Assembly: GCA_016282685.1 (NCBI GenBank)
Contig: JAEELM010000036.1
Coordinates: 1 to 64,000 of the forward strand
Origin: Elusimicrobiaceae bacterium
Lineage (GTDB): Bacteria; Elusimicrobiota; Elusimicrobia; Elusimicrobiales; Elusimicrobiaceae
Direction: 5' to 3'
Length of the DNA stretch: 64,000 nucleotides
In this document: positions 1-64,000 of the stretch, in pieces
How positions within the stretch are numbered: position 1 is the first letter of the stretch
How the letters are laid out: the number at the start of each line of letters is the position of its first letter
Made by a program: the position numbers and the translations under genes
The notes under the pieces: generated by a model
What the model was told of the DNA's origin: nothing
The model's input: only the letters and a program-made list of their open reading frames with translations
Databases searched by the model: none

Positions 1-278
1 CACCATTTGAAAACCCTATGCGAAGGCATGGGGTTTTTTATTGGAGCTGCAGGCGAGCAAATAACGCCAAGTGGCCAGGGTCGCAAGGCGGGTCCTGTCA
101 GGTCCACCATTTGAAAACCCTATGCGAAAGCATGGGGTTTTTTATTGGAGCTGCAGGCGCGTGAACAACGCCAAGTGGCCAGGGTCGCAAGGCGGGTCCT
201 GTCAGGTCCACCATTTGAAAACCCTATGCGAAAGCATGGGGTTTTTTATTGGAACAGCGAGTGCGCAAATAACGCCAA
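1..278. repeat. Three tandem copies of a 104-bp repeat
   Basis: Copies begin at 1, 105 and 209, each opening with CACCATTTGAAAACCC. The first two are full length and nearly identical; the third diverges after its hairpin but realigns at GCAAATAACGCCAA (265-278) with the same 208-nt offset. Each copy has a 12-bp hairpin with a 4-nt loop followed by T6 (10-39, 114-143, 218-247), which is intrinsic-terminator architecture. The stretch between hairpins (about 44-108 and 148-212) contains GGCG-loop-CGCC with a variable loop, then GGCCAGGGTCGCAAGGCGGG and GTCC. That order resembles the 3' strand of bacterial small SRP RNA followed by its terminator. The SRP reading is inference; the repeat itself is directly visible. 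The array probably continues upstream of the window. Confidence 0.9.
218..248 (+). terminator. Intrinsic terminator in third repeat copy
   Basis: AAAACCCTATGC pairs with GCATGGGGTTTT (12 bp, one T-G wobble) around a GAAA loop and is followed by T-run TTTTTTA. It is the last of three identical hairpins and lies 45 nt beyond the stop of the minus-strand nfo gene, so it probably ends plus-strand transcription entering from upstream. Confidence 0.7.
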
Positions 279-292
279 AGGGAAATATTTGG

Positions 293-1123
293 TTATTCTT
301 TGTATAAACTGCGCAGGAGTTTGATTTCTGCGGCATAGCCGTCTAATTCATTTGGAGTTTCCAAGCAGAAAGGTAAGTGTTTTAGGGCCGGATGATTGAT
401 GACGTTTTCCAAGAGTTTGGTGCCCAAGGTCCCTTCCCCGATTTTGGCGTGACGGTCTTTGTGGGCCCCCTGTGGGTTCAAACTATCGTTTAAGTGAATA
501 GCTTTGAGGTTTTTTAAACCGATTTGTTTATCAAATTCCGTCAACGTATCATCCAAACGGGCAATGGAGTAGCCTGCGTCGCTGATATGGCAAGTGTCTA
601 AACAAACCCCCATCAAACGGTTGAGTTTTACTCCGTCTAAAATGCGTTTAAGTTCATCAAAAGTACGGCCGATTTCGCTTCCTTTGCCGGACATTGTTTC
701 CAACAAAACGGTGGTATGCTGGTGTGGTTCTAAAATTTTGTTTAACGTGTCGGTAATCAATTGTATGCCGGTATCCACCCCTTGCCCTACGTGAGACCCG
801 GGATGAAAGTTGTAGAGGTTGCCGGGTACATATTCCATACGTTTTAAGTCGTCGGCAAAGGTTTGCAGGGCAAAATCACGTGTTTTATTATCAGCGGAGG
901 CCGGGTTGAGTGTGTAGGGGGCATGGGCAATAATAGGGGCAAAATGATAGGTGGCCATTAGCTCGCAGAGAAGTTTGGCATCTTGTGGATCAATATCTTT
1001 GGCTTGGCTTCCCCGGGGATTACGTGTAAAAAATTGGAACGTGTCCGCTCCAATAGAAAGAGCAGTTTTCCCCATGGCTTCAAAGCCTTTAGCATTGGAC
1101 AAATGGCAACCGATATGTAACAT
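293..1123 (-). CDS. nfo: Endonuclease IV (AP endonuclease)
   Basis: Family 2 AP endonuclease of base-excision repair, which cuts 5' to abasic sites with a trinuclear zinc centre. The 276-residue length is typical. All nine metal ligands known from E. coli Nfo can be placed: H67 (AHAPY), H107 (FHPGSH), E142 (LLET), D176 and H179 (CLDTCH), H210 (HLND), D223 and H225 (DRH) and E255 (LETP). It lies 1 nt downstream of the ltaE stop, so the two are probably cotranscribed. I see no truncation or unusual residue. Confidence 0.96.
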
Positions 1124-1124
1124 A

Positions 1125-2168
1125 TTATTTGCCTGCGTATTTTTGGATATCCAGTATTAACTGTTTGACATCCTCTTCCCGTGTCGCCCAACTGGTACAA
1201 ATGCGTACCAATGTTTCGTTTTTGCTTATATTTTGTGTGTGGGCAAAAATATAGTTTTCTTCCAATTTTGCCAGGATACGGTTAGGGAAAATAACAAATT
1301 GTTGATTAGTGGAAGAATTATATCCTAAACGAAAGCCGGCCTCTTCGCAGGCCTGGCGAATGCGTAAGGCTTGTTGATTGGCATGTTTGGCCAGTTCAAA
1401 GTAAAGATTGTTTTCAAACAATGCCACAAATTGAAGGCCCAATACGCGTCCCTTTGCCAAGATGGCCCCTTTTTGTTTCATAAAATAACGGAAATCTTTT
1501 TTGAGTTTGGCATTAGGGATGACGACTGCTTCTCCCAACAAGGCGCCCAGTTTAGTACCGCCAATATAAAAAATATCGGCCACGGCAGCAATATCAGGCA
1601 AGGAAACGTTGTTGCCGGAGGCTTCCAATCCATACCCCAAACGTGCACCGTCTATAAACAAAAACAAATTGTTTTCATCACATACCCGGCGAATGGCAGA
1701 GAGTTCCTCTTTGCTATAGAGTGTGCCGTATTCGGTAGGGAAAGATAAATACACCAATTTAGGTTGGGGAGAAAATTCAGGATTGTCTTCGGCCCAATGT
1801 TCTTTGCATACGCGAGAAATTTGCTCTGCCGTAATTTTCCCCTCTGTGGAAGGCAAGGAAAAAATACGATGGCCGGTAGCCTCTATAGCACCGGTTTCAT
1901 GAACGTTAATGTGGCCTGTATCAGCCGAAATAACGCACTGATAAGGGCGTAGGCAAGCAGCAATGACAGTTAAATTGGTTTGAGTGCCGCCGCAAAGGAA
2001 ATGCACATCTGCTTGAGGGGTGTGGCAGGCATCCTGAATTAATTTGACGGCCTGGCGGCAATAAGGATCATTCCCGTATCCGGGGGTTTGTTCCAGATTG
2101 GTTTGGGCCAATTTATTTAGTATGGAAGGATGTGCCCCTTCCGAATAATCGCAATTAAATAAAATCAT
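1125..2168 (-). CDS. ltaE: Low-specificity L-threonine aldolase family
   Basis: PLP enzyme of the beta-eliminating lyase / threonine aldolase family (347 aa), expected to split L-threonine or allo-threonine into glycine and acetaldehyde. Visible motifs are HINVHETGA (86-94), DGARLGYG (173-180) and the PLP lysine in [12 protein letters not shown] (K206). A GAGG Shine-Dalgarno lies upstream of the ATG. It is followed at once by nfo on the same strand. Threonine aldolases and other fold-type I lyases such as tyrosine phenol-lyase are related, but the length and motifs fit the aldolase subgroup best. Confidence 0.88.
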
Positions 2169-2230
2169 ATCTGCCTCGTATATGGCTAGTTTGTTTTTAT
2201 ATTCTACTTTTTTCCTTTCTCTCTGTCATA

Positions 2231-3457
2231 CTAAAATAAAGAAGGAGTGGTAGGGGTATTATTTGTGTTTTGAGCAAGCAACGTATCGCTGGCCTCTTCC
2301 AATTCCGGCAAATTTTTGGCAGATTTAATACGGTGTTGTTCTATTTTTTTGGCAGTAGTTAAAATACTTTGCGGGCCGGTTAACGATTTTTGTGCCTCTT
2401 GATATGCTTTTTCCAAATTAATAATTTTAGAATGCATGTCATTCATTCGTTCTACGAAGCGTGCGACGCGTTCGTGCATGTCTTGCCCGGCTTTAAAAAT
2501 GACGTTTACGGTCTTCATACTATGTTCCTGTTGCCATAGTTGGTTGACTAACTGTAAGATAGCCAATAAATTAGAAGCCGTTACTAAAGCAATATGTTTT
2601 TCCCGTGCGAATTGGTTTAAGTTGGGGTTTCCCTGTAGAGCAGCAAAATAGGCATGTTCCACCGGAATGAACATCAATGTAAAGTCTAATCGTTCGTTTT
2701 TGAGCAGCTTGGGATAGTCTTTTTGGGAGAGTTCTTTAATGTGTTCTTCCACGCTGCGCACATGCTCTTTTAAAAATTTTTGTTTTTCTTCTCCTTCCGG
2801 CGCATTGGCCCATTGTGTGTAACTGTTGAGGGACATTTTAGAGTCAATGATAATATCTCTCTTTTGCGGTAAATGAATGATAAAGTCCGGCTGTAGCCGT
2901 TCGCCTTCTTCCGTTTTGAGAGAAACCTGCTTTTCCCACTCTTCACCTTCCCGTAAGCCGGCAGAGCGGAGAACGTCTTCTAAAATAATTTCACCCCAGG
3001 TTCCTTGAGTTTTAGGTGTTTTAAGTGCGGTGGTCAATTCTACGGTTTTCTGTTGCAGTTCTTCACTTACGGTAAAAGATTTTTCCAGTGCAGTAGATAA
3101 CGAGCTATGTTGGGCGGCGCTTTCGGTACGCAAAGTTCCCATTTCCTTGGAGAAACGGTCCATTGTTTCTTTAAGCGGGGCGTATAAGTCGGCATTTTTT
3201 GCCACTAATTCTTCTTTTTGTATTTTTAGTGATTCGGTAGCCAGTTGCTTAAAAGAATCTTTCGCCTGTTCTTGCAATGCGTTAAAAAATTCTTTTTGCT
3301 CGTCTTGCTTTTGATCCAGTGCGCGGGAGCGTTCCTCAAAGCGAATTTTTTCCAATACGGTTTGTTGTAATTGACCAGCCAGTTGTTTGTTTTTCCAAAT
3401 CAGGCCCGCACATGCCACCAATGCTATTACAAAACAAATTACAAAAAATGTAGTCAT
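2231..3457 (-). CDS. rmuC: RmuC family protein
   Basis: 408-residue RmuC homologue. An N-terminal membrane segment (about 1-21) is followed by a long coiled coil (about 25-150) and then the RmuC core, with GTWGEIILEDVLRSAGL near 150-170 and QPDFIIHLPQKRDIIIDSK near 190-210. The family is linked genetically to limiting inversions and recombination at repeats and has a PD-(D/E)XK-like fold; the biochemical role is not settled. AAAGGAG precedes the ATG. The C terminus is low complexity (QNTNNTPTTP). Confidence 0.92.
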   Translation of the reverse strand: MTTFFVICFVIALVACAGLIWKNKQLAGQLQQTVLEKIRFEERSRALDQKQDEQKEFFNALQEQAKDSFKQLATESLKIQKEELVAKNADLYAPLKETMDRFSKEMGTLRTESAAQHSSLSTALEKSFTVSEELQQKTVELTTALKTPKTQGTWGEIILEDVLRSAGLREGEEWEKQVSLKTEEGERLQPDFIIHLPQKRDIIIDSKMSLNSYTQWANAPEGEEKQKFLKEHVRSVEEHIKELSQKDYPKLLKNERLDFTLMFIPVEHAYFAALQGNPNLNQFAREKHIALVTASNLLAILQLVNQLWQQEHSMKTVNVIFKAGQDMHERVARFVERMNDMHSKIINLEKAYQEAQKSLTGPQSILTTAKKIEQHRIKSAKNLPELEEASDTLLAQNTNNTPTTPSLF

Positions 3458-3621
3458 AAAAGCTCCTTTCTCTTATCATAACAAATCTGTGCTTGCTGAT
3501 AAAGACGGAGACCTAATAATGTCTAGGCCCTTTTTCCGGGGATTTCTGGGCCTTAAGGCCCTGGCTCGGGCCGAGGAGGTTTTTCTACACTGTAAGTACA
3601 TAACGAAAAAGAGGTATAGAG
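3458..3621 (+). promoter_or_regulatory. GC-rich structured spacer between rmuC and secreted protein
   Basis: This divergent spacer holds the rmuC Shine-Dalgarno and a GC-rich stretch (about 3527-3581) with the perfect palindrome GGGCCTTAAGGCCC (3548-3561) and neighbouring GGCCC/GGGCC blocks that could form alternative hairpins. It lies upstream of GAGGT and the ATG at 3622. I see no clear -35/-10 pair. Confidence 0.35.
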
Positions 3622-5073
3622 ATGAAAAAGAAAACAATTCTGGCAGGTTTGATGGTTTGTCTTACTTTGCCGTCGGCAGCCCAAAGGCTTACAATAGGAT
3701 GGAGAACAGTCGCTCCTTCCTTGGAAAGCAGGGTAGCGGAAGAAGGAATAGCAACAGCTGTTGTGGAAAGTGCGACGGAAGCGGCTGAGCGTGCACTTGT
3801 AGCAAATACGGCGCAATTAAAGACCCAAGCTGAAAGCGCACAGATGATGAAAACTCTCCTTTCCAATCCACCGCAATGGGCAGCGGTGCGAGTGCCGATC
3901 TCTCTTGCCAATCCCGCTGTTCCCCGAACATCAGCAATTATTAAGAGCGCGCCGATTGGTTTTACAAATCCTATAACAGTTGATGCCATAAAAAGAATAG
4001 CCAGTGCGGGGTTTGTCCCGTTAAAGAGAAAAGAGGCACTTCTCCAAGCGGGGGAAATTCCTTTGTCTCCCAGCGGCATTGATGTTTTGCTTGATGAAAA
4101 AACATATCATAAATACAGAAGAGCTCATCTCTCATTATTTGGTATGTTATTCCGTAGAGGAAAAAAGGAAATTCGTCAGCAAGATTATGAGAATTACGTA
4201 AATATTGTGAAAGAATTTAATGAATTTGCCGCAGATTTAGAAAAGTTCCAAGCGCAGCAGACTCAGAGAATTGAAAATGGCGAAGCTTGGCCTTCCCTGT
4301 GGGAAGTGGATTCCTTCCAAGAAAGATTTGATAAAGTAGCGCAACAAATTGAGAATGAATCGCAAAATTTTATAGGGGTATTGCCACCTGATTTTTTGCA
4401 AAAATCCCAATATTTGCAACGGGCACAGTATTATTTGACTACCTTGCGCGGAGGAGAAGTGCCGGAAAAATTGCCGGCACCGATTATACCGCTTCGCCGC
4501 ATAAAGGTGGCTAATTTTTACTTGACAGGAGATCATCTTTTAATGGATCCATTTGCCCCTTCGCAAGCTCCCAAGAATTTGCGCATCGCCGTTGTGCACG
4601 AAAAGAAAAAAATTCATGACATAATAAAAGGCGGTGCCAGCAGTGAGAAGGCTGTCGGCTGGACGGTGGACAGTTTTGCTACGCCGGAGCAATTTTTGGA
4701 ACAAAAAGATTATTTCCTCTATGATGTGGTATTTGGGGATTTTGATCCGTACGGGAATTCCAATTCTTACCTATTGGAGAAATTGGTTGAAAAAGGGCAG
4801 GGCGGTATAGTTATATTGTCTGTCTGCGATAGAAATCCCGATCGTTGGAGCTCCCCAGATATGGAGGAAAGTCACCGCGACTGGGTAGCCTTTGCCAAGG
4901 TTAGCATGCAGTTGGGTATTGATGGCAATTTAGGTGTCTTCTTCCCGGAAGAAAATCTTACCCCCAAGAGGGTGTTCCGTAAAATCAGAGATGCTTATGC
5001 TGCCAAAGGCGGCATGTGGGGATGGACATCCGAAAAGGATCTATACGGAGGAAAATACTACGGACGTCTTTAA
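3622..5073 (+). CDS. Secreted protein with C-terminal receiver-like domain
   Basis: I do not recognise the whole 483-residue protein. It begins with a signal peptide (MKKKTILAGLMVCLTLPSAAQ), followed by an alanine-rich stretch, a helical middle (about 160-290) and a C-terminal domain (about 318-470) whose order resembles a response-regulator receiver: LRIAVVHEKKK (320-330, normally V-D-D), YDVVFGDFDP (367-376, D373 at the usual phospho-acceptor place), GIVILSV (about 396) and FFPEENLTPKRVFRKI (about 441). The acidic pocket is altered to H326-E327 and the switch lysine is unclear, so phosphorylation is doubtful. The protein is probably exported, which is unusual for this fold. The receiver call is my inference from pattern. 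The gene ends at a strong terminator. Confidence 0.6.
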   Translation: MKKKTILAGLMVCLTLPSAAQRLTIGWRTVAPSLESRVAEEGIATAVVESATEAAERALVANTAQLKTQAESAQMMKTLLSNPPQWAAVRVPISLANPAVPRTSAIIKSAPIGFTNPITVDAIKRIASAGFVPLKRKEALLQAGEIPLSPSGIDVLLDEKTYHKYRRAHLSLFGMLFRRGKKEIRQQDYENYVNIVKEFNEFAADLEKFQAQQTQRIENGEAWPSLWEVDSFQERFDKVAQQIENESQNFIGVLPPDFLQKSQYLQRAQYYLTTLRGGEVPEKLPAPIIPLRRIKVANFYLTGDHLLMDPFAPSQAPKNLRIAVVHEKKKIHDIIKGGASSEKAVGWTVDSFATPEQFLEQKDYFLYDVVFGDFDPYGNSNSYLLEKLVEKGQGGIVILSVCDRNPDRWSSPDMEESHRDWVAFAKVSMQLGIDGNLGVFFPEENLTPKRVFRKIRDAYAAKGGMWGWTSEKDLYGGKYYGRL

Positions 5074-5100
5074 CCTAAGTTTTAACGGTAGTTTGTAACG

Positions 5101-5133
5101 TAAAACCCCTTGCATTGGCAAGGGGTTTTTGTT
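5101..5133. terminator. Bidirectional intrinsic terminator
   Basis: AACCCCTTGC and GCAAGGGGTT form a 10-bp stem with loop ATTG. A T-run (TTTTTGTTT) follows on the plus strand and a shorter TTTTA on the minus strand, so it can end both the secreted-protein gene and the minus-strand tRNA-Val transcript. Confidence 0.8.
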
Positions 5134-5143
5134 TGTAATAATT

Positions 5144-5214
5144 GCCCAGTACAGGGATCGAACCTGTGGCCTTTCCCATGTCAAGGGAACGCGCTACCGC
5201 TGCGCCAACTGGGC
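5144..5214 (-). tRNA. tRNA-Val (anticodon GAC)
   Basis: Read on the minus strand, the cloverleaf is complete: acceptor GCCCAGT/ACTGGGC (7 bp), D arm GCGC-AGCGGTA-GCGC, anticodon stem TTCCC/GGGAA with loop TTGACAT (anticodon GAC), five-base variable region, and T arm ACAGG-TTCGATC-CCTGT. CCA is not encoded. It is transcribed leftward, probably from the extended -10 at 5320-5328, through a damaged second copy of its 5' end. Confidence 0.95.
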
Positions 5215-5249
5215 TTAAATCGAATCCTAACTATTCTAATTGTTACCAG

Positions 5250-5305
5250 TTTGGCGCGTTCCCTAGGGAACGGACTTTATGTTACAAGCGCTGCGCCAAC
5301 TGGGC
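5250..5305 (-). pseudogene. Scrambled tRNA-Val relic
   Basis: The minus strand from 5305 repeats the first 18 bases of tRNA-Val (GCCCAGTTGGCGCAGCG) exactly. The 24-nt block 5198-5221 recurs at 5289-5312 and includes the flank. The rest no longer folds as a tRNA: it holds the palindrome CGTTCCCTAGGGAACG (5256-5271), made from tRNA pieces in both orientations, and the 3' acceptor strand is reduced to ACTGG. It lies between the promoter and the intact tRNA, so it should be cotranscribed. It is probably the remains of a tandem tRNA gene. Confidence 0.6.
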
Positions 5306-5319
5306 TTAAATCTACTTTT

Positions 5320-5328
5320 ATTATACCA
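5320..5328 (-). promoter_or_regulatory. Extended -10 for tRNA-Val
   Basis: The minus strand reads TGGTATAAT, a consensus extended -10, about 15 nt upstream of the tRNA relic and 106 nt upstream of the intact tRNA. No good -35 is visible at 17 nt, which is common with extended -10 elements. Confidence 0.5.
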
Positions 5329-5375
5329 TATTTGATTTAGGAGAGGGAAAACCCCCATTGGGGCTCATCTAAATT

Positions 5376-5427
5376 TGCTAGAATGAACATGCCGTCTTGT
5401 TTCTTGCATAATTCACTTTTTATATGA
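5376..5427 (+). promoter_or_regulatory. Extended -10 and 12-codon leader ORF before the polysaccharide cassette
   Basis: TGCTAGAAT (5376-5384) is an extended -10. An ATG at 5389 opens a 12-codon frame (MPSCFLHNSLFI) whose TGA (5425-5427) overlaps the ATG (5424) of the first cassette gene as ATGA. That gene has no Shine-Dalgarno, and the next two genes are also joined by ATGA. The leader ORF may deliver ribosomes to the cassette by translational coupling. This is seen in the sequence, but its function is inferred. Confidence 0.4.
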
Positions 5428-6506
5428 AAAAAATTGGGATTTTAACTTTTCAACAAGCCGATAATTATGGGGCAATCTTACAAGCGTATGCCTTGAAACA
5501 GGTATTATTGGGCTTAAAACATCAAGTAGATATTATTAATTATGATTGTGAAGCAATCAAAAAAACCTATCAATTGTTTTTTCCGTTATCATTTCGTCCT
5601 ATTGAATTATTAGACAAATTAATAAAGTTTCCTTTACGGTATGCCAACAAATATCAATTTGAACGCTTTAGAAAGAAATATTTAGGCAATATGCCCTTGA
5701 TAAAGGCGGATAAATTGGCGCTACTGAATGATCAATATGATTTGTTTATTGCGGGGAGTGACCAAATTTTTAATTTACGCCTTACTCAATTTGATAATAC
5801 ATTTTTTTTACCATTTGCAGATATAAAAAAAAGTTTTTCTTATGCGGCTAGTTTTGGAATATCTTTTGATAAGTTAAACGATCAAGAGAAAGTATTTATT
5901 CGAAACAATTTGAGGCATTTTCAACGTATTTCAGTTAGAGAAGCCCAAGGGGTAGAGATTGTAGAGAGACTTGCTAAAAAGGTAGCCTTATCACATTTGG
6001 ACCCAACGCTTTTGTTAAAAAAAGAACATTGGAAACGTTTTCAAACTTCTCCTTCACAAAAGCCATACATTTTGCTATATCTTATGCATCAAGATATTTC
6101 TTTAATTAATTTTGCACGGAATCTATCGCAAAGAACAGGGTATAAGATAAAATATATTCCTTGTGAAGTAAAGATTAGAGGATTACGTGGAACGAAAAAA
6201 ATTATGCCGTCTATTTCCCAATGGGTGTCTCTATTTCTCAATGCTCAGTATGTAGTAACTAATTCATTTCACGGTTTAGCGTTTTCTATTAACTTTAATA
6301 AACCATTTTTTGTTGGTAGACTACCAGAAGAGGCGGCAACAAACTCACGCTTAGAAAATTTAATGGGGTTAATAGATCAATCAAATCGTTTTTATACCAA
6401 TTTTATTGACAATAGAGATAAACCAATTCCTTGGAAAAGAATCAATTCTATATTAGACCGAGAGCGACAAAAGGCTTTCACGTATTTAAAAGAGATTACC
6501 CAATGA
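5424..6506 (+). CDS. Polysaccharide pyruvyl transferase family protein
   Basis: 360-residue protein of the PS_pyruv_trans (WcaK/CsaB-like) family, which transfers pyruvate ketals to cell-surface glycans. N-terminal MKKIGILTFQQADNYGAILQ is the family start. GSDQIFN (about 112-118), SYAASFG (about 138-144) and a C-terminal TNSFHGLAFSINFNKPF (about 276-292) with the conserved S-F-H-G are visible. It is the first of three genes joined by ATGA overlaps and is clearly AT-richer than the housekeeping genes around it. The sugar acceptor cannot be read from sequence. Confidence 0.85.
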   Translation: MKKIGILTFQQADNYGAILQAYALKQVLLGLKHQVDIINYDCEAIKKTYQLFFPLSFRPIELLDKLIKFPLRYANKYQFERFRKKYLGNMPLIKADKLALLNDQYDLFIAGSDQIFNLRLTQFDNTFFLPFADIKKSFSYAASFGISFDKLNDQEKVFIRNNLRHFQRISVREAQGVEIVERLAKKVALSHLDPTLLLKKEHWKRFQTSPSQKPYILLYLMHQDISLINFARNLSQRTGYKIKYIPCEVKIRGLRGTKKIMPSISQWVSLFLNAQYVVTNSFHGLAFSINFNKPFFVGRLPEEAATNSRLENLMGLIDQSNRFYTNFIDNRDKPIPWKRINSILDRERQKAFTYLKEITQ

Positions 6507-8023
6507 AAGGAAGAACGGAACTGTTTTTACATAATTCAACGGCGATGGCTTTGCAGCAAGTTGTCGCCATGGTTACAGCACTTATCATTCCACGTATATT
6601 GCTATCGGTATATGGCTCAGAGATAAATGGGTTTATTGTTTCTGTGACGCAGTTTATTTCTTACTTCCTACTAGTGGAAGCGGGCCTTTCTGGAGCTAGT
6701 GTCTATGCACTATATAAACCGCTGGCTAACGAAGATGTTCCCGCCATTACTGGCATTTTATCGGCGGCAAGAAAATTCTATCAAATTTCCGGATATGTTT
6801 TTTTAGGATTAATTCTTTTATTAGCAATTTTATATCCTGTGTTCGCTTCTTCTCTCCAATTATCCGCTTGTCAGGTGGCAATTGTTGTTTTTTCTTTAAG
6901 TGTACCAGGAATTTTGGATTTTTTTATACTATCAAAATATCAAGTATTACTGGTTGCCAGTCAAAGAAGTTATGTTTTGGCTTTTGCCCAGATGGTTTAT
7001 TTGTTGCTAAACCTAGGTATTATTTGGGTGCTGGTTACAACGGGTTTTAGCATTGTAACGGTACAAGTGGCGGTTGTATTTGCGGTTTTTGTACGTGCCA
7101 GAATACTGTATTCTTATACAAAAGAGCATTTTCCATATGTAAACCACATTGTCCGGCCTAATAATGACTCCCTTAAAGATCGTTGGAATGTCCTTTATTT
7201 ACAATTATTGAATAGCGTGCAAAGTGCCTTGCCAATTATTTTGGCCACGGTATTTACCTCTCTTAAAGAAGTCAGCGTATATAGTATTTATAATTTAGTA
7301 CTTAATGGAATAGCAGGAATTTTGGGGATTTTTATCTCAGGGTTAGCTGCCTCTTTTGGGGATATTATTGCGCGCAAGCAAAGAAAAATCTTAAAAGAAG
7401 CAACTCAGCAGTTTGAGCAGGCTTATTATATGTTAATCACAGTAGTTTATGGTGTGGCACTTTTACTAATTTTACCTTTTGTTAAACTTTACACGATACA
7501 CATTACAGATGCTGAATATATTTTGCCATGGTTCGGGTTTATTTGTATTTTAAACGGGTTATTGTATCATCTAAAAACCCCACAGGGAATGTTAGTCATT
7601 TCGGCTGGAATGTATCGTCAAACTCGTTGGCAAAGCACCACGCAGGCACTTATTGCGGCCATCGGTGGGCTGGCGGGAGCGGTTTTTTGGGGGCTGTATG
7701 GCATTGTGGGAGGACTTATTCTTTCTAATATATACCGGGATATAGATTTGCTATTTTTTATTCCTAAACATTTAACAAAATTGAGTTATAAGCGATCCTT
7801 GCGCCATATTCTATTAGTTCTATTTACTTTTGGAATTGTAAGTGTTTTTTGGTTCTTCTATTCTCCACAGATATTGACAATTGCCCAATGGCTTATATAC
7901 GCTATTTGTGCCTCTTGTGTTTTAATAATTTGGACAGTTGCGACGAATTATTTCATAGATCCTCTGAATATGAAGAAAATTTATAAGAGTGTGCAAAGAG
8001 TGATTTTGCGGAGAAATGGATGA
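6503..8023 (+). CDS. Polysaccharide/lipid-linked oligosaccharide flippase (Wzx/MATE-like)
   Basis: Start chosen at 6503, where ATG overlaps the previous stop (ATGA), giving 506 residues. The protein is almost entirely hydrophobic helices (roughly 12-14 membrane segments) and begins like other Wzx-type exporters: an amphipathic first helix, then IIPRILLSVYGSEINGFIVS. It is expected to move a lipid-linked glycan across the inner membrane. It sits between a pyruvyl-transferase-family gene and an FrhB-family gene. No polymerase or ligase is visible, so the product may be a short glycan or the rest may lie elsewhere. Confidence 0.82.
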   Translation: MKGRTELFLHNSTAMALQQVVAMVTALIIPRILLSVYGSEINGFIVSVTQFISYFLLVEAGLSGASVYALYKPLANEDVPAITGILSAARKFYQISGYVFLGLILLLAILYPVFASSLQLSACQVAIVVFSLSVPGILDFFILSKYQVLLVASQRSYVLAFAQMVYLLLNLGIIWVLVTTGFSIVTVQVAVVFAVFVRARILYSYTKEHFPYVNHIVRPNNDSLKDRWNVLYLQLLNSVQSALPIILATVFTSLKEVSVYSIYNLVLNGIAGILGIFISGLAASFGDIIARKQRKILKEATQQFEQAYYMLITVVYGVALLLILPFVKLYTIHITDAEYILPWFGFICILNGLLYHLKTPQGMLVISAGMYRQTRWQSTTQALIAAIGGLAGAVFWGLYGIVGGLILSNIYRDIDLLFFIPKHLTKLSYKRSLRHILLVLFTFGIVSVFWFFYSPQILTIAQWLIYAICASCVLIIWTVATNYFIDPLNMKKIYKSVQRVILRRNG

Positions 8024-9213
8024 TTGTGATTGATGATAAAACAGAATGTTGCGGTTGTGCGGCGTGTGCCAATATTTGCCCGAAGAAATGCATTACCATG
8101 AAAGCGGATGAGGAAGGCTTTTTGTATCCATCTATTGACAGAAACAAGTGTATCAATTGCGGACAATGTGAAAAAACGTGCGCATTTCGATTGGATAAAA
8201 AACATCGAGAAAACGCCAGCGCTCAAGATTCCTTTTCTTATGTAACAGATGGAAAAGGAAAAATTTTTCCTCCCCAGGCATTTGCCATCAAACATAAAAA
8301 TTTATCTGTAAGGATGCTTTCTCGTTCTGGTGGAATTTTTACGGCGCTTAGTGATGAAATTATTAAAAAACAAGGTAGTGTATATGGTTGTGTGTTGAGA
8401 GATGATTTGAAGGGAGCCAATCATATACGAGCTGTTAACAAAAAACAACGCAATGCTATGTGCGGGTCCAAATATATTCAAAGCGAAATTGGATTCACAT
8501 TCATTAATGTAGAAGAAGATTTAAAAAATTTAAAACCAGTTCTATTTTCAGGAACTTCTTGTCAGATTGCAGGACTTAAAAGTTTTCTTCAAGCAGATTA
8601 TCCTGGACAATTATTTTGTGTAGATATTGTGTGTCATGGAGTTCCTAGCCCTTTACTTTGGGAAGAATATTTAAACTGGAGTGAAAGAAAGTATGGCAGT
8701 TCGGTTGAGAGAGTTAATTTTAGGAATAAAGAAGATTTCGGTTGGAGAGAACATGTGGAAACTTTATTCTTCAAAAATGGGAAGAAAGTAAATAGCAAAA
8801 TTTTTACATCTTTATTCTATGGACACTGTTTTTTGCGTCCCTCTTGTTATCATTGCCCTTATAAAGATATTACCCATCCAGGGGATATTACTATTGCGGA
8901 TTATTGGGGAATAGAAAAGTTGAATTCATCATTTGATGATAATAAAGGCGTGAGTTTAGTTTTAGTGAACACCAATCATGGATTACATTTATTAGAGAGA
9001 GTTCGCAATGACGTATACATGATAAAAACAGATATTAAGAATAGTTTGCAACCACCTTTACGCTACCCTTTTTCTTGCCCATCAAACAGACAAACTGTTT
9101 GGAAAGATTTTCATAAATATCATTTTGATTTTGTAGTAAAGAAATATGCGCGTGGGCATCTGCCAATAATTTGTAGAATCAAAAACATTTTAAAATCTTT
9201 TTTAAAAATCTAA
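8020..9213 (+). CDS. FrhB/FdhB-family Fe-S protein (surface glycan cluster type)
   Basis: 397 residues. The N terminus has two 4Fe-4S motifs: C10-x2-C13-x2-C16-x3-C20 and C44-x2-C47-x2-C50-x3-C54. The remainder is the coenzyme F420 hydrogenase/dehydrogenase beta-subunit fold (GTSCQIAGLKSFL near 185, VDIVCHGVPSPLLWEEYL near 205, CPYKDITHPGDITIADYWG near 285). In polysaccharide clusters this family often neighbours pyruvyl transferases and is thought to act as a flavin/Fe-S reductase on sugars; F420 use is not implied. ATG overlaps the flippase stop. It ends the cassette and converges on dnaE. Confidence 0.85.
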   Translation: MIVIDDKTECCGCAACANICPKKCITMKADEEGFLYPSIDRNKCINCGQCEKTCAFRLDKKHRENASAQDSFSYVTDGKGKIFPPQAFAIKHKNLSVRMLSRSGGIFTALSDEIIKKQGSVYGCVLRDDLKGANHIRAVNKKQRNAMCGSKYIQSEIGFTFINVEEDLKNLKPVLFSGTSCQIAGLKSFLQADYPGQLFCVDIVCHGVPSPLLWEEYLNWSERKYGSSVERVNFRNKEDFGWREHVETLFFKNGKKVNSKIFTSLFYGHCFLRPSCYHCPYKDITHPGDITIADYWGIEKLNSSFDDNKGVSLVLVNTNHGLHLLERVRNDVYMIKTDIKNSLQPPLRYPFSCPSNRQTVWKDFHKYHFDFVVKKYARGHLPIICRIKNILKSFLKI

Positions 9214-9262
9214 AAAGTTCTAAATGCCTACAAAGTACTAATATATTTTGTAATTTTTCCGT

Positions 9263-12200
9263 TTATTCAAAGTCCCAGGCGTCGGGCATGGTGTTTTCAA
9301 TATATTCCAGCAGGGCTTTGTGCAATAAAATGCGTTTGTTGGTGCGGATACGGTGTATTTTTTTAGGATCTTCTTTAGATGGTGTTTCAATATATACCGT
9401 TGTGGTTCCTTTGGTCATATCTAAATATGTTTTCAATTTTTCCAGAGCGAATTTAGAGTACCCTGCCGGGATGTGAATGGTAAATTCTTTGGCAACAGCC
9501 GAGATTAAATCTGTTACATCGCTAGCGTCTTGCAAGTTTAATTCGATACGGGCACTTTCGGAATCTAGTTTTACCATACCGGAAAAGTTCAAGATGGCAT
9601 TAGGCGTTAATTTGTGCGCTACGGTTTCATAGGCTTTGGAAAAGCAGTTTACTTGCATTGACCCAGTGCAGTCTTCAATTACCATTTGTGCCCATTCCTT
9701 TTTTTGTTTGTTTTGGCGCTTTTTAAACAAGGTAACGATTCCTAAAATATTCACATGGCCCGATACAGTACCACTGGTTATCGTACTGATAGGCGTACAA
9801 TGAAGTTTTTCTAGGTTTTTTTGGTAGCGCTTCATGGGGTGTCCGCTGAAGAAAAGCCCCAGCACTTCTTTTTCGTTAAATAACAATTCGCGCTGTGTGA
9901 GGGGGTGCGCTTTTACCGGGTCTTTTTTCTTAATGCTCAGCACACTGGAAAAATCATCTCCGAACAAATTCCCTACGGAATTTTCTTTTTCTTTGGCGAC
10001 CAAGTGGGCTTCATCAATGGCCTGATCTAGATTAGCTAAAATGTATGCGCGCGTAACGTGAGGGTCTTGCCCCGGATACAGACTATCTAACGCACCGGCT
10101 TTCGTTAAGCTTTCAATTGTTTTTTTGTTAGCTTGGAATAAATCAATGCGGGCACACAGGTCTTCCAGCGAGGTGTAAGCTCCATTTTTTTCCCGTTCTT
10201 CTACGATAGAAATACAACCTTCCGTTCCGGCGTTTTTAATGGCCTCCAGGGCGTAGCGGATGTATTCTTTGCCATCAATTGTCTCAACGGAAAATTCCGG
10301 TTGGGATTTGTTTACATCAGGCGGTAACATTTCAAAACCCATTTTGCGGGCTTCTTCCAAGTATGTTACGATTTTATTTTCTTTATCTTCTGCCCCAATG
10401 GCGTTGTGTCCAATTTCGTTGGTCAGGGCAGAACACATAAATTCAATAGGGTAATTGGCTTTTAAATAAGCAGTTTGGTACGATACCAATGCGTAAGCAT
10501 ACGAGTGAGATTTGTTAAACCCATAACCGGCAAAAGCTTTCATCTGTTCATAGATGTGTGCAGCGGTTTTCTCTTGGATTTTGTTTTTGGAGCATCCGTC
10601 TACAAATTTTTTGCCGAATTTTTCCATTACGTCTAATTTCTTTTTCCCCATAGCTTTGCGCAAAGTGTCTGCTTCACCAGGGGTAAAACCGCCTAAAAGT
10701 TTGGAAATTTGCATGATTTGTTCCTGGTACACCATGCAGCCGTATGTGTCTTTTAACACTTCTGCCAAAAGGGGAGTTTCATAGGAGATTTTTTCCTGTC
10801 CGTTTTTGCGCCGCACGAACATATCCATCATGCCGGATTCCATTGGTCCCGGCCGGTACAAGGCTACCAAGGCGGACAAATCGCTGAATTGGCTGGGTTG
10901 GATTTTTTTAATCAAATCCCGCATTCCTCCGCTTTCTAATTGAAAAATCCCCAACGTCTTACAAGCGCAGAGCATTTCATAAGTTTTCTTATCATCTAAC
11001 GGGATTTTATTGATATCAAAATCGGGATTGTGGCGCTTGCGGATCATTTTCTCGGCCGTATCAATAACGGTCAACGTACGAAGCCCCAGGAAGTCCATTT
11101 TCAAAAGTCCTAAATTAGAACAAGGTTCCCCTTCGAATTGGGTTGTAATGGCCTCTTTGGCCCCACGTGCCAGCGGAACATATTCCGACACAGGGTCGCG
11201 CGTGATTAGCACCCCGGCAGCGTGAATTCCTGTATGACGTTTGAGTCCTTCCAGCTTGCAGGCCATATCATAGAGTCGTTTGCTGGAAGGGTTTTTATCA
11301 ATTTCGTTTTTCAATTCCTGAATATCCAATGCTTTCTCCAACGTCATTTTGGGATCATTTGGAATCATTTTGGTAATGCGTTTTACTTCGGGAATAGGTA
11401 TTTCCAGCACACGGGCTACGTCGGTAAGGGCCAGCTTGGCTTTTAACGTCCCGAACGTAATAATTTGAGATACACGGTCACTGCCGTATTTGCTGCGCAC
11501 ATAATCAATTACGCGGTCGCGCCCGGTATCGGACATATCGATATCCAAATCCGGCATGCTTACGCGGTCCGGATTTAAAAATCGTTCAAATAGTAACTTG
11601 TTGACAATGGGGTCAACTCGGGTAATATCCAAACTATAGGCCACCAATGATCCTGCACCTGAACCGCGGCCGGGACCTATGGGAATATCATGTGCCCGGG
11701 CCCAGTTGATAAAATCGCTTACAATCAGGAAGTAGCAGTCAAATCCCATGGTAATAATGACATTAAATTCAAATTCCAATTGCTTCCAATAGTTTTCCGG
11801 AACGTTGCCGTTCATTTTCTTTGTAAGCCCTTTTCGGCACAAGTCCTTAAAATATTCGGCCGAATTAGGATATTCTGCCGGGATATCAAATTTGGGGAGG
11901 ATGAAGCCGTGTTTTGGAAATTCCAAATTGCATTTTTCAGCGATTGCCAGTGTATTTTGGCAGGCTTGGGGAGTGTGGGAAAATAAGGCACACATTTCCT
12001 CCGGAGATTTGAAATACAATTCATGTGACATTTGCAACCGGTGTGGATCGTTCAGCGTTTTGCCGGTAGCAATACAAACGTGTACATCGTGGGCCTCCCA
12101 GTCTTCTTTTTTTTCGTAGTGGCAATCATTGGTAGCTACCAAAGGGATTCCTGTACGTTTTGCTACATCTTTAAGTAAGGGAAGCGATTCTATCTCTTCA

Positions 12201-12754
12201 CGGATACCATGGTCCATGAGTTCGATATAATAATTGCCTTTGCCAAAGATATCTTCGTATTGTTTGGCAAAAGCGCACGCTTTTTCAAATCCCCCCGGAG
12301 TACGGACATATTGCGAAAGAAGGCCTTTTAAGCAGCCCGATAAGCAGATAAGGCCGCTGCTATTTTGAGATAAAATATCTGTGTCAATACGCGGATGGTA
12401 ATAAAACCCATCTACCCATGCCATGGAGTTTAGTTTCATGAGGTTAAGATAGCCTTCATGGTTGCGTGCCAGCAGGGTAAGATGGCCGGTGCGAGATTTA
12501 TCCTTTTCAGTGTATTTTCCTTCCGTGATGTAAAATTCACAGCCTACAATCGGTTTAATTCCGGCGGATTGGGCCGATTCATAAAAGTCCAAAGCTCCAT
12601 ACATGTTTCCGTGATCGGTTAACCCCATGGCCGGTATTTTTTGAGCGGCTAAACTTTGTAAAAATTTAGAAGGTTTATGGTTTTCCGAGATGCGCAGCAT
12701 TCCGTCTAGCAACGAATAATCGGAGTGGTTATGCAATTGTACAAATTCAGCCAT
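9263..12754 (-). CDS. dnaE: DNA polymerase III subunit alpha
   Basis: Replicative polymerase, 1163 residues, typical DnaE1 length. The PHP domain (1-270) keeps all nine metal ligands of proofreading DnaE1 proteins: H8, H10, D17, H48, E73, H99, C141, D210 and H212. The palm has GPGRGSGAGSL (360-370) and catalytic PDLDIDMSD (401-409); the fingers, an HhH region and a C-terminal OB fold (about 985-1060) follow. The intact PHP site predicts an intrinsic 3'-5' exonuclease, unlike E. coli DnaE, where it is lost. The spacer to the divergent NUDIX gene is only 32 bp. Confidence 0.97.
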   Translation of the reverse strand: MAEFVQLHNHSDYSLLDGMLRISENHKPSKFLQSLAAQKIPAMGLTDHGNMYGALDFYESAQSAGIKPIVGCEFYITEGKYTEKDKSRTGHLTLLARNHEGYLNLMKLNSMAWVDGFYYHPRIDTDILSQNSSGLICLSGCLKGLLSQYVRTPGGFEKACAFAKQYEDIFGKGNYYIELMDHGIREEIESLPLLKDVAKRTGIPLVATNDCHYEKKEDWEAHDVHVCIATGKTLNDPHRLQMSHELYFKSPEEMCALFSHTPQACQNTLAIAEKCNLEFPKHGFILPKFDIPAEYPNSAEYFKDLCRKGLTKKMNGNVPENYWKQLEFEFNVIITMGFDCYFLIVSDFINWARAHDIPIGPGRGSGAGSLVAYSLDITRVDPIVNKLLFERFLNPDRVSMPDLDIDMSDTGRDRVIDYVRSKYGSDRVSQIITFGTLKAKLALTDVARVLEIPIPEVKRITKMIPNDPKMTLEKALDIQELKNEIDKNPSSKRLYDMACKLEGLKRHTGIHAAGVLITRDPVSEYVPLARGAKEAITTQFEGEPCSNLGLLKMDFLGLRTLTVIDTAEKMIRKRHNPDFDINKIPLDDKKTYEMLCACKTLGIFQLESGGMRDLIKKIQPSQFSDLSALVALYRPGPMESGMMDMFVRRKNGQEKISYETPLLAEVLKDTYGCMVYQEQIMQISKLLGGFTPGEADTLRKAMGKKKLDVMEKFGKKFVDGCSKNKIQEKTAAHIYEQMKAFAGYGFNKSHSYAYALVSYQTAYLKANYPIEFMCSALTNEIGHNAIGAEDKENKIVTYLEEARKMGFEMLPPDVNKSQPEFSVETIDGKEYIRYALEAIKNAGTEGCISIVEEREKNGAYTSLEDLCARIDLFQANKKTIESLTKAGALDSLYPGQDPHVTRAYILANLDQAIDEAHLVAKEKENSVGNLFGDDFSSVLSIKKKDPVKAHPLTQRELLFNEKEVLGLFFSGHPMKRYQKNLEKLHCTPISTITSGTVSGHVNILGIVTLFKKRQNKQKKEWAQMVIEDCTGSMQVNCFSKAYETVAHKLTPNAILNFSGMVKLDSESARIELNLQDASDVTDLISAVAKEFTIHIPAGYSKFALEKLKTYLDMTKGTTTVYIETPSKEDPKKIHRIRTNKRILLHKALLEYIENTMPDAWDFE

Positions 12755-12771
12755 AAGGAGTCCATGTAAAA

Positions 12772-12780
12772 TGATAAGAT
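12772..12780 (+). promoter_or_regulatory. Extended -10 of a candidate leaderless promoter (NUDIX gene)
   Basis: TGATAAGAT ends exactly 6 nt before the ATG at 12787, so the expected start point is the A of the ATG. No Shine-Dalgarno is present. It is one of seven similar arrangements in the window. Confidence 0.5.
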
Positions 12781-12786
12781 ATATCT

Positions 12787-13326
12787 ATGAAACATTATAG
12801 TAAATTAAAAGAAACAAAAATTTCCAGTACAACTCTTTATAAGGGGATCCTCGGCGTTAAATTAGACGAGGTAAAATTATTGAATGGCCATAAAGCCTTT
12901 CGCTTGTATTTTGACCACCTGGGGGCCAGTGGTGTCTTGCCGGTTGACGGGGAATTTGTTTATCTGGTACAGCAGTATCGCTATCCCGTAGGGAAAGTAA
13001 CGCTGGAACTCCCTGCAGGGAAGCGCGAAAAGGAACAAACTTACTTGCAATGTGCCCGTGCGGAACTAAGACAAGAAACGGGACTTGCGGCTAAAAAAAT
13101 AAAAGAAGTAATGATGTTTAATCCCAGCAACGCTTTTTCAAATGAAGAATTGCATTTGTTCGTGGCCACCGGTCTGTCCCGCGGGAAAGATTGCCCGGAT
13201 GAAGATGAGTTTATTAATCTTAAAAAAATAACACTCAAGCAAGCTTACCAAATGGTGGAAAAAGGACAAATTCACGACGCTAAAACAATTATTATGCTAC
13301 AATGGTGGAAGCTGCACCACGGTTGA
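12787..13326 (+). CDS. NUDIX hydrolase, ADP-ribose pyrophosphatase-like, degenerate box
   Basis: 179-residue protein with the layout of ADP-ribose pyrophosphatases: VYLVQQYRYPVGKVTLELPAG (58-78), then the NUDIX box. The box deviates: G78-x5-Q84-x7-A92-E93-L-x-Q96-E97-x-G99-L. The usual E84, R92 and first E of the EE pair (96) are replaced, while E93, E97 and the glycines remain. Activity may be weakened or altered. FNPSNAFSNEELHLFVA matches the substrate loop of the family. The -10 is placed as in a leaderless promoter. Confidence 0.85.
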   Translation: MKHYSKLKETKISSTTLYKGILGVKLDEVKLLNGHKAFRLYFDHLGASGVLPVDGEFVYLVQQYRYPVGKVTLELPAGKREKEQTYLQCARAELRQETGLAAKKIKEVMMFNPSNAFSNEELHLFVATGLSRGKDCPDEDEFINLKKITLKQAYQMVEKGQIHDAKTIIMLQWWKLHHG

Positions 13327-13353
13327 GGGCAGTGGTTAGAAGGAGGAGATTTT

Positions 13354-13869
13354 ATGAATAACAAAGGTTTTACGCTTATCGAATTACTGGTAGTGGTGCT
13401 TATTATCGGGATTTTATCGGGCATTGCGTTACCCCAATATATCAAAGCTGTTAATAAAAGCCGTATCGCCACCTTGTGGCCGGCTGCTAAAACCGTGCAA
13501 AAAGGGGTGGCTGCCTGTTTAGCTGCGGATCCGTACTTTTCGATTACCAACCAAGACGGGGAAGATATTTCCTGTATGGGAGGTTTGTTGACTGATGTGG
13601 AATTAAACATAAAAGGAATTGATACTCCTGCCAACCCCAAGTGGTATGCTAATTCTAAAAAAACAGTCGGTTATGGAGACCCTGAACATTTTATGGTAGG
13701 AATTACGCACAATGGCATGCATTGGTGCGCCGATGCCAACAGCAAGTGTTCTGATCTTGGGTTTATTCATCTGCAGGGAGACGCTTTTAAAGCGAATTAC
13801 TTCAACAATGATTGGGCACCCGTTGATATAGCTATTTTTACAGATACCAATTACGTGCCTGCCGAATAA
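13354..13869 (+). CDS. Type IV pilin-like protein
   Basis: 171 residues with a class III (prepilin) signal, MNNKG|FTLIELLVVVLIIGI. Cleavage is expected after G5, followed by a hydrophobic helix with the conserved E5 of mature pilins. The soluble domain has paired cysteines (C50/C68 and C123/C131 regions). GGAGGAG precedes the ATG. It stands alone, with no prepilin peptidase, ATPase or other pilin beside it. It could be a major or minor pilin or a type II secretion pseudopilin. A terminator follows. Confidence 0.88.
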   Translation: MNNKGFTLIELLVVVLIIGILSGIALPQYIKAVNKSRIATLWPAAKTVQKGVAACLAADPYFSITNQDGEDISCMGGLLTDVELNIKGIDTPANPKWYANSKKTVGYGDPEHFMVGITHNGMHWCADANSKCSDLGFIHLQGDAFKANYFNNDWAPVDIAIFTDTNYVPAE

Positions 13870-13895
13870 GAAAAATGTTATAGGTTTTTATTTCT

Positions 13896-13924
13896 TATCC
13901 TCCCTTTCAAAGGGAGGATTTTTA
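13896..13924 (+). terminator. Intrinsic terminator after pilin gene
   Basis: ATCCTCCCTTT and AAAGGGAGGAT pair around a C-centred loop and are followed by TTTTTATT. The hairpin reaches the stop of the convergent nuclease gene (13922). Confidence 0.8.
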
Positions 13925-14458
13925 TTGATATTGTTTAGATTTAGTGCCGCCCTGGTAGGAGTAGCCTAGATCGGCATTGATGAGCGATTGAGCTAAATCT
14001 TGCCCTGTTGCGTTAGTTACGTTGCACAATAAGCGGAAATACTTATCGCGCCCGCAGTTGCTTAGGGAAATTGGTTTTTTCTTTAGGAAATCTTGTGTGA
14101 AAGCTTTTGCTTTTTTGGCCAATTCTTTTTCGCGCTCGGTTTTGCCTTTGATTTCCGGGGTATCTACCCCGCGTACGCGCACATTTACTTTTTCACAAAA
14201 TACTTGCAAATTGCAATTTAAATTAATTTTGAAAGTATCCCCGTCATAGATAGAAACGACTTCCACGTTTTGTAATTCCTTCGGCGTTTCTATTTGATTA
14301 TTTGCAGTAGGGTGGGAAACTTTTTCGGCCGATTTATTTCTGTTGGTACAAGATTGGGTACACGATACGAGTAACGTTACAATGGCGGCCATTATTAAAC
14401 TGGCGGCGCTACTGGAAGCACGGCGTGAGAAAATTTTTTTAGTATGTTTACGCTTCAT
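13922..14458 (-). CDS. Thermonuclease-family lipoprotein (SNase-like)
   Basis: Start chosen at ATG 14458 (178 aa); the longer reading needs a TTG. The N terminus is basic, then a hydrophobic stretch with lipobox LLVSC, so a lipoprotein anchored in an envelope membrane is predicted. The SNase domain (about 65-165) has YDGDTFKINL, RVRGVDTPEIKG (staphylococcal R35, D40 and E43 equivalents) and DKYFRLLC (R87 equivalent), so catalysis looks intact. It overlaps the lipid kinase stop by 11 nt and is the last gene of a three-gene minus-strand operon. It may degrade extracellular nucleic acid. Confidence 0.9.
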   Translation of the reverse strand: MKRKHTKKIFSRRASSSAASLIMAAIVTLLVSCTQSCTNRNKSAEKVSHPTANNQIETPKELQNVEVVSIYDGDTFKINLNCNLQVFCEKVNVRVRGVDTPEIKGKTEREKELAKKAKAFTQDFLKKKPISLSNCGRDKYFRLLCNVTNATGQDLAQSLINADLGYSYQGGTKSKQYQ

Positions 14459-15320
14459 AATTTGCAATCAGTACGCGCAAGGCCTTGGGTTGAGTAGAAA
14501 TTTCCAGACGGTCTTTTGTTTTGCGCGGTTCCCCGTCAATATGATACAAAATTTCTCCTTCGTAAGAAACAACAGCATGTTTTGTCGTGTACGTGGTTGT
14601 AATGTGAAAGGGTTTGGGCCGGTTGGTAAAGAAATAAGGGGTGGCCAAAGCCAATTTCCATTTGGGTGCGTTTTGTACCACTACCATATCCAAAAGACCA
14701 TCTTGCAAACTGGCTTGAGGCGCAATTTTGAAGTTGTTGCCGTATTGTTTGCCATTGGCAAACACTAACGTAAGGGGAGAAAAAATCGCGTGATGATTGT
14801 CAAAAGTAACGTGCAATTCTTTGGGTTGGTACGAAAAAACAGTTTGAGCACCTATTTTGAAATAAGGGAGCATACCGCGTTTGCCGTAATCTTTAAATTT
14901 CCACGCGATATCAGCCTCAATACCTACCCCGGCCAAATTCAAGAAAAGTTCTCCGTTGGCACGTCCCACATCACATAACAGCGGGCGGGCGTATTTGAGT
15001 GCTTTGAGCGTTCTGTCCAACGAACGCATAGGGCCAATCTCACGCGCGAAACCGTTGCCGGATCCTTTGGGAACAACCCCCAATGCAGTTTGGCTGCCCA
15101 CCAGCCCGCGGGCCGTTTCATTTAGGGTGCCGTCTCCACCGATAGCTATGACAGCTTCTGCGCCCTGGGCCACTGCCTCCTGTGCCAACTGTGTGGCATG
15201 CCCCGGGGCTTGGGTCAGGCATATTTGTGCTTGTTCAAAATGAGCCCTAATCCGGCGGACAAAAAAATCGGTATCATTTTTTTTGCCGCTGATAGGGTTT
15301 AAAATGAAACGAATGGTCAT
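14448..15320 (-). CDS. Diacylglycerol/lipid kinase family protein
   Basis: 290-residue DAGK-catalytic-domain protein (YegS/BmrU/DgkB type). It starts MTIRFILNPISGKK (nucleotide-binding loop), has the signature GGDGTLNE (about 80-87) and GSGNGFARE (about 105-113), and a C-terminal beta-sandwich ending in the typical HIDGEP segment. It is predicted to phosphorylate diacylglycerol or another lipid at the inner membrane. Its ATG overlaps the upstream membrane-protein stop (ATGA), and its end overlaps the nuclease lipoprotein start. The natural lipid cannot be told from sequence. Confidence 0.88.
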   Translation of the reverse strand: MTIRFILNPISGKKNDTDFFVRRIRAHFEQAQICLTQAPGHATQLAQEAVAQGAEAVIAIGGDGTLNETARGLVGSQTALGVVPKGSGNGFAREIGPMRSLDRTLKALKYARPLLCDVGRANGELFLNLAGVGIEADIAWKFKDYGKRGMLPYFKIGAQTVFSYQPKELHVTFDNHHAIFSPLTLVFANGKQYGNNFKIAPQASLQDGLLDMVVVQNAPKWKLALATPYFFTNRPKPFHITTTYTTKHAVVSYEGEILYHIDGEPRKTKDRLEISTQPKALRVLIANYEA

Positions 15321-15670
15321 AATTTTTTAACAGTTTGTTTTTGTGTAGCTTGTTCTAAAGTCAGTTTCAAAAGAGCGTCGTGAATGCGCTCCGCTTTGAG
15401 TAATTGTGTGCCGATTTTTGCCAATTGGCCCCCGGCAGATATCATACACATCATAAAAAGGGCGAACAGCCCCAAGTTAATAAGGGGAGAGATGTTTTTT
15501 AAGGGCAATTGTAAAGGACCGTATTGGGTTTGAATGACCCAATCGGGCATTTGCACCAGTTGGACGACCGGGGCCGCCCCGATAAATACTTTGGAAAGGC
15601 TTACCGCTGCAAAGAAAATAAATAAAATACCTATGGCAATAAGTAAATATCCTGTAATTTTATGATACAT
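15317..15670 (-). CDS. Small membrane protein, unknown
   Basis: Start set at ATG 15670 (117 aa), because an extended -10 sits 7 nt upstream; a longer frame would include that promoter. Two hydrophobic helices (about 7-30 and 60-85) flank a periplasmic-length loop (VQLVQMPDWVIQTQYGP), and a basic cytoplasmic tail follows. I do not recognise the family. Its stop overlaps the lipid kinase start (ATGA), so it is translationally coupled to a lipid-modifying enzyme. Confidence 0.75.
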   Translation of the reverse strand: MYHKITGYLLIAIGILFIFFAAVSLSKVFIGAAPVVQLVQMPDWVIQTQYGPLQLPLKNISPLINLGLFALFMMCMISAGGQLAKIGTQLLKAERIHDALLKLTLEQATQKQTVKKL

Positions 15671-15676
15671 ACTTTT

Positions 15677-15685
15677 ATTATAACA
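15677..15685 (-). promoter_or_regulatory. Extended -10 of a candidate leaderless promoter (15670 operon)
   Basis: The minus strand reads TGTTATAAT, then 6 nt, then the ATG at 15670. No Shine-Dalgarno lies between. The -10 match is perfect. Confidence 0.55.
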
Positions 15686-15756
15686 TTTCCCAACGTATTG
15701 GCTCGGTCTGTTTTTATTTTGATATACTTTATATATACCCACAATTTGAGTAAAGT

Positions 15757-18357
15757 ATGAAAACAAGTAAAGAAATTCGCAATAGTTATTTAAATTTTTT
15801 TAAATCCAAAGGGCTGCCGGTGTTGCCGTCCAGTTCTTTAATTCCCCATTCAGACCCGACCCTCCTTTTTACTTCCGCCGGGATGGTGCAATTCAAAGCC
15901 AATTTTTTAGGAATTGATAATTCCCTTAAAAACGCAGCTACCTGCCAAAAATGTGTACGTACTACCGACATTGACAGCGTGGGCTTCACCGAACGTCACC
16001 TTACGTTTTTTGAAATGTTGGGAAATTTTTCCTTTGGAGATTATTTTAAGGAAGAAGCTATTGCGTGGGCGTGGGAATATTTAACGCAAGTTCTGGGTTT
16101 GGAAAAAGAAAAACTTTACGTCAGCATTTACAAAGGCGGGATCGCAGCGCGAGATGAGGAAGCTTGCCAAATTTGGAAGAAATTTGTGCCCACAGATCAT
16201 ATTTTTGAATTGGGAGAAGCCGATAACTTCTGGACAATGGGCCCTACAGGACCGTGCGGACCGTGCTCGGAAATTTATTACGATTTCGGCGAAAAAGGTT
16301 GCAAAAACCCACATTGTGATATTACGTGTGATTGCGGCCGTTTTGTGGAAATTTGGAATATTGTTTTTGAAAGCTACAACCGTCAAGAAGACGGAACTTT
16401 TAAAGCTTTGCCGCATAACAATATTGATACCGGTATGGGGTTAGAACGGTTGTGTATGGCTATCCAAGGGGCAAAGAATGTTTTTGAAACAGATTTATTT
16501 ACCCCTCTTACGGCAAAAGCAAAGAAAGATTTAAACATCAAAGGGGAAACGAAAGAGGAAATTGCTGCGTTGCGCATTATTGCAGATCATGCTCGCAGTT
16601 CCAGCTTTTTAATTGCAGAAGGCATTTTGCCCTCCAACGAAGGCCGCGGTTATATTTTGCGCCGGTTGATCCGCCGGGCAGCCCGTTATGCAAAATTAAT
16701 GGGTAACGATAAACCGTATCTCTATACATTGGTACCCACAGTGCAACAAATCTTCGGTGGGTTGTATCCGGAAATTGATAAAAATTTAAATCACATTCAA
16801 GAAGTGCTAAAACAAGAAGAAAAAACTTTTTTGAAAACACTGGTTACCGGGGAAGAAAAGCTGTCTGAGTTATTATCTAGCGGTAAAAAAACGCTTTCGG
16901 GAGAAGAAGCTTTCCATTTACACGAAACGTATGGTTTCCCTTTAGAGTTGACCAAAGAAATTGCGGCTGCCAAAGGGATAAGCATAGACGAAAAAGGCTA
17001 TGAAGCTGCTAAAGAAGCGGCCCAAGAAAAGAGCCGTTCCTATGCAGATGAATTTAGCAAAAATAAAGTGATTATGGTCCAAAAATTGGAGAGCACTTTA
17101 CCCGCTACTAGATTTGTGGGGTATGATACGCTTACTCAACAAGCACATGTAATTGCTTTATTAACCGAACAGTATGACCTTACAGATAATTTAAATGGAA
17201 GTGGATATGCGATAATGGATGTTACGCCCTTTTATGCAGAATCCGGTGGGCAAGTAGGGGATAAGGGATACATTCTTTGTAATAAACAAGAAGTAGCCCG
17301 CGTGCAAGATGTTCAAAAACCCTTGGGGAAAATCTACTTGCATAAAATAGAAGGAACACTCCAAAAAGGCGATACGGTAACATTGTGCGTAGATGAAAAT
17401 TTGCGCAAACGTTCCATGGCCAACCATAGTGCCATTCACTTGGTTAATGCGGCATTGCGTCAAGTATTTGGGCCTACCGTACATCAAAGCGGTTCATTTG
17501 TGTCGCCGGAGAGGTTCCGCTTCGATTATACGCTTTCCAAAACACCTACTGCCCAAGAATTAAATAAAGCATGGGCCCTTGCCAATAAAGCAGCTCAAGA
17601 TGCGCTGCCGGTAATGTGCCAAGAACGGCCTTTAGCCGACGCAGAAAAATTAGGCGCTGTGACGCTATTGGGTGAAAAATACGCAGACCCGGCTCGCTTT
17701 GTGTTAATGGGTGGAGATTTTGAACATCCCGAACAAAAATATAGTTTGGAACTTTGCGGGGGAACACACGTAAAAAATACGGCCGACGTAATAACGGTTA
17801 TGATCCTCAAAGAAGGTTCCGTTTCTGCCGGGGTGCGCCGTATAGAAGGGGTAGCCGGTTATGCGGCGGTGGACTATTTAAAAGAAATCAATCATCAAGC
17901 AGAAGAATTGGCCGCTCGGTTAGTTGTGCCCGTGAAAGATGTATTTGGTCGCATTCATACGCTTGTGGAAGAATTAAAAGAAGTGAAAAAACGCTACGAA
18001 GATTTTCGTTCAAAAACATTGGCCGCCGGCGGGGTAAATGAATTGACGTTTACACTGAAAAACGGAATCAGTTTAGTGTGGCGACGTGCCGACGAAGCCG
18101 AGCCCAAAGAACTGCGTAACATTGCCGATACGGTAGCCCAAAAACAAAAACAGGGCGTCGTGATTGTAACTTGTGATAAAGGAGACAAACGGTCATTTGT
18201 GGTTAAAACAGCCGGTAATATGCCGGGGGTTGATGCTTCTGCCATTGCCAAACAAATTGCCGCGGATCTCAACGGACGTGCCGGAGGACGCACAGATTTT
18301 GCGCAAGGTGGCGGTGAAGCCCGGAAACCCATGGAAGAAATGTTAATGGGTTTATAA
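15757..18357 (+). CDS. alaS: Alanyl-tRNA synthetase
   Basis: 866 residues, normal full length. Class II catalytic domain from residue 1 (HSDPTLLFTSAGMVQFK near 30-46, GPCGPCSEIYYDFG near 168-181, RGYILRRLIRRA near 297-308). The editing domain has zinc ligands NHSAIHLVN (H about 556 and 560) and CGGTH (about 666-670), and the C-Ala region has GRAGGRTDFAQGGG. It charges tRNA-Ala and clears Ser/Gly mischarging. It stands as a single gene with its own terminator. No strong Shine-Dalgarno precedes the ATG. Confidence 0.98.
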   Translation: MKTSKEIRNSYLNFFKSKGLPVLPSSSLIPHSDPTLLFTSAGMVQFKANFLGIDNSLKNAATCQKCVRTTDIDSVGFTERHLTFFEMLGNFSFGDYFKEEAIAWAWEYLTQVLGLEKEKLYVSIYKGGIAARDEEACQIWKKFVPTDHIFELGEADNFWTMGPTGPCGPCSEIYYDFGEKGCKNPHCDITCDCGRFVEIWNIVFESYNRQEDGTFKALPHNNIDTGMGLERLCMAIQGAKNVFETDLFTPLTAKAKKDLNIKGETKEEIAALRIIADHARSSSFLIAEGILPSNEGRGYILRRLIRRAARYAKLMGNDKPYLYTLVPTVQQIFGGLYPEIDKNLNHIQEVLKQEEKTFLKTLVTGEEKLSELLSSGKKTLSGEEAFHLHETYGFPLELTKEIAAAKGISIDEKGYEAAKEAAQEKSRSYADEFSKNKVIMVQKLESTLPATRFVGYDTLTQQAHVIALLTEQYDLTDNLNGSGYAIMDVTPFYAESGGQVGDKGYILCNKQEVARVQDVQKPLGKIYLHKIEGTLQKGDTVTLCVDENLRKRSMANHSAIHLVNAALRQVFGPTVHQSGSFVSPERFRFDYTLSKTPTAQELNKAWALANKAAQDALPVMCQERPLADAEKLGAVTLLGEKYADPARFVLMGGDFEHPEQKYSLELCGGTHVKNTADVITVMILKEGSVSAGVRRIEGVAGYAAVDYLKEINHQAEELAARLVVPVKDVFGRIHTLVEELKEVKKRYEDFRSKTLAAGGVNELTFTLKNGISLVWRRADEAEPKELRNIADTVAQKQKQGVVIVTCDKGDKRSFVVKTAGNMPGVDASAIAKQIAADLNGRAGGRTDFAQGGGEARKPMEEMLMGL

Positions 18358-18364
18358 ACATTTG

Positions 18365-18394
18365 AAAAACCGGGCCGAAAAGCCCGGTTTTTTA
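18365..18394 (+). terminator. Intrinsic terminator of alaS
   Basis: AAACCGGGC and GCCCGGTTT pair around CGAAAA and are followed by T6A, starting 8 nt after the alaS stop. Confidence 0.88.
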
Positions 18395-18401
18395 TAAGAA
18401 G

Positions 18402-18427
18402 AAAGACCTTGCATTTGCAAGGTCTTT
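18402..18427 (-). terminator. Intrinsic terminator of tRNA-Tyr
   Basis: AAAGACCTTGC and GCAAGGTCTTT form an 11-bp stem with an ATTT/AAAT loop. On the minus strand it is followed by TTTCTTCTT, 8 nt beyond the tRNA-Tyr 3' end. Confidence 0.7.
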
Positions 18428-18434
18428 AAATTCT

Positions 18435-18520
18435 TGGTAGGAGTAGGATTCGAACCTACGTAGGGCGTAGCCCGACGGTTTTACAGACCGTTGCTTTTGA
18501 CCGCTCAGCCATCCTACCGA
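18435..18520 (-). tRNA. tRNA-Tyr (anticodon GTA)
   Basis: On the minus strand: acceptor GGTAGGA/TCCTACC with discriminator A; anticodon stem ACGGT/ACCGT with loop CTGTAAA (anticodon GTA); a long class II variable arm (CGGGCTACGCCC region); and T arm with GTTCGAATCC. The long variable arm is normal for bacterial tRNA-Tyr. CCA is not encoded. Confidence 0.96.
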
Positions 18521-18558
18521 GTACAAATCAATTTTTACTTAAACAACTAAGTACATAT

Positions 18559-18587
18559 ATTATAACAAAAATGAAAGGCGCTGTCAT
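18559..18587 (-). promoter_or_regulatory. Sigma70-type promoter of tRNA-Tyr
   Basis: The minus strand has ATGACA (-35, five of six matches), 17 nt, then TATAAT (-10). The predicted start is about 30 nt upstream of the mature tRNA 5' end. Confidence 0.7.
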
Positions 18588-18647
18588 TTTTTCCGTCGCT
18601 ACCGAATATTTTTTATTGTTCTTAATTCATACAAGCAGGCATAAAAT

Positions 18648-18656
18648 TGCTAAAAT
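18648..18656 (+). promoter_or_regulatory. Extended -10 of a candidate leaderless promoter (mutS operon)
   Basis: TGCTAAAAT ends 6 nt before the mutS ATG (18663). No Shine-Dalgarno is present. The eight-gene operon would start as a leaderless mRNA. Confidence 0.5.
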
Positions 18657-18662
18657 ACCCTT

Positions 18663-21224
18663 ATGGCGAAATCGAATTTAACTCCGCTGATGAAACAATA
18701 TTATGATGTGCGGGCCAAATACCCGGACATTATCCTTTTTTTCCGCCTGGGCGATTTTTATGAAATGTTTGACGAACAAGCCCGGGAAGTCAGCGGACTG
18801 TTGGGCCTTACGTTGACGGCCCGAAACGGAACCCCCATGTGTGGTATTCCGTATCATGCAGCCAATACCTATATTACTCGTTTGCTGGCGGCCGGAAAGA
18901 AAATAGGAATTTGTGAACAGACCAGCTCGGTAATGGATAAAGAAACCAAACTTTTTGAACGCAAAGTTACGCGTGTCATTACTCCCGGCACACTCATGGA
19001 AGATACTTTGCTGGATGCCAGCCAACCTAACTATTTGGTAGCTTTGGATGTTACAAAAGACGGTTGGGCCCTGGCCTGTGTAGAAGTTTCCACCGGCGAA
19101 TTTTGGGTTAATCAAAATGATAAAGACCCGGCTTTGACTAATTTGGCTTCTGCTCTTGCTACGATTAATCCTTCCGAACTACTGGCTACAAAAGAAGCGC
19201 TCTCTGTGTTGCAGCAGAAGATCATTATTCCCGCTACCCTTACGCTTACACCGCAGAATGCTTTTGATGGAGATTATACCCTTCCTGCCTCCTGGCCCGC
19301 ATTAGGGGCGTGGACATCACACAAGCGCGCTTTAGCGTGTGCACTTCAAATCATGAAGTATCTCAATGTAACCGAACCCAGTTTTAAAGCAGTTCTTGTC
19401 CCTGCATACCGAGAACTAAAGGAATGTTTGCAAATTGATGAAAATGCGGTTGCTTCTTTGGAACTGGTGAAGAGCCAAGAAGGGGGACGCACCGGCAGTT
19501 TGTGGGCATTGTTAGACAAAACGAAAACAGCGGTAGGTAGCCGTAAGCTAAAAGAATGGCTTTTACATCCTTTATTGGATAGAGCGGAAATTTTTACACG
19601 TCAAAACTGTGTAGAGGCTTTTGTAAAAAATCAGTCCGCATTGGCAGATGTGTGTGTGTTGTTGGAAAACATTTCTGACATTGAACGCATTATGACGCGC
19701 GTGGCCACCGGCACGGCTTCTCCCCGCGATTTGTCCGGATTGCGCCAGTCCTTGCTGAATGTAGATCCCTTTACCCGTTGGTTTGAAAATTACCCATCCG
19801 TAGCACCTCATTTGCACAGTATTTTTAATAAAATTTTGCCGGTTCTTAATGAAATGTCCCGGCTTTTATATGAGGCTATTGATGAAAATCCGCCGCTTCA
19901 TTTGCAAGACGGACATGTCATTCGGCGCGGATATAATGCAGAATTAGATGAACTACGTTCGCTTAAAGAAAATTCCCACCAGACTTTGGAACAATTGTGT
20001 GCCACCGAAAAAGAAAAAACAGGAATTTCCAATTTGAAAGTGGGATATAATTCGGTTTACGGATATTATCTGGAAGTGTCAAAAGGGCAATTGTCTAAAG
20101 TGCCTTATCGTTATGTACGAAAGCAAACGCTTGTCAATGCGGAGCGTTTTATAACGGAAGAATTAAAGCAATTAGAAGATAAAATTCTCAATGCGCAGCA
20201 ACGTATTTTGCGGTTAGAATCAGCCACTTTTGATGCAGTACGAAAAACGGTAGGGGCACAACTGGAACCCTTAAAAACGTTTGCACAGTTGGTGTCACAA
20301 TTAGACGTGTACCAATCTTTGGCTTTATGTGCCTTGAAAGGAAATTGGACACGCCCCCAAGTGGAAGAAGGGTTGGAATTGCATTACGAGCAAGGGCGTC
20401 ATCCTCTGGTGGAAGCCACCTTGGCGGCGGGCAGTTTTGTACCGAATGATTTAACCTTAGGTACTGCGGACACGCAAATTATGCTTATTACCGGTCCCAA
20501 TATGGGGGGGAAAAGTGTCTATTTGAAACAAACAGCTTTAATTGTAATTTTAGCGCAGATGGGCAGTTTCGTGCCGGCTGTTTCGGCCCAAATAGGTATT
20601 GTGGACCGTATCATGACGCGCATTGGTGCGCATGACGCTTTGGGACGGGGAAATTCTACTTTTATGGTAGAGATGAATGAAACGGCCCATATTTTGGCTT
20701 CCCTTACGCCGCGCAGTTTAATTTTATTGGATGAAGTGGGGCGCGGAACTTCCACGTTTGACGGCATTTCGATTGCTTGGGCCATTGTGGAATATTTGTA
20801 TAAGCCTAAAAATGGAAGCAAAGTGATGTTTGCCACACACTATTTTGAATTGGTGGATTTAGAAAATAAATATGACCGCGTGAAAAATTATCATGTGGAA
20901 GCAAAAGAATATAAAAATGCAGCCGGAGAGAGTAAACTGGCGTTTCTTTATCAAATTTTAAAAGGGGCGGCCGACCAATCGTATGGGATACATGTGGCGG
21001 AAATCGCCGGGTTACCGCCAGCTTGTACATTGCGCGCACGTAAAGTATTGAAAGATTTGGAAGCAAAAAAAGGCACGAAAATTTCCGTCAAAGAACAAGA
21101 CATGGTAAAAGATTTGTTTTCTTCGCCCATTGTGGAAGAAATAAAAATGGCAGATCCCAATAAATTAACACCCATGGAAGCCTTGCAATTAATCAGCGAA
21201 TGGAAGAAACGAATTGATGAATAG
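18663..21224 (+). CDS. mutS: DNA mismatch repair protein MutS
   Basis: 853 residues, full-length MutS1. The mismatch-binding domain has the Phe-x-Glu type motif in FFRLGDFYEMF (about 21-31). The ATPase domain has Walker A GPNMGGKSVYLK (about 611-622), Walker B LILLDEVGRGTSTFDG (about 688-703) and FATHYFEL. It binds mismatches and recruits MutL, encoded next with an 8-nt overlap. It heads a plus-strand operon running to 30300. Confidence 0.98.
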   Translation: MAKSNLTPLMKQYYDVRAKYPDIILFFRLGDFYEMFDEQAREVSGLLGLTLTARNGTPMCGIPYHAANTYITRLLAAGKKIGICEQTSSVMDKETKLFERKVTRVITPGTLMEDTLLDASQPNYLVALDVTKDGWALACVEVSTGEFWVNQNDKDPALTNLASALATINPSELLATKEALSVLQQKIIIPATLTLTPQNAFDGDYTLPASWPALGAWTSHKRALACALQIMKYLNVTEPSFKAVLVPAYRELKECLQIDENAVASLELVKSQEGGRTGSLWALLDKTKTAVGSRKLKEWLLHPLLDRAEIFTRQNCVEAFVKNQSALADVCVLLENISDIERIMTRVATGTASPRDLSGLRQSLLNVDPFTRWFENYPSVAPHLHSIFNKILPVLNEMSRLLYEAIDENPPLHLQDGHVIRRGYNAELDELRSLKENSHQTLEQLCATEKEKTGISNLKVGYNSVYGYYLEVSKGQLSKVPYRYVRKQTLVNAERFITEELKQLEDKILNAQQRILRLESATFDAVRKTVGAQLEPLKTFAQLVSQLDVYQSLALCALKGNWTRPQVEEGLELHYEQGRHPLVEATLAAGSFVPNDLTLGTADTQIMLITGPNMGGKSVYLKQTALIVILAQMGSFVPAVSAQIGIVDRIMTRIGAHDALGRGNSTFMVEMNETAHILASLTPRSLILLDEVGRGTSTFDGISIAWAIVEYLYKPKNGSKVMFATHYFELVDLENKYDRVKNYHVEAKEYKNAAGESKLAFLYQILKGAADQSYGIHVAEIAGLPPACTLRARKVLKDLEAKKGTKISVKEQDMVKDLFSSPIVEEIKMADPNKLTPMEALQLISEWKKRIDE

Positions 21225-23121
21225 TATTCACGTTTTAGATGAAAAAACAGCCAGCCAAATTGCCGCCGGGGAAGTAATCGAGCGGCCGGCCGGTGTGCTT
21301 AAAGAATTGTTGGAGAATGCAGTAGATGCCGGTGCCACAAGTGTTCATATTACCATAGAGGGAGCCGGGCGTAATCTCATTCGTATTAATGACAATGGGA
21401 AAGGTATGAGCGCACAGGATTTGGAACTGTGTGTTAAACGCCATGCTACCAGCAAAATTCAATCATTTGACGATTTAACTTCTTTAAAGACATTTGGTTT
21501 CCGTGGGGAAGCTCTTTATTCCATAGCGGCTGTTTCCAAAATGACGCTCGCCAGCTGCCAGGAAGGAGCCGAAGGAAATCGTTTGGAATTGCACGGGGGA
21601 AAAATAGTTGCCAAAAGCCCGTCACCGGCTGTTCGCGGAACAACCGTGGAAATCCGTGATCTTTTTTATAATGTGCCGGCCCGCTTAAAATTTTTAAAAA
21701 GTGATGCTTATGAAAGAGCCTGTTTACTCAAAGTAATAGAAGAAAGTGCTTTGGCCAATTTAGATGTTGGCTATCATGTAACCGTTAACGGGCGCGAAGT
21801 ATATAATTTACCTGCTCAAACGGAAGATTTTCCAACGGCTGTAAAAAACCGTGCCCGGGAAATTTTCGGAACGGAAGTAACGGAAAGCTTTGTGTTTCGC
21901 ACATTTGATCAATGGGGGCTTAAGCTGTTTATTACTCCTGCAGACAAATTGGTAACGGTGCGTGATTATCAAGTTATTTTTATCAACCGGCGGCCCATTG
22001 ATTCTAAAACCGTACAACAAGCTATCTACAAAGCTTATCAAAATGCACGTCCTAAAGAACGTCACCCTGCATTTTTAGCATACTTGACGTTATCGCCTGC
22101 TGACTTTGATGTAAATATCCATCCACAGAAACGTGAAGTTCGTTTTGTAGATGAACACAATGTCTTCAATTTTTTGTTGCAGGCGGCCGGTGAAACTATT
22201 TTTTCCAACGGCCGTGCAGTAGAGGCATCTTTGCCGACGTCGGAGGTCCTTCCCCCTGCGCCACCCCAACAATTGCCAAAGGCAACAGTCGCTCCCTCAA
22301 GTGCCAAGAAAACGCCCATGCAAATTTTTGCGGAAACGTTTGGTTATTTATCGAACAAAAAAACAAATTCAAACCTTTCATATACGGCTGAAAAGGCTGC
22401 AGTTCTTCCATCCTATGAAAATGATACTTTGCGGGAAAGCGAACAGTGGGTCCCGCCATCAAAGGAACCTGTTGCGGAACCACAAAAAACAATTTATTCT
22501 CCTCAACCGGCGGAAGAATGGCCCGTTTCCGGCCCGCAATGGTATCAGGGGCCTTATCATTATTTAGGCCAGTTGCAAAGAAGTTATTTGCTGTTTGAAA
22601 ATCCACAGGGATTGGTGCTGATTGATCAACACGCAGCACAAGAACGGGTACTTTTTGAACGTTATTTAGAGGCATTTGAAAATCATACGTTGCAAGTGCA
22701 AAAATTATTGTTCCCTATTCATGTAGATTTAATGCCCTCCGCTGCCGAAACATTGCTTTCTTGGGCTGATTTTTTAAAGAAAGCAGGGTTTGAAATTGAG
22801 CCTTTTTCTGCTCGGACCATTTTGGTAAGAACCATGCCGCACATTATCCGGTTGCAAGAAGATGAGATGAAAGCGTTTATAGAGTCTCTTTCCCAAATGG
22901 CGGATGATATTTCCAAAGCGACTGATGAACTCAAACGTAAAATGATTGCTATGTTAGCTTGCAAACGTGCCGTCAAAGCGCATGATGCGCTCTCTGCTTC
23001 AGAGGCGCAAACGCTTCTTGAGAATATGAAAAATTGCAAAGACGGGATGCACTGCCCGCACGGGCGCCCTGTTTTAGCGCAATTAAACATTCATAAAATA
23101 GACAAGCTATTTGGCCGTTAA
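21217..23121 (+). CDS. mutL: DNA mismatch repair protein MutL, endonuclease type
   Basis: Start set at ATG 21217 (634 aa) rather than the TTG before it. GHKL ATPase N terminus: ELLENAVDAGAT, DNGKGM, RHATSKI, FRGEAL. A proline-rich linker (about 340-445) precedes the dimerisation/endonuclease domain, which contains DQHAAQERVLFE, a match to the DQHA-x2-E-x4-E metal motif, plus ACKRAVKA and CPHGRP. MutL is therefore predicted to nick DNA itself, as in organisms without MutH. It overlaps mutS by 8 nt. Confidence 0.97.
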   Translation: MNSIHVLDEKTASQIAAGEVIERPAGVLKELLENAVDAGATSVHITIEGAGRNLIRINDNGKGMSAQDLELCVKRHATSKIQSFDDLTSLKTFGFRGEALYSIAAVSKMTLASCQEGAEGNRLELHGGKIVAKSPSPAVRGTTVEIRDLFYNVPARLKFLKSDAYERACLLKVIEESALANLDVGYHVTVNGREVYNLPAQTEDFPTAVKNRAREIFGTEVTESFVFRTFDQWGLKLFITPADKLVTVRDYQVIFINRRPIDSKTVQQAIYKAYQNARPKERHPAFLAYLTLSPADFDVNIHPQKREVRFVDEHNVFNFLLQAAGETIFSNGRAVEASLPTSEVLPPAPPQQLPKATVAPSSAKKTPMQIFAETFGYLSNKKTNSNLSYTAEKAAVLPSYENDTLRESEQWVPPSKEPVAEPQKTIYSPQPAEEWPVSGPQWYQGPYHYLGQLQRSYLLFENPQGLVLIDQHAAQERVLFERYLEAFENHTLQVQKLLFPIHVDLMPSAAETLLSWADFLKKAGFEIEPFSARTILVRTMPHIIRLQEDEMKAFIESLSQMADDISKATDELKRKMIAMLACKRAVKAHDALSASEAQTLLENMKNCKDGMHCPHGRPVLAQLNIHKIDKLFGR

Positions 23122-23148
23122 AGAACGGATACTTGGAACAATTTGCCA

Positions 23149-23187
23149 AAGAGGCTGCCAAATGCTACAGGCGGCCTCTTCCTTTTC
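23149..23187 (+). terminator. Possible terminator or attenuator between mutL and hpt
   Basis: AAGAGGCTGCC pairs with GGCGGCCTCTT (11 bp, one T-G) around a 10-nt loop and is followed by CCTTTTCC. The T-run is poor, so readthrough into hpt-ftsH is likely. Confidence 0.5.
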
Positions 23188-23234
23188 CACCTAAAAAAAG
23201 ATATCCTATATATATACCTATTAAGGAGGTCGCT

Positions 23235-23762
23235 ATGCCGGATACACCTGTTTTGGAACGTGTTTTATTTTCTGAAAAACAATTAGCAGACCGCGTGGCA
23301 GAGTTGGGCCACCAAATATCGGCCGATTACAAAGGGAAAAAGCCTTTATTTGTCGGGATTTTGCGGGGCTGTATTTTATTCTATTCCGACTTGATGAAAC
23401 AAATTACTATCGATTGTAATATGGATTTTATGTGCCTTTCTTCTTATGCCGGTACTTCCAGCACCGGGCAAGTACGCACCATGTTAGACTTGCGTGAAAG
23501 TATCAAAGGCCGCCATGTGGTAATTGTGGAAGACATCGTGGACACAGGGTTAACGCTGGACTATTTAATGGGGAATTTAAAAAGCCGTGGGGCTGCTAGT
23601 ATCGAAATTTGTTGTTTACTCGATAAGCCAAGCAACCGCAAAGCGCCGGTTCATCCCAAATATGTGGGTTTTGAAGTGGAAAATGAGTTTGTAATCGGAT
23701 ATGGCTTAGATTATAACGAACTATACCGTAATTTACCGTATATAGGGGTATTTAAGAAATAA
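23235..23762 (+). CDS. hpt: Hypoxanthine phosphoribosyltransferase
   Basis: Start set at ATG 23235 behind a perfect AAGGAGGT (23223-23230), giving 175 residues, the normal length. Type I PRTase with the PRPP loop VVIVEDIVDTGLTL (about 96-109) and the hood/purine region KYVGFEVENEFVIGYGLDY near the C terminus. It salvages hypoxanthine and guanine to IMP and GMP in the cytoplasm. Its TAA overlaps the ftsH ATG by one base; hpt-ftsH adjacency is common in bacteria. Confidence 0.96.
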   Translation: MPDTPVLERVLFSEKQLADRVAELGHQISADYKGKKPLFVGILRGCILFYSDLMKQITIDCNMDFMCLSSYAGTSSTGQVRTMLDLRESIKGRHVVIVEDIVDTGLTLDYLMGNLKSRGAASIEICCLLDKPSNRKAPVHPKYVGFEVENEFVIGYGLDYNELYRNLPYIGVFKK

Positions 23763-25711
23763 TGAAGAACAATAAACGTCCTAATCAACGCCGGATTGTT
23801 TCATTCGGGCAAATCGCCGGTTGGATTTTAGTATTTGTGTTGGCGGTGGTGTTATTTAATCGTCCGGGCCACAAAACGACCGAGTTGGATTATTCGGAAT
23901 TTAAACAAAAAGTGGCAGCGGCGGAAGTATCCGATTTGACAATCGCGCCTGAAACCATTGTGGGTATGTATAAGAATACAGAGGGGAAGTTTCTCCCTTT
24001 CAAAACAGTGCGCATGGACGACCCTGAATTGGTAAAAGAGCTGTCAGCTGCGAAGGTAAAATTTCGCGCGGAAAAAGATAACAGTTGGATTGGCAACATC
24101 TTGTTTAATGTATTATGGATTGTTCTTTTGGTAGGTCTTTGGTGGTTTATCTTCTTACGTCCGCAACGAAGCGACGGCAAAAGCGCTATGAATTTTGCCC
24201 GCTCAAAAGCTAAAATGCAGGACCCTTCTCAACAAACCGTTACTTTTAAAGATGTAGCGGGTTGTGAAGAGGCCAAAGAAGAATTGCAGGACATTATTAA
24301 ATTTTTAAAAAATCCTAAAAAATTCCAAAAGTTAGGAGGCAAATTGCCCAAAGGTGTGTTGCTCTACGGAGCTCCCGGTACGGGTAAAACGTTGCTGGCA
24401 AAGGCTGTGGCGGGAGAAGCCGGTGTGGCATTTTTTTCCGCTTCCGCTTCGGAATTTGTGGAAATGTTTGTAGGTGTGGGTGCCGCTCGTGTGCGGGATT
24501 TATTTGACCAAGCCAAAAAGAACGCGCCGGCTATTATTTTTATTGACGAGTTAGACGCTGTAGGCCGTCGTCGTTTTGCCGGTATTGGAGGGGGGCATGA
24601 TGAACGCGAACAAACCCTTAACCAATTACTGATTGAATTAGATGGCTTTGAAAGCAAACAAGGTATTATTTTAATGGCTTCTACCAACCGCCCGGATGTG
24701 TTGGATCCGGCACTGATTCGTCCCGGTCGTTTTGACCGGCATGTGTCTGTTCCGGCGCCGGACCTTAAAGGCCGTGAGGATATCCTGAAAGTGCACGCCA
24801 AAAAAGTAAAATTGGCCGAAGGTGTTAATTTAGCAACCGTCGCGAAAAGCACGCCCGGTTTTGTAGGAGCTGATTTAGCCAATGTAGTCAACGAAGCGGC
24901 TATTTTGGCGGCGCGTGCCGATAAAGAAGCTGTGGAAAACGCGGACATGGAAGAAGCCATCGAACGCGTGATTGCAGGCCCACAAAAGAAATCACGCATT
25001 ATTTCTCCCAAAGAATTGCAAATTATTGCCGCGCATGAAGTAGGCCATACGGTAGTGGCCCGTATGACGCGCCATTCTGACCCGGTGCACAAAGTATCTA
25101 TTATCCCGCGGGGGCAAGCCTTGGGATATACGTTACAATTGCCGGAAGAAGATAAATTCTTGACCAGCAAATCTGAATTTAAAGATAAATTATGTATTTT
25201 GTTAGGAGGCCGTGCGGCAGAAGAAATTGTGTTTGGAGAAATTACCTCCGGTGCCAGTGACGATCTTAACAAAACTATGGCTTATGCCCGCAAGATGATT
25301 ATGGAACTGGGTATGAGTGAAAAACTGGGACCGATTTCATTGCCCAGCAATGAAGAAGGGGAAGTTTTCTTAGGGCGTGATTTGTCCCGCCATACTACTT
25401 ATTCTCAAGAATTGGCCAAAGTAATTGATGAAGAAATTATGGAACTCATTCGTTCTTCTTATACGCGCGCCAAAGAGATTATTACTAACAATCGTGTTGC
25501 TTTTGATAAGTTAGTGTCTGTGTTGTTGGAGAAGGAAGTGGTAGAGGCGGATGAAATAGACGTTATTTTGGGACTCAAAGAGCCAGCAGCCCCGCAAACA
25601 GACAAAGTGCCCGCCGACCCGAAAATTGCACAAGAAAAGAAAGAAGAACCTTCTGCGCAGACGCCTGAAGTGAAACAAGGGGATTTGTTTGGAGATGCTA
25701 ACCCCTCTTAA
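23762..25711 (+). CDS. ftsH: ATP-dependent zinc metalloprotease FtsH
   Basis: 649-residue membrane AAA+ protease for quality control of membrane and short-lived proteins. Two membrane helices (about 13-30 and 115-135) flank a periplasmic domain. The AAA domain has Walker A GAPGTGKT (about 201-208), Walker [10 protein letters not shown] and second-region-of-homology RPGRFDR. The M41 zinc site HEVGH is near residue 425, with a downstream acidic ligand in TSGASDDL. The C-terminal tail is charged and low complexity. Confidence 0.98.
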
Positions 25712-25726
25712 ACAAAAGGAATGATT

Positions 25727-27079
25727 ATGGGAAAATACTTCGGAACAGATGGAATTCGCGCCGTAGCGGGTGAGTTTCCGTTAGTAAATGATTTTATTCA
25801 TAAATTAGGATATGTTTCTTTGGTGAAATTACAAGAATATGCCAAAGGAACCCACCTTAAACCACAGGTTATTTTAGCATGTGATTCTCGTATTTCCGGC
25901 CCCTCTATTTTGGAAGCGTTGGAGAAAGGGATTCGTGCTAGCGGAGTAGATGCGATTAGTATTGGTATCGCTCCGACGCCGGCCGTTGCGTATTTGGTCA
26001 AAAAAACCGGCAGTTTGTGCGGTATTGTAATTTCAGCCAGCCATAATCCGGCCGAATTTAACGGCATTAAATTTTTTACCAATCATGGTACCAAACTTCC
26101 CGAAGATTTAGAAAACGCTATCGAACAAGCTATTGATAAATTGTCCACCGTTCCCGCCCCCAAAGGTACGTTTAGCGTAAAAGAAGAATGGGTCAAAGAA
26201 TATGAGCAATTTTTGATGTCAACGGTAGACGCCTCCTTATTGAAAGGAACAAAAGTGGTTCTTGATTGTGCCAACGGAGCCAGCTATAAAGTAGCGGCAA
26301 ACGTGTTTGCCGGTTTAGGAATGAATGTAACGGTTACTGCCGCAAAACCGGACGGGACCAACATTAATAAAAATGTAGGAGCCCTTCATACAGAATTTAT
26401 GCAGCAATTAACCGTAAAAGAAAAGGCATTTATCGGTTTTAGTTTTGACGGAGACGCAGACCGTGTGATTGCTTCGGATGAACAAGGACGCCAGTTGGAC
26501 GGAGATAACATTATTGCATCTTCGGCGTTATGCATGAAGAAAGAAGGCACTCTTAATCATAATAAAGCCGTCTTAACCATCATGGCTAATTTGGGGTGCA
26601 TTAATTACCTGAAAGAAAACGGTGTAGAGGTGGAGTTAACTACCGTAGGTGATAAATATGTGGCGGAGGCGCTGGAGAGAGGAAATTTATCCATTGGCGG
26701 AGAAACCTCCGGACATATTATATTCCCCCGTTTTGCTAACACCGGAGATGGTATTTTGTCGGCTCTGCAATTTTTACAATTTGTTAAAAAATCCGGCTTG
26801 CCAGTCAGTTGGTTTCATGACCAATGGCAAAAATATCCTTGCAAATTAAAAGCTATTCCTGTTACATCTAAACCTCCCCTGGAAACATTGGACGGTTTTT
26901 TGCCGGCAGTAGCGGAAATTGAAAAATCCATGAACGGGAAAGGCAGGGTAGTAGTACGTTATAGCGGTACAGAACCGAAACTGCGTATTTTGGTAGAAGG
27001 CCAAGAAACAGCAATGGTGGACCGCGTGATGAAAGAAGTAGAAGATCTGTATGCAACCAAAACGGAGGTATGCAAATGA
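25727..27079 (+). CDS. glmM: Phosphoglucosamine mutase
   Basis: Start set at ATG 25727, because AAAAGGA sits at proper spacing for it and touches the alternative ATG at 25721 (450 aa). Alpha-D-phosphohexomutase fold: GTDGIRA at the N terminus, phosphoserine loop ISASHNPAEFNG (about 100-111), metal loop DGDADR (about 241-246), sugar loop GETSGH and phosphate loop RYSGTEPKLR. It converts glucosamine-6-P to glucosamine-1-P for UDP-GlcNAc. glmS lies two genes downstream. The stop overlaps the pdxJ start. Confidence 0.97.
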   Translation: MGKYFGTDGIRAVAGEFPLVNDFIHKLGYVSLVKLQEYAKGTHLKPQVILACDSRISGPSILEALEKGIRASGVDAISIGIAPTPAVAYLVKKTGSLCGIVISASHNPAEFNGIKFFTNHGTKLPEDLENAIEQAIDKLSTVPAPKGTFSVKEEWVKEYEQFLMSTVDASLLKGTKVVLDCANGASYKVAANVFAGLGMNVTVTAAKPDGTNINKNVGALHTEFMQQLTVKEKAFIGFSFDGDADRVIASDEQGRQLDGDNIIASSALCMKKEGTLNHNKAVLTIMANLGCINYLKENGVEVELTTVGDKYVAEALERGNLSIGGETSGHIIFPRFANTGDGILSALQFLQFVKKSGLPVSWFHDQWQKYPCKLKAIPVTSKPPLETLDGFLPAVAEIEKSMNGKGRVVVRYSGTEPKLRILVEGQETAMVDRVMKEVEDLYATKTEVCK

Positions 27080-27792
27080 AAATACGATTAGGGGTTAACA
27101 TTGATCACGTGGCAACGTTGCGCCAAGCCCGCCGCGCGCCCTATCCCGATCCGATAGATGCGGCTGCTATTTGTTTATCGGCCGGGGCCGATTATATTGT
27201 GGCGCACTGGCGCAAAGACCAGCGTCATATCCAAGCGAAAGACATAGCCGATTTATGTAAATATTTTCCTAAAAAAATTCATTTAGAATGCTCTTATACG
27301 CCCGAGGCGGAGAAATTAGCTCTGAAGTGTAAGCCTCATTGTGTGTGTATCGTGCCAGAACAACCGGGTGAAGTAACTACGCTGGGCGGACTTAAATTTA
27401 CACCGGAAGTGCAACAAAAAGTGCGCCTTATGGTAGATAAATTACATAAGAAAGGGATTTTGGTCAGCTTGTTTATTAGCCCTATTGCCGACGACGTGCG
27501 TATCGCAGCGCGTTTAGGGGCAGACATTGTGGAATTGTGCACGCGTGATTATAGCGAGGCTACTTCCGCCAAAAAAGCTCAAAAACTACTGCAGGATTTA
27601 ACACTTTCGGCACTATTAGCCAAAGAGCTAGGATTGGATGTTCATGCAGGACATGGATTAGATTATCTCAACGTGTTGGCAGTAGCGGATATTGGGGCGT
27701 TTAGTGTGATGAACATTGGTTTTGCCATCATTACGCGGGCATTATTTGCCGGTTTGCCGCAAGCCGTAGAAGAAATGAAAGATATTTTATAA
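27076..27792 (+). CDS. pdxJ: Pyridoxine 5'-phosphate synthase
   Basis: 238 residues from ATG 27076, which overlaps the glmM TGA; GGAGG is well placed for it. TIM-barrel PdxJ motifs: LGVNIDHVATLRQAR (start), HLECSYTPE, PEQPGEVTTLGGL (about 94-106), HAGHGLDY and SVMNIGFAIITRALF. It condenses 1-deoxyxylulose-5-P with 3-amino-2-oxopropyl phosphate in DXP-dependent PLP synthesis. Its presence implies that route rather than PdxS/PdxT. Confidence 0.96.
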   Translation: MKIRLGVNIDHVATLRQARRAPYPDPIDAAAICLSAGADYIVAHWRKDQRHIQAKDIADLCKYFPKKIHLECSYTPEAEKLALKCKPHCVCIVPEQPGEVTTLGGLKFTPEVQQKVRLMVDKLHKKGILVSLFISPIADDVRIAARLGADIVELCTRDYSEATSAKKAQKLLQDLTLSALLAKELGLDVHAGHGLDYLNVLAVADIGAFSVMNIGFAIITRALFAGLPQAVEEMKDIL

Positions 27793-27801
27793 GAGGCCGT
27801 T

Positions 27802-29643
27802 ATGTGCGGGATTATTGGATATACAGGGAAGAAAAACTGCGTTCCGTTTCTTTTAGATGGCTTGAAACGGCTGGAGTATCGCGGATATGATTCGGCCGGT
27901 GTATTTATCTTGCAAGGTGGGCAAATCGTCACGGTTCGTTCCGTCGGTAAAGTAGCCGAGCTGGAAAAAATGGTCTTGCAGACCAATCCCAAAGGAACGA
28001 CCGGTTTGGGGCATACCCGCTGGGCTACCCATGGAAAACCTTCCGAAGAAAATTCACATCCACATACCGATTGTACCGGAGATTTGGTAGTAGTGCACAA
28101 CGGTATCATTGAGAATTATCTTTCTTTGCGCGAAAAGCTGGAATCTCGCGGACATAAATTTCGAAGTGAAACAGATACAGAAATTATTGCCCATTTGTTA
28201 GAGGAAAATTTATTGCACGTACGTGCCTCAGATGACGAGGACCGTTTGATAAAGGCCATTGCCAAAACAAATAAAGCTTTATCCGGTGCATACGCCTACT
28301 ATGTGATGTGGACACGCACCCCTTATTTATTGGCCGGAACAAAAGTGCAAAATCCGTTGGTAGTGGGAATAGGGAAGGAAGAAAATTTTTTAGCTTCAGA
28401 CGTTCCCGCTTTTTTACAGCATACGCGTAAAGTTCTCTTTGTAGAGGATGGCGAAATTGTAATTATCAAATCTTCTTCTATCCGTTTATTTGACAAGGCA
28501 GGCGTTGAGAAGAGCCGCAAACCGGTTAAAATCGATTGGGACCAGAAAAAAATAGAAAAAGGTGGCTTTCGCCACTTTATGTTAAAAGAAATTCATGATC
28601 AGCCCCAAGCATTGGAAGATACTTTGCGCACGGAACGGGAAGGTTTTGGCAAAATACTAAATTTAGATACAACAGGTTTGCGTAAGTTACATACGGTCCA
28701 TATTGTAGCGTGTGGGACAGCTTATCATGCTGCTTTAATCGGAAAGTATTACATAGAACAATTAGCGGGGATTTCTACTCAGGTAGAGCTTGCCAGTGAG
28801 TATAAGTACCGTGCCCTTGTTCCTGCCACTAATGCGTTGGCCATTGCTATCAGTCAGTCAGGTGAGACGGCAGATACGTTGGGAGCTATTCAAAAAGCAA
28901 AAGAAGCGGGGTTTGGTACATTGGCCATTTGCAATGTAAAAGGATCCTCTCTTACACGGCTTTGTGATCATGTATTCTATACGCACTGCGGGCCTGAAAT
29001 CAGTGTGGCCAGTACAAAAGCCTTTACCAGTCAATTGGTGGCGTTATATGCGTTGGCTTTATTCTTGGGGCAGTCCAATGGCAATATCAGCCGGGGATTT
29101 TTTGAAAAATCATACAAAGAACTACTATCGTTGCCCAAGGCCATGGATGAAGTTTTAAAGTTAGAGTATGACGTACGCCATTTAACCCGTAAAATTTACA
29201 AAGAAAAACAGTTTATCTTTTTAGGGCGTCATGTTAATTATCCCATAGCGCTGGAAGGTGCTTTAAAAGTGAAGGAAGTTTCTTATAAGAACGCCGAAGG
29301 ATTTGCGGCTGGAGAAATAAAGCATGGGCCTATCTCTATTATTGAAAAAGGTACTCCTGTATTTATTCTTATGCCGGAAGACCGACTTTTTGAAAAGATG
29401 GTATTTGCTTGTCAGGAATGTCGCGCACGTGGTGCTTTTGTGGTGGCTATTACCACTAAGGCAGGGGCCAAACAGCTTAAAAATATAGCGGACAAAATAA
29501 TTACTGTTCCAACTACAAACGAATTGTTACAACCCGTGTTGGACGTTGTTCCCCTCCAAATTTTGGCCTATTGGATTGCCAAGCGTTTGGGCTGTGATAT
29601 TGATCATCCGCGCCATTTGGCAAAAAGTGTGACGGTGGAATAA
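27802..29643 (+). CDS. glmS: Glutamine-fructose-6-phosphate aminotransferase
   Basis: 613 residues, usual length. The N-terminal glutaminase has catalytic Cys2 (MCGIIGYTG), LEYRGYDSAG, GHTRWATHG and HNGIIENY. Two SIS isomerase domains follow (CGTAYHAALIGKYY near 305; SQSGETADTLGA near 350; STKAFTSQL near 397), with C-terminal DHPRHLAKSVTVE. It makes glucosamine-6-P, the first step to UDP-GlcNAc, and shares an operon with glmM. No glmS ribozyme is visible in the 9-nt gap upstream. Confidence 0.98.
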   Translation: MCGIIGYTGKKNCVPFLLDGLKRLEYRGYDSAGVFILQGGQIVTVRSVGKVAELEKMVLQTNPKGTTGLGHTRWATHGKPSEENSHPHTDCTGDLVVVHNGIIENYLSLREKLESRGHKFRSETDTEIIAHLLEENLLHVRASDDEDRLIKAIAKTNKALSGAYAYYVMWTRTPYLLAGTKVQNPLVVGIGKEENFLASDVPAFLQHTRKVLFVEDGEIVIIKSSSIRLFDKAGVEKSRKPVKIDWDQKKIEKGGFRHFMLKEIHDQPQALEDTLRTEREGFGKILNLDTTGLRKLHTVHIVACGTAYHAALIGKYYIEQLAGISTQVELASEYKYRALVPATNALAIAISQSGETADTLGAIQKAKEAGFGTLAICNVKGSSLTRLCDHVFYTHCGPEISVASTKAFTSQLVALYALALFLGQSNGNISRGFFEKSYKELLSLPKAMDEVLKLEYDVRHLTRKIYKEKQFIFLGRHVNYPIALEGALKVKEVSYKNAEGFAAGEIKHGPISIIEKGTPVFILMPEDRLFEKMVFACQECRARGAFVVAITTKAGAKQLKNIADKIITVPTTNELLQPVLDVVPLQILAYWIAKRLGCDIDHPRHLAKSVTVE

Positions 29644-29652
29644 CTTTTCATT

Positions 29653-30300
29653 ATGCTTGTCGTTTTTGATTTAGACGGTACCCTACTTAATACAATTCAA
29701 GATTTGACGGCTGCGGTAAATGTGGCGCTTTCGGCGAACGGCTGGCCTACACGCAGCGAAGAAGAATGCTTGCACTTTGTGGGCAACGGCGTTACAAAAT
29801 TATTGGAGAGGGCTCTTCCACAAGGAGAACAAACCCCGGAAGCAGTTAATGCCCTCCGTTCTTCTTTTTTCTCCTATTACAATGAGCATTTAACAGATTT
29901 TACCCTTCCTTATCCGGGAATCGTAGATTTGTTGCAGAAGTTGCAAATGCACGGTATAAAGCAGGCGGTGGCTTCTAATAAATATCACGCAGCTACGCAA
30001 AAAATCATAACTCATTTTTTCCCTCAAATTTCTTTTACAGCTGTATTGGGGCAACGGGAAGATATTCCCACGAAGCCGCATCCGGCAGTAGTACGGGAAA
30101 TTCTGTCTTTAGCCGGAGAGACGAAAGAGAACTGCTTGTATGTGGGAGATTCCGACGTAGATATACAAACGGCTCGTAATGCTGATGTACGCGTTTGTGC
30201 GGTAACGTGGGGGTTTCGTTGTGCAAAGATGTTATCTTCCTTTCATCCGGACTATTTGATAGAACGGCCGGCAGATTTGTTGTCAATCTTGCAATTATAA
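29653..30300 (+). CDS. gph: HAD-family phosphatase, phosphoglycolate phosphatase-like
   Basis: 215 residues, HAD subfamily IA. Motif I FDLDGTLLNT (D7 nucleophile, D9), motif II VASNKYH (about 98-104), motif III lysine in TKPHP (about 139-143), motif IV VGDSDVDIQTA (about 157-167). Closest in pattern to Gph (2-phosphoglycolate clearance), but HAD substrate calls are uncertain. It ends the mutS operon; its stop overlaps the stop of the convergent glycerate kinase by 6 nt. Confidence 0.85.
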   Translation: MLVVFDLDGTLLNTIQDLTAAVNVALSANGWPTRSEEECLHFVGNGVTKLLERALPQGEQTPEAVNALRSSFFSYYNEHLTDFTLPYPGIVDLLQKLQMHGIKQAVASNKYHAATQKIITHFFPQISFTAVLGQREDIPTKPHPAVVREILSLAGETKENCLYVGDSDVDIQTARNADVRVCAVTWGFRCAKMLSSFHPDYLIERPADLLSILQL

Positions 30301-31392
30301 ATTTTTACATACACGCGTTAAATAACGGGCGGCTCGACTTTTTGCATCTTGTACGTTGGCAGCGAAGTCTGTAAGAACTGCCAACTGAAAAGGAAATTTT
30401 TTCGGGAATCGTTTCAACGTACATTGGCCACAAATAAAAAGGGTTGGTTTTTTATGCTTTTTAGCTAAGCGTAAAACGGCCATGGGAGCTTTACCATAAA
30501 AAGTTTGTTCGTCCAATTTTCCCTCACAAGTGATTACCATATCGCAATCTTCGATTAAAGAATTTAAAGGCGTTTTCTGAATTAAAAAATCAGCCCCCAA
30601 CAATAAAGGGGCTTTGAAACAGCTGTACAATCCTGCCCCAATAGCACCTGCCGCTGCGGCGCCGGGGATTGTGATTGGACTACGCGCCTTGGCCTGTACA
30701 AGGTGTTTTGCCCAACAGGAAAGAGCCTTGTCTAATAGGCAAACTTGCTTGGGGGTAGCTCCTTTCTGGGGACCGAAAATTTTGGCAGAACCTTTGATTC
30801 CCAGTAAGGGATTGGTTACGTCCGCAATGCCAATGATTTTCACGCCCTTTATGTTTTTTTGCAGTAAAGATAAATCTATTCGGGCCAATTGCAACAAGGC
30901 ATTGGCTCCCAATGCCAACGGAACGCCTTTTTTATCATACAAACGGGCTCCGCATGCTACTGCCATACCGGCCCCACCATCACTGCAGGCTACGCCACCT
31001 AACCCGACGTAAATAGTGCGTGCTCCGTGAGAAATGGCCTTTGAAAGCACTTCACCTACGCCATAAGAGCTAGCTCCTAAAGGATCTAATTCGTTGGCTT
31101 TGGCACTTCCCAGACCACAGATGCGGGCTGTTTCCAAAACGGCTGTTTCACCATCAGAAAGTAAAAGAAAAGAAGTCCGTTTCGTTTTGTGAAAAGCATT
31201 CTTAGCCGTTACGGAAATAAGGCGTGATTGGGGATCTAGCATGCGGAAAAAATCAATAAAGCCATCGCCTCCATCGGAGATAGGGAAAGTAGTAACATCA
31301 TGACGAGGGGACAATGCGCGCTTAATAGTGGCGGCAGCTTTAGCGGCGCTGAGAGAGCCTTTTAATGCATTGGGAGCGAGTAAAATTCTCAT
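30295..31392 (-). CDS. Glycerate kinase (GarK/GlxK family)
   Basis: Start set at ATG 31392, which overlaps the upstream TAA (365 aa). Family start MRILLAPNALKGSLSAAKAA, then ISDGGDGFIDFF, GLGGVACSDGGAGMA (about 122-136), GAAAAGAIGAGL (about 244-255) and VITCEGKLDEQTFYGKAP (about 278-295). It phosphorylates D-glycerate, probably to 2-phosphoglycerate, feeding glycolysis. The gph product next door also handles a C2/C3 acid phosphate, but the genes are convergent, so no operon is implied. Confidence 0.92.
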   Translation of the reverse strand: MRILLAPNALKGSLSAAKAAATIKRALSPRHDVTTFPISDGGDGFIDFFRMLDPQSRLISVTAKNAFHKTKRTSFLLLSDGETAVLETARICGLGSAKANELDPLGASSYGVGEVLSKAISHGARTIYVGLGGVACSDGGAGMAVACGARLYDKKGVPLALGANALLQLARIDLSLLQKNIKGVKIIGIADVTNPLLGIKGSAKIFGPQKGATPKQVCLLDKALSCWAKHLVQAKARSPITIPGAAAAGAIGAGLYSCFKAPLLLGADFLIQKTPLNSLIEDCDMVITCEGKLDEQTFYGKAPMAVLRLAKKHKKPTLFICGQCTLKRFPKKFPFQLAVLTDFAANVQDAKSRAARYLTRVCKNL

Positions 31393-32684
31393 TAAAATTT
31401 CCAACTGGTTTGCAATTGTAAAACGAGGTTGCTGTCCGCAGAGCCGGATAATTTTCCGCTGCGTTTGGCATACACATCACGTACTTCCATTCCTAGCATT
31501 AAATCATCTACCCAGGTTTCTACCCCCAGGCCAGCCCCGGCAAAAAAGCCGTTGGAGGAAAGGCTGTGGCTTTGCAATTCGCCACGATAATTGAGCTTAA
31601 GCGATTCATAGCCGGCAGTTGCCGCGATGTAGAAGGCAAAGCGGCTTTTAGGAGTAAGATAATAGTGGAGGGCTCCACCCAAGGAAAGGATGCGTCCGCT
31701 GGTTTTAACAGTGGGATCTGGGTAGCGGGTAGGGTCATCTACGACGGTCTGATCCTTATCAGCAAAAGAATTGTTGGAAATACTAAAAAGACCTAACGTG
31801 GGGCCGGCCCATAAATTACTGTCTTTTACTCGCCACAAAAATTTACTGGAGACCGCTACCCCTGTTCCGCCTACATCTATGGCATTATCTTGCTCCGTCC
31901 AATAGTTGCCGTGGGTGGAATTGTCTAATTTCAAACCGGTGGGGCGTACACCTATTTGTAAGGAAAAATATTTAGAGAAATCCGCTTCTTTGGGAAGTTC
32001 TTTCTTCTTTTTTTTCTTTGAATTTTGTGCTAATAGTTCTTCTTTGCTTGCCTGAGAATAGGAAGTTTCTTCACCGAAAGCGTGAGCAGATTGAGCTGTT
32101 TGCGTTTTATCGGTTAAAGGACGCGGCGCCATTTGTTCCACGCGGCCGGTAGGAGTAAGGACAGATCCGTTTACCACGGTTGCATTTTTTGTATCAAATA
32201 CCTGCTCGATATCCGAATCGAATGTTAGTCCGCCTGCCTGTACGACGCCTTGGGTTTGGGCCTGTACGGCAGCTTGTTCTTTAGCTTGAGTTTCTTGTAC
32301 TTTTTCAACAAATTCTTTTTGGGCATTTTCTCCGCGGTCGTAATCGTAAGTTTCAATGGATACGATTTGCGGCATATCTACATTGACCACGGTTCCCTCT
32401 TCCGTTTGTAATTTCAAATTAAATTCATCTAAATCCAAAATTACGCCGATAAGTTGCGTACCGCCTTTAAGGATAATGCGGTGCTTATCAGGCAAAATTT
32501 GTTCTATTTCGCGTTGGTTTAACGTGATGTTGCCGTAAGAGGTAGCCAAGTTGAGGATGTATTGAGTTTGAGATAAGATAGAACCGCTGATCAGCGAGCC
32601 GTTTTTCATTTTAATGGTTTCGGCTTGCAACGAAGCGGCAGAAATACAAAGAATGAACAAAACAAAAAAAATACCGCGTTTCAT
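31392..32684 (-). CDS. Predicted outer-membrane beta-barrel protein with N-terminal SH3/LSm-like strands
   Basis: Start set at ATG 32684 with AGAGGT upstream (430 aa). Signal peptide MKRGIFFVLFILCISAASLQA. Two short beta-rich units follow (KMKNGSLISGSILSQTQYIL and ILKGGTQLIGVILDLDEFNL), resembling SH3/LSm-type repeats. A Q/A-rich linker and a KKKKK stretch (about 200-205) lead to a C-terminal region of amphipathic strands ending in LQTSWKF; a terminal Phe is the usual barrel-assembly signal. I do not recognise the family. The barrel call is inference. Confidence 0.7.
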   Translation of the reverse strand: MKRGIFFVLFILCISAASLQAETIKMKNGSLISGSILSQTQYILNLATSYGNITLNQREIEQILPDKHRIILKGGTQLIGVILDLDEFNLKLQTEEGTVVNVDMPQIVSIETYDYDRGENAQKEFVEKVQETQAKEQAAVQAQTQGVVQAGGLTFDSDIEQVFDTKNATVVNGSVLTPTGRVEQMAPRPLTDKTQTAQSAHAFGEETSYSQASKEELLAQNSKKKKKKELPKEADFSKYFSLQIGVRPTGLKLDNSTHGNYWTEQDNAIDVGGTGVAVSSKFLWRVKDSNLWAGPTLGLFSISNNSFADKDQTVVDDPTRYPDPTVKTSGRILSLGGALHYYLTPKSRFAFYIAATAGYESLKLNYRGELQSHSLSSNGFFAGAGLGVETWVDDLMLGMEVRDVYAKRSGKLSGSADSNLVLQLQTSWKF

Positions 32685-32694
32685 GGGTACCTCT

Positions 32695-32724
32695 AAAAAC
32701 GGTGCACCCCTGGCGGGGCGCACC
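32695..32724 (-). terminator. Intrinsic terminator between two minus-strand genes
   Basis: GGTGCGCCCC and GGGGTGCACC (minus strand, one mismatch) form a 10-bp stem, loop GCCA, followed by TTTTTAG. It ends the small membrane-protein transcript just before the Shine-Dalgarno of the barrel gene, so the barrel gene needs readthrough or its own promoter. Confidence 0.75.
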
Positions 32725-32731
32725 GTATATG

Positions 32732-33103
32732 TTATTTGGATTTTTCTTCTTTTTTAGCCGGTTCTTTTTTATCTTCTTTTTTGGCCGGTTTTGTCTGGTT
32801 ATCTTCTTTTTTGCCAAGTTCACAGCAGCACGGAGCCACTGCTTTTTTGATGAGGCGTAATGCTTTCAAAATTTTGGCAATGGTTAATAAACCGATAGCA
32901 ACGCTCAAATTGTTAATGAGGTTATTTACAACCAACATCCACATTTCTTTCCCGGTAATCATGGGATGAGCGAACACTTGGTAGGCTTGTATCACTGTAA
33001 ATACAAGCGTCAAGTAAAACATCACGATGAAAAATACATACAAGCCTTTTAAGCAAAGCCAGTTATGCGGCCACCATTTGGCATGTTTGCAACAATCGTT
33101 CAT
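32732..33103 (-). CDS. Small two-helix membrane protein with Lys/Glu-rich tail
   Basis: 123 residues, not recognised. A cysteine/histidine/tryptophan-rich start (MNDCCKHAKWWPHNWLC) precedes two hydrophobic helices (about 20-45 and 55-80), then CCC (91-93) and a strongly charged tail made of KKED/KKEE/PAKKE repeats. AAAGGAG precedes the ATG. Good Shine-Dalgarno, own terminator and clean membrane topology support a real gene. Clustered cysteines at both helix ends on the same side could bind metal or form disulfides (speculative). Confidence 0.72.
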   Translation of the reverse strand: MNDCCKHAKWWPHNWLCLKGLYVFFIVMFYLTLVFTVIQAYQVFAHPMITGKEMWMLVVNNLINNLSVAIGLLTIAKILKALRLIKKAVAPCCCELGKKEDNQTKPAKKEDKKEPAKKEEKSK

Positions 33104-33176
33104 TGAGTTTCTCCTTTTAGTAAGATGGGGTTTCCCCTTTTTGATATTGTATCAAAAGAAAGTGTAGAATGGAACA

Positions 33177-34832
33177 TTAACGCCCGGCTTTTTGCAATAG
33201 TTCTTTGGCATGCTCAAAGGCTGCACTATGGATATCTTTACCACCCCCCAACATACGGGAGATTTCCGCCGTCAGTGCTTGCCCTTTTAGAGGGGTAATA
33301 GAAACGTGTGTGGTGTTGCCGGATGCTTTCTTATCTACAAAGAAGTTTTGATCTGCCTGGGCGGCTACTTGAGCTAAATGGGTGACGCATAATACTTGGC
33401 GGCCCTGGGCACAAGTACGGAGCTTTTCACCTACCAACCACCCTGTTTCCCCACCGATTCCGGCATCTACTTCGTCGAAGACCATTACCGGTACAGTAGG
33501 GGCCAAAACCGTTTTTAGACCCAGCATTACACGGGAAATTTCCCCGCCGGAGGCAATGTTTTTTAGGGGGCGTAATGCCTGCCCCGGGTTGGGGGAGAAT
33601 AAAAATTCCACTTTGTCTGCCCCTGTGGCACCTATATTTTCTTCGTCCATTTCAACCGACGTGGAAAAACGTACCTGATGAAACCCTAGGGGTTTAATTT
33701 GTTCCATGATTTGCGCAGACAATTTTGCCGCTGCTTCAAACCGTTTCTCATGAAGCGTTTGGGCTAAGCGGAGCAATTCTTTCTTGCTTTTGGCTAGCTC
33801 ATTTAATAAATCTTGTTCGTATTCTTGTGAATGTTGTAAATTGTCAATGCGTTGCTTGAGTTGGGTAGCCGTATTTAACACATCAGAAATTTCCGGGCCG
33901 TATTTGGCTTTTAACCGTTTGATCTTTTCGTGGCGTTCCAGCATTTTATCTAGAGCATCAGGTTCTATGGAAATACTGTCTTTGTAATTCCCCAATGTGC
34001 TGGCGATATCTTCCAATGTTACCAAAAGATTATTTAAATCTTCGGAGAGAGAATCCATATTTTCATCTAATTGCGCTATGGCGGCTACTTCTTTGGCGGC
34101 GCGGTGAATGCGGGTTGTGGCAGAATCTTCTGCCTCATATAATTCTTGATAGGCGGCAGAGGCACTCTCCAATAGATGCCCGGCATGTTTTAGTTTAGGT
34201 AAAGCTTGTTCCAGTTGCAAGTCTTCATCTGCCGTTGGATGGACACGTTCAATTTCTTCCAATTGATAACGGCTCATATCTAACAGCTGTTCTTTTTCTT
34301 GTGCGCTCAAACGCGCGGCTTCTAATTTGGCTTGAAGCGTTTGTACCTGATTATAAGCAGCGCTTACCTTGCTGACGAATGCTTCTTGTTTGGCAAATTT
34401 ATCTAACAAAGCCAAATGTACGGAAGAATGCAATAAACTCTGGTGATCATGTTGGCCGTGAAAATCTACAAGATGTTGGCCGATTTGGCTTAACGTGGTA
34501 ACGGTTACAGCACGGCCATCTAAAAAAGCTTTGTTTTTTCCTTTGCGGTCCAACTCGCGTTTGAGGGTAAAAACGTCTGCAGTCAATTGGTACTGCTGCC
34601 GTAGGGAAGGGGACAAAGTGTCTGCAGTGAACGTAGCACAAACACACATTTTTTCGGTTCCGTCTTTGATAAGAGTTCCATCTCCACGGGCCCCCAATAC
34701 AAAACCGAGGGCTTCTATGACAATAGATTTGCCGGCTCCCGTTTCGCCGGAAAAAACATTAAATCCCGGCGAGAGTTTTAAGGAAATATCCGACAAAATA
34801 GCAAAATTCTGAACGTGCAATTGCGTTAACAT
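33177..34832 (-). CDS. recN: DNA repair protein RecN
   Basis: 551 residues, SMC-like ATPase for double-strand break repair. N-terminal Walker A GETGAGKSIVIEALGF (about 31-46), a long coiled coil (about 150-370), and a C-terminal ABC signature (ASGGEISRVMLGLK, about 437-450) with Walker B VMVFDEVDAGIGG. The start overlaps the nadK stop by 7 nt; nadK-recN order is widespread in bacteria. Confidence 0.96.
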   Translation of the reverse strand: MLTQLHVQNFAILSDISLKLSPGFNVFSGETGAGKSIVIEALGFVLGARGDGTLIKDGTEKMCVCATFTADTLSPSLRQQYQLTADVFTLKRELDRKGKNKAFLDGRAVTVTTLSQIGQHLVDFHGQHDHQSLLHSSVHLALLDKFAKQEAFVSKVSAAYNQVQTLQAKLEAARLSAQEKEQLLDMSRYQLEEIERVHPTADEDLQLEQALPKLKHAGHLLESASAAYQELYEAEDSATTRIHRAAKEVAAIAQLDENMDSLSEDLNNLLVTLEDIASTLGNYKDSISIEPDALDKMLERHEKIKRLKAKYGPEISDVLNTATQLKQRIDNLQHSQEYEQDLLNELAKSKKELLRLAQTLHEKRFEAAAKLSAQIMEQIKPLGFHQVRFSTSVEMDEENIGATGADKVEFLFSPNPGQALRPLKNIASGGEISRVMLGLKTVLAPTVPVMVFDEVDAGIGGETGWLVGEKLRTCAQGRQVLCVTHLAQVAAQADQNFFVDKKASGNTTHVSITPLKGQALTAEISRMLGGGKDIHSAAFEHAKELLQKAGR

Positions 34833-35650
34833 TCCAAGCTCCCCCAGCTTAGTTTTCGGTGCAGGTTTGTAAAGAAATCCCGGTGAGGAAAACCAATCAA
34901 TTGTGCCGTATGGCGGCTACGGGTAATCTCCACGCGTGCCCCTGATGCAAGAGATAAATTGGTTTGGCCATCTAGGCTTAATAGAACCCTGTCCTCATCA
35001 TATTTCAAAGAGGGGGTTAAAGTTAATTTCCCGCCTGCCGGTAGTACGAGCGGCCGTTGGTGAAGAGAATGCGGACAAATGGGAGTAACCACCAACACGT
35101 CTACCGACGGTTCCACGATAGGGCCTCCGGCTGCCAACGAATAAGCCGTAGAGCCTGTGGGGGTTGCTACGACGACTCCGTCCCCATAGTAAGAGGGAAC
35201 TTCTGTTTGATTCCATTGAGCCTGTAAGATAAAAGCACGGGGGGTAGCTGCATGAAGAACACAATCGTTAAAAGCCAAAGAAGTCATTTCCGGTTCTCCG
35301 GGGCGGAAAATTCGCGCTTCCAATAATGTGCGAGAGTGTATCAGAAATTTTCCGTCAATTACATGCTGGAGTGCTCCTAAAGCATTTTCTTTTTCACAAG
35401 AGGCTAAAAACCCTAAAGTGCCACAGTTAATTGCAAAAACAGGGATTCCTTTCGGTGCGGCCGTACGGACACATTTTAAAATGGTTCCGTCTCCGCCCAA
35501 ACTGATTAGTAAATCTGTTTGGGGAACATTCTCTAGGGAAGGCAAGATATCGACTTTGATGTTATGCGTGTGCAAAAAAGTAGTCACTTGTTGTGCCAAG
35601 GACTGATAAATAGCTTTGTTGACAAAAATACACGCATGTTTAAAATTCAT
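34826..35650 (-). CDS. nadK: NAD kinase
   Basis: Start set at ATG 35650 (274 aa): an extended -10 lies directly upstream and the longer frame would run through it. Motifs: LISLGGDGTILK (about 50-61), NCGTLGFLAS (about 80-89), the NDCVLHAATPRAF region and DGVVVATPTGSTAYSLAAGGP (about 165-185). It phosphorylates NAD to NADP. First gene of nadK-recN and a leaderless candidate. Confidence 0.95.
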   Translation of the reverse strand: MNFKHACIFVNKAIYQSLAQQVTTFLHTHNIKVDILPSLENVPQTDLLISLGGDGTILKCVRTAAPKGIPVFAINCGTLGFLASCEKENALGALQHVIDGKFLIHSRTLLEARIFRPGEPEMTSLAFNDCVLHAATPRAFILQAQWNQTEVPSYYGDGVVVATPTGSTAYSLAAGGPIVEPSVDVLVVTPICPHSLHQRPLVLPAGGKLTLTPSLKYDEDRVLLSLDGQTNLSLASGARVEITRSRHTAQLIGFPHRDFFTNLHRKLSWGSLEC

Positions 35651-35656
35651 AAAGAT

Positions 35657-35665
35657 ATTGTAGCA
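35657..35665 (-). promoter_or_regulatory. Extended -10 of a candidate leaderless promoter (nadK-recN)
   Basis: The minus strand reads TGCTACAAT, then 6 nt (ATCTTT), then the ATG at 35650; no Shine-Dalgarno. Confidence 0.5.
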
Positions 35666-35685
35666 AAATAAAGTCACGGGCGGTT

Positions 35686-35714
35686 TTGTCGGCCCATTTT
35701 AATAATGGTATAAT
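35686..35714 (+). promoter_or_regulatory. Sigma70-type promoter of nifU-nifS
   Basis: TTGTCG (35686-35691), 17 nt, TATAAT (35709-35714). Predicted start near 35721, leaving a 22-nt leader with an AGGGGG Shine-Dalgarno-like stretch before the ATG at 35743. Confidence 0.65.
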
Positions 35715-35742
35715 ATAAATAATTATAAGTAGGGGGCCTTTT

Positions 35743-36591
35743 ATGTGGGATTATACGGATAAAGTAATGGACCATTTTAGACATCCGCGCAATGTGGGGG
35801 TAATCCCCAATGCCGATGGAACCGGCCAAGTAGGAAGCTTGGTTTGCGGGGATGCATTGCGCTTGACAATTAAGGTAAACAGACAAACCGACGTGATTGA
35901 AGATGCCAAATTTGAAACATTTGGGTGTGCAAGTGCCATTGCATCTTCCTCTATTTTAACGGAAATGGTAAAAGGTAAAACCATTGCAGAAGCCTCCAAA
36001 ATTACCAACCAAGATATAGCGGATGCGCTGGGCAGTTTGCCAGCAGAGAAAATGCATTGTTCCGTGATGGGAATGGAAGCATTGGAAGCGGCTGTACAAA
36101 GCTATCGCAACGGGGGTGCCCCGGTAGTGTTTGAACAGGAAGCGGAGAAAATCGTTTGTCATTGTTTTAATGTATCCGAAGAAGCCATCATTAAAGCTAT
36201 TCGAAGCAATCATTTGACCACTGTGGAAGATGTCACTCATTTCACCAAAGCCGGCGGTGCTTGTGGCCGGTGCAAAGGGGAAATTCAAAAAATTTTAGAT
36301 AAGGTCAATCATGTTTGTTCTATTCCGGCCAGTGCTCCTAAAAAATACGAAGAAATGACGCTGGTGGAAAAAATTAAAAAAATTGAACAAGTATTGGAAG
36401 AAGATATCCGCCCAAAACTTAATTTAGACGGCGGTTCTGTAGAATTGGTAGATTTAGACGGGCACACAGTAAAAGTACGGTTAATCGGTATGTGCAGCGG
36501 TTGTGCCGGCGCACAAGGAACGCTTAAAAACTTTATTGAAAAAGTACTTCAAGACCGTGTCTGTGCCCAATTAACAGTGGAGCAAGCCTAA
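35743..36591 (+). CDS. nifU: Full-length NifU Fe-S scaffold protein
   Basis: 282 residues with three modules. IscU-type scaffold (1-125) with C35, C62 and C106; a central [2Fe-2S] BFD-like domain with C139-x-C141 and C174-x2-C177; a C-terminal NifU/Nfu domain (about 205-282) with C251-x2-C254 in GMCSGCAGAQGT. It assembles Fe-S clusters from sulfur donated by NifS, the next gene 1 nt downstream. No nitrogenase genes are near, so this is probably the general Fe-S system serving the hydrogenases and other Fe-S enzymes. Confidence 0.96.
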   Translation: MWDYTDKVMDHFRHPRNVGVIPNADGTGQVGSLVCGDALRLTIKVNRQTDVIEDAKFETFGCASAIASSSILTEMVKGKTIAEASKITNQDIADALGSLPAEKMHCSVMGMEALEAAVQSYRNGGAPVVFEQEAEKIVCHCFNVSEEAIIKAIRSNHLTTVEDVTHFTKAGGACGRCKGEIQKILDKVNHVCSIPASAPKKYEEMTLVEKIKKIEQVLEEDIRPKLNLDGGSVELVDLDGHTVKVRLIGMCSGCAGAQGTLKNFIEKVLQDRVCAQLTVEQA

Positions 36592-36592
36592 T

Positions 36593-37762
36593 ATGCCCAA
36601 GGTGGTTTATTTAGATAATAATGCTACTACCCAATGTTCTCCGGCGGTAGTAGAGGCCATGTTGCCCTATTTTTCGGAGAAATACGGTAATGCTTCCAGC
36701 ATGCACAATTTCGGGGGGGAAAATCGCCACGTAATCGAGGCCGCCCGCCATCAAGTAGCCCAACTTATCAATAGCGCCTATGATGATGAAATTATTTTTA
36801 CCTCTTGCGCTTCGGAGAGTGATAATACGGCTATTTTTTCCGCTGTACGTTCTTATCCTCATAAAAAACATATCATCACATCTGCGGTGGAGCATCCGGC
36901 TGTTTTAGAACCTTTTAACTATTTAGAATCGCAAGGATACCGGGTAGACCATATCGGAGTAGATGAAAAAGGGCGTTTTAATTTAGAACAACTTAAACAA
37001 GTAATTGACGAGGAAACGGCAATTGTATCGGTTATGTGGGCCAATAGTGAAACAGGAACGATTTTCCCGATTGCTGAGATTGCCAAAATTGTGCATGAGC
37101 ATGGGGCTATTTTTCACACAGATGCGGTACAAGCAGTAGGAAAAATACCGGTAGACGTGCAAGCAGCCGGAGTAGACATGCTCTCTCTTTCCGCTCACAA
37201 ATTCCATGGGCCCAAAGGGGTAGGGGCGCTTTACGTAAAAAGAGGAACTCGCTTCTTGCCGTATCTGATGGGCGGGCACCAAGAAAAGCACCGTCGTGCC
37301 GGTACGGAAAATGTGCCCTATATTGTAGGGTTGGGCCAAGCTGCCGTGTTGGCACAGCAACGTTTAAAAGACGGTACTATGCAGAAAGTGGCCGCCTTGC
37401 GTGATGAATTAGAGCAAGGCATTTTGTCCATGATTGGAGACGTCAAACTAAACGGAGATCCGGAACACCGTGTTCCCAACACTACCAATATCAGCTTTGG
37501 GTACATTGAAGGGGAATCTATTTTGATGTTCTTAAACGAATTTGGTATTTGTGCATCTTCCGGTTCTGCCTGCACTTCCGGTTCTTTGGAGCCCTCTCAT
37601 GTGTTGCGTGCCATGAAAGTTCCTTTTCAATTTGCGCATGGTTCTATCCGCTTTTCGTTGTCGGATCAAACCACCCGGGAAGAAATTGCGCTTGTGCTTA
37701 AAGAGTTGCCGCCTATCATTAAGCGGTTACGTGAAATTTCGCCGTTTTCAACAATGAAATAA
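36593..37762 (+). CDS. nifS: Cysteine desulfurase NifS
   Basis: 389-residue fold-type I PLP enzyme of the NifS/IscS group. YLDNNATTQCSPAVVEAM (start), EHPAV, HTDAVQAVGK, PLP lysine in SLSAHKFHGPKG (about 203) and active cysteine in ICASSGSACTSGS (about 326). It releases sulfur from cysteine to NifU. It is cotranscribed with nifU. Confidence 0.96.
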   Translation: MPKVVYLDNNATTQCSPAVVEAMLPYFSEKYGNASSMHNFGGENRHVIEAARHQVAQLINSAYDDEIIFTSCASESDNTAIFSAVRSYPHKKHIITSAVEHPAVLEPFNYLESQGYRVDHIGVDEKGRFNLEQLKQVIDEETAIVSVMWANSETGTIFPIAEIAKIVHEHGAIFHTDAVQAVGKIPVDVQAAGVDMLSLSAHKFHGPKGVGALYVKRGTRFLPYLMGGHQEKHRRAGTENVPYIVGLGQAAVLAQQRLKDGTMQKVAALRDELEQGILSMIGDVKLNGDPEHRVPNTTNISFGYIEGESILMFLNEFGICASSGSACTSGSLEPSHVLRAMKVPFQFAHGSIRFSLSDQTTREEIALVLKELPPIIKRLREISPFSTMK

Positions 37763-37788
37763 TTCCAACGCCTTATAAAGGAGAATCT

Positions 37789-39255
37789 ATGAAAAAAACC
37801 AGTCTATTGTTAGCTGTGCTTCTCGTTTTTCCATTGTTGATCAGTGCTAAAACGACTACCCTTTATCACACCAGTGATGTGCATGGGTTTTTTTATCCGC
37901 GGGATGGAAAAGGGGGATATGCCTCCTTGGCGGCTGTGTTGGAGAAGGAAACGCATCCTTATTTGCTGTTAGATAGTGGGGATTTCGCAAACGGTACGGC
38001 AGAAACACGTTATTCCAAAGGGTTAAAAGCCGCTGCAATGATGAACAAAATGGGATATGATGCTACCACAGTGGGCAACCATGAGTTTGATTTTAAAGAA
38101 AAGGGTTTTTCCCCGTTGATTGCCCAATTAAACTTTCCTGTATTAGCGGCTAATTTCTTTGAAAAAGATTCTATGAAGTATCCGCCGCACATTCAGCCCT
38201 ATCAGATTTATGATGTAGATGGCGTGAAAGTGGCTGTTATCGGTTTAGCGAACCGTAATCCTACCGACACCGTTACCAGTTATTACTTTACCAAGCCGTT
38301 TGACGCATTAGAAAATGCGTTGGCAGAAGTAGAAAAACAACACCCCAGCTTTGTAGTGGTTTTGGTGCATGATTCTATTGCGGACGATAAACATGGAGAA
38401 AAACCTTATGTGTTGGAAATTGCGGACAAATTTTCCGGCCGTGTGCACGTTGTATTAGGAGGACATGCCCACCAAATCATTCAAAACCGTTATGCTAACG
38501 GTGTCTTATTTGTGGAAAGCGGTTGTTATTTGAACAACGTGAGCAAAATAACGGTTCAGACAGATGATAAAACCGGAAAATTTGTAAGTGCAAAATCCCA
38601 ACTGATTCCTTTAATTATTGCCCAAACGGGAGAAAATGAGGAAATCAAAAAATTTGCAGATCAGTTGCGTGAACCCGGGATTGATGAAGTTGTTGGTACG
38701 ACGGAAGCTGTGCTTGAAAAAAACCCCATTTCTAAAGACCAACTGGATTCCCCACTTAACGATTGGGTGGCCGATTTGATGCAAGTTTATAGCGGGGCTC
38801 CTATTGCTATTCACAATAACGGCGGTGCGCGTGTCAGCTTACCTAAAGGTACGATTACCAAACGTGATTTGGTGGAATTGCATCCGTTTGATAACGAAAT
38901 AACGATGGTAACAGTTGACGGTAGATTTTTGAAGAAATTTATTAAAACCGGTTTTGCACCACGCAGTTTATTTACTTATTCCGGTTTGGACATCACTTAC
39001 ACGACCGACAAAAAAGGGCGTATCAAAGATATTCGTACGTTATTTAACGGTAAACCGCTTGAAAATAACAAGCAATATACCATTGTTACTAACTCTTATA
39101 TTGCCAACGGCGGAAGCGAAGGATACCTGTTTAAGAAAATCCCTAACGAGAAAAAACGTAAAGTTGGTACAAAGACCGTTCGCACACTGGCGGAAGAAGC
39201 GGTTCGTGAGGGTAAGACCCAGGTTCCTCAAACGGGGAGAATTCACAGAATCTAA
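37789..39255 (+). CDS. Secreted 5'-nucleotidase/2',3'-cyclic phosphodiesterase (UshA family)
   Basis: 488 residues with signal peptide (1-20). The metallophosphatase domain has its two-metal ligands: D30/H32 (HTSDVHG), D65 (DSGDFANG), N97/H98 (GNHEFD), H194 (LVHDS), H226/H228 (GGHAH). C-terminal nucleotide-binding domain with NNGGARVSLPKG (about 343-354) and ELHPFDNEI. Predicted periplasmic or extracellular nucleotide scavenger. It is followed with a 1-nt overlap by a paralogue lacking these ligands. Confidence 0.92.
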   Translation: MKKTSLLLAVLLVFPLLISAKTTTLYHTSDVHGFFYPRDGKGGYASLAAVLEKETHPYLLLDSGDFANGTAETRYSKGLKAAAMMNKMGYDATTVGNHEFDFKEKGFSPLIAQLNFPVLAANFFEKDSMKYPPHIQPYQIYDVDGVKVAVIGLANRNPTDTVTSYYFTKPFDALENALAEVEKQHPSFVVVLVHDSIADDKHGEKPYVLEIADKFSGRVHVVLGGHAHQIIQNRYANGVLFVESGCYLNNVSKITVQTDDKTGKFVSAKSQLIPLIIAQTGENEEIKKFADQLREPGIDEVVGTTEAVLEKNPISKDQLDSPLNDWVADLMQVYSGAPIAIHNNGGARVSLPKGTITKRDLVELHPFDNEITMVTVDGRFLKKFIKTGFAPRSLFTYSGLDITYTTDKKGRIKDIRTLFNGKPLENNKQYTIVTNSYIANGGSEGYLFKKIPNEKKRKVGTKTVRTLAEEAVREGKTQVPQTGRIHRI

Positions 39256-40748
39256 TGTGGAAACGGTGGAAAGTTTATAGTATCCTATTTTGTGCCTGTT
39301 TGGCGGGAGCATGCGGAAACGAAGAATTTCAGCACGTGGATATTTATTTTACAGCGGATACCCTGGGGGGGTATGCCTCCCGTTTGGAGCCGCATGTAAA
39401 TAACCGCGAAGTGGGCGGATATGCTATCTTGAAAAATTTTCTACAAAGTTTGGAAGGACCTTATCTGTTGTTTGATGGGGGAAATTGGTTCGGAGCCGCA
39501 GCAGAAGCCCCGCTGACAAAAGGTGCGTTTGTTACTCCTTTTTTGAAAGAAATCCCTTATACGGCGGCGGTATTAAGCCCCAATGATTTTAGTTATGGTT
39601 GGCCTACATTGCGGGGGTTAGTGCGGGAGTTGCCGTATCCGTTCGTGGCGGCTAATTTACGTTTGGAAAATTCTATTCCATGGCCTCTGCATGATTATCA
39701 AATTCGAACCGTAGGAAATATCAAAATTGGTATTTTTGGTTTAGCCAATTTGCCGCAGGTACATGGCAAAGATGTCCGTTTGCCGGGAATGAGGGCGGAA
39801 GACCCTGTTCAAATTGCCCAAAAAATGTCTACCTTGTTACATGAAAAACAAGTAGATTATGTTATTTTGCTTAGTTCGTTGGGCTTACAGCAAGAAAAGG
39901 AAAACAACGATACCGTTTTGGCGCAGGAAGTAGAAGGTATTAATCTAATTCTGCAATCCAACCAGGACCGGGAGCAATTTGAAACGGAAAAAATTAACCA
40001 AACTTTTTTGGTTTACCCCGGTTCTCACTTAGACAGTATTGCGCATATACGCATTTCGTTTGATAAAAATAAAAAAGTGTTAAACACTTCTTTCAACGAT
40101 ATTTTATTAGCCAAAGACACTTATGGGGAAAACAACGCACTTTCGGTACGTGCTTCCTCTTTACGGAAAGAAACGGCCAATAAAATGAAACAAAAAGTCA
40201 CTTCCACGGTGGAGGAAATTCCCAATTATTTGGATAAAGAATCTCCCCTGGGGATATTACTGGCTCAATGTTTACATAAATGGGCCAAATTAGACGGAGC
40301 TATTTTAAATGCGGCCTCTATCCGTCAATCTTTACCTAAAGGCGATATCATAGAGTATGACGTTTATAAAATGTATCCCTATGGAGATAACATCACATTG
40401 CTAACGCTCAAGGGTAGCGTGTTGTTGAAGGCTTTGCAAATGTCCGTCAACACAGAGGACAATTTTCCACAAGTAGCCGGTATGGATGTGAAATATACAC
40501 GGCTGGATTCCGGCAAATTGGTACAGCGGATTATACTGGGCAATGGTAGGATTGTCCGTCCAAATGATACTTACCGTATAGCGGTAACAGATCATATTTT
40601 GGCGGGTGGTTTTGGCCATGATGAATTTATCAATGCTTTAGAATTCAAAAATACGTTTGTAGATGCGCGCCAAATTATGCGCGCTTGTCTATTACGCCAA
40701 AAACAAATAGCCGCGCCTACTTACCACCATTTTCAGGAAATCAAATGA
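39255..40748 (+). CDS. Catalytically degenerate UshA-like lipoprotein
   Basis: 497 residues, aligned along its length with the gene just before. Lipobox-like CLAGAC (C20) suggests a lipoprotein. The metal ligands are largely gone: FTADTLGG (D35 kept, H to L37), GGNWFG (D to N77), SPNDFSYG (N110 kept, H to D111), LLSSLG (H lost), and no GGHAH (LILQSN there). The C-terminal domain keeps its outline (LNAASIRQSLPKGDI, MYPYGDNITLLTL, LAGGFGHDEF). The frame is open throughout, so it is probably a binding or partner protein rather than a pseudogene. Its ATG overlaps the upstream TAA, so the two are coupled. Confidence 0.8.
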   Translation: MWKRWKVYSILFCACLAGACGNEEFQHVDIYFTADTLGGYASRLEPHVNNREVGGYAILKNFLQSLEGPYLLFDGGNWFGAAAEAPLTKGAFVTPFLKEIPYTAAVLSPNDFSYGWPTLRGLVRELPYPFVAANLRLENSIPWPLHDYQIRTVGNIKIGIFGLANLPQVHGKDVRLPGMRAEDPVQIAQKMSTLLHEKQVDYVILLSSLGLQQEKENNDTVLAQEVEGINLILQSNQDREQFETEKINQTFLVYPGSHLDSIAHIRISFDKNKKVLNTSFNDILLAKDTYGENNALSVRASSLRKETANKMKQKVTSTVEEIPNYLDKESPLGILLAQCLHKWAKLDGAILNAASIRQSLPKGDIIEYDVYKMYPYGDNITLLTLKGSVLLKALQMSVNTEDNFPQVAGMDVKYTRLDSGKLVQRIILGNGRIVRPNDTYRIAVTDHILAGGFGHDEFINALEFKNTFVDARQIMRACLLRQKQIAAPTYHHFQEIK

Positions 40749-41713
40749 CGCTCATTCGCCCGTTACGTATCGGTACGTTTACTGCCAAAAATAATTTGCT
40801 GTTGGCTCCTATGGCCGGAATTACCGATTCGCCTTTTCGCATTTTGTGCTTAAAAGGAGGGGCCGGCATTGTATGTGCGGAAATGGTATCTGCCCATGCC
40901 CTTCACTATGGAAATCCCAAAAGCGGACGTATGTTGCATGTGAATCCTCGGGAGCATCCCGTTTCCATGCAGATTTTCGGTTCGGATGAACAAACCATTG
41001 CCCAAGCTGCCAAAAATGCGCAAGACCAAGGGGCGGATATAATAGATTTGAATGCCGGTTGCCCGGTAAAAAAAATCAATAAAGCAGGGGCCGGGTGCGT
41101 GCTAATGAAAGACGAGGCCAAACTGGGCCGTTTGTTAGAGGCAGCCGTAAAAGCCGTTACAATCCCCGTTACTCTTAAAACACGTATTGCCTTAAATCAT
41201 CAGCAATTATTGGCAGTCCGTTTGGCAAAACTGGCCGAAAGTGCCGGGGCCAGTGCCATTACGTTACATGCGCGTGTGGCATCAGATGTCCATTCCGGTC
41301 CGCCCAATATAGCGGCCGTAGCCGAAGCTTGCGCAGCAGTTAAAATACCGGTCATTGGCAATGGCGGGATTGTGAATGGAACTGTAGCCAAACAGTTTTT
41401 ACAGGCCGGTTGCGCAGGTGTAATGATTGGCCGTGGCGCTATAGGGAATCCGTTTATTTTTCAGGATATTATTGCGGAAATAGGAGGGCAGACACCTGCC
41501 CCTATTACGCCCCAAAAACGTTTGGAAATTTATCTTGCCTTGATTCAAGAAAACATATCTTACTATGGGGAAAAAATCGGGATTAACCGTAGCAGAAAAA
41601 CAGCCGGCTACTGGATTAATCACTTCCCCAATGCGGCAGAAGTGCGGGGTGCTTTTGTGCGCTTGGATAAACTGGCCGATATTGAAAGATTGTTTCGGTC
41701 GGTCCGTTTTTGA
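40745..41713 (+). CDS. tRNA-dihydrouridine synthase (DusB-like)
   Basis: Start set at ATG 40745, overlapping the previous TGA (322 aa). FMN TIM-barrel of the Dus family: LLLAPMAGITDSPFR (start), EMVSAHAL, MQIFGSDEQTIAQAA, DLNAGCPVKKINKAGAG (catalytic Cys about 100), TLHAR, VIGNGGIVNG (about 202-211), GVMIGRGAIGNPFIF. It reduces uridines in tRNA D-loops. The motifs fit the bacterial DusB group. It is translationally coupled to the UshA-like gene, though the functions look unrelated. Confidence 0.93.
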   Translation: MTLIRPLRIGTFTAKNNLLLAPMAGITDSPFRILCLKGGAGIVCAEMVSAHALHYGNPKSGRMLHVNPREHPVSMQIFGSDEQTIAQAAKNAQDQGADIIDLNAGCPVKKINKAGAGCVLMKDEAKLGRLLEAAVKAVTIPVTLKTRIALNHQQLLAVRLAKLAESAGASAITLHARVASDVHSGPPNIAAVAEACAAVKIPVIGNGGIVNGTVAKQFLQAGCAGVMIGRGAIGNPFIFQDIIAEIGGQTPAPITPQKRLEIYLALIQENISYYGEKIGINRSRKTAGYWINHFPNAAEVRGAFVRLDKLADIERLFRSVRF

Positions 41714-41725
41714 TTTCTTCCAAAA

Positions 41726-41734
41726 TGCTATAAT
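41726..41734 (+). promoter_or_regulatory. Extended -10 for rplM-rpsI
   Basis: TGCTATAAT directly after the dus gene. A second TATAAT lies at 41792-41797. Either would give a leader (about 130 or 70 nt) before rplM. Confidence 0.45.
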
Positions 41735-41821
41735 AAGGGAACTTCTTGCCCCTGTATAGTAAAAAATCCCCACAAAAGCCGCAAACTTTTATATAATATA
41801 TTGAAACCACGAGTCATTATA

Positions 41822-41843
41822 CGCGCGGCCACCACTCTGCGCG
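41822..41843 (+). promoter_or_regulatory. Hairpin in rplM leader
   Basis: CGCGC (41822-41826) pairs with GCGCG (41839-41843) about 30 nt upstream of the rplM ATG, in a leader of over 70 nt. L13 is known to autoregulate rplM-rpsI in some bacteria. Whether this is the target is inference. Confidence 0.35.
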
Positions 41844-41872
41844 ACTAATTACAAAAGGTAGAAACAAAACTT

Positions 41873-42298
41873 ATGACAAAAACTTTTTTGCCTTCCGTAA
41901 AGGAAGTTGAAACCAGCCGCAAATGGCACCATATTGATGCCAACGGCCAAACCCTTGGAAGATTGGCAACTCAAATTGCTGTTCTTTTAATGGGTAAACA
42001 CAAAAAAACCTATACTCCGAATATGGACTGCGGGGATTTTGTAGTTGTTACCAATGCCGCTAAAGTAAAATTGACCGGTAAAAAATTGGAACAAAAAGTG
42101 TACTTTTCTCACTCCGGTTATGCCAAAGGTGGAAAAGAAACCCCGGTTAAAAGAGTATTAGCCAACAACCCGACCAGAGTGTTGGAACTTGCCGTAAAGA
42201 GAATGTTGGATGAAAACAAACTCCGCGCGCCAAGAATGAAACGCTTGCGCTTGTTTGCCGGTGAAGCACACGAATTCACCGAACGCTTTGGTAAATAA
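41873..42298 (+). CDS. rplM: 50S ribosomal protein L13
   Basis: 141 residues. L13 family motifs: WHHIDANGQTLGRLATQIA (about 19-37), LMGKHKKTYTPNMDCGDFVVV, NAAKVKLTGKK, and PVKRVLANNPTRVLELAVKRML. It is the first gene of the conserved L13-S9 pair, with rpsI following 13 nt downstream. Confidence 0.98.
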   Translation: MTKTFLPSVKEVETSRKWHHIDANGQTLGRLATQIAVLLMGKHKKTYTPNMDCGDFVVVTNAAKVKLTGKKLEQKVYFSHSGYAKGGKETPVKRVLANNPTRVLELAVKRMLDENKLRAPRMKRLRLFAGEAHEFTERFGK

Positions 42299-42311
42299 GA
42301 GGGAATAAAAT

Positions 42312-42704
42312 ATGAATACAAAAGATTTGAAAACCGGAAGAAGAAAAACCTCCGTCGCCCAGGTTGAATTGTTAAAAGGCAAGGGTGTAATTACTATTAA
42401 TACAAAATCTTTAGATGAATATTTTGGCAACAACGCTCGCTGCAAAGCGGCTGTAAAAGCTCCGTTGGTGGTAACCAACTTGGAAAAAGAATATGACGTA
42501 AAAGCCAAAGTAGTAGGCGGCGGTGTTTCCAGCCAAGCAGGTGCTTTACGCCATGCCATTGCCCGCTCTATTGCCAATATTAGCGAAGATTTGAAAAAAG
42601 TAGTCAAGAAAGCCGGCTACTTAACGCGCGATCCCCGTATGGTGGAAAGAAAGAAACCGGGTCAACCCGGTGCGCGCAAACGCTTCCAATTCTCCAAACG
42701 TTAA
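42312..42704 (+). CDS. rpsI: 30S ribosomal protein S9
   Basis: 130 residues. TGRRKTSVAQVEL at the start, LDEYFGNNA, GGGVSSQAGALRHAIARSI (about 72-90), and C-terminal RDPRMVERKKPGQPGARKRF ending FSKR; the basic tail reaches the ribosomal P site. It is followed by a strong terminator. Confidence 0.98.
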   Translation: MNTKDLKTGRRKTSVAQVELLKGKGVITINTKSLDEYFGNNARCKAAVKAPLVVTNLEKEYDVKAKVVGGGVSSQAGALRHAIARSIANISEDLKKVVKKAGYLTRDPRMVERKKPGQPGARKRFQFSKR

Positions 42705-42727
42705 TTGGACCTGGAATCGAGATTTGC

Positions 42728-42757
42728 AAAACCCCTGCTTTCGGCAGGGGTTTTTTT
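42728..42757 (+). terminator. Intrinsic terminator of rplM-rpsI
   Basis: AAAACCCCTGC and GCAGGGGTTTT pair around TTTCG and are followed by T7. Confidence 0.92.
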
Positions 42758-42796
42758 GTATACTAAACTTATCTTGGTATTTTATGGAGAATATAC

Positions 42797-43342
42797 ATGA
42801 AAAATAAAGGCGCTCATGTGAAAGGGTTTACTCTTATGGAGATTTTGGCAGTAGTGTTAATTATTGGTATTTTGGCGGTTATCGGGGTTCCTCAATATAT
42901 GAAATCAACGGAAAAATCCCGTGCGACGGAAGCGGTTCAATTGCTGGATCAATTATTTCGTGCAGAAAAAATGTTTAAATTAACAACAAAACGTTATACG
43001 TTTAATGTGGATGATTTGGATATTACATTCCCCAACGTGTCTAGTAACGGCCATTCTAATTCTATTTTCAGTACAAATAATTTTACATTTGAAGTGCGTG
43101 CTATGGGCGGCTCGAGTGAAGATAAATTTTCCTATCTTTTGGCCTCAGCTGAAAGAAACAAAAATACAAATAAGTATTACATCTTTGCAGAAATGGAGGG
43201 GAACCGAAAGACCATATGGTGTAGCCCAGAATTTCGTCCGAAAGACGGTGTTCCGACCGCTGATTTGGGGGATGACTCGGTCAGCCAACTCTGCAAAGCT
43301 ATTGCCAACGGAAACCCACGTGGCATTATATCCCGGCAATAA
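42797..43342 (+). CDS. Type IV pilin-like protein
   Basis: 181 residues. Prepilin signal MKNKGAHVKG|FTLMEILAVVLIIGIL, with cleavage after G10 and E5 kept in the mature form. The first 30 mature residues closely match the pilin at 13354, down to the PQYMKSTEKSRATEA versus PQYIKAVNKSRIATL segment. The C-terminal domain differs (FNVDDLDITFPNVSSN, C-terminal cysteine pair). TGGAGA precedes the ATG. No pilus machinery adjoins it. Confidence 0.87.
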   Translation: MKNKGAHVKGFTLMEILAVVLIIGILAVIGVPQYMKSTEKSRATEAVQLLDQLFRAEKMFKLTTKRYTFNVDDLDITFPNVSSNGHSNSIFSTNNFTFEVRAMGGSSEDKFSYLLASAERNKNTNKYYIFAEMEGNRKTIWCSPEFRPKDGVPTADLGDDSVSQLCKAIANGNPRGIISRQ

Positions 43343-43350
43343 AATTACAT

Positions 43351-43380
43351 AAAAATCCCCGAGGGTATTCCCCCGGGGAA
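43351..43380 (-). terminator. Intrinsic terminator of the lipoprotein gene
   Basis: On the minus strand TCCCCGGGGG and CCCTCGGGGA pair around AATA and are followed by TTTTTATG. It is 21 nt past the lipoprotein stop, and without a plus-strand T-run it is one-directional. Confidence 0.72.
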
Positions 43381-43400
43381 AATGGAACAGCAAACGACTT

Positions 43401-43814
43401 CTATTTTAAATTTCCTTTTTGGTCAAAAACAAATTTGGAATTATTTTCTTTGAACGTAACAGTTGTATAACCGTATTGGGGGTTTTTGCCCAAGCGGCGG
43501 TTGGTAAATATGGCCACGTTATCGTTGAGGATACAAACGGTGGAACCTCCGTCACGGTATGTGGTGCATTGGGAAACTTCCAATCCTAAAGAAGCCAAAT
43601 CCGGATTTTCGTATTTAACGGAGTTTTCCCAGACGTTTTCTCCCTTTTCTACTGTGGTGTTAAGGGATACTTCCTTGGTTTTTTCCAGTAGTTGGACTAT
43701 TTTCCAGCAATCATTTCCCTCAATCCGACAGTTGTTATTGGTATTTTTTTGCTGTCCGGTGCTGCATGCGGCCAATAAACCACCGGCAATGATGAGCAAT
43801 GCAATCTTTTTCAT
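43401..43814 (-). CDS. Small lipoprotein, unknown
   Basis: Start set at ATG 43814 with AGGAGG upstream (137 aa). Signal MKKIALLIIAGGLLAAC with lipobox LLAAC (C17). The mature part has C27 and C34 in NNCRIEGNDCWKIV, a pair that could form a disulfide, another pair in CTTYRDGGSTVC, and then VTFKENNSKFVFDQKG. I do not recognise a family. It stands alone between terminators. Confidence 0.8.
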   Translation of the reverse strand: MKKIALLIIAGGLLAACSTGQQKNTNNNCRIEGNDCWKIVQLLEKTKEVSLNTTVEKGENVWENSVKYENPDLASLGLEVSQCTTYRDGGSTVCILNDNVAIFTNRRLGKNPQYGYTTVTFKENNSKFVFDQKGNLK

Positions 43815-43846
43815 AAATCCTCCTATAAGATACTTTAAGTATAGCA

Positions 43847-43874
43847 AAAATCCCCGCTATTTAGCGGGGATTTT
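43847..43874 (-). terminator. Intrinsic terminator of the second hydrogenase gene
   Basis: AAAATCCCCGCT and AGCGGGGATTTT pair around a 4-nt loop, with a T-run on the minus strand, 15 nt past the hydrogenase stop. Confidence 0.78.
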
Positions 43875-43888
43875 ATGTGTCGGAAAGA

Positions 43889-45352
43889 CTATTTTTTGTC
43901 AGTGAGTGCACAAGGTACTTTGGGGCTTTTTTCCACTAATTCTTTAATGGGTTTAATGGTTTGGGCCTGGGGCTTAAGTGTACAAGGGCCGCCAATGCAG
44001 CCTCCTTTGCAGTTCATTACTTCCAACAATTGGAAATTGCCGGTTCCTTTGGCAAAAGAGTTCAAAAGCAGCATGGTTTTTTTATCAATGCCGTTGATAG
44101 CCATTTTGGTAAATGATTTTTTCCCGGCGATGGCATTTTCTACCGCTTGGGCTACGCCCCCGGTTACGCCGTAATAACGGCCTTCGCCGGAAATGTTGGA
44201 CTCTAACGGAGTTTCTTCACATGTCTCCGGGGTAATATCCCGCGCGGCAAACAGGACGCCCAATTCTTCGTAAGTCATTACGAAGTCAATATTGGGGTCT
44301 TCCATTCCTTCGGCCCGTTTGGACACGCAGGGCCCGATAAAAACGGTTGTATAGCCATTGGCTTTTTCCAATTCGGCCGTGTAAGCCGTTGGAGTCTTTG
44401 TATGCGAAACAAATTCTTTAAGAGCCGGAATATGTTTTTTGACGGCTTGTACCCAGGCCGCACAACAAGAAGTGGTCATGAATTTTGCCCCGTTTTCCAG
44501 CCGCTCTACCAATTCGCGTGCTTCGTTACGGGTGGTAATGTCGGCTCCTTTGGCTACTTCGGTTACTTTGCTAAAGCCGGCTTTTTTGATAGCGGTAATT
44601 ACTTGCCCTAAAGAGGCTTTGTCAAATTGGCCTACAATGGAGGGAGCAACCATGGCACAAACTTTTTTACCTTTCTTAATAGTGCTCAAAATATCCACAA
44701 TTTGGCTGCGTTCGGTAATGGCACCAAACGGACAGGCAGGCAAGCAATGGCCGCAAGAGATACATTTTTCAAAATCTATTTTGGCTAATCCATTTTTATC
44801 TTTATGAATAGCATCTACAGGGCAGGCTTGTTCGCACGGAACGGGAATGTAAATAATGGCATGGTAGGGGCACGCGTCTTTGCACATGCCGCAATTTTTA
44901 CATTTATTCGGGTCAATAACGGAACGTGTATTTACAATGGAAATAGCCCCGAACTGACAAGCTTGTTGGCAGTGACGAGTTAAACACCCCTGGCATGATT
45001 CCGTTACTAAATGGCGTGCAGGCGGACAGCCTTCACAGGCGATGTCCACTACGGTCAACGGATGGTTGGGGAGTTCTTTGCGGACGAGCGCTTTTTGGGC
45101 ATATTCGTTTGGAGAAGTAGCTCCATCGTCATCTTCTACTCCGTAACCTAACGCAGCTATTACGCGGGTGCGGAAAATGGCCTGCTCTTTATAAATACAG
45201 CACCGCACCGAAGATTGCGACCCCGGAGGGATAACTTCAAACGGGATCCGGTATGCGTGGGTTTCCAATAGCCCTTTATCAAAGGCTTCTACCACCTTGC
45301 GTAATGCCATACGGCGGTAAAAAGAAACTTGGTTGTTGTCACAACAATTCAT
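43889..45352 (-). CDS. [FeFe] hydrogenase, group B-like
   Basis: 487 residues. The N-terminal half has many cysteines for Fe-S clusters: an unusual C-x2-C region (ACEGCPP...CQGCLTRHCQQAC, about 105-130), then ferredoxin motifs CKNCGMCKDAC and CISCGHCLPAC. The H-cluster motifs vary: L1 TTSCCAAW (about 292, A for the usual P), L2 GPCVSKRAE (about 339, G for M), L3 EVMNCKGGCIGG (about 446). G/A-P-C in L2 is what I associate with group B enzymes; the function of that group (H2 production or uptake, partner) is poorly known. It stands apart from hydCBA. The promoter looks leaderless. Confidence 0.85.
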   Translation of the reverse strand: MNCCDNNQVSFYRRMALRKVVEAFDKGLLETHAYRIPFEVIPPGSQSSVRCCIYKEQAIFRTRVIAALGYGVEDDDGATSPNEYAQKALVRKELPNHPLTVVDIACEGCPPARHLVTESCQGCLTRHCQQACQFGAISIVNTRSVIDPNKCKNCGMCKDACPYHAIIYIPVPCEQACPVDAIHKDKNGLAKIDFEKCISCGHCLPACPFGAITERSQIVDILSTIKKGKKVCAMVAPSIVGQFDKASLGQVITAIKKAGFSKVTEVAKGADITTRNEARELVERLENGAKFMTTSCCAAWVQAVKKHIPALKEFVSHTKTPTAYTAELEKANGYTTVFIGPCVSKRAEGMEDPNIDFVMTYEELGVLFAARDITPETCEETPLESNISGEGRYYGVTGGVAQAVENAIAGKKSFTKMAINGIDKKTMLLLNSFAKGTGNFQLLEVMNCKGGCIGGPCTLKPQAQTIKPIKELVEKSPKVPCALTDKK

Positions 45353-45358
45353 ATTTAT

Positions 45359-45367
45359 ATTCTACCA
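45359..45367 (-). promoter_or_regulatory. Extended -10 of a candidate leaderless promoter (second hydrogenase)
   Basis: The minus strand reads TGGTAGAAT, then 6 nt (ATAAAT), then the ATG at 45352, with no Shine-Dalgarno. Confidence 0.55.
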
Positions 45368-45369
45368 TA

Positions 45370-46797
45370 TTAATAATAGGGTGTAAGAAGTTTAAAAGTA
45401 TTATCTACCAACCGTTGGTACCAAGGTTGGTGTTTCAAAAAAGATAAATGTTCCCGGCGTGCACCTTTCTTTTTGTGTGCTATGATTGTATGAATTTGTG
45501 ATGCCAATTCTTTATCTATACACTCCATATTACACTCAAAATTTAGTTTCAAACTACGCACATCCCAATTGGCAGAGCCGATAAATGCCCACTGATCATC
45601 CACCAATAAAATTTTACTATGGTCAAAAGGGGGAACCGTGCGATAAATTTTAATATGTCTTTTGAGTAAGCGTTTGAAATTGGCACGCATGGCACGGTCC
45701 ATCCCAAAGATGTTGCTTTTTCGCGGCAAGATGATTTCTACCTTCACGCCCCGCATAGAGGCTACTTCCAGCGCAGAGAGAATATTTTCCTCCGGCAGGA
45801 AGTAGGGGGTGAGGATTTTGATGCTTTTTTGCGCGCAAGCCAATGCCCCGGTGAACATATAGGAAATTTTGCCGTAGTTGCTGTCGGGTCCGTCGGGAAT
45901 GATTCGCGCAGCGCAAGATCCGTCGGCGTTGAAAGAGTCCGGCGTATAAGCTGTAAATTTCTTTTTGGTAGCAAAATTCCAATCTTCTTCAAATACGCGG
46001 GCAATTTGGCGAACTACCGGGCCGTGTACCTGAAAAGTAACATCCGCTATGGGACCCTTAGGATGTGTATCTACCAAATTTCCCTGAGCGATATTCATCC
46101 CGCCAAAAAAGGCAGAAGAGCCGTCCACTATCAGTATTTTGCGGTGGTTGCGTAAATTAACGAAAGGCAGATTAAACGGTTTTTTTGAAGGCAAAAAAAC
46201 GGCCGTTTCCAAGCCGGTAATGGAGTGTAAAGGTTGTAAAATAGTGGGAGAAGAATAGTTTTTTCCTACGCCGTCGACTAAAACTTTAATACGGGCCCCG
46301 TTGAGGGCTGCCTGACGCAGAGCAGAGAGAAACATTTGTCCGGCTGCATCATTGTTAAAAATATAACTTTGCAGGAGTACTTCTTTGCGGGCTTGTGCAA
46401 TCAGCTGACACATAGCGGGATAGGCAGCGTCTCCATTTTCAAAAGCTTGTACCCGGTTGCCGAAACAAAAAGGTTGCGGATGCACCTCAACCCCCAATTT
46501 TAATAAGGGAAGTAATGCTTGAGGAAAGGGAGAAGTATCCTTCAAATCAGTTTTGGGAAGGAATTTAAAAGCTCCCGCTTTGCGGGAAAGTGAAAGGGCC
46601 TTGCGGTGGATGCGATTAATACCCAGGGCAATATAAACCAATGTGCCTATGATGGGGGCCAACCAAACCAACCCAATCCAGCCGATAGCACTTTTCACAT
46701 CTTCTTTAAATAGCAAAATGTGAATGGTAACAACGCAATGCAGCACTAAACATAGAAAGGCTGCTAAACTAAACGGCAATATAGAGACTAAATCCAT
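45370..46797 (-). CDS. cls: Cardiolipin synthase (PLD type)
   Basis: 475 residues. Two N-terminal membrane helices (about 5-30 and 36-58) including the PLDc_N segment, then two phospholipase D HKD motifs: HRKILIVDGSSAFFGG (about 216) and HSKILLVDDQWAFIGSANWD (about 390). It condenses two phosphatidylglycerols (or PG with another lipid) into cardiolipin at the inner membrane. Its stop is 3 nt from the hydrogenase promoter region. The -10 is placed as in a leaderless promoter. Confidence 0.92.
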   Translation of the reverse strand: MDLVSILPFSLAAFLCLVLHCVVTIHILLFKEDVKSAIGWIGLVWLAPIIGTLVYIALGINRIHRKALSLSRKAGAFKFLPKTDLKDTSPFPQALLPLLKLGVEVHPQPFCFGNRVQAFENGDAAYPAMCQLIAQARKEVLLQSYIFNNDAAGQMFLSALRQAALNGARIKVLVDGVGKNYSSPTILQPLHSITGLETAVFLPSKKPFNLPFVNLRNHRKILIVDGSSAFFGGMNIAQGNLVDTHPKGPIADVTFQVHGPVVRQIARVFEEDWNFATKKKFTAYTPDSFNADGSCAARIIPDGPDSNYGKISYMFTGALACAQKSIKILTPYFLPEENILSALEVASMRGVKVEIILPRKSNIFGMDRAMRANFKRLLKRHIKIYRTVPPFDHSKILLVDDQWAFIGSANWDVRSLKLNFECNMECIDKELASQIHTIIAHKKKGARREHLSFLKHQPWYQRLVDNTFKLLTPYY

Positions 46798-46803
46798 AGC
46801 GCT

Positions 46804-46809
46804 ATTATA
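46804..46809 (-). promoter_or_regulatory. -10 of a candidate leaderless promoter (cls)
   Basis: The minus strand reads TATAAT, then AGCGCT, then the ATG at 46797. The hexamer is perfect but lacks the TGn extension. No Shine-Dalgarno. Confidence 0.5.
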
Positions 46810-46834
46810 GAAAATCTACAAATCTTTGGTACGC

Positions 46835-47692
46835 TTAAAATGTATTAGGTAAAATGACAGGCGTTCCGGCCGGTTGTTTGCTGGGAATTAAAGGAAGCGA
46901 CGGATATCTTTCCGGATGGAGAACACGCGGCATATACAGTTGATCTGACAGCGTTCCTCCTTCTAAAAGGGCTTTGTATTGCCGTTGTTTTCTGCGTTCC
47001 TCGCGAATGGCTTGCTCTTTCTCTTGACGGAGTTGTTCCAATTCCTTTTTCTGCAGTTCTTGCTGTTCTTCCAACCATTGTTGGTTATCTGCGGATAACT
47101 GGGTGATGTACGAAGCGTAGTCTTTAGCGTCGGTAAATGTTTGTGCCAGTTGCCCATCACAGAATAAAAAGTAACTGGTTTCTTTTTTACCCGGTAAGAC
47201 AAGTTGATAAATTTGCCATTCCCGGTCGCGGGTAAAATCGACTAAATTGGTTGCGATCGCGTCAGGAAAAGAATGTAAAAAATCGCTCTCGCTGGTACTT
47301 ATGCTTAATCCATACCGGCGGTTAAGAGAAATGACGGAAGCGGCATTATCTGCACAAGCTAGGAAATGGTCTTTTTGATCAAACAAAAGTTTGCGATAAC
47401 TGCCGTCATCACTGCCATAACGCACATAGTGGTATTTTGTTCCGTTGGAAGATTTCAGTAATAAATCGGCAGAGGAAACAGTAGTAACCGTGTAGAGGAT
47501 TTCTTCCCTTGTTTTGTTTTTGAACAGTTTGTTTAATTGCTTTTCGTTTTTGTCCCAAATCCAAATGCCGTCCGCTTCCGGGTTATCATCCCCGGTAAGC
47601 TCAATAACAATTTCCGGCTCTTCGTCAACTGGGGTTTGAGAAAATAACCCCAGCGGCAGGACTAATAAGCAGAGTAAATAAATCCAACGCAT
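46835..47692 (-). CDS. Secreted coiled-coil protein, unknown
   Basis: 285 residues. Signal peptide MRWIYLLCLLVLPLGLFSQ; mature domain about 25-195 with mixed alpha/beta character; a charged coiled coil about 200-242 (EEQQELQKKELEQLRQEKEQ and following); a proline-rich end (PSLPLIPSKQPAGTPVILP). No family recognised. The minus strand has TGCCACAAT, 6 nt, then ATG, a weaker copy of the leaderless pattern. Confidence 0.75.
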   Translation of the reverse strand: MRWIYLLCLLVLPLGLFSQTPVDEEPEIVIELTGDDNPEADGIWIWDKNEKQLNKLFKNKTREEILYTVTTVSSADLLLKSSNGTKYHYVRYGSDDGSYRKLLFDQKDHFLACADNAASVISLNRRYGLSISTSESDFLHSFPDAIATNLVDFTRDREWQIYQLVLPGKKETSYFLFCDGQLAQTFTDAKDYASYITQLSADNQQWLEEQQELQKKELEQLRQEKEQAIREERRKQRQYKALLEGGTLSDQLYMPRVLHPERYPSLPLIPSKQPAGTPVILPNTF

Positions 47693-47734
47693 ATACGTAT
47701 TGTGGCAAAAAATAAAATAAAAAACAAGAAAGCG

Positions 47735-49033
47735 CTATTCCGCCTTGGTAATGATAGCTTCCATGAGTTTATGCCGGCGAAATTTACGGGTTTCCAAAAT
47801 AATTCCGTTGCGTAAAATTTTTTGATTTTTAGTAGGAGCTTCCCCTCCTAATTGGGCGGCAATCCATTGTTCCACGGTTTGGGTGGGAGGCAAATCAGCC
47901 GGGATAGAGAGATTTAATTTTTCAAAAATTTCAGACATATTGGCGGACGCACTGACAATGAAAGCGTTACCAAAAGGCTTGATATAGGAGGGGAAAAAAT
48001 CATATTCATCTTCAATTTCTCCCACCATTTCTTCAAAGATATCTTCCAAGGTGACGATACCGGTAATTTTTTCTTCCTCGGTTACCAAGCAAATATGTTG
48101 TTTGGTTTTCATTAATTTCTGCAACGCAGCCGATATAATTGTGTCCGCTTCCAAACGCAAAATGGGCCGCATAATTGAACGGGTGGAAGTGCCTGCGCTA
48201 CCCCCTGATTTGGTGGCAGTAAAAATATCTTTAAAATTTAAATATCCGATTACACTTTGCGGGTTGTCGCTATGTTCCAATACGGGGAAACGTGTGTGCA
48301 TATCCAGGTGGGCTTTTAAGAAAGTATCTGCAATAGACGCATTTGCATCCAACATATACACTTGTTCCAAGGGGACTTGAATTTCTCGTATTTTACGTAC
48401 GCAAAATTGGGCGGTAGAAATCACAATCTTTTCCTCTACGCTGGTAAACAAGCGGGAAGAAGAAGCAATAGCTGCAGCCGTACGTAAATCTTCTAAAGCA
48501 GCCCGTTTGAGCATTTTAGGATCTTGTTCTTTTGACGGCGTTTTAAGTGTAAAAAAGTGCACGATATTTTCCATGCTTCCCACAATGGGGGCTAGGAAAG
48601 AGTAAAGAAATTTCATGACCGGAGATAGTTTCAATAACACCCATTCTTTATTTTTTAGGGCAAAAGTTTTGGGAATTAATTCCCCAAAAACAATGGTTAC
48701 AAAACTGAGCGGAACTACCACGCATGTCACAGAAAGTAAATAGGCCAAATGTGAAGGTAGCCCGAACATTTGTTTAAAAAACGGTACAAATAAATTATCT
48801 CCACCAATTCCACCGGTAGCAGCGGCAATAGCTCCCACCAGGGTAATGCCAATTTGTACGGTAGCTAAACTTCCTTCCATGTGATCTTTCATAAAAAGAG
48901 CGGCTTCAGACCCGGGATGTTTTTCTTGCAGCAGAACGGAAATTTTTGTGCGCGAAACGGAAGCTAACGCCATTTCGTAGGCAGCGAACAGAGCGTTGAA
49001 TGCTAGCATTAATAAAATAAAGAGGATGGTCAT
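47735..49033 (-). CDS. CNNM/DUF21 and CBS-domain membrane protein (HlyC/CorC family)
   Basis: 432 residues. A DUF21/CNNM transmembrane domain (about 1-180, with helices at the start and SVTCVVVPLSFVTIVFGELIPKT near 110), a pair of CBS domains (about 205-330; GIVTLEDIFEEMVGEIEDEYD is the hallmark end) and a CorC_HlyC domain (about 345-430). The family is linked to Mg2+/Co2+ transport or efflux; older 'hemolysin' names are misleading. The extended -10 TGCTAAACT is 6 nt before the ATG. Confidence 0.92.
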   Translation of the reverse strand: MTILFILLMLAFNALFAAYEMALASVSRTKISVLLQEKHPGSEAALFMKDHMEGSLATVQIGITLVGAIAAATGGIGGDNLFVPFFKQMFGLPSHLAYLLSVTCVVVPLSFVTIVFGELIPKTFALKNKEWVLLKLSPVMKFLYSFLAPIVGSMENIVHFFTLKTPSKEQDPKMLKRAALEDLRTAAAIASSSRLFTSVEEKIVISTAQFCVRKIREIQVPLEQVYMLDANASIADTFLKAHLDMHTRFPVLEHSDNPQSVIGYLNFKDIFTATKSGGSAGTSTRSIMRPILRLEADTIISAALQKLMKTKQHICLVTEEEKITGIVTLEDIFEEMVGEIEDEYDFFPSYIKPFGNAFIVSASANMSEIFEKLNLSIPADLPPTQTVEQWIAAQLGGEAPTKNQKILRNGIILETRKFRRHKLMEAIITKAE

Positions 49034-49039
49034 AAATAC

Positions 49040-49048
49040 AGTTTAGCA
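49040..49048 (-). promoter_or_regulatory. Extended -10 of a candidate leaderless promoter (CNNM gene)
   Basis: The minus strand reads TGCTAAACT, then 6 nt (GTATTT), then the ATG at 49033. No Shine-Dalgarno is present. Confidence 0.5.
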
Positions 49049-49069
49049 AATACGTGCAAGTTGGAACAA

Positions 49070-49099
49070 TAAAAAGCACCCACCGAATGGTGGGTGCTT
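49070..49099 (-). terminator. Intrinsic terminator of the choloylglycine-hydrolase-like gene
   Basis: AGCACCCACC and GGTGGGTGCT form a 10-bp stem around ATTC, followed on the minus strand by TTTTTATTG, 13 nt beyond the stop. Confidence 0.88.
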
Positions 49100-49111
49100 G
49101 GGTATATGATA

Positions 49112-50212
49112 TTAAAAAGAAAGTTCGTGGAACTGTTCTTGTGCAAGTTGATCCATTTCCGTTACCGTATAAGGCACTTTGGTAAAATCAATTTTTGTTA
49201 AATCAATCTTACGTATGGCGGAATTATACATAGTGCGGTAATAGAAAGTGGGGTGAGTTTGATCTGATACGGCGGTCCATTGCGTGGCGCTGGGCATATC
49301 GGGAATCGTTTGCCCAGGGGCATATTCTGCTCCGATAGGCAAATCAAAATTATTCAAGATATGAAAGGCTTGTGTGACGGCTGCGTAAGTGTTGGCCGGA
49401 GTGGGAGAAGAGTGCAGCCAAAAAAATACACGTACCAAACGGGAAGGAGGAGTCAAATCTCCCGGCAATCCCGTTAAGTTAGAGCCACCACCTAAAGAAA
49501 AGAGCTCTACTTTTCCTATGGTTTGATTGGGGGCTTTCCCGGACGTTAAATGCACGTAATTGTTTAAATTGTCCTGGTGCCATGAGAAACTTGGAGAGTT
49601 CGTGATAACATCCAAATTATTCTCGTAAACATGGCGTTTGCCTCCATCTGTAATTTCCAACACTATGCTGCGTCCGCCGGCATCAGCAATGCGCCAGTGT
49701 CCGGTGGCGTAGTGACCGTCGGAATCGGGTTTGCCAATGGGAATAATTTCAATTTTATTCAAACCGTTTAAGGCTTCTTCCACTGTGGCAAAATTGGTTA
49801 AGATGTAGCGCACCAGTTCCCCGTCACTGACGGATTTTTTAGCATGTTTTTTTTGATAAGGGGTTAAATTTCCATAATGGGAAAAATAAAAAATACCGGC
49901 GTTTAAGCCTTTTTCATTGATGCCTTCCGTTACAAATTCCGGTGCGACGGTACTAGCACCGACTGCCCCGTATTTGTTGGTCCAGGTGAGGCCGTTTTGC
50001 CCGTCTGGGGTAATAGCTTGGTTGTTATGTCCGCGCGGCATAATAACCAGCTTGCTGTTGAGATTCCCGCCGCTCCATTCTATGGTGCGTGCTTGTAATC
50101 GGGTTCCGTCTTTGGCCAAAATCGAAAGGCCGGTACAACTGTGTGCTGCCGGAGCGAAGGTGAGAAATGCTAGCAAGGTGGCAGAGAGTGCTTTTTTGAT
50201 TCCTGTTTTCAT
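49112..50212 (-). CDS. Secreted choloylglycine hydrolase family enzyme (bile salt hydrolase / penicillin V acylase-like)
   Basis: 366 residues. The signal peptide ends AHS|C, so cleavage exposes C26 as the N-terminal nucleophile expected of this Ntn-hydrolase family (CTGLSILAKDG). Other family positions: R42 in ARTIEW, EGINEKGLNAG (about 88-98), VITNSPSFSWH (about 205-215, the conserved N), and PPSRLVRVFFW (R about 255). It cleaves amide bonds of conjugated bile salts, penicillin V or N-acyl homoserine lactones; sequence alone does not decide. The export signal is typical of Gram-negative homologues. It has a Shine-Dalgarno and its own terminator. Confidence 0.88.
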   Translation of the reverse strand: MKTGIKKALSATLLAFLTFAPAAHSCTGLSILAKDGTRLQARTIEWSGGNLNSKLVIMPRGHNNQAITPDGQNGLTWTNKYGAVGASTVAPEFVTEGINEKGLNAGIFYFSHYGNLTPYQKKHAKKSVSDGELVRYILTNFATVEEALNGLNKIEIIPIGKPDSDGHYATGHWRIADAGGRSIVLEITDGGKRHVYENNLDVITNSPSFSWHQDNLNNYVHLTSGKAPNQTIGKVELFSLGGGSNLTGLPGDLTPPSRLVRVFFWLHSSPTPANTYAAVTQAFHILNNFDLPIGAEYAPGQTIPDMPSATQWTAVSDQTHPTFYYRTMYNSAIRKIDLTKIDFTKVPYTVTEMDQLAQEQFHELSF

Positions 50213-50295
50213 TTTTTCCTCCGTGTATCTTTAATTTGGCAGTATATTGAAACATTCTTGCAGTTTGTTTGCACGATTGAAAAAAGGTTAGTTAT

Positions 50296-50324
50296 TTGAC
50301 ACTTTCTTCTAATTAAAATATCCT
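50296..50324 (+). promoter_or_regulatory. Sigma70-type promoter of copA-copZ
   Basis: Perfect -35 TTGACA (50296-50301), 17 nt, TATCCT as -10 (50319-50324). The -10 lies inside the inverted repeat annotated next. Confidence 0.6.
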
Positions 50325-50339
50325 AATATAAGAGGATAT
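50318..50339 (+). promoter_or_regulatory. Candidate operator overlapping copA -10 and start
   Basis: ATATCCT-N8-AGGATAT is a perfect 7-bp inverted repeat covering the -10 and ending at the base before the copA ATG. The position suits a repressor site. The sequence is not the CopY or CsoR consensus I know, so the regulator is unknown. No regulator gene is adjacent. Confidence 0.45.
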
Positions 50340-52559
50340 ATGGAACAAATTTTTATCGTTACGGGAATGAGCTGTAGTGTTTGCCAATCTCATGTAGAAA
50401 AGGCAGTCCTTACGCTTCCCGGGGTGCATCAAGCGCAGGTAAATTTGCTCCAGAATCGTCTGGTCGTGCAGTATGATGAAAAGGCAGTAACTCCCGCTTC
50501 TATTATTCAAGCTGTTACCCGTGCCGGGTATGGTGCGCAGTTGGAAAACGAAACGACTCCGTCTCTTGTTCCGTTAGCTCATCAAGAAGCTTCCCGTTTG
50601 CAACATCGCTTTTGGAAATCTGCAGGATGGTTGTTGATTTTAATTTATCTTTCTATGGGGAAAATGCTTTCTCCTTTTTATCCTTCTTATTTGCTCACTC
50701 ATTTTAAAGTATTGGCGGGTTTGCAATTTTTAGTGGCATTGCCCATTTTATTTTTGAACCGTCAGTTTTTTCAAAACGGTTTTAGACAATTGTGGCGCAG
50801 AACCCCTACGATGGATTCTCTAGTAGCTGTGGGGGCCGGGGCCGCTTTTGTGTTTAGCGTATGGAATTTGGTGCGTTTCTTAGAGAGTGGAAATTCTGCC
50901 GAGTTATACATAGAATCGGCTGCAATGATTGTGACGCTGGTAACATTGGGAAAATGGATGGAAGCGCGGGCTAGAGCTAAAATGACGTCGGCACTTTCCG
51001 GTTTGATACGGTTGATACCTGCCCAAGCACACGTGCGCAGAGATGAAACGGAAGAACTCGTGCCCGTTTCACAATTGGCAGTAGAAGATGTGCTGATTGT
51101 TCGCACAGGGGAACGTTTAAGCGCAGACGGGATTGTTTGTGCCGGAAACGGAAGTATTGATGAAAGTGTGTTAACAGGAGAAAGTGTCCCCCGGGAAAAA
51201 CAATACGGTGCACAAGTATCGGCTGGCACTTTATTGATAAACGGATATTTAGAAGTGATGGTGCAAAAAACAGGAACGCAAACCTTACTGGGGCAAATGG
51301 TCCGGCTGGTGGAAGAAGCTGCCGGAAGTAAAGCTCCTATGGCACGATTGGCCGACCGTGTGAGCCGCATTTTTGTACCCACCGTTTTGGTGATTTCTCT
51401 TCTTACTTTTTTGGTCTGGCTTTGCTTGGGAAGTTCCCTTGCATTTGCGCTTTCTTGTGCTATTTCCGTTTTGGTTATTTCTTGTCCTTGTGCGTTAGGA
51501 TTGGCTACCCCCACAGCCATTATGGTTGGAATGGGGCAAGCGGCTAAAAGAGGAATTTTGATTAAAAACGCCGCCGCTCTAGAAGCCTTGGCGCGTGTGA
51601 CAACTGTTGTGTTGGACAAAACCGGTACCCTTACCACCGGTCAAATGGAAGTAGTGCAGATAGTGCAGCAAGAAGGTGTTTCAACAAGAGAATTGGTGCA
51701 GATGGCCGCTTCGTTGGAAAACCCTTCCCAACATCCGTTTGCACGTGCATTAGTGAATTATGCACAACAACAAAAACAACCGCTTGTTGAGGTGGAAAAT
51801 TTTACGCTGCTTCCCGGTTGCGGGGTGCGGGCTTCTTACAAGGGGAAAATATGGCTGGGTGGAAACAGCCGGTGTATGCAACAGCAAGGCATTGCTATTG
51901 AAAAAATGGGAAATGTTGAAGTGCCGGGGAAAACGTCGTTGTTTTTCGCGCAAGGGAACCGCTTGTTGGGCGTTGTTTATTTTTCTGATACACTCAAATC
52001 AGAAGCTATATCCATGGTTGATTATCTAAAGCATTTACACAAAAAAGTAGTTTTATTGACAGGCGACAATGAACAAACTGCGCGTGCTGTTGCCGCGAAA
52101 GCCGGTGTCCCAACGGTATGGGCCGATGTATTGCCACAAGAAAAAGAACGCCTAATTAAACGTTTGCAAGAACAGAAAGAGATTGTGGCGATGGTGGGAG
52201 ATGGCGTTAATGATGCCCCCGCCCTGGCGCATGCAAACGTTGGAATTGCATTGCAAACGGGTACAGATATTGCTTCCGACGCGGCAGAAGTATTGTTGAT
52301 GAAAGACAATTTGACCGACATAGGAGTTGCCCTGGAGTTAGGATGTGCTGTGTTGAAAAACAGTAAAGAAAATTTATTTTGGGCATTCTTTTATAATATT
52401 TTGGGAATCCCTTTAGCAGCAGGTGTTTTGTATCCTTTGTTGGGATGGAAATTAAACCCCATGTTTGCTGCGGCTGCCATGAGTTTAAGTTCACTCTGCG
52501 TAGTTACTAACGCTTTGCGGTTACGGTTTTTCCGGCCGAAACATTTTCCAATTAATTGA
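50340..52559 (+). CDS. copA: Copper-type P1B ATPase
   Basis: 739 residues. One N-terminal HMA domain with GMSCSVC (C12, C15). Membrane domain with the ion-path motif SCPCALGLATPT (about 380-391), which marks Cu+ (CPC) exporters. Actuator TGES region (about 278), phosphorylation DKTGTLT (about 425-431), and VGDGVNDAPALA hinge (about 619-630). It is expected to pump Cu+ out of the cytoplasm. copZ follows 10 nt downstream. AGAGGA precedes the ATG within the operator repeat. Confidence 0.95.
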   Translation: MEQIFIVTGMSCSVCQSHVEKAVLTLPGVHQAQVNLLQNRLVVQYDEKAVTPASIIQAVTRAGYGAQLENETTPSLVPLAHQEASRLQHRFWKSAGWLLILIYLSMGKMLSPFYPSYLLTHFKVLAGLQFLVALPILFLNRQFFQNGFRQLWRRTPTMDSLVAVGAGAAFVFSVWNLVRFLESGNSAELYIESAAMIVTLVTLGKWMEARARAKMTSALSGLIRLIPAQAHVRRDETEELVPVSQLAVEDVLIVRTGERLSADGIVCAGNGSIDESVLTGESVPREKQYGAQVSAGTLLINGYLEVMVQKTGTQTLLGQMVRLVEEAAGSKAPMARLADRVSRIFVPTVLVISLLTFLVWLCLGSSLAFALSCAISVLVISCPCALGLATPTAIMVGMGQAAKRGILIKNAAALEALARVTTVVLDKTGTLTTGQMEVVQIVQQEGVSTRELVQMAASLENPSQHPFARALVNYAQQQKQPLVEVENFTLLPGCGVRASYKGKIWLGGNSRCMQQQGIAIEKMGNVEVPGKTSLFFAQGNRLLGVVYFSDTLKSEAISMVDYLKHLHKKVVLLTGDNEQTARAVAAKAGVPTVWADVLPQEKERLIKRLQEQKEIVAMVGDGVNDAPALAHANVGIALQTGTDIASDAAEVLLMKDNLTDIGVALELGCAVLKNSKENLFWAFFYNILGIPLAAGVLYPLLGWKLNPMFAAAAMSLSSLCVVTNALRLRFFRPKHFPIN

Positions 52560-52569
52560 GGAGAGCAAC

Positions 52570-52776
52570 ATGCATAAAACGGTTGAAATTCGTGGAATGA
52601 GATGCGGGCACTGCGCGGCCCATGTAGAACGCGCTTTAAACACATTAAATGGGGTTCGTGCCAAGGTAGATTTATCCACTCAAACGGCTGTGTTGGAAAG
52701 CGCCTTGGAAGTGCCTGATGAGGAAATTATACAGATGGTGCGGGATGTCGGGTACGAAGTTATTTCCATCCATTAA
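52570..52776 (+). CDS. copZ: HMA-domain copper chaperone
   Basis: 68 residues, a single ferredoxin-like HMA domain with GMRCGHCAAHVERAL (C12, C15) and the usual second half (VRDVGYEV). It carries Cu+ to CopA. GGAGAG precedes the ATG, and it is cotranscribed with copA. Confidence 0.93.
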   Translation: MHKTVEIRGMRCGHCAAHVERALNTLNGVRAKVDLSTQTAVLESALEVPDEEIIQMVRDVGYEVISIH

Positions 52777-52777
52777 G

Positions 52778-52786
52778 TGGTATAAT
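52778..52786 (+). promoter_or_regulatory. Extended -10 for nadE
   Basis: TGGTATAAT just after copZ. It predicts a start near 52793 and a 20-nt leader with AAGGAG before the nadE ATG. Confidence 0.5.
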
Positions 52787-52812
52787 AAAGTTATCCAACG
52801 AAGGAGAATTTT

Positions 52813-54729
52813 ATGAAAAATTTCGGTTTTGTAAAAGTAGGGGCTGCCATTACAAAAGTGAAAGTAGCCGATACCAACTATAACGCAGAACAGATTGTAA
52901 CGCAAATCCGCCAGGCTTACAAGGAAGGAGTGCGGGTTGTATCTTTTGCGGAATTATCCTTAACCGGTTATACTTGCGGAGATTTGTTTTTAAAACCGCA
53001 GTTGCTTGAGGCTGCCCAACAGGCGCTTACTTATGTTCTAGCCAAAACACATTCGTTGGATATTATTTTTATTGTAGGAATGCCCGTATTAGCGGGTACT
53101 AATCTGCTCAATGCGGCGGTCGTGTGCTACAAGGGCCAAATTTTAGGAGTTGTACCTAAAACTTATCTGCCCAATTATAAAGAATATTACGAGAAACGTT
53201 GGTTTACTCCGGCGCTCGCTTGGCAGGGGGGAGTGATTACTTTGTGTAACCAAACTGTGCCGGCGGGAACTAATTTGTTATTTCAAGCGGGAGGATTTGT
53301 TTTTGGCGTTGAAATTTGTGAAGATTTGTGGGCTGTCGTTGCCCCTTCCAGTTATGCCGTATTGCAAGGTGCGGACGTTATTTTTAATCTCTCGGCCAGT
53401 AATGCGCTGACCGGCAAATATGCATATGTAAAAAATTTAGTAGCCCAACAATCAGCCCGCGGTTTATGCGGATACGTATACACTTCATGTGGGTTGGGAG
53501 AATCTACGACAGATGTAGTTTATGCGTCGGATGCTCTGATTTATGAAAACGGGAAACCGCTGGCAGTTTCGCAACGGTTTTGTCCAGAAGAACAATTGAT
53601 TACTACTGAAATAGATGTGGAACGCTTGCGCAACGAACGTGCCCAAAATACCACATTCCGTTCGGATAGCAGTTTGGAAACGCAAACTCCTTACAGCGTG
53701 ATTGAAAGTACCCAACCGGTAGCTACTGTTTCCCGGCTGACTCGTCCGGTGGAAGCTTACCCGTTTGTTCCGCAAGGGGAACAATTAGATGAAAATTGCC
53801 GTGAAGTCTTTGAAATTCAAACTACCGGCTTGGCTACGCGTTTACAGGCAGCACATACTCAAAAAGTTGTGTTGGGCATTTCCGGCGGGTTAGACTCCAC
53901 ATTGGCCCTTTTAGTATGTGTAAAAACATTTGATAAATTGGCATGGTCCCGCAAAAATGTTATCGGCATTACCATGCCCGGTTTCGGGACAACGGATCGT
54001 ACATATAAAAATGCGGTGACGTTGATGAAAAAATTAGGCATTACAGTGCGTGAAATTTCAATAAAAAAAGCCTGTGAGCAACATTTTAAAGATATTGGAC
54101 ACAATGCCAGCGTGCATGATGTAACGTATGAGAATGTACAAGCGCGCGAACGTACTCAAATTTTAATGGATGTGGCCAATCAAGTAGGCGGCTTGGTGGT
54201 TGGTACGGGGGACTTGTCGGAACTGGCGTTAGGTTGGGCCACGTACAACGGAGACCATATGTCCATGTATGGCGTCAATAGCGGGGTACCGAAAACATTG
54301 GTAAGATCGCTGATAACGTGGGTAGCTGCGAATGAAAAAGATTTGCCGCAAAAAGTCTTGGCCGATATTCTGGCCACTCCTATCAGTCCGGAATTATTGC
54401 CGGCAAAAAACGGGAAAATTGCTCAACGCACGGAAGACTTAGTCGGCCCTTATGAATTGCATGATTTCTTCTTATACAATTTCTTACGGTGTGGTTTCGG
54501 ACCGCAAAAAATTCTGTTTTTGGCTCATCATGCTTTCGGAAAAAAATTTACCGTTGCTGTTATTAAAAAATGGTTGGTTGTTTTCTTGAAACGTTTTTTT
54601 GCACAGCAGTTCAAACGGTCCTGTATGCCCGACGGTCCCAAGGTGGGAAGTGTAAATTTATCTCCGCGCGGTGATTGGCGTATGCCCAGTGATGCCAGCG
54701 TGGCAGCGTGGATAGACGAATTAAAATAA
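52813..54729 (+). CDS. nadE: Glutamine-dependent NAD+ synthetase
   Basis: 638 residues. The N-terminal nitrilase-type glutaminase has its E-K-C triad: E47 (FAELSLTGY), K116 (VPKTYLPNY) and C169 (VEICEDLW). The C-terminal synthetase domain has the PP-loop GISGGLDSTLAL (about 355-366) and GTGDLSELALGWATYNGDHMS. It amidates deamido-NAD using glutamine. With nadK elsewhere in the window, both last steps of NADP synthesis are present. Confidence 0.96.
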   Translation: MKNFGFVKVGAAITKVKVADTNYNAEQIVTQIRQAYKEGVRVVSFAELSLTGYTCGDLFLKPQLLEAAQQALTYVLAKTHSLDIIFIVGMPVLAGTNLLNAAVVCYKGQILGVVPKTYLPNYKEYYEKRWFTPALAWQGGVITLCNQTVPAGTNLLFQAGGFVFGVEICEDLWAVVAPSSYAVLQGADVIFNLSASNALTGKYAYVKNLVAQQSARGLCGYVYTSCGLGESTTDVVYASDALIYENGKPLAVSQRFCPEEQLITTEIDVERLRNERAQNTTFRSDSSLETQTPYSVIESTQPVATVSRLTRPVEAYPFVPQGEQLDENCREVFEIQTTGLATRLQAAHTQKVVLGISGGLDSTLALLVCVKTFDKLAWSRKNVIGITMPGFGTTDRTYKNAVTLMKKLGITVREISIKKACEQHFKDIGHNASVHDVTYENVQARERTQILMDVANQVGGLVVGTGDLSELALGWATYNGDHMSMYGVNSGVPKTLVRSLITWVAANEKDLPQKVLADILATPISPELLPAKNGKIAQRTEDLVGPYELHDFFLYNFLRCGFGPQKILFLAHHAFGKKFTVAVIKKWLVVFLKRFFAQQFKRSCMPDGPKVGSVNLSPRGDWRMPSDASVAAWIDELK

Positions 54730-54730
54730 A

Positions 54731-54758
54731 AAAAGCCCCGTTCAAAACGGGGCTTTTG
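54731..54758. terminator. Bidirectional terminator between nadE and deoB
   Basis: AAAAGCCCCGTT and AACGGGGCTTTT pair around CAA, with T-runs on both strands, in the 43-nt convergent gap. Confidence 0.88.
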
Positions 54759-54772
54759 ATTGTAAGGGCTTT

Positions 54773-55981
54773 CTATTTATCTAAAAAGCTGGTTCCTACT
54801 TCCAACGGTTGTAAACCAAAATAATCCGCAATCGTTTGCCCGATATCGGCATAGGTACTGCGCCCGCCGATAAATTGTGGCTTTACATTTTTACCGAACA
54901 TCAAAACCGGTACATGTTCGCGGGTATGATCGGTCCCTTTGTAGGTCGGGTCACAACCGTGATCGGCAGTGATGAAAACCAAATCTCCTTCTTCCAGCTG
55001 AGAAGCCAGTTCCGGTAAACGTTTGTCAAAATATTCTAAGCCCTCGGCGTAACCTTCTATATTGCGGCGGTGGCCCCATACCATATCAAAATCTACGAAG
55101 TTGGTAAAAACCAAGCTGCGGTCCGGTGCGTGGAGAGCTTGCTGTAAGGTAACGTTCCACAGTTCTTCCAATCCGGAGGCTTTTACCGCTTGCGTGATTC
55201 CTTGTTTGGCAAAAATATCGGCTATTTTACCGACGGAAATTACTTGCCCGCCACCATTTTTAATGCTATCCAGTACGGTGGGGCGAGGCGGTTTAACGGA
55301 GTAATCGTGGCGATTTTTAGTGCGGGAAAATTCTCCTTTTTTCTCGCCTACAAATGGGCGCGCTATAACACGGGCAATGTTGTAAGGAGCCACGTGTTTG
55401 AAAGCAATTTCACACACCTTATATAAACGATCCAACCCAAAATGTGTTTCGTGCGCCGCAACTTGAAATACACTATCTGCCGACGTGTAACAAATGGGTT
55501 TGCCTGTGCGAATGTGTTCTTCACCCAACTCATCAATAATAGCGGTGCCGGAAGCGGCTTTGTTGCCCAAAATGCCGGGTAAATTGGCCTCTTGGCAAAT
55601 TTTTTCGACGAGTTCTTGCGGGAAAGAAGGATAGTCAGGTTTAAAATATCCCCATTCAAAATTTACCGGAGCTCCCGCCATTTCCCAATGGCCGGAAGAA
55701 GTATCTTTCCCCTTGCTGATTTCTTTCATAAAACCATATTTGCTGGGTAACTGAAAACGGGGAGTATCTGTGTTTTTGGGATCTAATTTTATGTTGGCAG
55801 AAGCTTCGGCCGCTTTGATGAGTCCCAACGCGGTCAAATGGGGAATATTTAAATGTCCGCGGGTTTGAATGATGTGACCCAATGTATTGGCGCCCTGATC
55901 GGAAAATTTAGCAGCGTCTTCTGCCCCTCCGATACCAAAAGAATCCATCATTAAAATAACTACACGTTTTTTTTGTGTCAT
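54773..55981 (-). CDS. deoB: Phosphopentomutase
   Basis: Start set at ATG 55981 (402 aa), with GGGGGA 6 nt upstream. Alkaline-phosphatase-superfamily fold: MMDSFGIGGAEDA (metal Asp and loop, about 10-22), STADS/YTSADSVFQVAAHE (about 168-181, phospho-Thr/Ser region), FVDFDMVWGHRRN (about 291-303), and ITADHGCDPT with DHTREHVP (about 334-353). It interconverts (deoxy)ribose-1-P and -5-P in nucleoside salvage. A TATAAT hexamer lies on the minus strand at 56008-56013. Confidence 0.96.
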   Translation of the reverse strand: MTQKKRVVILMMDSFGIGGAEDAAKFSDQGANTLGHIIQTRGHLNIPHLTALGLIKAAEASANIKLDPKNTDTPRFQLPSKYGFMKEISKGKDTSSGHWEMAGAPVNFEWGYFKPDYPSFPQELVEKICQEANLPGILGNKAASGTAIIDELGEEHIRTGKPICYTSADSVFQVAAHETHFGLDRLYKVCEIAFKHVAPYNIARVIARPFVGEKKGEFSRTKNRHDYSVKPPRPTVLDSIKNGGGQVISVGKIADIFAKQGITQAVKASGLEELWNVTLQQALHAPDRSLVFTNFVDFDMVWGHRRNIEGYAEGLEYFDKRLPELASQLEEGDLVFITADHGCDPTYKGTDHTREHVPVLMFGKNVKPQFIGGRSTYADIGQTIADYFGLQPLEVGTSFLDK

Positions 55982-56080
55982 AATTTCCCCCAAAATACTT
56001 TTCTTTTATTATACTGTAAAAAAAGCAAAAAGTTGCCATTTTAACGTATATAAAATGGTATATTATAAAAGGGGCATGTT

Positions 56081-56602
56081 ATGAAACCGGCTTATAAAAA
56101 TATGCGTGCGTTTTGGTTGGATATTACCAATTTGGAAAACCATCGGGGCGTATTGGAAATCGGCCCGGATAAAATTTCTATTGCCGGCGTGGAAATGGCA
56201 GTAGAAGATAACGGCGTGTTAAAGCATGTGTTTGTGGGAACGAATTCTTTGGGGGACAGTAGTTTTTATTTTGAAAACAACAGTAAAAGTGGTATCGGCG
56301 GAATAATTGGCGGAAATGGAAATAAAGATTTGCAAAATGCCGCTGCCCACATGTTGGCCTATGCCAGCAAATTAACCTCTCAAATGACGGCTTTGCCTTC
56401 CGGAAGTGACTTGCCTTACCTGGCCTCGCAGCAAGAGGTCTGTTTGTTCGCTCTGTCAAAAGAAAAGCTTTTCTATACGCATGTGTCTTCTCAAGAAGTG
56501 CGCAATCCGGCACATCCGTTTTATCCCATGTTTGCTTATTCTCAGCAAACCATTGGCTTTTTTAGAGAGCAACAAATGAATGAAAAATCGACGCAGTCTT
56601 GA
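56081..56602 (+). CDS. Unknown 173-residue protein upstream of GGDEF-EAL gene
   Basis: Not recognised. No signal peptide or membrane helix. It starts MKPAYKNMRAFWLDITNLEN, has a glycine-rich centre (GIGGIIGGNGNKD, about 71-83) and mixed strand/helix character. AAGGGG precedes the ATG. It is 3 nt from the GGDEF-EAL gene, so the two are almost certainly cotranscribed and possibly work together. Confidence 0.72.
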   Translation: MKPAYKNMRAFWLDITNLENHRGVLEIGPDKISIAGVEMAVEDNGVLKHVFVGTNSLGDSSFYFENNSKSGIGGIIGGNGNKDLQNAAAHMLAYASKLTSQMTALPSGSDLPYLASQQEVCLFALSKEKLFYTHVSSQEVRNPAHPFYPMFAYSQQTIGFFREQQMNEKSTQS

Positions 56603-56605
56603 TTT

Positions 56606-58123
56606 ATGAAACGTATTTCGTATCGTTCGTTTTTTATTCTTTTTTGCATTGCCTTCGTTGCGTTAGTGGCGGGGGCGGTGTACTGCGGTTTGAGCCTGCG
56701 GGAATTGCTTAAAAATTATGCTACTGCTGACGTGCAGTGGCCTTTGGTGGCTTGTGGCATTTTGTGTGCGTTGGCGATAGGGGCATTAATTTTCTTTGTG
56801 TGGTTGCTTTATCGCATGGGGCAGGAACGCTTATACCGAACGGCTTATGTGGATCCGTTGACGGGTAGTCATAATTTCCACAGCATGTACACACGCTTTG
56901 AAGAACATTTGACTGCGCTGAACGGAAAAGCGGCGTTGGTAGTATTGAATGTTGTTAAATTTAAAGTAATTAATGATTTGCATGGTTATCAACGAGGGAA
57001 TGAAGTTCTCCAACAGGTGGCCCAGGTACTAGAACATTTCGTTGCCGAAAATGAAACATTTTGCCGCATGTCAGCAGACAATTTTTTGTTGCTTTTATCT
57101 TTTGAAAACAAGAACGATTTTGCCCAAAGAATGATGAAATTAATTACCCAGCTTCGTCGGGAATGTTCGGCGGAGGAAACCCGTTTGATGATAGATGTGG
57201 CTTTGGGTATTTATGAATTGCCAACACCGGCAGTTCCCTTCTACATTGCGTTGGATCGTGCGCATTTCGCGCTGGAAAAAGCGAAAACGCTTTCGTTACA
57301 TAAATATCAATTTTTTGCCGAAGAAGATCGTTCCCGCGTGGTAGCGGAGCAGCAGATGGAAAACACCATGCATCGGGCACTGAGTAACCGGGAATTTGAG
57401 GTTTATCTGCAACCGAAATGCGATTTCAAAACGGGACATTTGAGAGGGGCTGAAGCATTGGTACGTTGGAATAAAACAGACGGGATTGTCCGGCCGGATG
57501 AATTTATCCCTGTTTTTGAAAAAAACGGTTTTATTCTGCAATTAGATATGTTTATTTTTGAAGAAGTGGCACGCTTGCTCCAACAATGGCAGGAGAAAGG
57601 ATTGTCTTTGGTTCCGATAGCAGTTAATTTTTCACGTCTTCACTTAAACGACGACCGTTTTGTACCGCAGATGCGTCGTGTAGCTTCCAGCTATAACGTA
57701 GCCACACATTTATTGGAAGTAGAGCTGACAGAAAGTGTTATTTTTAATAACTTACAACGTGCGCAGTCGGTATTAAATAATTTACACCGGTACGGTTTCT
57801 CTGTGGCTATGGATGATTTTGGGGCGGGTTATTCGTCTCTCAATGTGCTTAAAAATCTTCATTTTGACAGTATTAAACTCGATAAAGAGTTTCTAGGCGG
57901 TTTCCAAGATAATCCATATGCTCAAAATGTGATAGAGGGAACCGTTAAAATGATTAAAAAATTAAATGTGCAAGTTGTTGCCGAGGGTGTCGAAACGCGC
58001 GAGCAAGTGGACTTCTTGAAGCAAATCGGCTGTGATATCGCACAAGGATACTTCTTCTCCCGCCCCTTAAAAGCGGATGCTTTCGAGCAAGCGCTCAAAG
58101 AGAACGTTCCCTTGGGCAAATAA
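56606..58123 (+). CDS. Membrane GGDEF-EAL protein, predicted c-di-GMP phosphodiesterase
   Basis: 505 residues. Two membrane helices (about 7-28 and 45-70), then a GGDEF domain whose signature reads SADNF (about 156-160), so cyclase activity is not expected. The EAL domain is intact: AEALVRW (about 279-285), NFSRLHL, ELTESVI, DDFGAGYSSLNVLKNL (about 397-412), DKEFL, VVAEGVET and QGYFFSRPL. It should hydrolyse c-di-GMP, with the degenerate GGDEF perhaps binding GTP as a regulator. A terminator follows. Confidence 0.92.
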   Translation: MKRISYRSFFILFCIAFVALVAGAVYCGLSLRELLKNYATADVQWPLVACGILCALAIGALIFFVWLLYRMGQERLYRTAYVDPLTGSHNFHSMYTRFEEHLTALNGKAALVVLNVVKFKVINDLHGYQRGNEVLQQVAQVLEHFVAENETFCRMSADNFLLLLSFENKNDFAQRMMKLITQLRRECSAEETRLMIDVALGIYELPTPAVPFYIALDRAHFALEKAKTLSLHKYQFFAEEDRSRVVAEQQMENTMHRALSNREFEVYLQPKCDFKTGHLRGAEALVRWNKTDGIVRPDEFIPVFEKNGFILQLDMFIFEEVARLLQQWQEKGLSLVPIAVNFSRLHLNDDRFVPQMRRVASSYNVATHLLEVELTESVIFNNLQRAQSVLNNLHRYGFSVAMDDFGAGYSSLNVLKNLHFDSIKLDKEFLGGFQDNPYAQNVIEGTVKMIKKLNVQVVAEGVETREQVDFLKQIGCDIAQGYFFSRPLKADAFEQALKENVPLGK

Positions 58124-58150
58124 AGCTTTCTGTATAGACAAAAGAGGAAT

Positions 58151-58180
58151 AAAGAGGAGTTTTTTTACTCCTCTTTTTTT
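58151..58180 (+). terminator. Intrinsic terminator after GGDEF-EAL gene
   Basis: AAAGAGGAGT and ACTCCTCTTT pair around a T-rich loop and are followed by a long T-run. TATAAT at 58183-58188 directly after may start the hydrogenase operon. Confidence 0.85.
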
Positions 58181-58260
58181 GTTATAATTTAGAGGTAGTA
58201 TCTTGCGATGCATTTTACTTATATCAAGTAGTTTGCCGTACCACAATTATAGGAGACCTT

Positions 58261-58746
58261 ATGACAGACCATTTCGCTCCTGCCGCCCGTATCTTAAAAG
58301 AATACGGGTACGACAGTGCTAAACTCATCCCCATTCTGCAAAAAGTGCAGGATCATTATTCATATCTTCCCGAAGATATTATGCGCTATATCGCCAATGA
58401 ATTGAAAATTTCACCGGCACGCGTTTTTGGTGTAGCAACATTTTTTGCACACTTTTCCACCACTCCCAAGGGAAAACACATTATTAAAGTTTGTAACGGT
58501 ACTGCTTGCCACGTAAAAGGTTCTGCCTCGGCAATCAATATCGTACGGGAAAAATTGAAACTGAAAGAAGGACAAGAAACCACTGCCGACGGTATGTTTA
58601 CGTTGGAATGCGTTTCCTGTTTGGGCGCGTGCGGTTTAGCACCGGTGATGGTAATGGACGATACGGTCCATGGGCAGATTACTCCTGCCAAAGTAGCACA
58701 GATTATTGATGAAGTTGTAGCCCAGGAGGCCGCCCATGCCAAATAA
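58261..58746 (+). CDS. hydC: [FeFe] hydrogenase subunit HydC (NuoE-like)
   Basis: 161 residues, thioredoxin-like [2Fe-2S] protein. A helical N terminus (ILKEYGYDSAKLIPILQKVQ) precedes four cluster cysteines: CNGTAC (about 80 and 85) and CVSCLGAC (about 120 and 124). Part of a HydABC complex passing electrons among NADH, ferredoxin and H+. GGAGACC precedes the ATG. It overlaps hydB by 11 nt. Confidence 0.94.
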   Translation: MTDHFAPAARILKEYGYDSAKLIPILQKVQDHYSYLPEDIMRYIANELKISPARVFGVATFFAHFSTTPKGKHIIKVCNGTACHVKGSASAINIVREKLKLKEGQETTADGMFTLECVSCLGACGLAPVMVMDDTVHGQITPAKVAQIIDEVVAQEAAHAK

Positions 58747-60619
58747 AGAAATTGAACAAATTGCAAAAGAGTATAACGACGCTTACAAAAATATTACCAA
58801 ACGGGTAGTAATCTGCGGCGGAACCGGTTGTATTGCCGGAGGCTCTTTAAAAGTATATGACGCTTTCCAAGCGGAAATGAAAAAACACAATATCGAATTC
58901 TGCGTGGAAATTACCAAAGGATGCCGTGAAAATTATTTGAGTTTAAGCGGCTGCCGCGGGTTTTGCGCGCAAGGCCCACTGGTGAGTGTCGGTGATATTT
59001 TCTACACCAAAGTAAAACCGGAAGATGTAGCCGAAATTGTGGAAAAAACCATGCTCAAAGGGGAAGTAATCGACCGCTTGCTCTACCACAACCCGGCTAC
59101 CGGTAAAAAAGCAAAAACGGTAAATGAAATTCCGTTTTACGCTAAACAAGAACGTATCTTGTTGCACGATTGTGGCCGTATTAATCCGGAAGATATTGAT
59201 GAATATATTGCACACGGCGGTTATGCCCAAGCCAAACGTCTCTACACTACAATGACACCGGAACAAGTTTGCAAAGAGATGTTAGATTCCGGTTTGCGCG
59301 GTCGCGGCGGGGCTGGTTTCCCGACCGGTAAAAAATGGGAATTTACCCGCATTGAAAAAGGCGAAAAGAAATATGTAATTTGTAACGCCGACGAAGGGGA
59401 TCCGGGTGCCTTTATGGACCGTTCCGTTATGGAAGGGAACCCCAACGCTGTGCTTGAAGGTATGATGATTGCCGCTTACGCCATTGGCGCAGATGAAGGA
59501 TATGTATACGTACGTATGGAATATCCGTTGGCTATTAAACGTATCCGCAAAGCCATTGCCCAAGCCGAAGAAAAAGGTATTTTGGGTGAAAATATTTTCG
59601 GTAGCGGTAAGAATTTTAAAATTAACGTAATGGAAGGTGCGGGTGCTTTCGTATGCGGTGAAGAAACAGCTTTGATTGCTTCCGTGGAAGGAAAACGCGG
59701 TATGCCGCGCGTTAAACCGCCTTTCCCGGCGCACAAAGGTCTTTTCGGAAAACCGACCGTTATTAACAACGTAGAAACCTTGGCACTCGTAGCCAAAGTG
59801 TTTGAAATGGGCGCCGAAAAATTCAAAAAAATCGGTACCCCTACCAGCACCGGTACAAAGACATTTGCCGTAACGGGCCACGTGGCCAATACCGGCCTTG
59901 TGGAAGTGCCGATGGGAACGACGCTGAGCCAAGTGATTAACGACGTGGCCGGCGGTACTACCAATTCTGACGGCACGGTCAACCCGGCTGCTTTCAAAGC
60001 GGCCCAAATCGGTGGGCCTTCCGGCGGATGTTTAACCAAAGAACATTTGAATGTGGCTTTGGACTATGATTCCTTAAAAGCCGCAGGTGCCATGGTAGGT
60101 TCCGGCGGGTTGGTTATCATGAATGATAAAACCTGTATGGTAAACGTTGCACGCTTCTTCTTGGAATTTACGCAACGCGAATCCTGCGGGAAATGCGTTC
60201 CCTGCCGAGAAGGAACCGACCAAATGCTCAAAATGCTTAACGAAATTGTGGAAGGCCGCGGTACGTTGGAAACGCTTACCAAATTGGAAGAATTGGCAAA
60301 AGCCGTACAAAAAACTTCCTTGTGTGCGCTTGGAAAGACAGCTCCCAACCCGGTGCTCTCTACTTTGAAACATTTTAAGGACGAATACATTGCCCACGTG
60401 GTAGAAAAACGCTGCCCCGCCGGTGTATGTAAAGCCTTGGCTCGGTATGAAATTGCAGCCGATAAATGTAAAGGTTGCGGTATGTGCAAACGTGCCTGCC
60501 CTGTACAAGCCATTAGCGGTGCGGTAGGTAAACCGCATCAAATTGACCCGAATAAATGTGTCAAATGCGGTAACTGCAAATCTACTTGTAAATTCGGTGC
60601 AGTTACGGTGCGTGCCTAG
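58736..60619 (+). CDS. hydB: [FeFe] hydrogenase subunit HydB (NuoF-like)
   Basis: 627 residues. An N-terminal [2Fe-2S] thioredoxin-like domain (VVICGGTGCIAGGS; KGCRENYLSLSGCRGFC, about 25-82). The NuoF core has the FMN/NADH site (GRGGAGFPTGKKWEF, about 186-200; CNADEGDPGAFMDRS), an SLBB domain, and the 4Fe-4S motif ESCGKCVPCREG (about 482-493). It ends with a two-cluster ferredoxin domain (CKGCGMCKRAC; CVKCGNCKSTC). This is the flavin subunit of NADH-linked, possibly electron-bifurcating hydrogenases. Confidence 0.95.
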   Translation: MPNKEIEQIAKEYNDAYKNITKRVVICGGTGCIAGGSLKVYDAFQAEMKKHNIEFCVEITKGCRENYLSLSGCRGFCAQGPLVSVGDIFYTKVKPEDVAEIVEKTMLKGEVIDRLLYHNPATGKKAKTVNEIPFYAKQERILLHDCGRINPEDIDEYIAHGGYAQAKRLYTTMTPEQVCKEMLDSGLRGRGGAGFPTGKKWEFTRIEKGEKKYVICNADEGDPGAFMDRSVMEGNPNAVLEGMMIAAYAIGADEGYVYVRMEYPLAIKRIRKAIAQAEEKGILGENIFGSGKNFKINVMEGAGAFVCGEETALIASVEGKRGMPRVKPPFPAHKGLFGKPTVINNVETLALVAKVFEMGAEKFKKIGTPTSTGTKTFAVTGHVANTGLVEVPMGTTLSQVINDVAGGTTNSDGTVNPAAFKAAQIGGPSGGCLTKEHLNVALDYDSLKAAGAMVGSGGLVIMNDKTCMVNVARFFLEFTQRESCGKCVPCREGTDQMLKMLNEIVEGRGTLETLTKLEELAKAVQKTSLCALGKTAPNPVLSTLKHFKDEYIAHVVEKRCPAGVCKALARYEIAADKCKGCGMCKRACPVQAISGAVGKPHQIDPNKCVKCGNCKSTCKFGAVTVRA

Positions 60620-60630
60620 GAGTTGAAAAT

Positions 60631-62367
60631 ATGGAAAATAAAGGTTTTGTTTACATTGAAGGTAAAAAAGTACCGATAGAAGGCGAAAGAAACGTATTGG
60701 AGTTGGTGCGCAAGGCCAAATTCAATATTCCTACTTTTTGCTATCAACCGGAATTGGAAATTTACGGTGCCTGCCGTTTGTGCTTGGTGGATGTGGAAGG
60801 AATGGGAGTGGTAACTTCTTGTACCTTGGCCCCGAAAGACGGAATGAAAATTCGTGTCAACAGTGATGAAATCCGCCATTTGCGCCGCATTAATTTGGAA
60901 CTGTTGCTAGCGTCGGGTAATCATAATTGTACTACCTGTCCTAAATCCGGCAATTGCAAATTGCAACGTTTCGCTAAAGATTTAGGTATTACGGAAATAC
61001 GCTATCAAATTAAAAAACATCAAAATGAAAAAGATGCCACGGCTCCTGCCTTAGTACGAGATCAGAGCAAATGTATTTTATGCGGTAACTGCGTACGTAC
61101 TTGCAATGAAGTACAAGGTATTGGCGCTATTGATTTTGCTTACCGTGGTTATCGTGCCCGTATTGCCACAGCATTTGCCAAGGATATGGCAGAAAATAAA
61201 GAATGTGTATCCTGTGGTCAATGTGCACGTGTGTGCCCTACCGGTGCGTTGATGCCCAATCCCAGCGAAGTGGAAGAAGTATATAAAGCTATCAATAACC
61301 CGAATAAAAAAGTAGCGGTTCATATTGCTCCGGCCGTGCGTGTAGGCTTAGGCGAAATGTTTGGTATTAAGCCCGGCGTATCCGTTGACGGAAAAATTGC
61401 CGCGGCTTTGCGTATGTTGGGTTTTGATTACGTATATGATACTTCCTTCACAGCTGACTTAACGATTGTGGAAGAAGCTACGGAATTTATTGAACGGTTT
61501 AAAAATAAAGACCGCTTACCGCAACTTACCAGTTGCTGCCCGGCTTGGGTAAGTTATGTGGAAAAATTCACACCGGAATTTATCCCCAACCTTTCCAGCG
61601 CTCGTTCCCCTATGCAAATGATGGGGCCGGTTCTTAAGGCTGACTTTGAACAACGCGGCGGAAAACGGGAAGATCTGGTGGTAGTGGCGATTATGCCATG
61701 TTCTGCCAAGAAAATGGAAGCCAAGTTGGACAAATTCTATGTGGATAAAAACCCGGATACGGACCACGTAGTAACCACCGTTTCATTGGCCAACATGATT
61801 AAAGCCGCCGGTATTGATTTTGCCAATTTGCCGGATGAAGAATTTGATGCCCCTTTCGGCACGAAAACCGGTGCGGGTGTTATTTTCGGTGCCTCCGGTG
61901 GGGTAATGGAAGCTGCCTTACGTTACGCGGCTGCCGAGTTGGACCCCAAAGCCGGCAAACTTAAATTTAACGTTTTGCGTGAAAGCACCCAATTCAAAGA
62001 AGCCACGGTAGAAGTGGCGGGTATTACCGTTCGTGTGGCGGTTACCAGCGGGCTGAAAAATGCACGCAAATTGTTAGATGATGTCAAAGCTGGTAAAGCG
62101 CATTATGACTTTATTGAAGTAATGTCCTGCCCCGGTGGTTGTGTGGCAGGGGCCGGTCAACCTCAATACGAGGGTTGGGCCATCCGCAAAGAACGTGCGG
62201 AAGGTTTATACCAAGAAGATGCAACCTTGGATTATAAATCGCAAGATAACAAAGATGTAATGGCCTTGTATGGTAAAGTATTGGATAAGATTGGTGGCAA
62301 AGTAGCCCACAAATTACTCCATACGCATTATCATACACAACAAGATACTACCGGTAAAACCAAATAG
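60631..62367 (+). CDS. hydA: [FeFe] hydrogenase catalytic subunit HydA
   Basis: 578 residues. An N-terminal [2Fe-2S] domain (CYQPELEIYGACRLC), a His-Cys3 cluster (HNCTTCPKSGNC, about 99-110), two 4Fe-4S motifs (CILCGNCVRTC; CVSCGQCARVC) and the H-cluster domain with canonical L1 TSCCPAW (about 300), L2 MPCSAKKMEA (about 354) and L3 EVMSCPGGCVAGAGQP (about 495). With HydB and HydC it should evolve H2 from NADH plus reduced ferredoxin. No maturation genes (hydE, hydF, hydG) are in the window. Confidence 0.96.
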   Translation: MENKGFVYIEGKKVPIEGERNVLELVRKAKFNIPTFCYQPELEIYGACRLCLVDVEGMGVVTSCTLAPKDGMKIRVNSDEIRHLRRINLELLLASGNHNCTTCPKSGNCKLQRFAKDLGITEIRYQIKKHQNEKDATAPALVRDQSKCILCGNCVRTCNEVQGIGAIDFAYRGYRARIATAFAKDMAENKECVSCGQCARVCPTGALMPNPSEVEEVYKAINNPNKKVAVHIAPAVRVGLGEMFGIKPGVSVDGKIAAALRMLGFDYVYDTSFTADLTIVEEATEFIERFKNKDRLPQLTSCCPAWVSYVEKFTPEFIPNLSSARSPMQMMGPVLKADFEQRGGKREDLVVVAIMPCSAKKMEAKLDKFYVDKNPDTDHVVTTVSLANMIKAAGIDFANLPDEEFDAPFGTKTGAGVIFGASGGVMEAALRYAAAELDPKAGKLKFNVLRESTQFKEATVEVAGITVRVAVTSGLKNARKLLDDVKAGKAHYDFIEVMSCPGGCVAGAGQPQYEGWAIRKERAEGLYQEDATLDYKSQDNKDVMALYGKVLDKIGGKVAHKLLHTHYHTQQDTTGKTK

Positions 62368-62386
62368 TTATTTTGTTCGTAACAGC

Positions 62387-62415
62387 AGGGGAGCCCTAAA
62401 GGCTCCCCTTTTTTG
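62387..62415 (+). terminator. Intrinsic terminator of hydCBA
   Basis: AGGGGAGCC and GGCTCCCCT pair around CTAAA and are followed by T6G. Confidence 0.9.
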
Positions 62416-62451
62416 TTCAATAAAAGGAGGGTTATTGTTTGCGGAAAGAGG

Positions 62452-62479
62452 TTGATTTTTTGAAAATGTTTTCTATAAT
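62452..62479 (+). promoter_or_regulatory. Sigma70-type promoter of the ankyrin gene
   Basis: TTGATT (62452-62457), 16 nt, TATAAT (62474-62479). Predicted start near 62486, giving a leader of about 72 nt. Confidence 0.65.
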
Positions 62480-62500
62480 TATAGTATAGTGTTCTAAAGG

Positions 62501-62545
62501 TATGATGCGGCAGTGGTGCTATAAGTAGGCTAACTGGGCGTCATA
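62501..62545 (+). promoter_or_regulatory. Long hairpin in 5' leader of the ankyrin gene
   Basis: TATGATGC pairs with GCGTCATA. Inside, CAGT/ACTG and GCTA/TAGGC continue the stem to a TAAG loop. It ends 2 nt before the GAGGAGGA Shine-Dalgarno. It could control stability or translation; it matches no riboswitch I know. Confidence 0.45.
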
Positions 62546-62557
62546 CGAGGAGGAATT

Positions 62558-63568
62558 ATGAAAAGAGCAGCAACTCTTACCGTTTTGTTTTCTATTCTGC
62601 TAGCCGTGGCTGCTTATGCAGAACCCATGGCTGCGCACGGTAAATCAAAAGGAGGCCCCCGGCCCCGGGCAAAAGTAACCGGATTTAGAGCCAAAGATAG
62701 TGCCAAAGGCAGTGTTTTGGACGAAAAAGTAAAAGCTGTAACGCCGGACAATGTCAACATAGCGGATGTCTTCGGGCAAACTCTTTTGATGCAAGTATGC
62801 CAGAGAGGAACCCTGGCCCAATTGAAAAAATTGCTTGCTATGCAGGAAACGAACGTCAATGCAGAAAACCAGAAAGGAAATACTGCCTTTCTGTATGCTG
62901 CCCAGCGGGAGGATCCTCAGTTTGTGCAAGCATTTTTACGGTTGAAGAAAGACCGGTTCACTGACGAAAGTTTTAATCATAAAAACCAAGACGGAGAAAC
63001 GGCTTTAATGTTGGCAACGGGTCACAAAAGAGTGTTCGATGAATTGTTGAAACATCACCCGATTGAAGGTGATATCAATGACATCAAAGATAAGAACGAT
63101 ACAACTTTGTTAATCAAAGCCGCTGAAGGAGGATCTGCCGAGGTTGTGCGGGATTTGTTGGCTAAAGGTGCTAAAATAGATGCCAAGAACAAATTTAAAG
63201 TTTCCGCTTTGCGCAAGGCCATTGAGAAAAACCAGGCAGAAGTGGTAGATGTATTGGTTGAGAATGTCCATCTCTTTGAAAATCCAGAGAAAGACTTTTT
63301 TGATGCTCTCTCGGAATCTGTCTGGATGAAAGACAGAGTTGGGATCGCACTGAAATTGGTTGATGCTGTTCATATGGATTTGAACAAAAAAAACAACGGA
63401 ACACTTGTCTTAGTAGAGGCGACGAAGCGATGCCATGTGGAATTGGCAATGAAATTGGTAGGACAGGGTGCCAATCCAAAATTAGAAGATGCATGGGGAA
63501 AGACAGCCTTATCTTTGGCAGGCGGTTGTCCCGGATTGCAGGAGTATTTCTTGTCGCTGGATAAATAA
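62558..63568 (+). CDS. Secreted ankyrin-repeat protein
   Basis: 336 residues. Signal peptide MKRAATLTVLFSILLAVAAYA, a basic linker (KSKGGPRPRAK), then ankyrin repeats from about 65 to 330; clear units are FGQTLLMQVCQRGTLAQLKK, KGNTAFLYAAQREDP, DGETALMLATGHKR, NDTTLLIKAAEGGSAEVVRD and WGKTALSLAGG. It is probably a periplasmic or secreted protein-binding scaffold. GAGGAGGA precedes the ATG. Own promoter, structured leader and terminator. Confidence 0.88.
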   Translation: MKRAATLTVLFSILLAVAAYAEPMAAHGKSKGGPRPRAKVTGFRAKDSAKGSVLDEKVKAVTPDNVNIADVFGQTLLMQVCQRGTLAQLKKLLAMQETNVNAENQKGNTAFLYAAQREDPQFVQAFLRLKKDRFTDESFNHKNQDGETALMLATGHKRVFDELLKHHPIEGDINDIKDKNDTTLLIKAAEGGSAEVVRDLLAKGAKIDAKNKFKVSALRKAIEKNQAEVVDVLVENVHLFENPEKDFFDALSESVWMKDRVGIALKLVDAVHMDLNKKNNGTLVLVEATKRCHVELAMKLVGQGANPKLEDAWGKTALSLAGGCPGLQEYFLSLDK

Positions 63569-63582
63569 GTTTTTGCTCATCT

Positions 63583-63612
63583 AAACTCCCTGGTTTACCT
63601 GGGGAGTTTTTA
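63583..63612 (+). terminator. Intrinsic terminator of the ankyrin gene
   Basis: AAACTCCC and GGGAGTTT pair (8 bp, inner TGG/CCT possible) and are followed by TTTTAA. Confidence 0.75.
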
Positions 63613-63652
63613 ATGATAAGAAAAAAATCGAAGAAAGTATTTATTTTACAGT

Positions 63653-64000
63653 ATGAAAATATTTATAAAGGTAATTACAATATTGTTCTTTTTTTGTTTA
63701 TTTGGATCTATCAATTTATGTGCAGCACCCTGGGGAGTTTTGCTTAATTATATGGAAGGGGCGGAGTCAGCCCCCATTGGAGAAAAGTACCTGTTGCGTA
63801 AAGTTTTAAAAAGAAAGCCGCTTTCTATTAGTATACAACGCAATGTTTACACGGATAAGGAATATAGCAAATTTGAAACGTTGGTCCAGAAATCCTACAG
63901 CAAGTGGTTTAGTAATGTGGTAACGCATATTGAAAAAAATAAACGCAAAAGAGAATTTGGCGACATTTTAGCCTTATTTCGTAGGGGTATAGATGTTCAG
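63653..64000 (+). CDS. Secreted protein, unknown, cut by window end
   Basis: An open frame of 116 codons from ATG 63653 with no stop before the window ends. It begins with a signal peptide (MKIFIKVITILFFFCLFGS, then INLCAAPWG) and continues with a basic, lysine-rich stretch (KYLLRKVLKRKPLSISIQR; HIEKNKRKREFGD). A TATTTT hexamer lies 5 nt before the ATG and no Shine-Dalgarno is seen. No family recognised from this part. Confidence 0.65.
   Translation, partial: MKIFIKVITILFFFCLFGSINLCAAPWGVLLNYMEGAESAPIGEKYLLRKVLKRKPLSISIQRNVYTDKEYSKFETLVQKSYSKWFSNVVTHIEKNKRKREFGDILALFRRGIDVQ

What the first reader, a model, noticed from the sequence alone, without database searches (positions are those of the whole stretch)
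39255..40748. UshA paralogue that has lost its metal ligands but stays intact
Tandem with a fully equipped 5'-nucleotidase and coupled by a 1-nt stop/start overlap, this lipoprotein keeps the two-domain outline but lacks most ligands (H to L37, D to N77, H to D111, the GGHAH histidines gone). Its long open frame argues for selection on a non-catalytic job, such as capturing nucleotides or regulating its partner.
Basis: partly seen in the sequence, partly recalled or inferred. Interest (0 to 1): 0.55.

Follow-up and report, generated by a model that had tools for sequence, protein, structure and literature searches.

The report
Conserved lipid-anchored dead 5'-nucleotidase partner
A membrane-anchored protein shaped like a nucleotide-cleaving enzyme, but stripped of its metal-binding active site, has been kept under strong selection beside a working copy across a whole order of bacteria, so it probably anchors, helps or controls the working enzyme rather than cutting nucleotides itself.

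Summary
ORF 39255-40748 is an intact UshA-fold lipoprotein, TAATG-coupled to an active-looking 5'-nucleotidase (37789-39255); it keeps 1 of 9 metal/catalytic residues. One detail is off: the catalytic His aligns with N110, not D111.

It is not a local curiosity. The same "live, then dead" gene pair occurs in 74 of 76 Elusimicrobiales genomes examined at locus level, in two families; loci from other orders had a live enzyme without a dead partner. All 68 near-full-length dead copies have a lipoprotein-type Cys. Purifying selection is strong (omega 0.037-0.136 in unsaturated comparisons). The predicted fold is confident.

The dead gene is probably not a recent tandem duplicate: it shares a Cys pair and a Trp with the class's single-copy live enzymes, not with its neighbour, so the original enzyme may have died after another copy took over. 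Trees lean that way but do not decide.

Best reading: a non-catalytic, membrane-anchored partner of the soluble nucleotidase. Nucleotide capture is a rival: the base clamp is rebuilt and frozen in this genus but lost in the sister family. A rate-covariation test for partnership was negative. A published census lists Elusimicrobiota as lacking ushA-like genes.

The parts
37789..39255 (+). Live partner: secreted UshA-like 5'-nucleotidase, 488 aa, signal peptide without lipobox, nine of nine metal/catalytic residues
39253..39257 (+). TAATG: stop of the live gene overlapping the start of the dead gene by one base
39255..40748 (+). Dead 5'-nucleotidase homologue (lipoprotein), 497 aa
39255..39314 (+). 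Signal peptide and lipobox LAGAC; lipid Cys20 at 39312-39314
39357..39365 (+). Former DxH motif: D35 kept, L37 in place of His (E or Q in 34 of 35 genus copies)
39483..39488 (+). Former GD ligand: N77, followed by W78 (GNW motif)
39579..39593 (+). Former NHEFD catalytic loop, now PNDFS (residues 109-113)
39876..39878 (+). Former His ligand, now S208
39960..39968 (+). Former GHxH ligands, now N236 and D238
40233..40616 (+). 5_nucleotid_C domain (PF02872), residues 327-454
40269..40271 (+). C339, half of a conserved Cys pair (likely disulfide, inferred)
40686..40688 (+). C478, other half of the Cys pair
40380..40388 (+). Remodelled base clamp: Y376 and D378 in place of F429 and N431 of UshA
40593..40595 (+). 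Remodelled base clamp: H447 in place of F498 of UshA
40745..41713 (+). Next gene, dihydrouridine synthase (Dus), start codon overlapping the dead gene's stop (ATGA); part of the same gene string in the genus

Best explanation
The gene encodes a lipid-anchored pseudoenzyme of the UshA/CD73 5'-nucleotidase family. Shown: it keeps the fold and a lipoprotein signal, has lost the dimetal and catalytic residues, is under strong purifying selection, and lies directly behind, and overlapping or almost touching, the gene of an active-looking secreted homologue across an order. Inferred: it is made together with that enzyme, exported, anchored in a membrane and binds the enzyme (most plausibly through the C-terminal domains, as CD73 dimers do; recalled), so holding it at the envelope and/or setting its activity, while its own metal pocket is free to drift. 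The dead copy is probably the old class-wide enzyme, re-used as a partner after a second nucleotidase took over catalysis.
For: Pairing: dead gene in 74 of 76 Elusimicrobiales genomes examined at locus level; live gene directly upstream on the same strand in 71 of those 74, and in the other three (G056, G164, G166) a contig end lies at the break. The pair persists in different surroundings: nifU-nifS-pair-dus-rplM in the genus, other neighbours in the sister family. Lipid anchor on the dead copy (Cys in 68 of 68, loose lipobox 64 of 68), seldom a lipobox on live ones (13 of 106). Strong purifying selection. Constraint has moved: in live genus copies the N-domain is the more conserved half (mean entropy 1.04 vs 1.30), in dead genus copies the C-domain (1.12 vs 1.28), and former ligand columns are not more conserved than average (P 0.116 genus, 0.873 other genera, 0.989 sister family). 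No dead partner in the loci read from other orders. The live enzyme's model is nearest closed structures (rmsd 3.7-4.1), the dead one nearest an antibody-bound CD73 (4.2) and intermediate UshA forms (5.8-6.0). Precedent for dead paralogues activating partners: PMC5201418, PMC3663545 (abstracts in listing).
Against: No direct evidence of binding. Rate covariation between the two proteins beyond control genes was absent (partial r 0.13, p 0.41; 51 branches, 43 used), while each covaried with its other neighbour. Two sister-family genomes (G044, G048) have a live enzyme but no dead gene was found; two dead copies are interrupted (G042, G054). No fusion of the two was seen. The rebuilt and frozen base clamp of the genus would also fit a ligand-binding job independent of the partner.
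Confidence: 0.5

Rival explanations
1. A lipid-anchored nucleoside/nucleotide-binding protein: the C-domain still holds a base between Tyr376 and His447 and passes it to the neighbouring enzyme or to uptake, without catalysis.
For: In the genus the clamp columns are exceptionally conserved (R357, Y376 and D378 in 35 of 35, H447 in 30 of 35; P 0.009 against other C-domain columns); the C-domain is the more conserved half.
Against: In the sister family the clamp is gone (Ser at the F498 position in 17 of 19, R410 position mostly Ala) although the pair is kept there; in other Elusimicrobiaceae genera the Arg is kept in 3 of 14.
Confidence: 0.25
2. An envelope lipoprotein with a new job unrelated to the neighbouring enzyme, kept in the operon for dosage only.
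For: No rate covariation with the live gene, but covariation with dus; many family-specific conserved residues away from the old site.
Against: Pairing with a live homologue is kept in two families with different neighbours.
Confidence: 0.15
3. It is still an enzyme, with a changed metal site or relocated residues.
For: The genus site is still polar (D35, E/Q37, N77, D/E109, K110, N236); some pseudoenzymes have other activities (PMC10211241, abstract and passages).
Against: Ex-ligand columns are no more conserved than average and vary strongly outside the genus; the window species itself has L37 and P109.
Confidence: 0.06
4. A decaying gene on its way out.
For: Two interrupted copies in the sister family (G042, G054) and two genomes without it (G044, G048); shorter, more divergent forms in two genera.
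Against: Omega 0.037-0.136 at unsaturated distances; no stop inside the listed same-genus matches; invariant lipid Cys and Cys pair.
Confidence: 0.03

Closest known systems
Periplasmic and ecto-5'-nucleotidases: UshA (E. coli), CD73, Thermus 5'-nucleotidase (2z1a), E. coli c4898 (3ivd)
   Same: Two-domain fold over the whole length (Z about 31-33, 450-461 aligned residues) and PF02872 C-domain
   Different: Dimetal site and catalytic loop lost; lipid anchor; base-clamp residues replaced (genus) or lost (sister family)
Single-copy live UshA-like enzymes of other Elusimicrobia families (f7, f8, f27)
   Same: Share the C339/C478 pair and W78 (17 of 17 examined); nearest lineage in the first trees
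   Different: They keep the ligand motifs and have no dead partner in the stretches read
Activating dead paralogues of trypanosomes (AdoMetDC prozyme, deoxyhypusine synthase)
   Same: A dead homologue kept beside a live one; works-like analogy only (PMC5201418, PMC3663545, abstracts in listing)
   Different: Eukaryotic, not lipid-anchored, other folds; activation was shown there and not here
NCBIfam NF041198, UshA-like (seleno)protein
   Same: N-domain similarity, E 3.1e-22
   Different: 78.8 bits against a cut-off of 275; 0 of 60 class genomes pass it, and live enzymes match as well

Membership tests
UshA-type 5'-nucleotidase (as an enzyme) | Dimetal ligands and His-Asp dyad (UshA D41, H43, D84, N116, H117, D120, H217, H252, Q254; numbering recalled, residue identities checked on the fetched E. 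coli sequence) | tested here: not met
   1 of 9 kept in 35 of 35 genus copies
UshA-type 5'-nucleotidase (as an enzyme) | Base clamp F429/F498 with R410 and N431 (recalled) | tested here: not met
   Genus: R kept, F429 to Y, N431 to D, F498 to H; sister family mostly lost
UshA-type 5'-nucleotidase (as a homology/fold family) | Metallophos-like N-domain plus 5_nucleotid_C domain | tested here: met
   PF02872 in 47 of 47; N-domain not recognised by Pfam but aligned by phmmer and by fold
Pseudoenzyme | Catalytic motifs absent, gene under purifying selection | tested here: met
Pseudoenzyme | No catalytic activity | not testable with these tools
   needs an assay
Bacterial lipoprotein | Signal peptide with lipobox Cys | tested here: met
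   LAGAC at residues 16-20; Cys in 68 of 68, loose lipobox 64 of 68; by pattern, no dedicated predictor was run
Regulatory or anchoring partner of the live homologue (prozyme-like) | Physical complex that changes partner activity or location | not testable with these tools
   No two-chain prediction offered; indirect rate-covariation test negative
NCBIfam NF041198 UshA-like (seleno)protein | Score above the curated cut-off (275 bits) | tested here: not met
   78.8 bits

The most novel reading that the evidence does not exclude
An order-wide two-subunit periplasmic nucleotidase in Elusimicrobiales: the ancestral secreted enzyme died, gained a lipid anchor and became the non-catalytic subunit of a second, soluble nucleotidase; in Elusimicrobiaceae its rebuilt base clamp (Tyr/Asp/His) also makes it a nucleoside sensor that tunes or feeds the partner.
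Probability: 0.2. Interest if true: 0.7.

Novelty: new variant of a known kind. Interest (0 to 1): 0.52.

Why it matters
Dead homologues paired with live enzymes are best known from eukaryotes. An old, order-wide, lipid-anchored example in a bacterial nucleotide-scavenging system would be a clean case, with natural intermediates (G170 keeps 5 of 9 ligands) for studying how an enzyme turns into a partner. The published census of ushA-like genes lists Elusimicrobiota as having none (PMC10454023, passages), so the system appears unnoticed in the papers I could search.

Tried and rejected
(1) Rate covariation of dead and live genes with nifS, nifU and dus as controls gave no excess correlation (27 genomes; a first run failed on a thread setting; FastTree supplied the guide tree). 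(2) Trees place the dead family next to f7/f8 single-copy enzymes (95/95), but holding dead and live genes together is not rejected (AU p 0.064; p 0.173 with ligand and Cys/Trp columns removed), nor is a dead+f7/f8/f27 clade (p 0.341); the ancestry rests mainly on the shared Cys pair and Trp. (3) Kinship with NF041198 considered; live Elusimicrobia enzymes match it too and none reaches its cut-off. (4) A conserved, repurposed metal pocket considered; former ligand columns are not conserved above average. (5) Relaxed selection rejected for the genus. (6) Fold search listed only relatives of this superfamily at the top; absence of others there proves nothing. (7) Literature: searches showed no description of this pair.

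The single genome-contig scan used a pattern holding GNW, so dead copies without it, or in other phyla, could be missed. Rows dropped before counts: fragments under 440 aa from the 68-copy counts (dead copies of G021, G026, G166, G042, G054, G057); four remote ORFs (L216, L218, L220, L221) from the tree; long-branch and surplus rows from the tree, as in its script; eight genomes for missing or cut genes.

Full report
Observation. The window lies in a 1.42 Mb, 49-contig genome. The 66 loci that a scan of named genomes returned for the dead gene's alignment are titled Elusimicrobi- (Elusimicrobium, Elusimicrobiaceae, Elusimicrobiales, Elusimicrobia) or just as an unnamed bacterium, one of them Candidatus Avelusimicrobium. 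ORF 39255-40748 encodes 497 aa and starts inside the stop codon of ORF 37789-39255 (TAATG). Pfam finds Metallophos and 5_nucleotid_C in the upstream protein but only 5_nucleotid_C in this one. Against E. coli UshA (sequence from MG1655) the upstream protein keeps nine of nine metal/catalytic residues, this one only D35. UshA residue numbers are recalled; the letters at those positions in the fetched sequence are the expected ones, and a paper search for them found nothing.

How widespread. In the 36 same-genus genomes searched and the window's own, 37 of 37 have the dead gene with a live gene directly upstream; three are cut by contig ends (G017, G021, G026), and G024's live ORF is shorter, 398 aa. 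Of 15 genomes from other Elusimicrobiaceae genera all 15 have it; of 24 genomes from a second family of the order 22 have it (not G044, G048). In total 74 of 76 genomes examined at locus level; the live gene is directly upstream in 71 of 74 and the other three break at contig ends. Two second-family copies are interrupted (G042, G054). Loci read from other families of the class and phylum (f3, f5, f7, f8, f9, f11, f15, f17, f27) carried a live-looking enzyme without a dead partner beside it. A profile search of 198 genomes of the phylum found relatives, live or dead, in 109.

Ligand loss is old. Ligands kept of nine: 1 in 35 of 35 genus copies; 0-2 in 13 of 14 other Elusimicrobiaceae copies and 5 in G170; 0-4 in 19 second-family copies. 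Live copies keep 8 or 9 in 106 of 106; thirteen genus copies upstream of the pair lack only the dyad Asp. The dead family is one clade (100/100). It has its own conserved features: lipid Cys20, GNW, D111, C339 and C478, D446, E463-F464.

Ancestry. C339 and C478 are both present in 63 of 68 dead copies, both absent in 4, and one row is cut, the pattern expected of a disulfide. In the live enzymes of the order 95 of 96 have neither Cys and one has a single one. But both, with Trp at position 78, are present in 17 of 17 single-copy live enzymes of families f7, f8 and f27, and in none of nine from other families, one of these being cut before position 478. Trees agree in direction but not decisively (AU p 0.064 and 0.173). 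I therefore read the dead gene as the probable descendant of the class's own enzyme and the live neighbour as the other copy.

Selection. NG86 omega among 35 genus genomes: of the 30 pairs listed, the 14 with dead-gene dS at or below 1.1 have omega 0.037-0.136, the dead N-domain alone 0.044-0.159, and the live gene is similar. The highest listed dead-gene values (up to 0.336) are from distant, saturated pairs. Against the nearest relative of the window, G026, whose gene lies in two contig-end pieces, omega is 0.125 and 0.069 with dS near saturation. Amino-acid divergence is on average 1.07-1.46 times that of the live gene (window genome 1.23).

Where the constraint sits. Former ligand columns are not more conserved than other N-domain columns (P 0.116 genus; 0.873 other genera; 0.989 second family), whereas in live genus enzymes no random draw of 20000 was as conserved. 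The C-domain is the more conserved half in dead genus copies (1.12 vs 1.28) and the less conserved half in live ones (1.30 vs 1.04). The four base-clamp columns are frozen in dead genus copies (P 0.009) but not in the second family (P 0.645). The window species and G026 depart from the genus consensus in the old pocket (L at 37, P at 109), again suggesting that the pocket is dispensable.

Structure. The dead protein folds confidently (pLDDT 90.7, pTM 0.85) and matches CD73, c4898, Thermus 5'-nucleotidase and UshA over 450-461 residues, Z about 31-33. The live protein (pLDDT 91.7, pTM 0.84) is modelled nearest closed, ligand-bound structures (rmsd 3.7-4.1 to 1ho5, 9hjg, 4h2i; about 10-12 to open forms). 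The dead protein is nearest 6vc9 (4.2) and intermediate UshA forms 4wwl and 1oi8 (5.8, 6.0), further from closed (4h2i 6.6) and open (7.7-8.5) CD73. This hints that the dead protein no longer closes as the enzyme does, but AF2 domain angles are weak evidence and the two alignments differ in depth (47 and 22 rows).

Mechanism. Shown: coupled genes, fold, lipoprotein signal, ligand loss, purifying selection, order-wide pairing. Inferred: a physical partnership in which the lipid-anchored dead protein holds or tunes the soluble enzyme. Against it: no covariation of rates, no fusion seen, two genomes without the dead gene. Nucleoside capture stays open for the genus. In UshA the C-domain binds the base between two aromatic residues and a 96 degree rotation brings it to the metals (PMC8475336 and PMC10454023, passages), which is why the state of the clamp matters.

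Literature. A 2023 TBlastN census (PMC10454023, passages) lists Elusimicrobiota with neither ushA-like nor cpdB-like genes, counting hits with score above 150 and coverage above 70%. The live protein scores about 85 bits against UshA by phmmer, so a threshold effect is likely. The searches named under Tried and rejected showed no description of the pair. Verdict: real and conserved, a lineage-specific pseudoenzyme family with a plausible but untested partner role.

Noticed in passing
L033:5572-7068, L034:5529-7010, L035:5546-7009 and ten other genus rows: A third UshA-like copy upstream of the pair with GNHEFA in place of GNHEFD, so it lacks only the dyad Asp (13 of 51 live genus rows). In G020 the third copy is split into two ORFs.
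   Followed up: partly
PMC10454023: A published census says Elusimicrobiota lack ushA-like genes; they are common here with full ligands, including in G090 (one contig of 1,643,562 bases).
   Followed up: partly
L003 (G000:C17:35694-37067): Another UshA-like protein of the window's genome with DxHG, GD, GNHDTD and GGHAH motifs.
   Followed up: no
L166:5419-7002 (G170): Dead-family member that keeps 5 of 9 ligands but has lost the GNHEFD loop: a possible intermediate.
   Followed up: partly
L092:6372-7100 and similar ORFs in the second family: Membrane-protein-like ORF of about 215-260 aa directly downstream of the dead gene, before a DnaG-like ORF (recognised by eye); no Pfam match.
   Followed up: no
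L216, L218, L221: Remote UshA-like ORFs with TNSANG and GHSQ motifs in families f3 and f5; may be another partly degenerate branch.
   Followed up: no
window 36593-41713 and genus loci: Relative rates of the dead gene correlate with dus (r 0.52) and of the live gene with nifS (r 0.53), that is with the other adjacent gene and not with each other; unexplained, perhaps local recombination.
   Followed up: no
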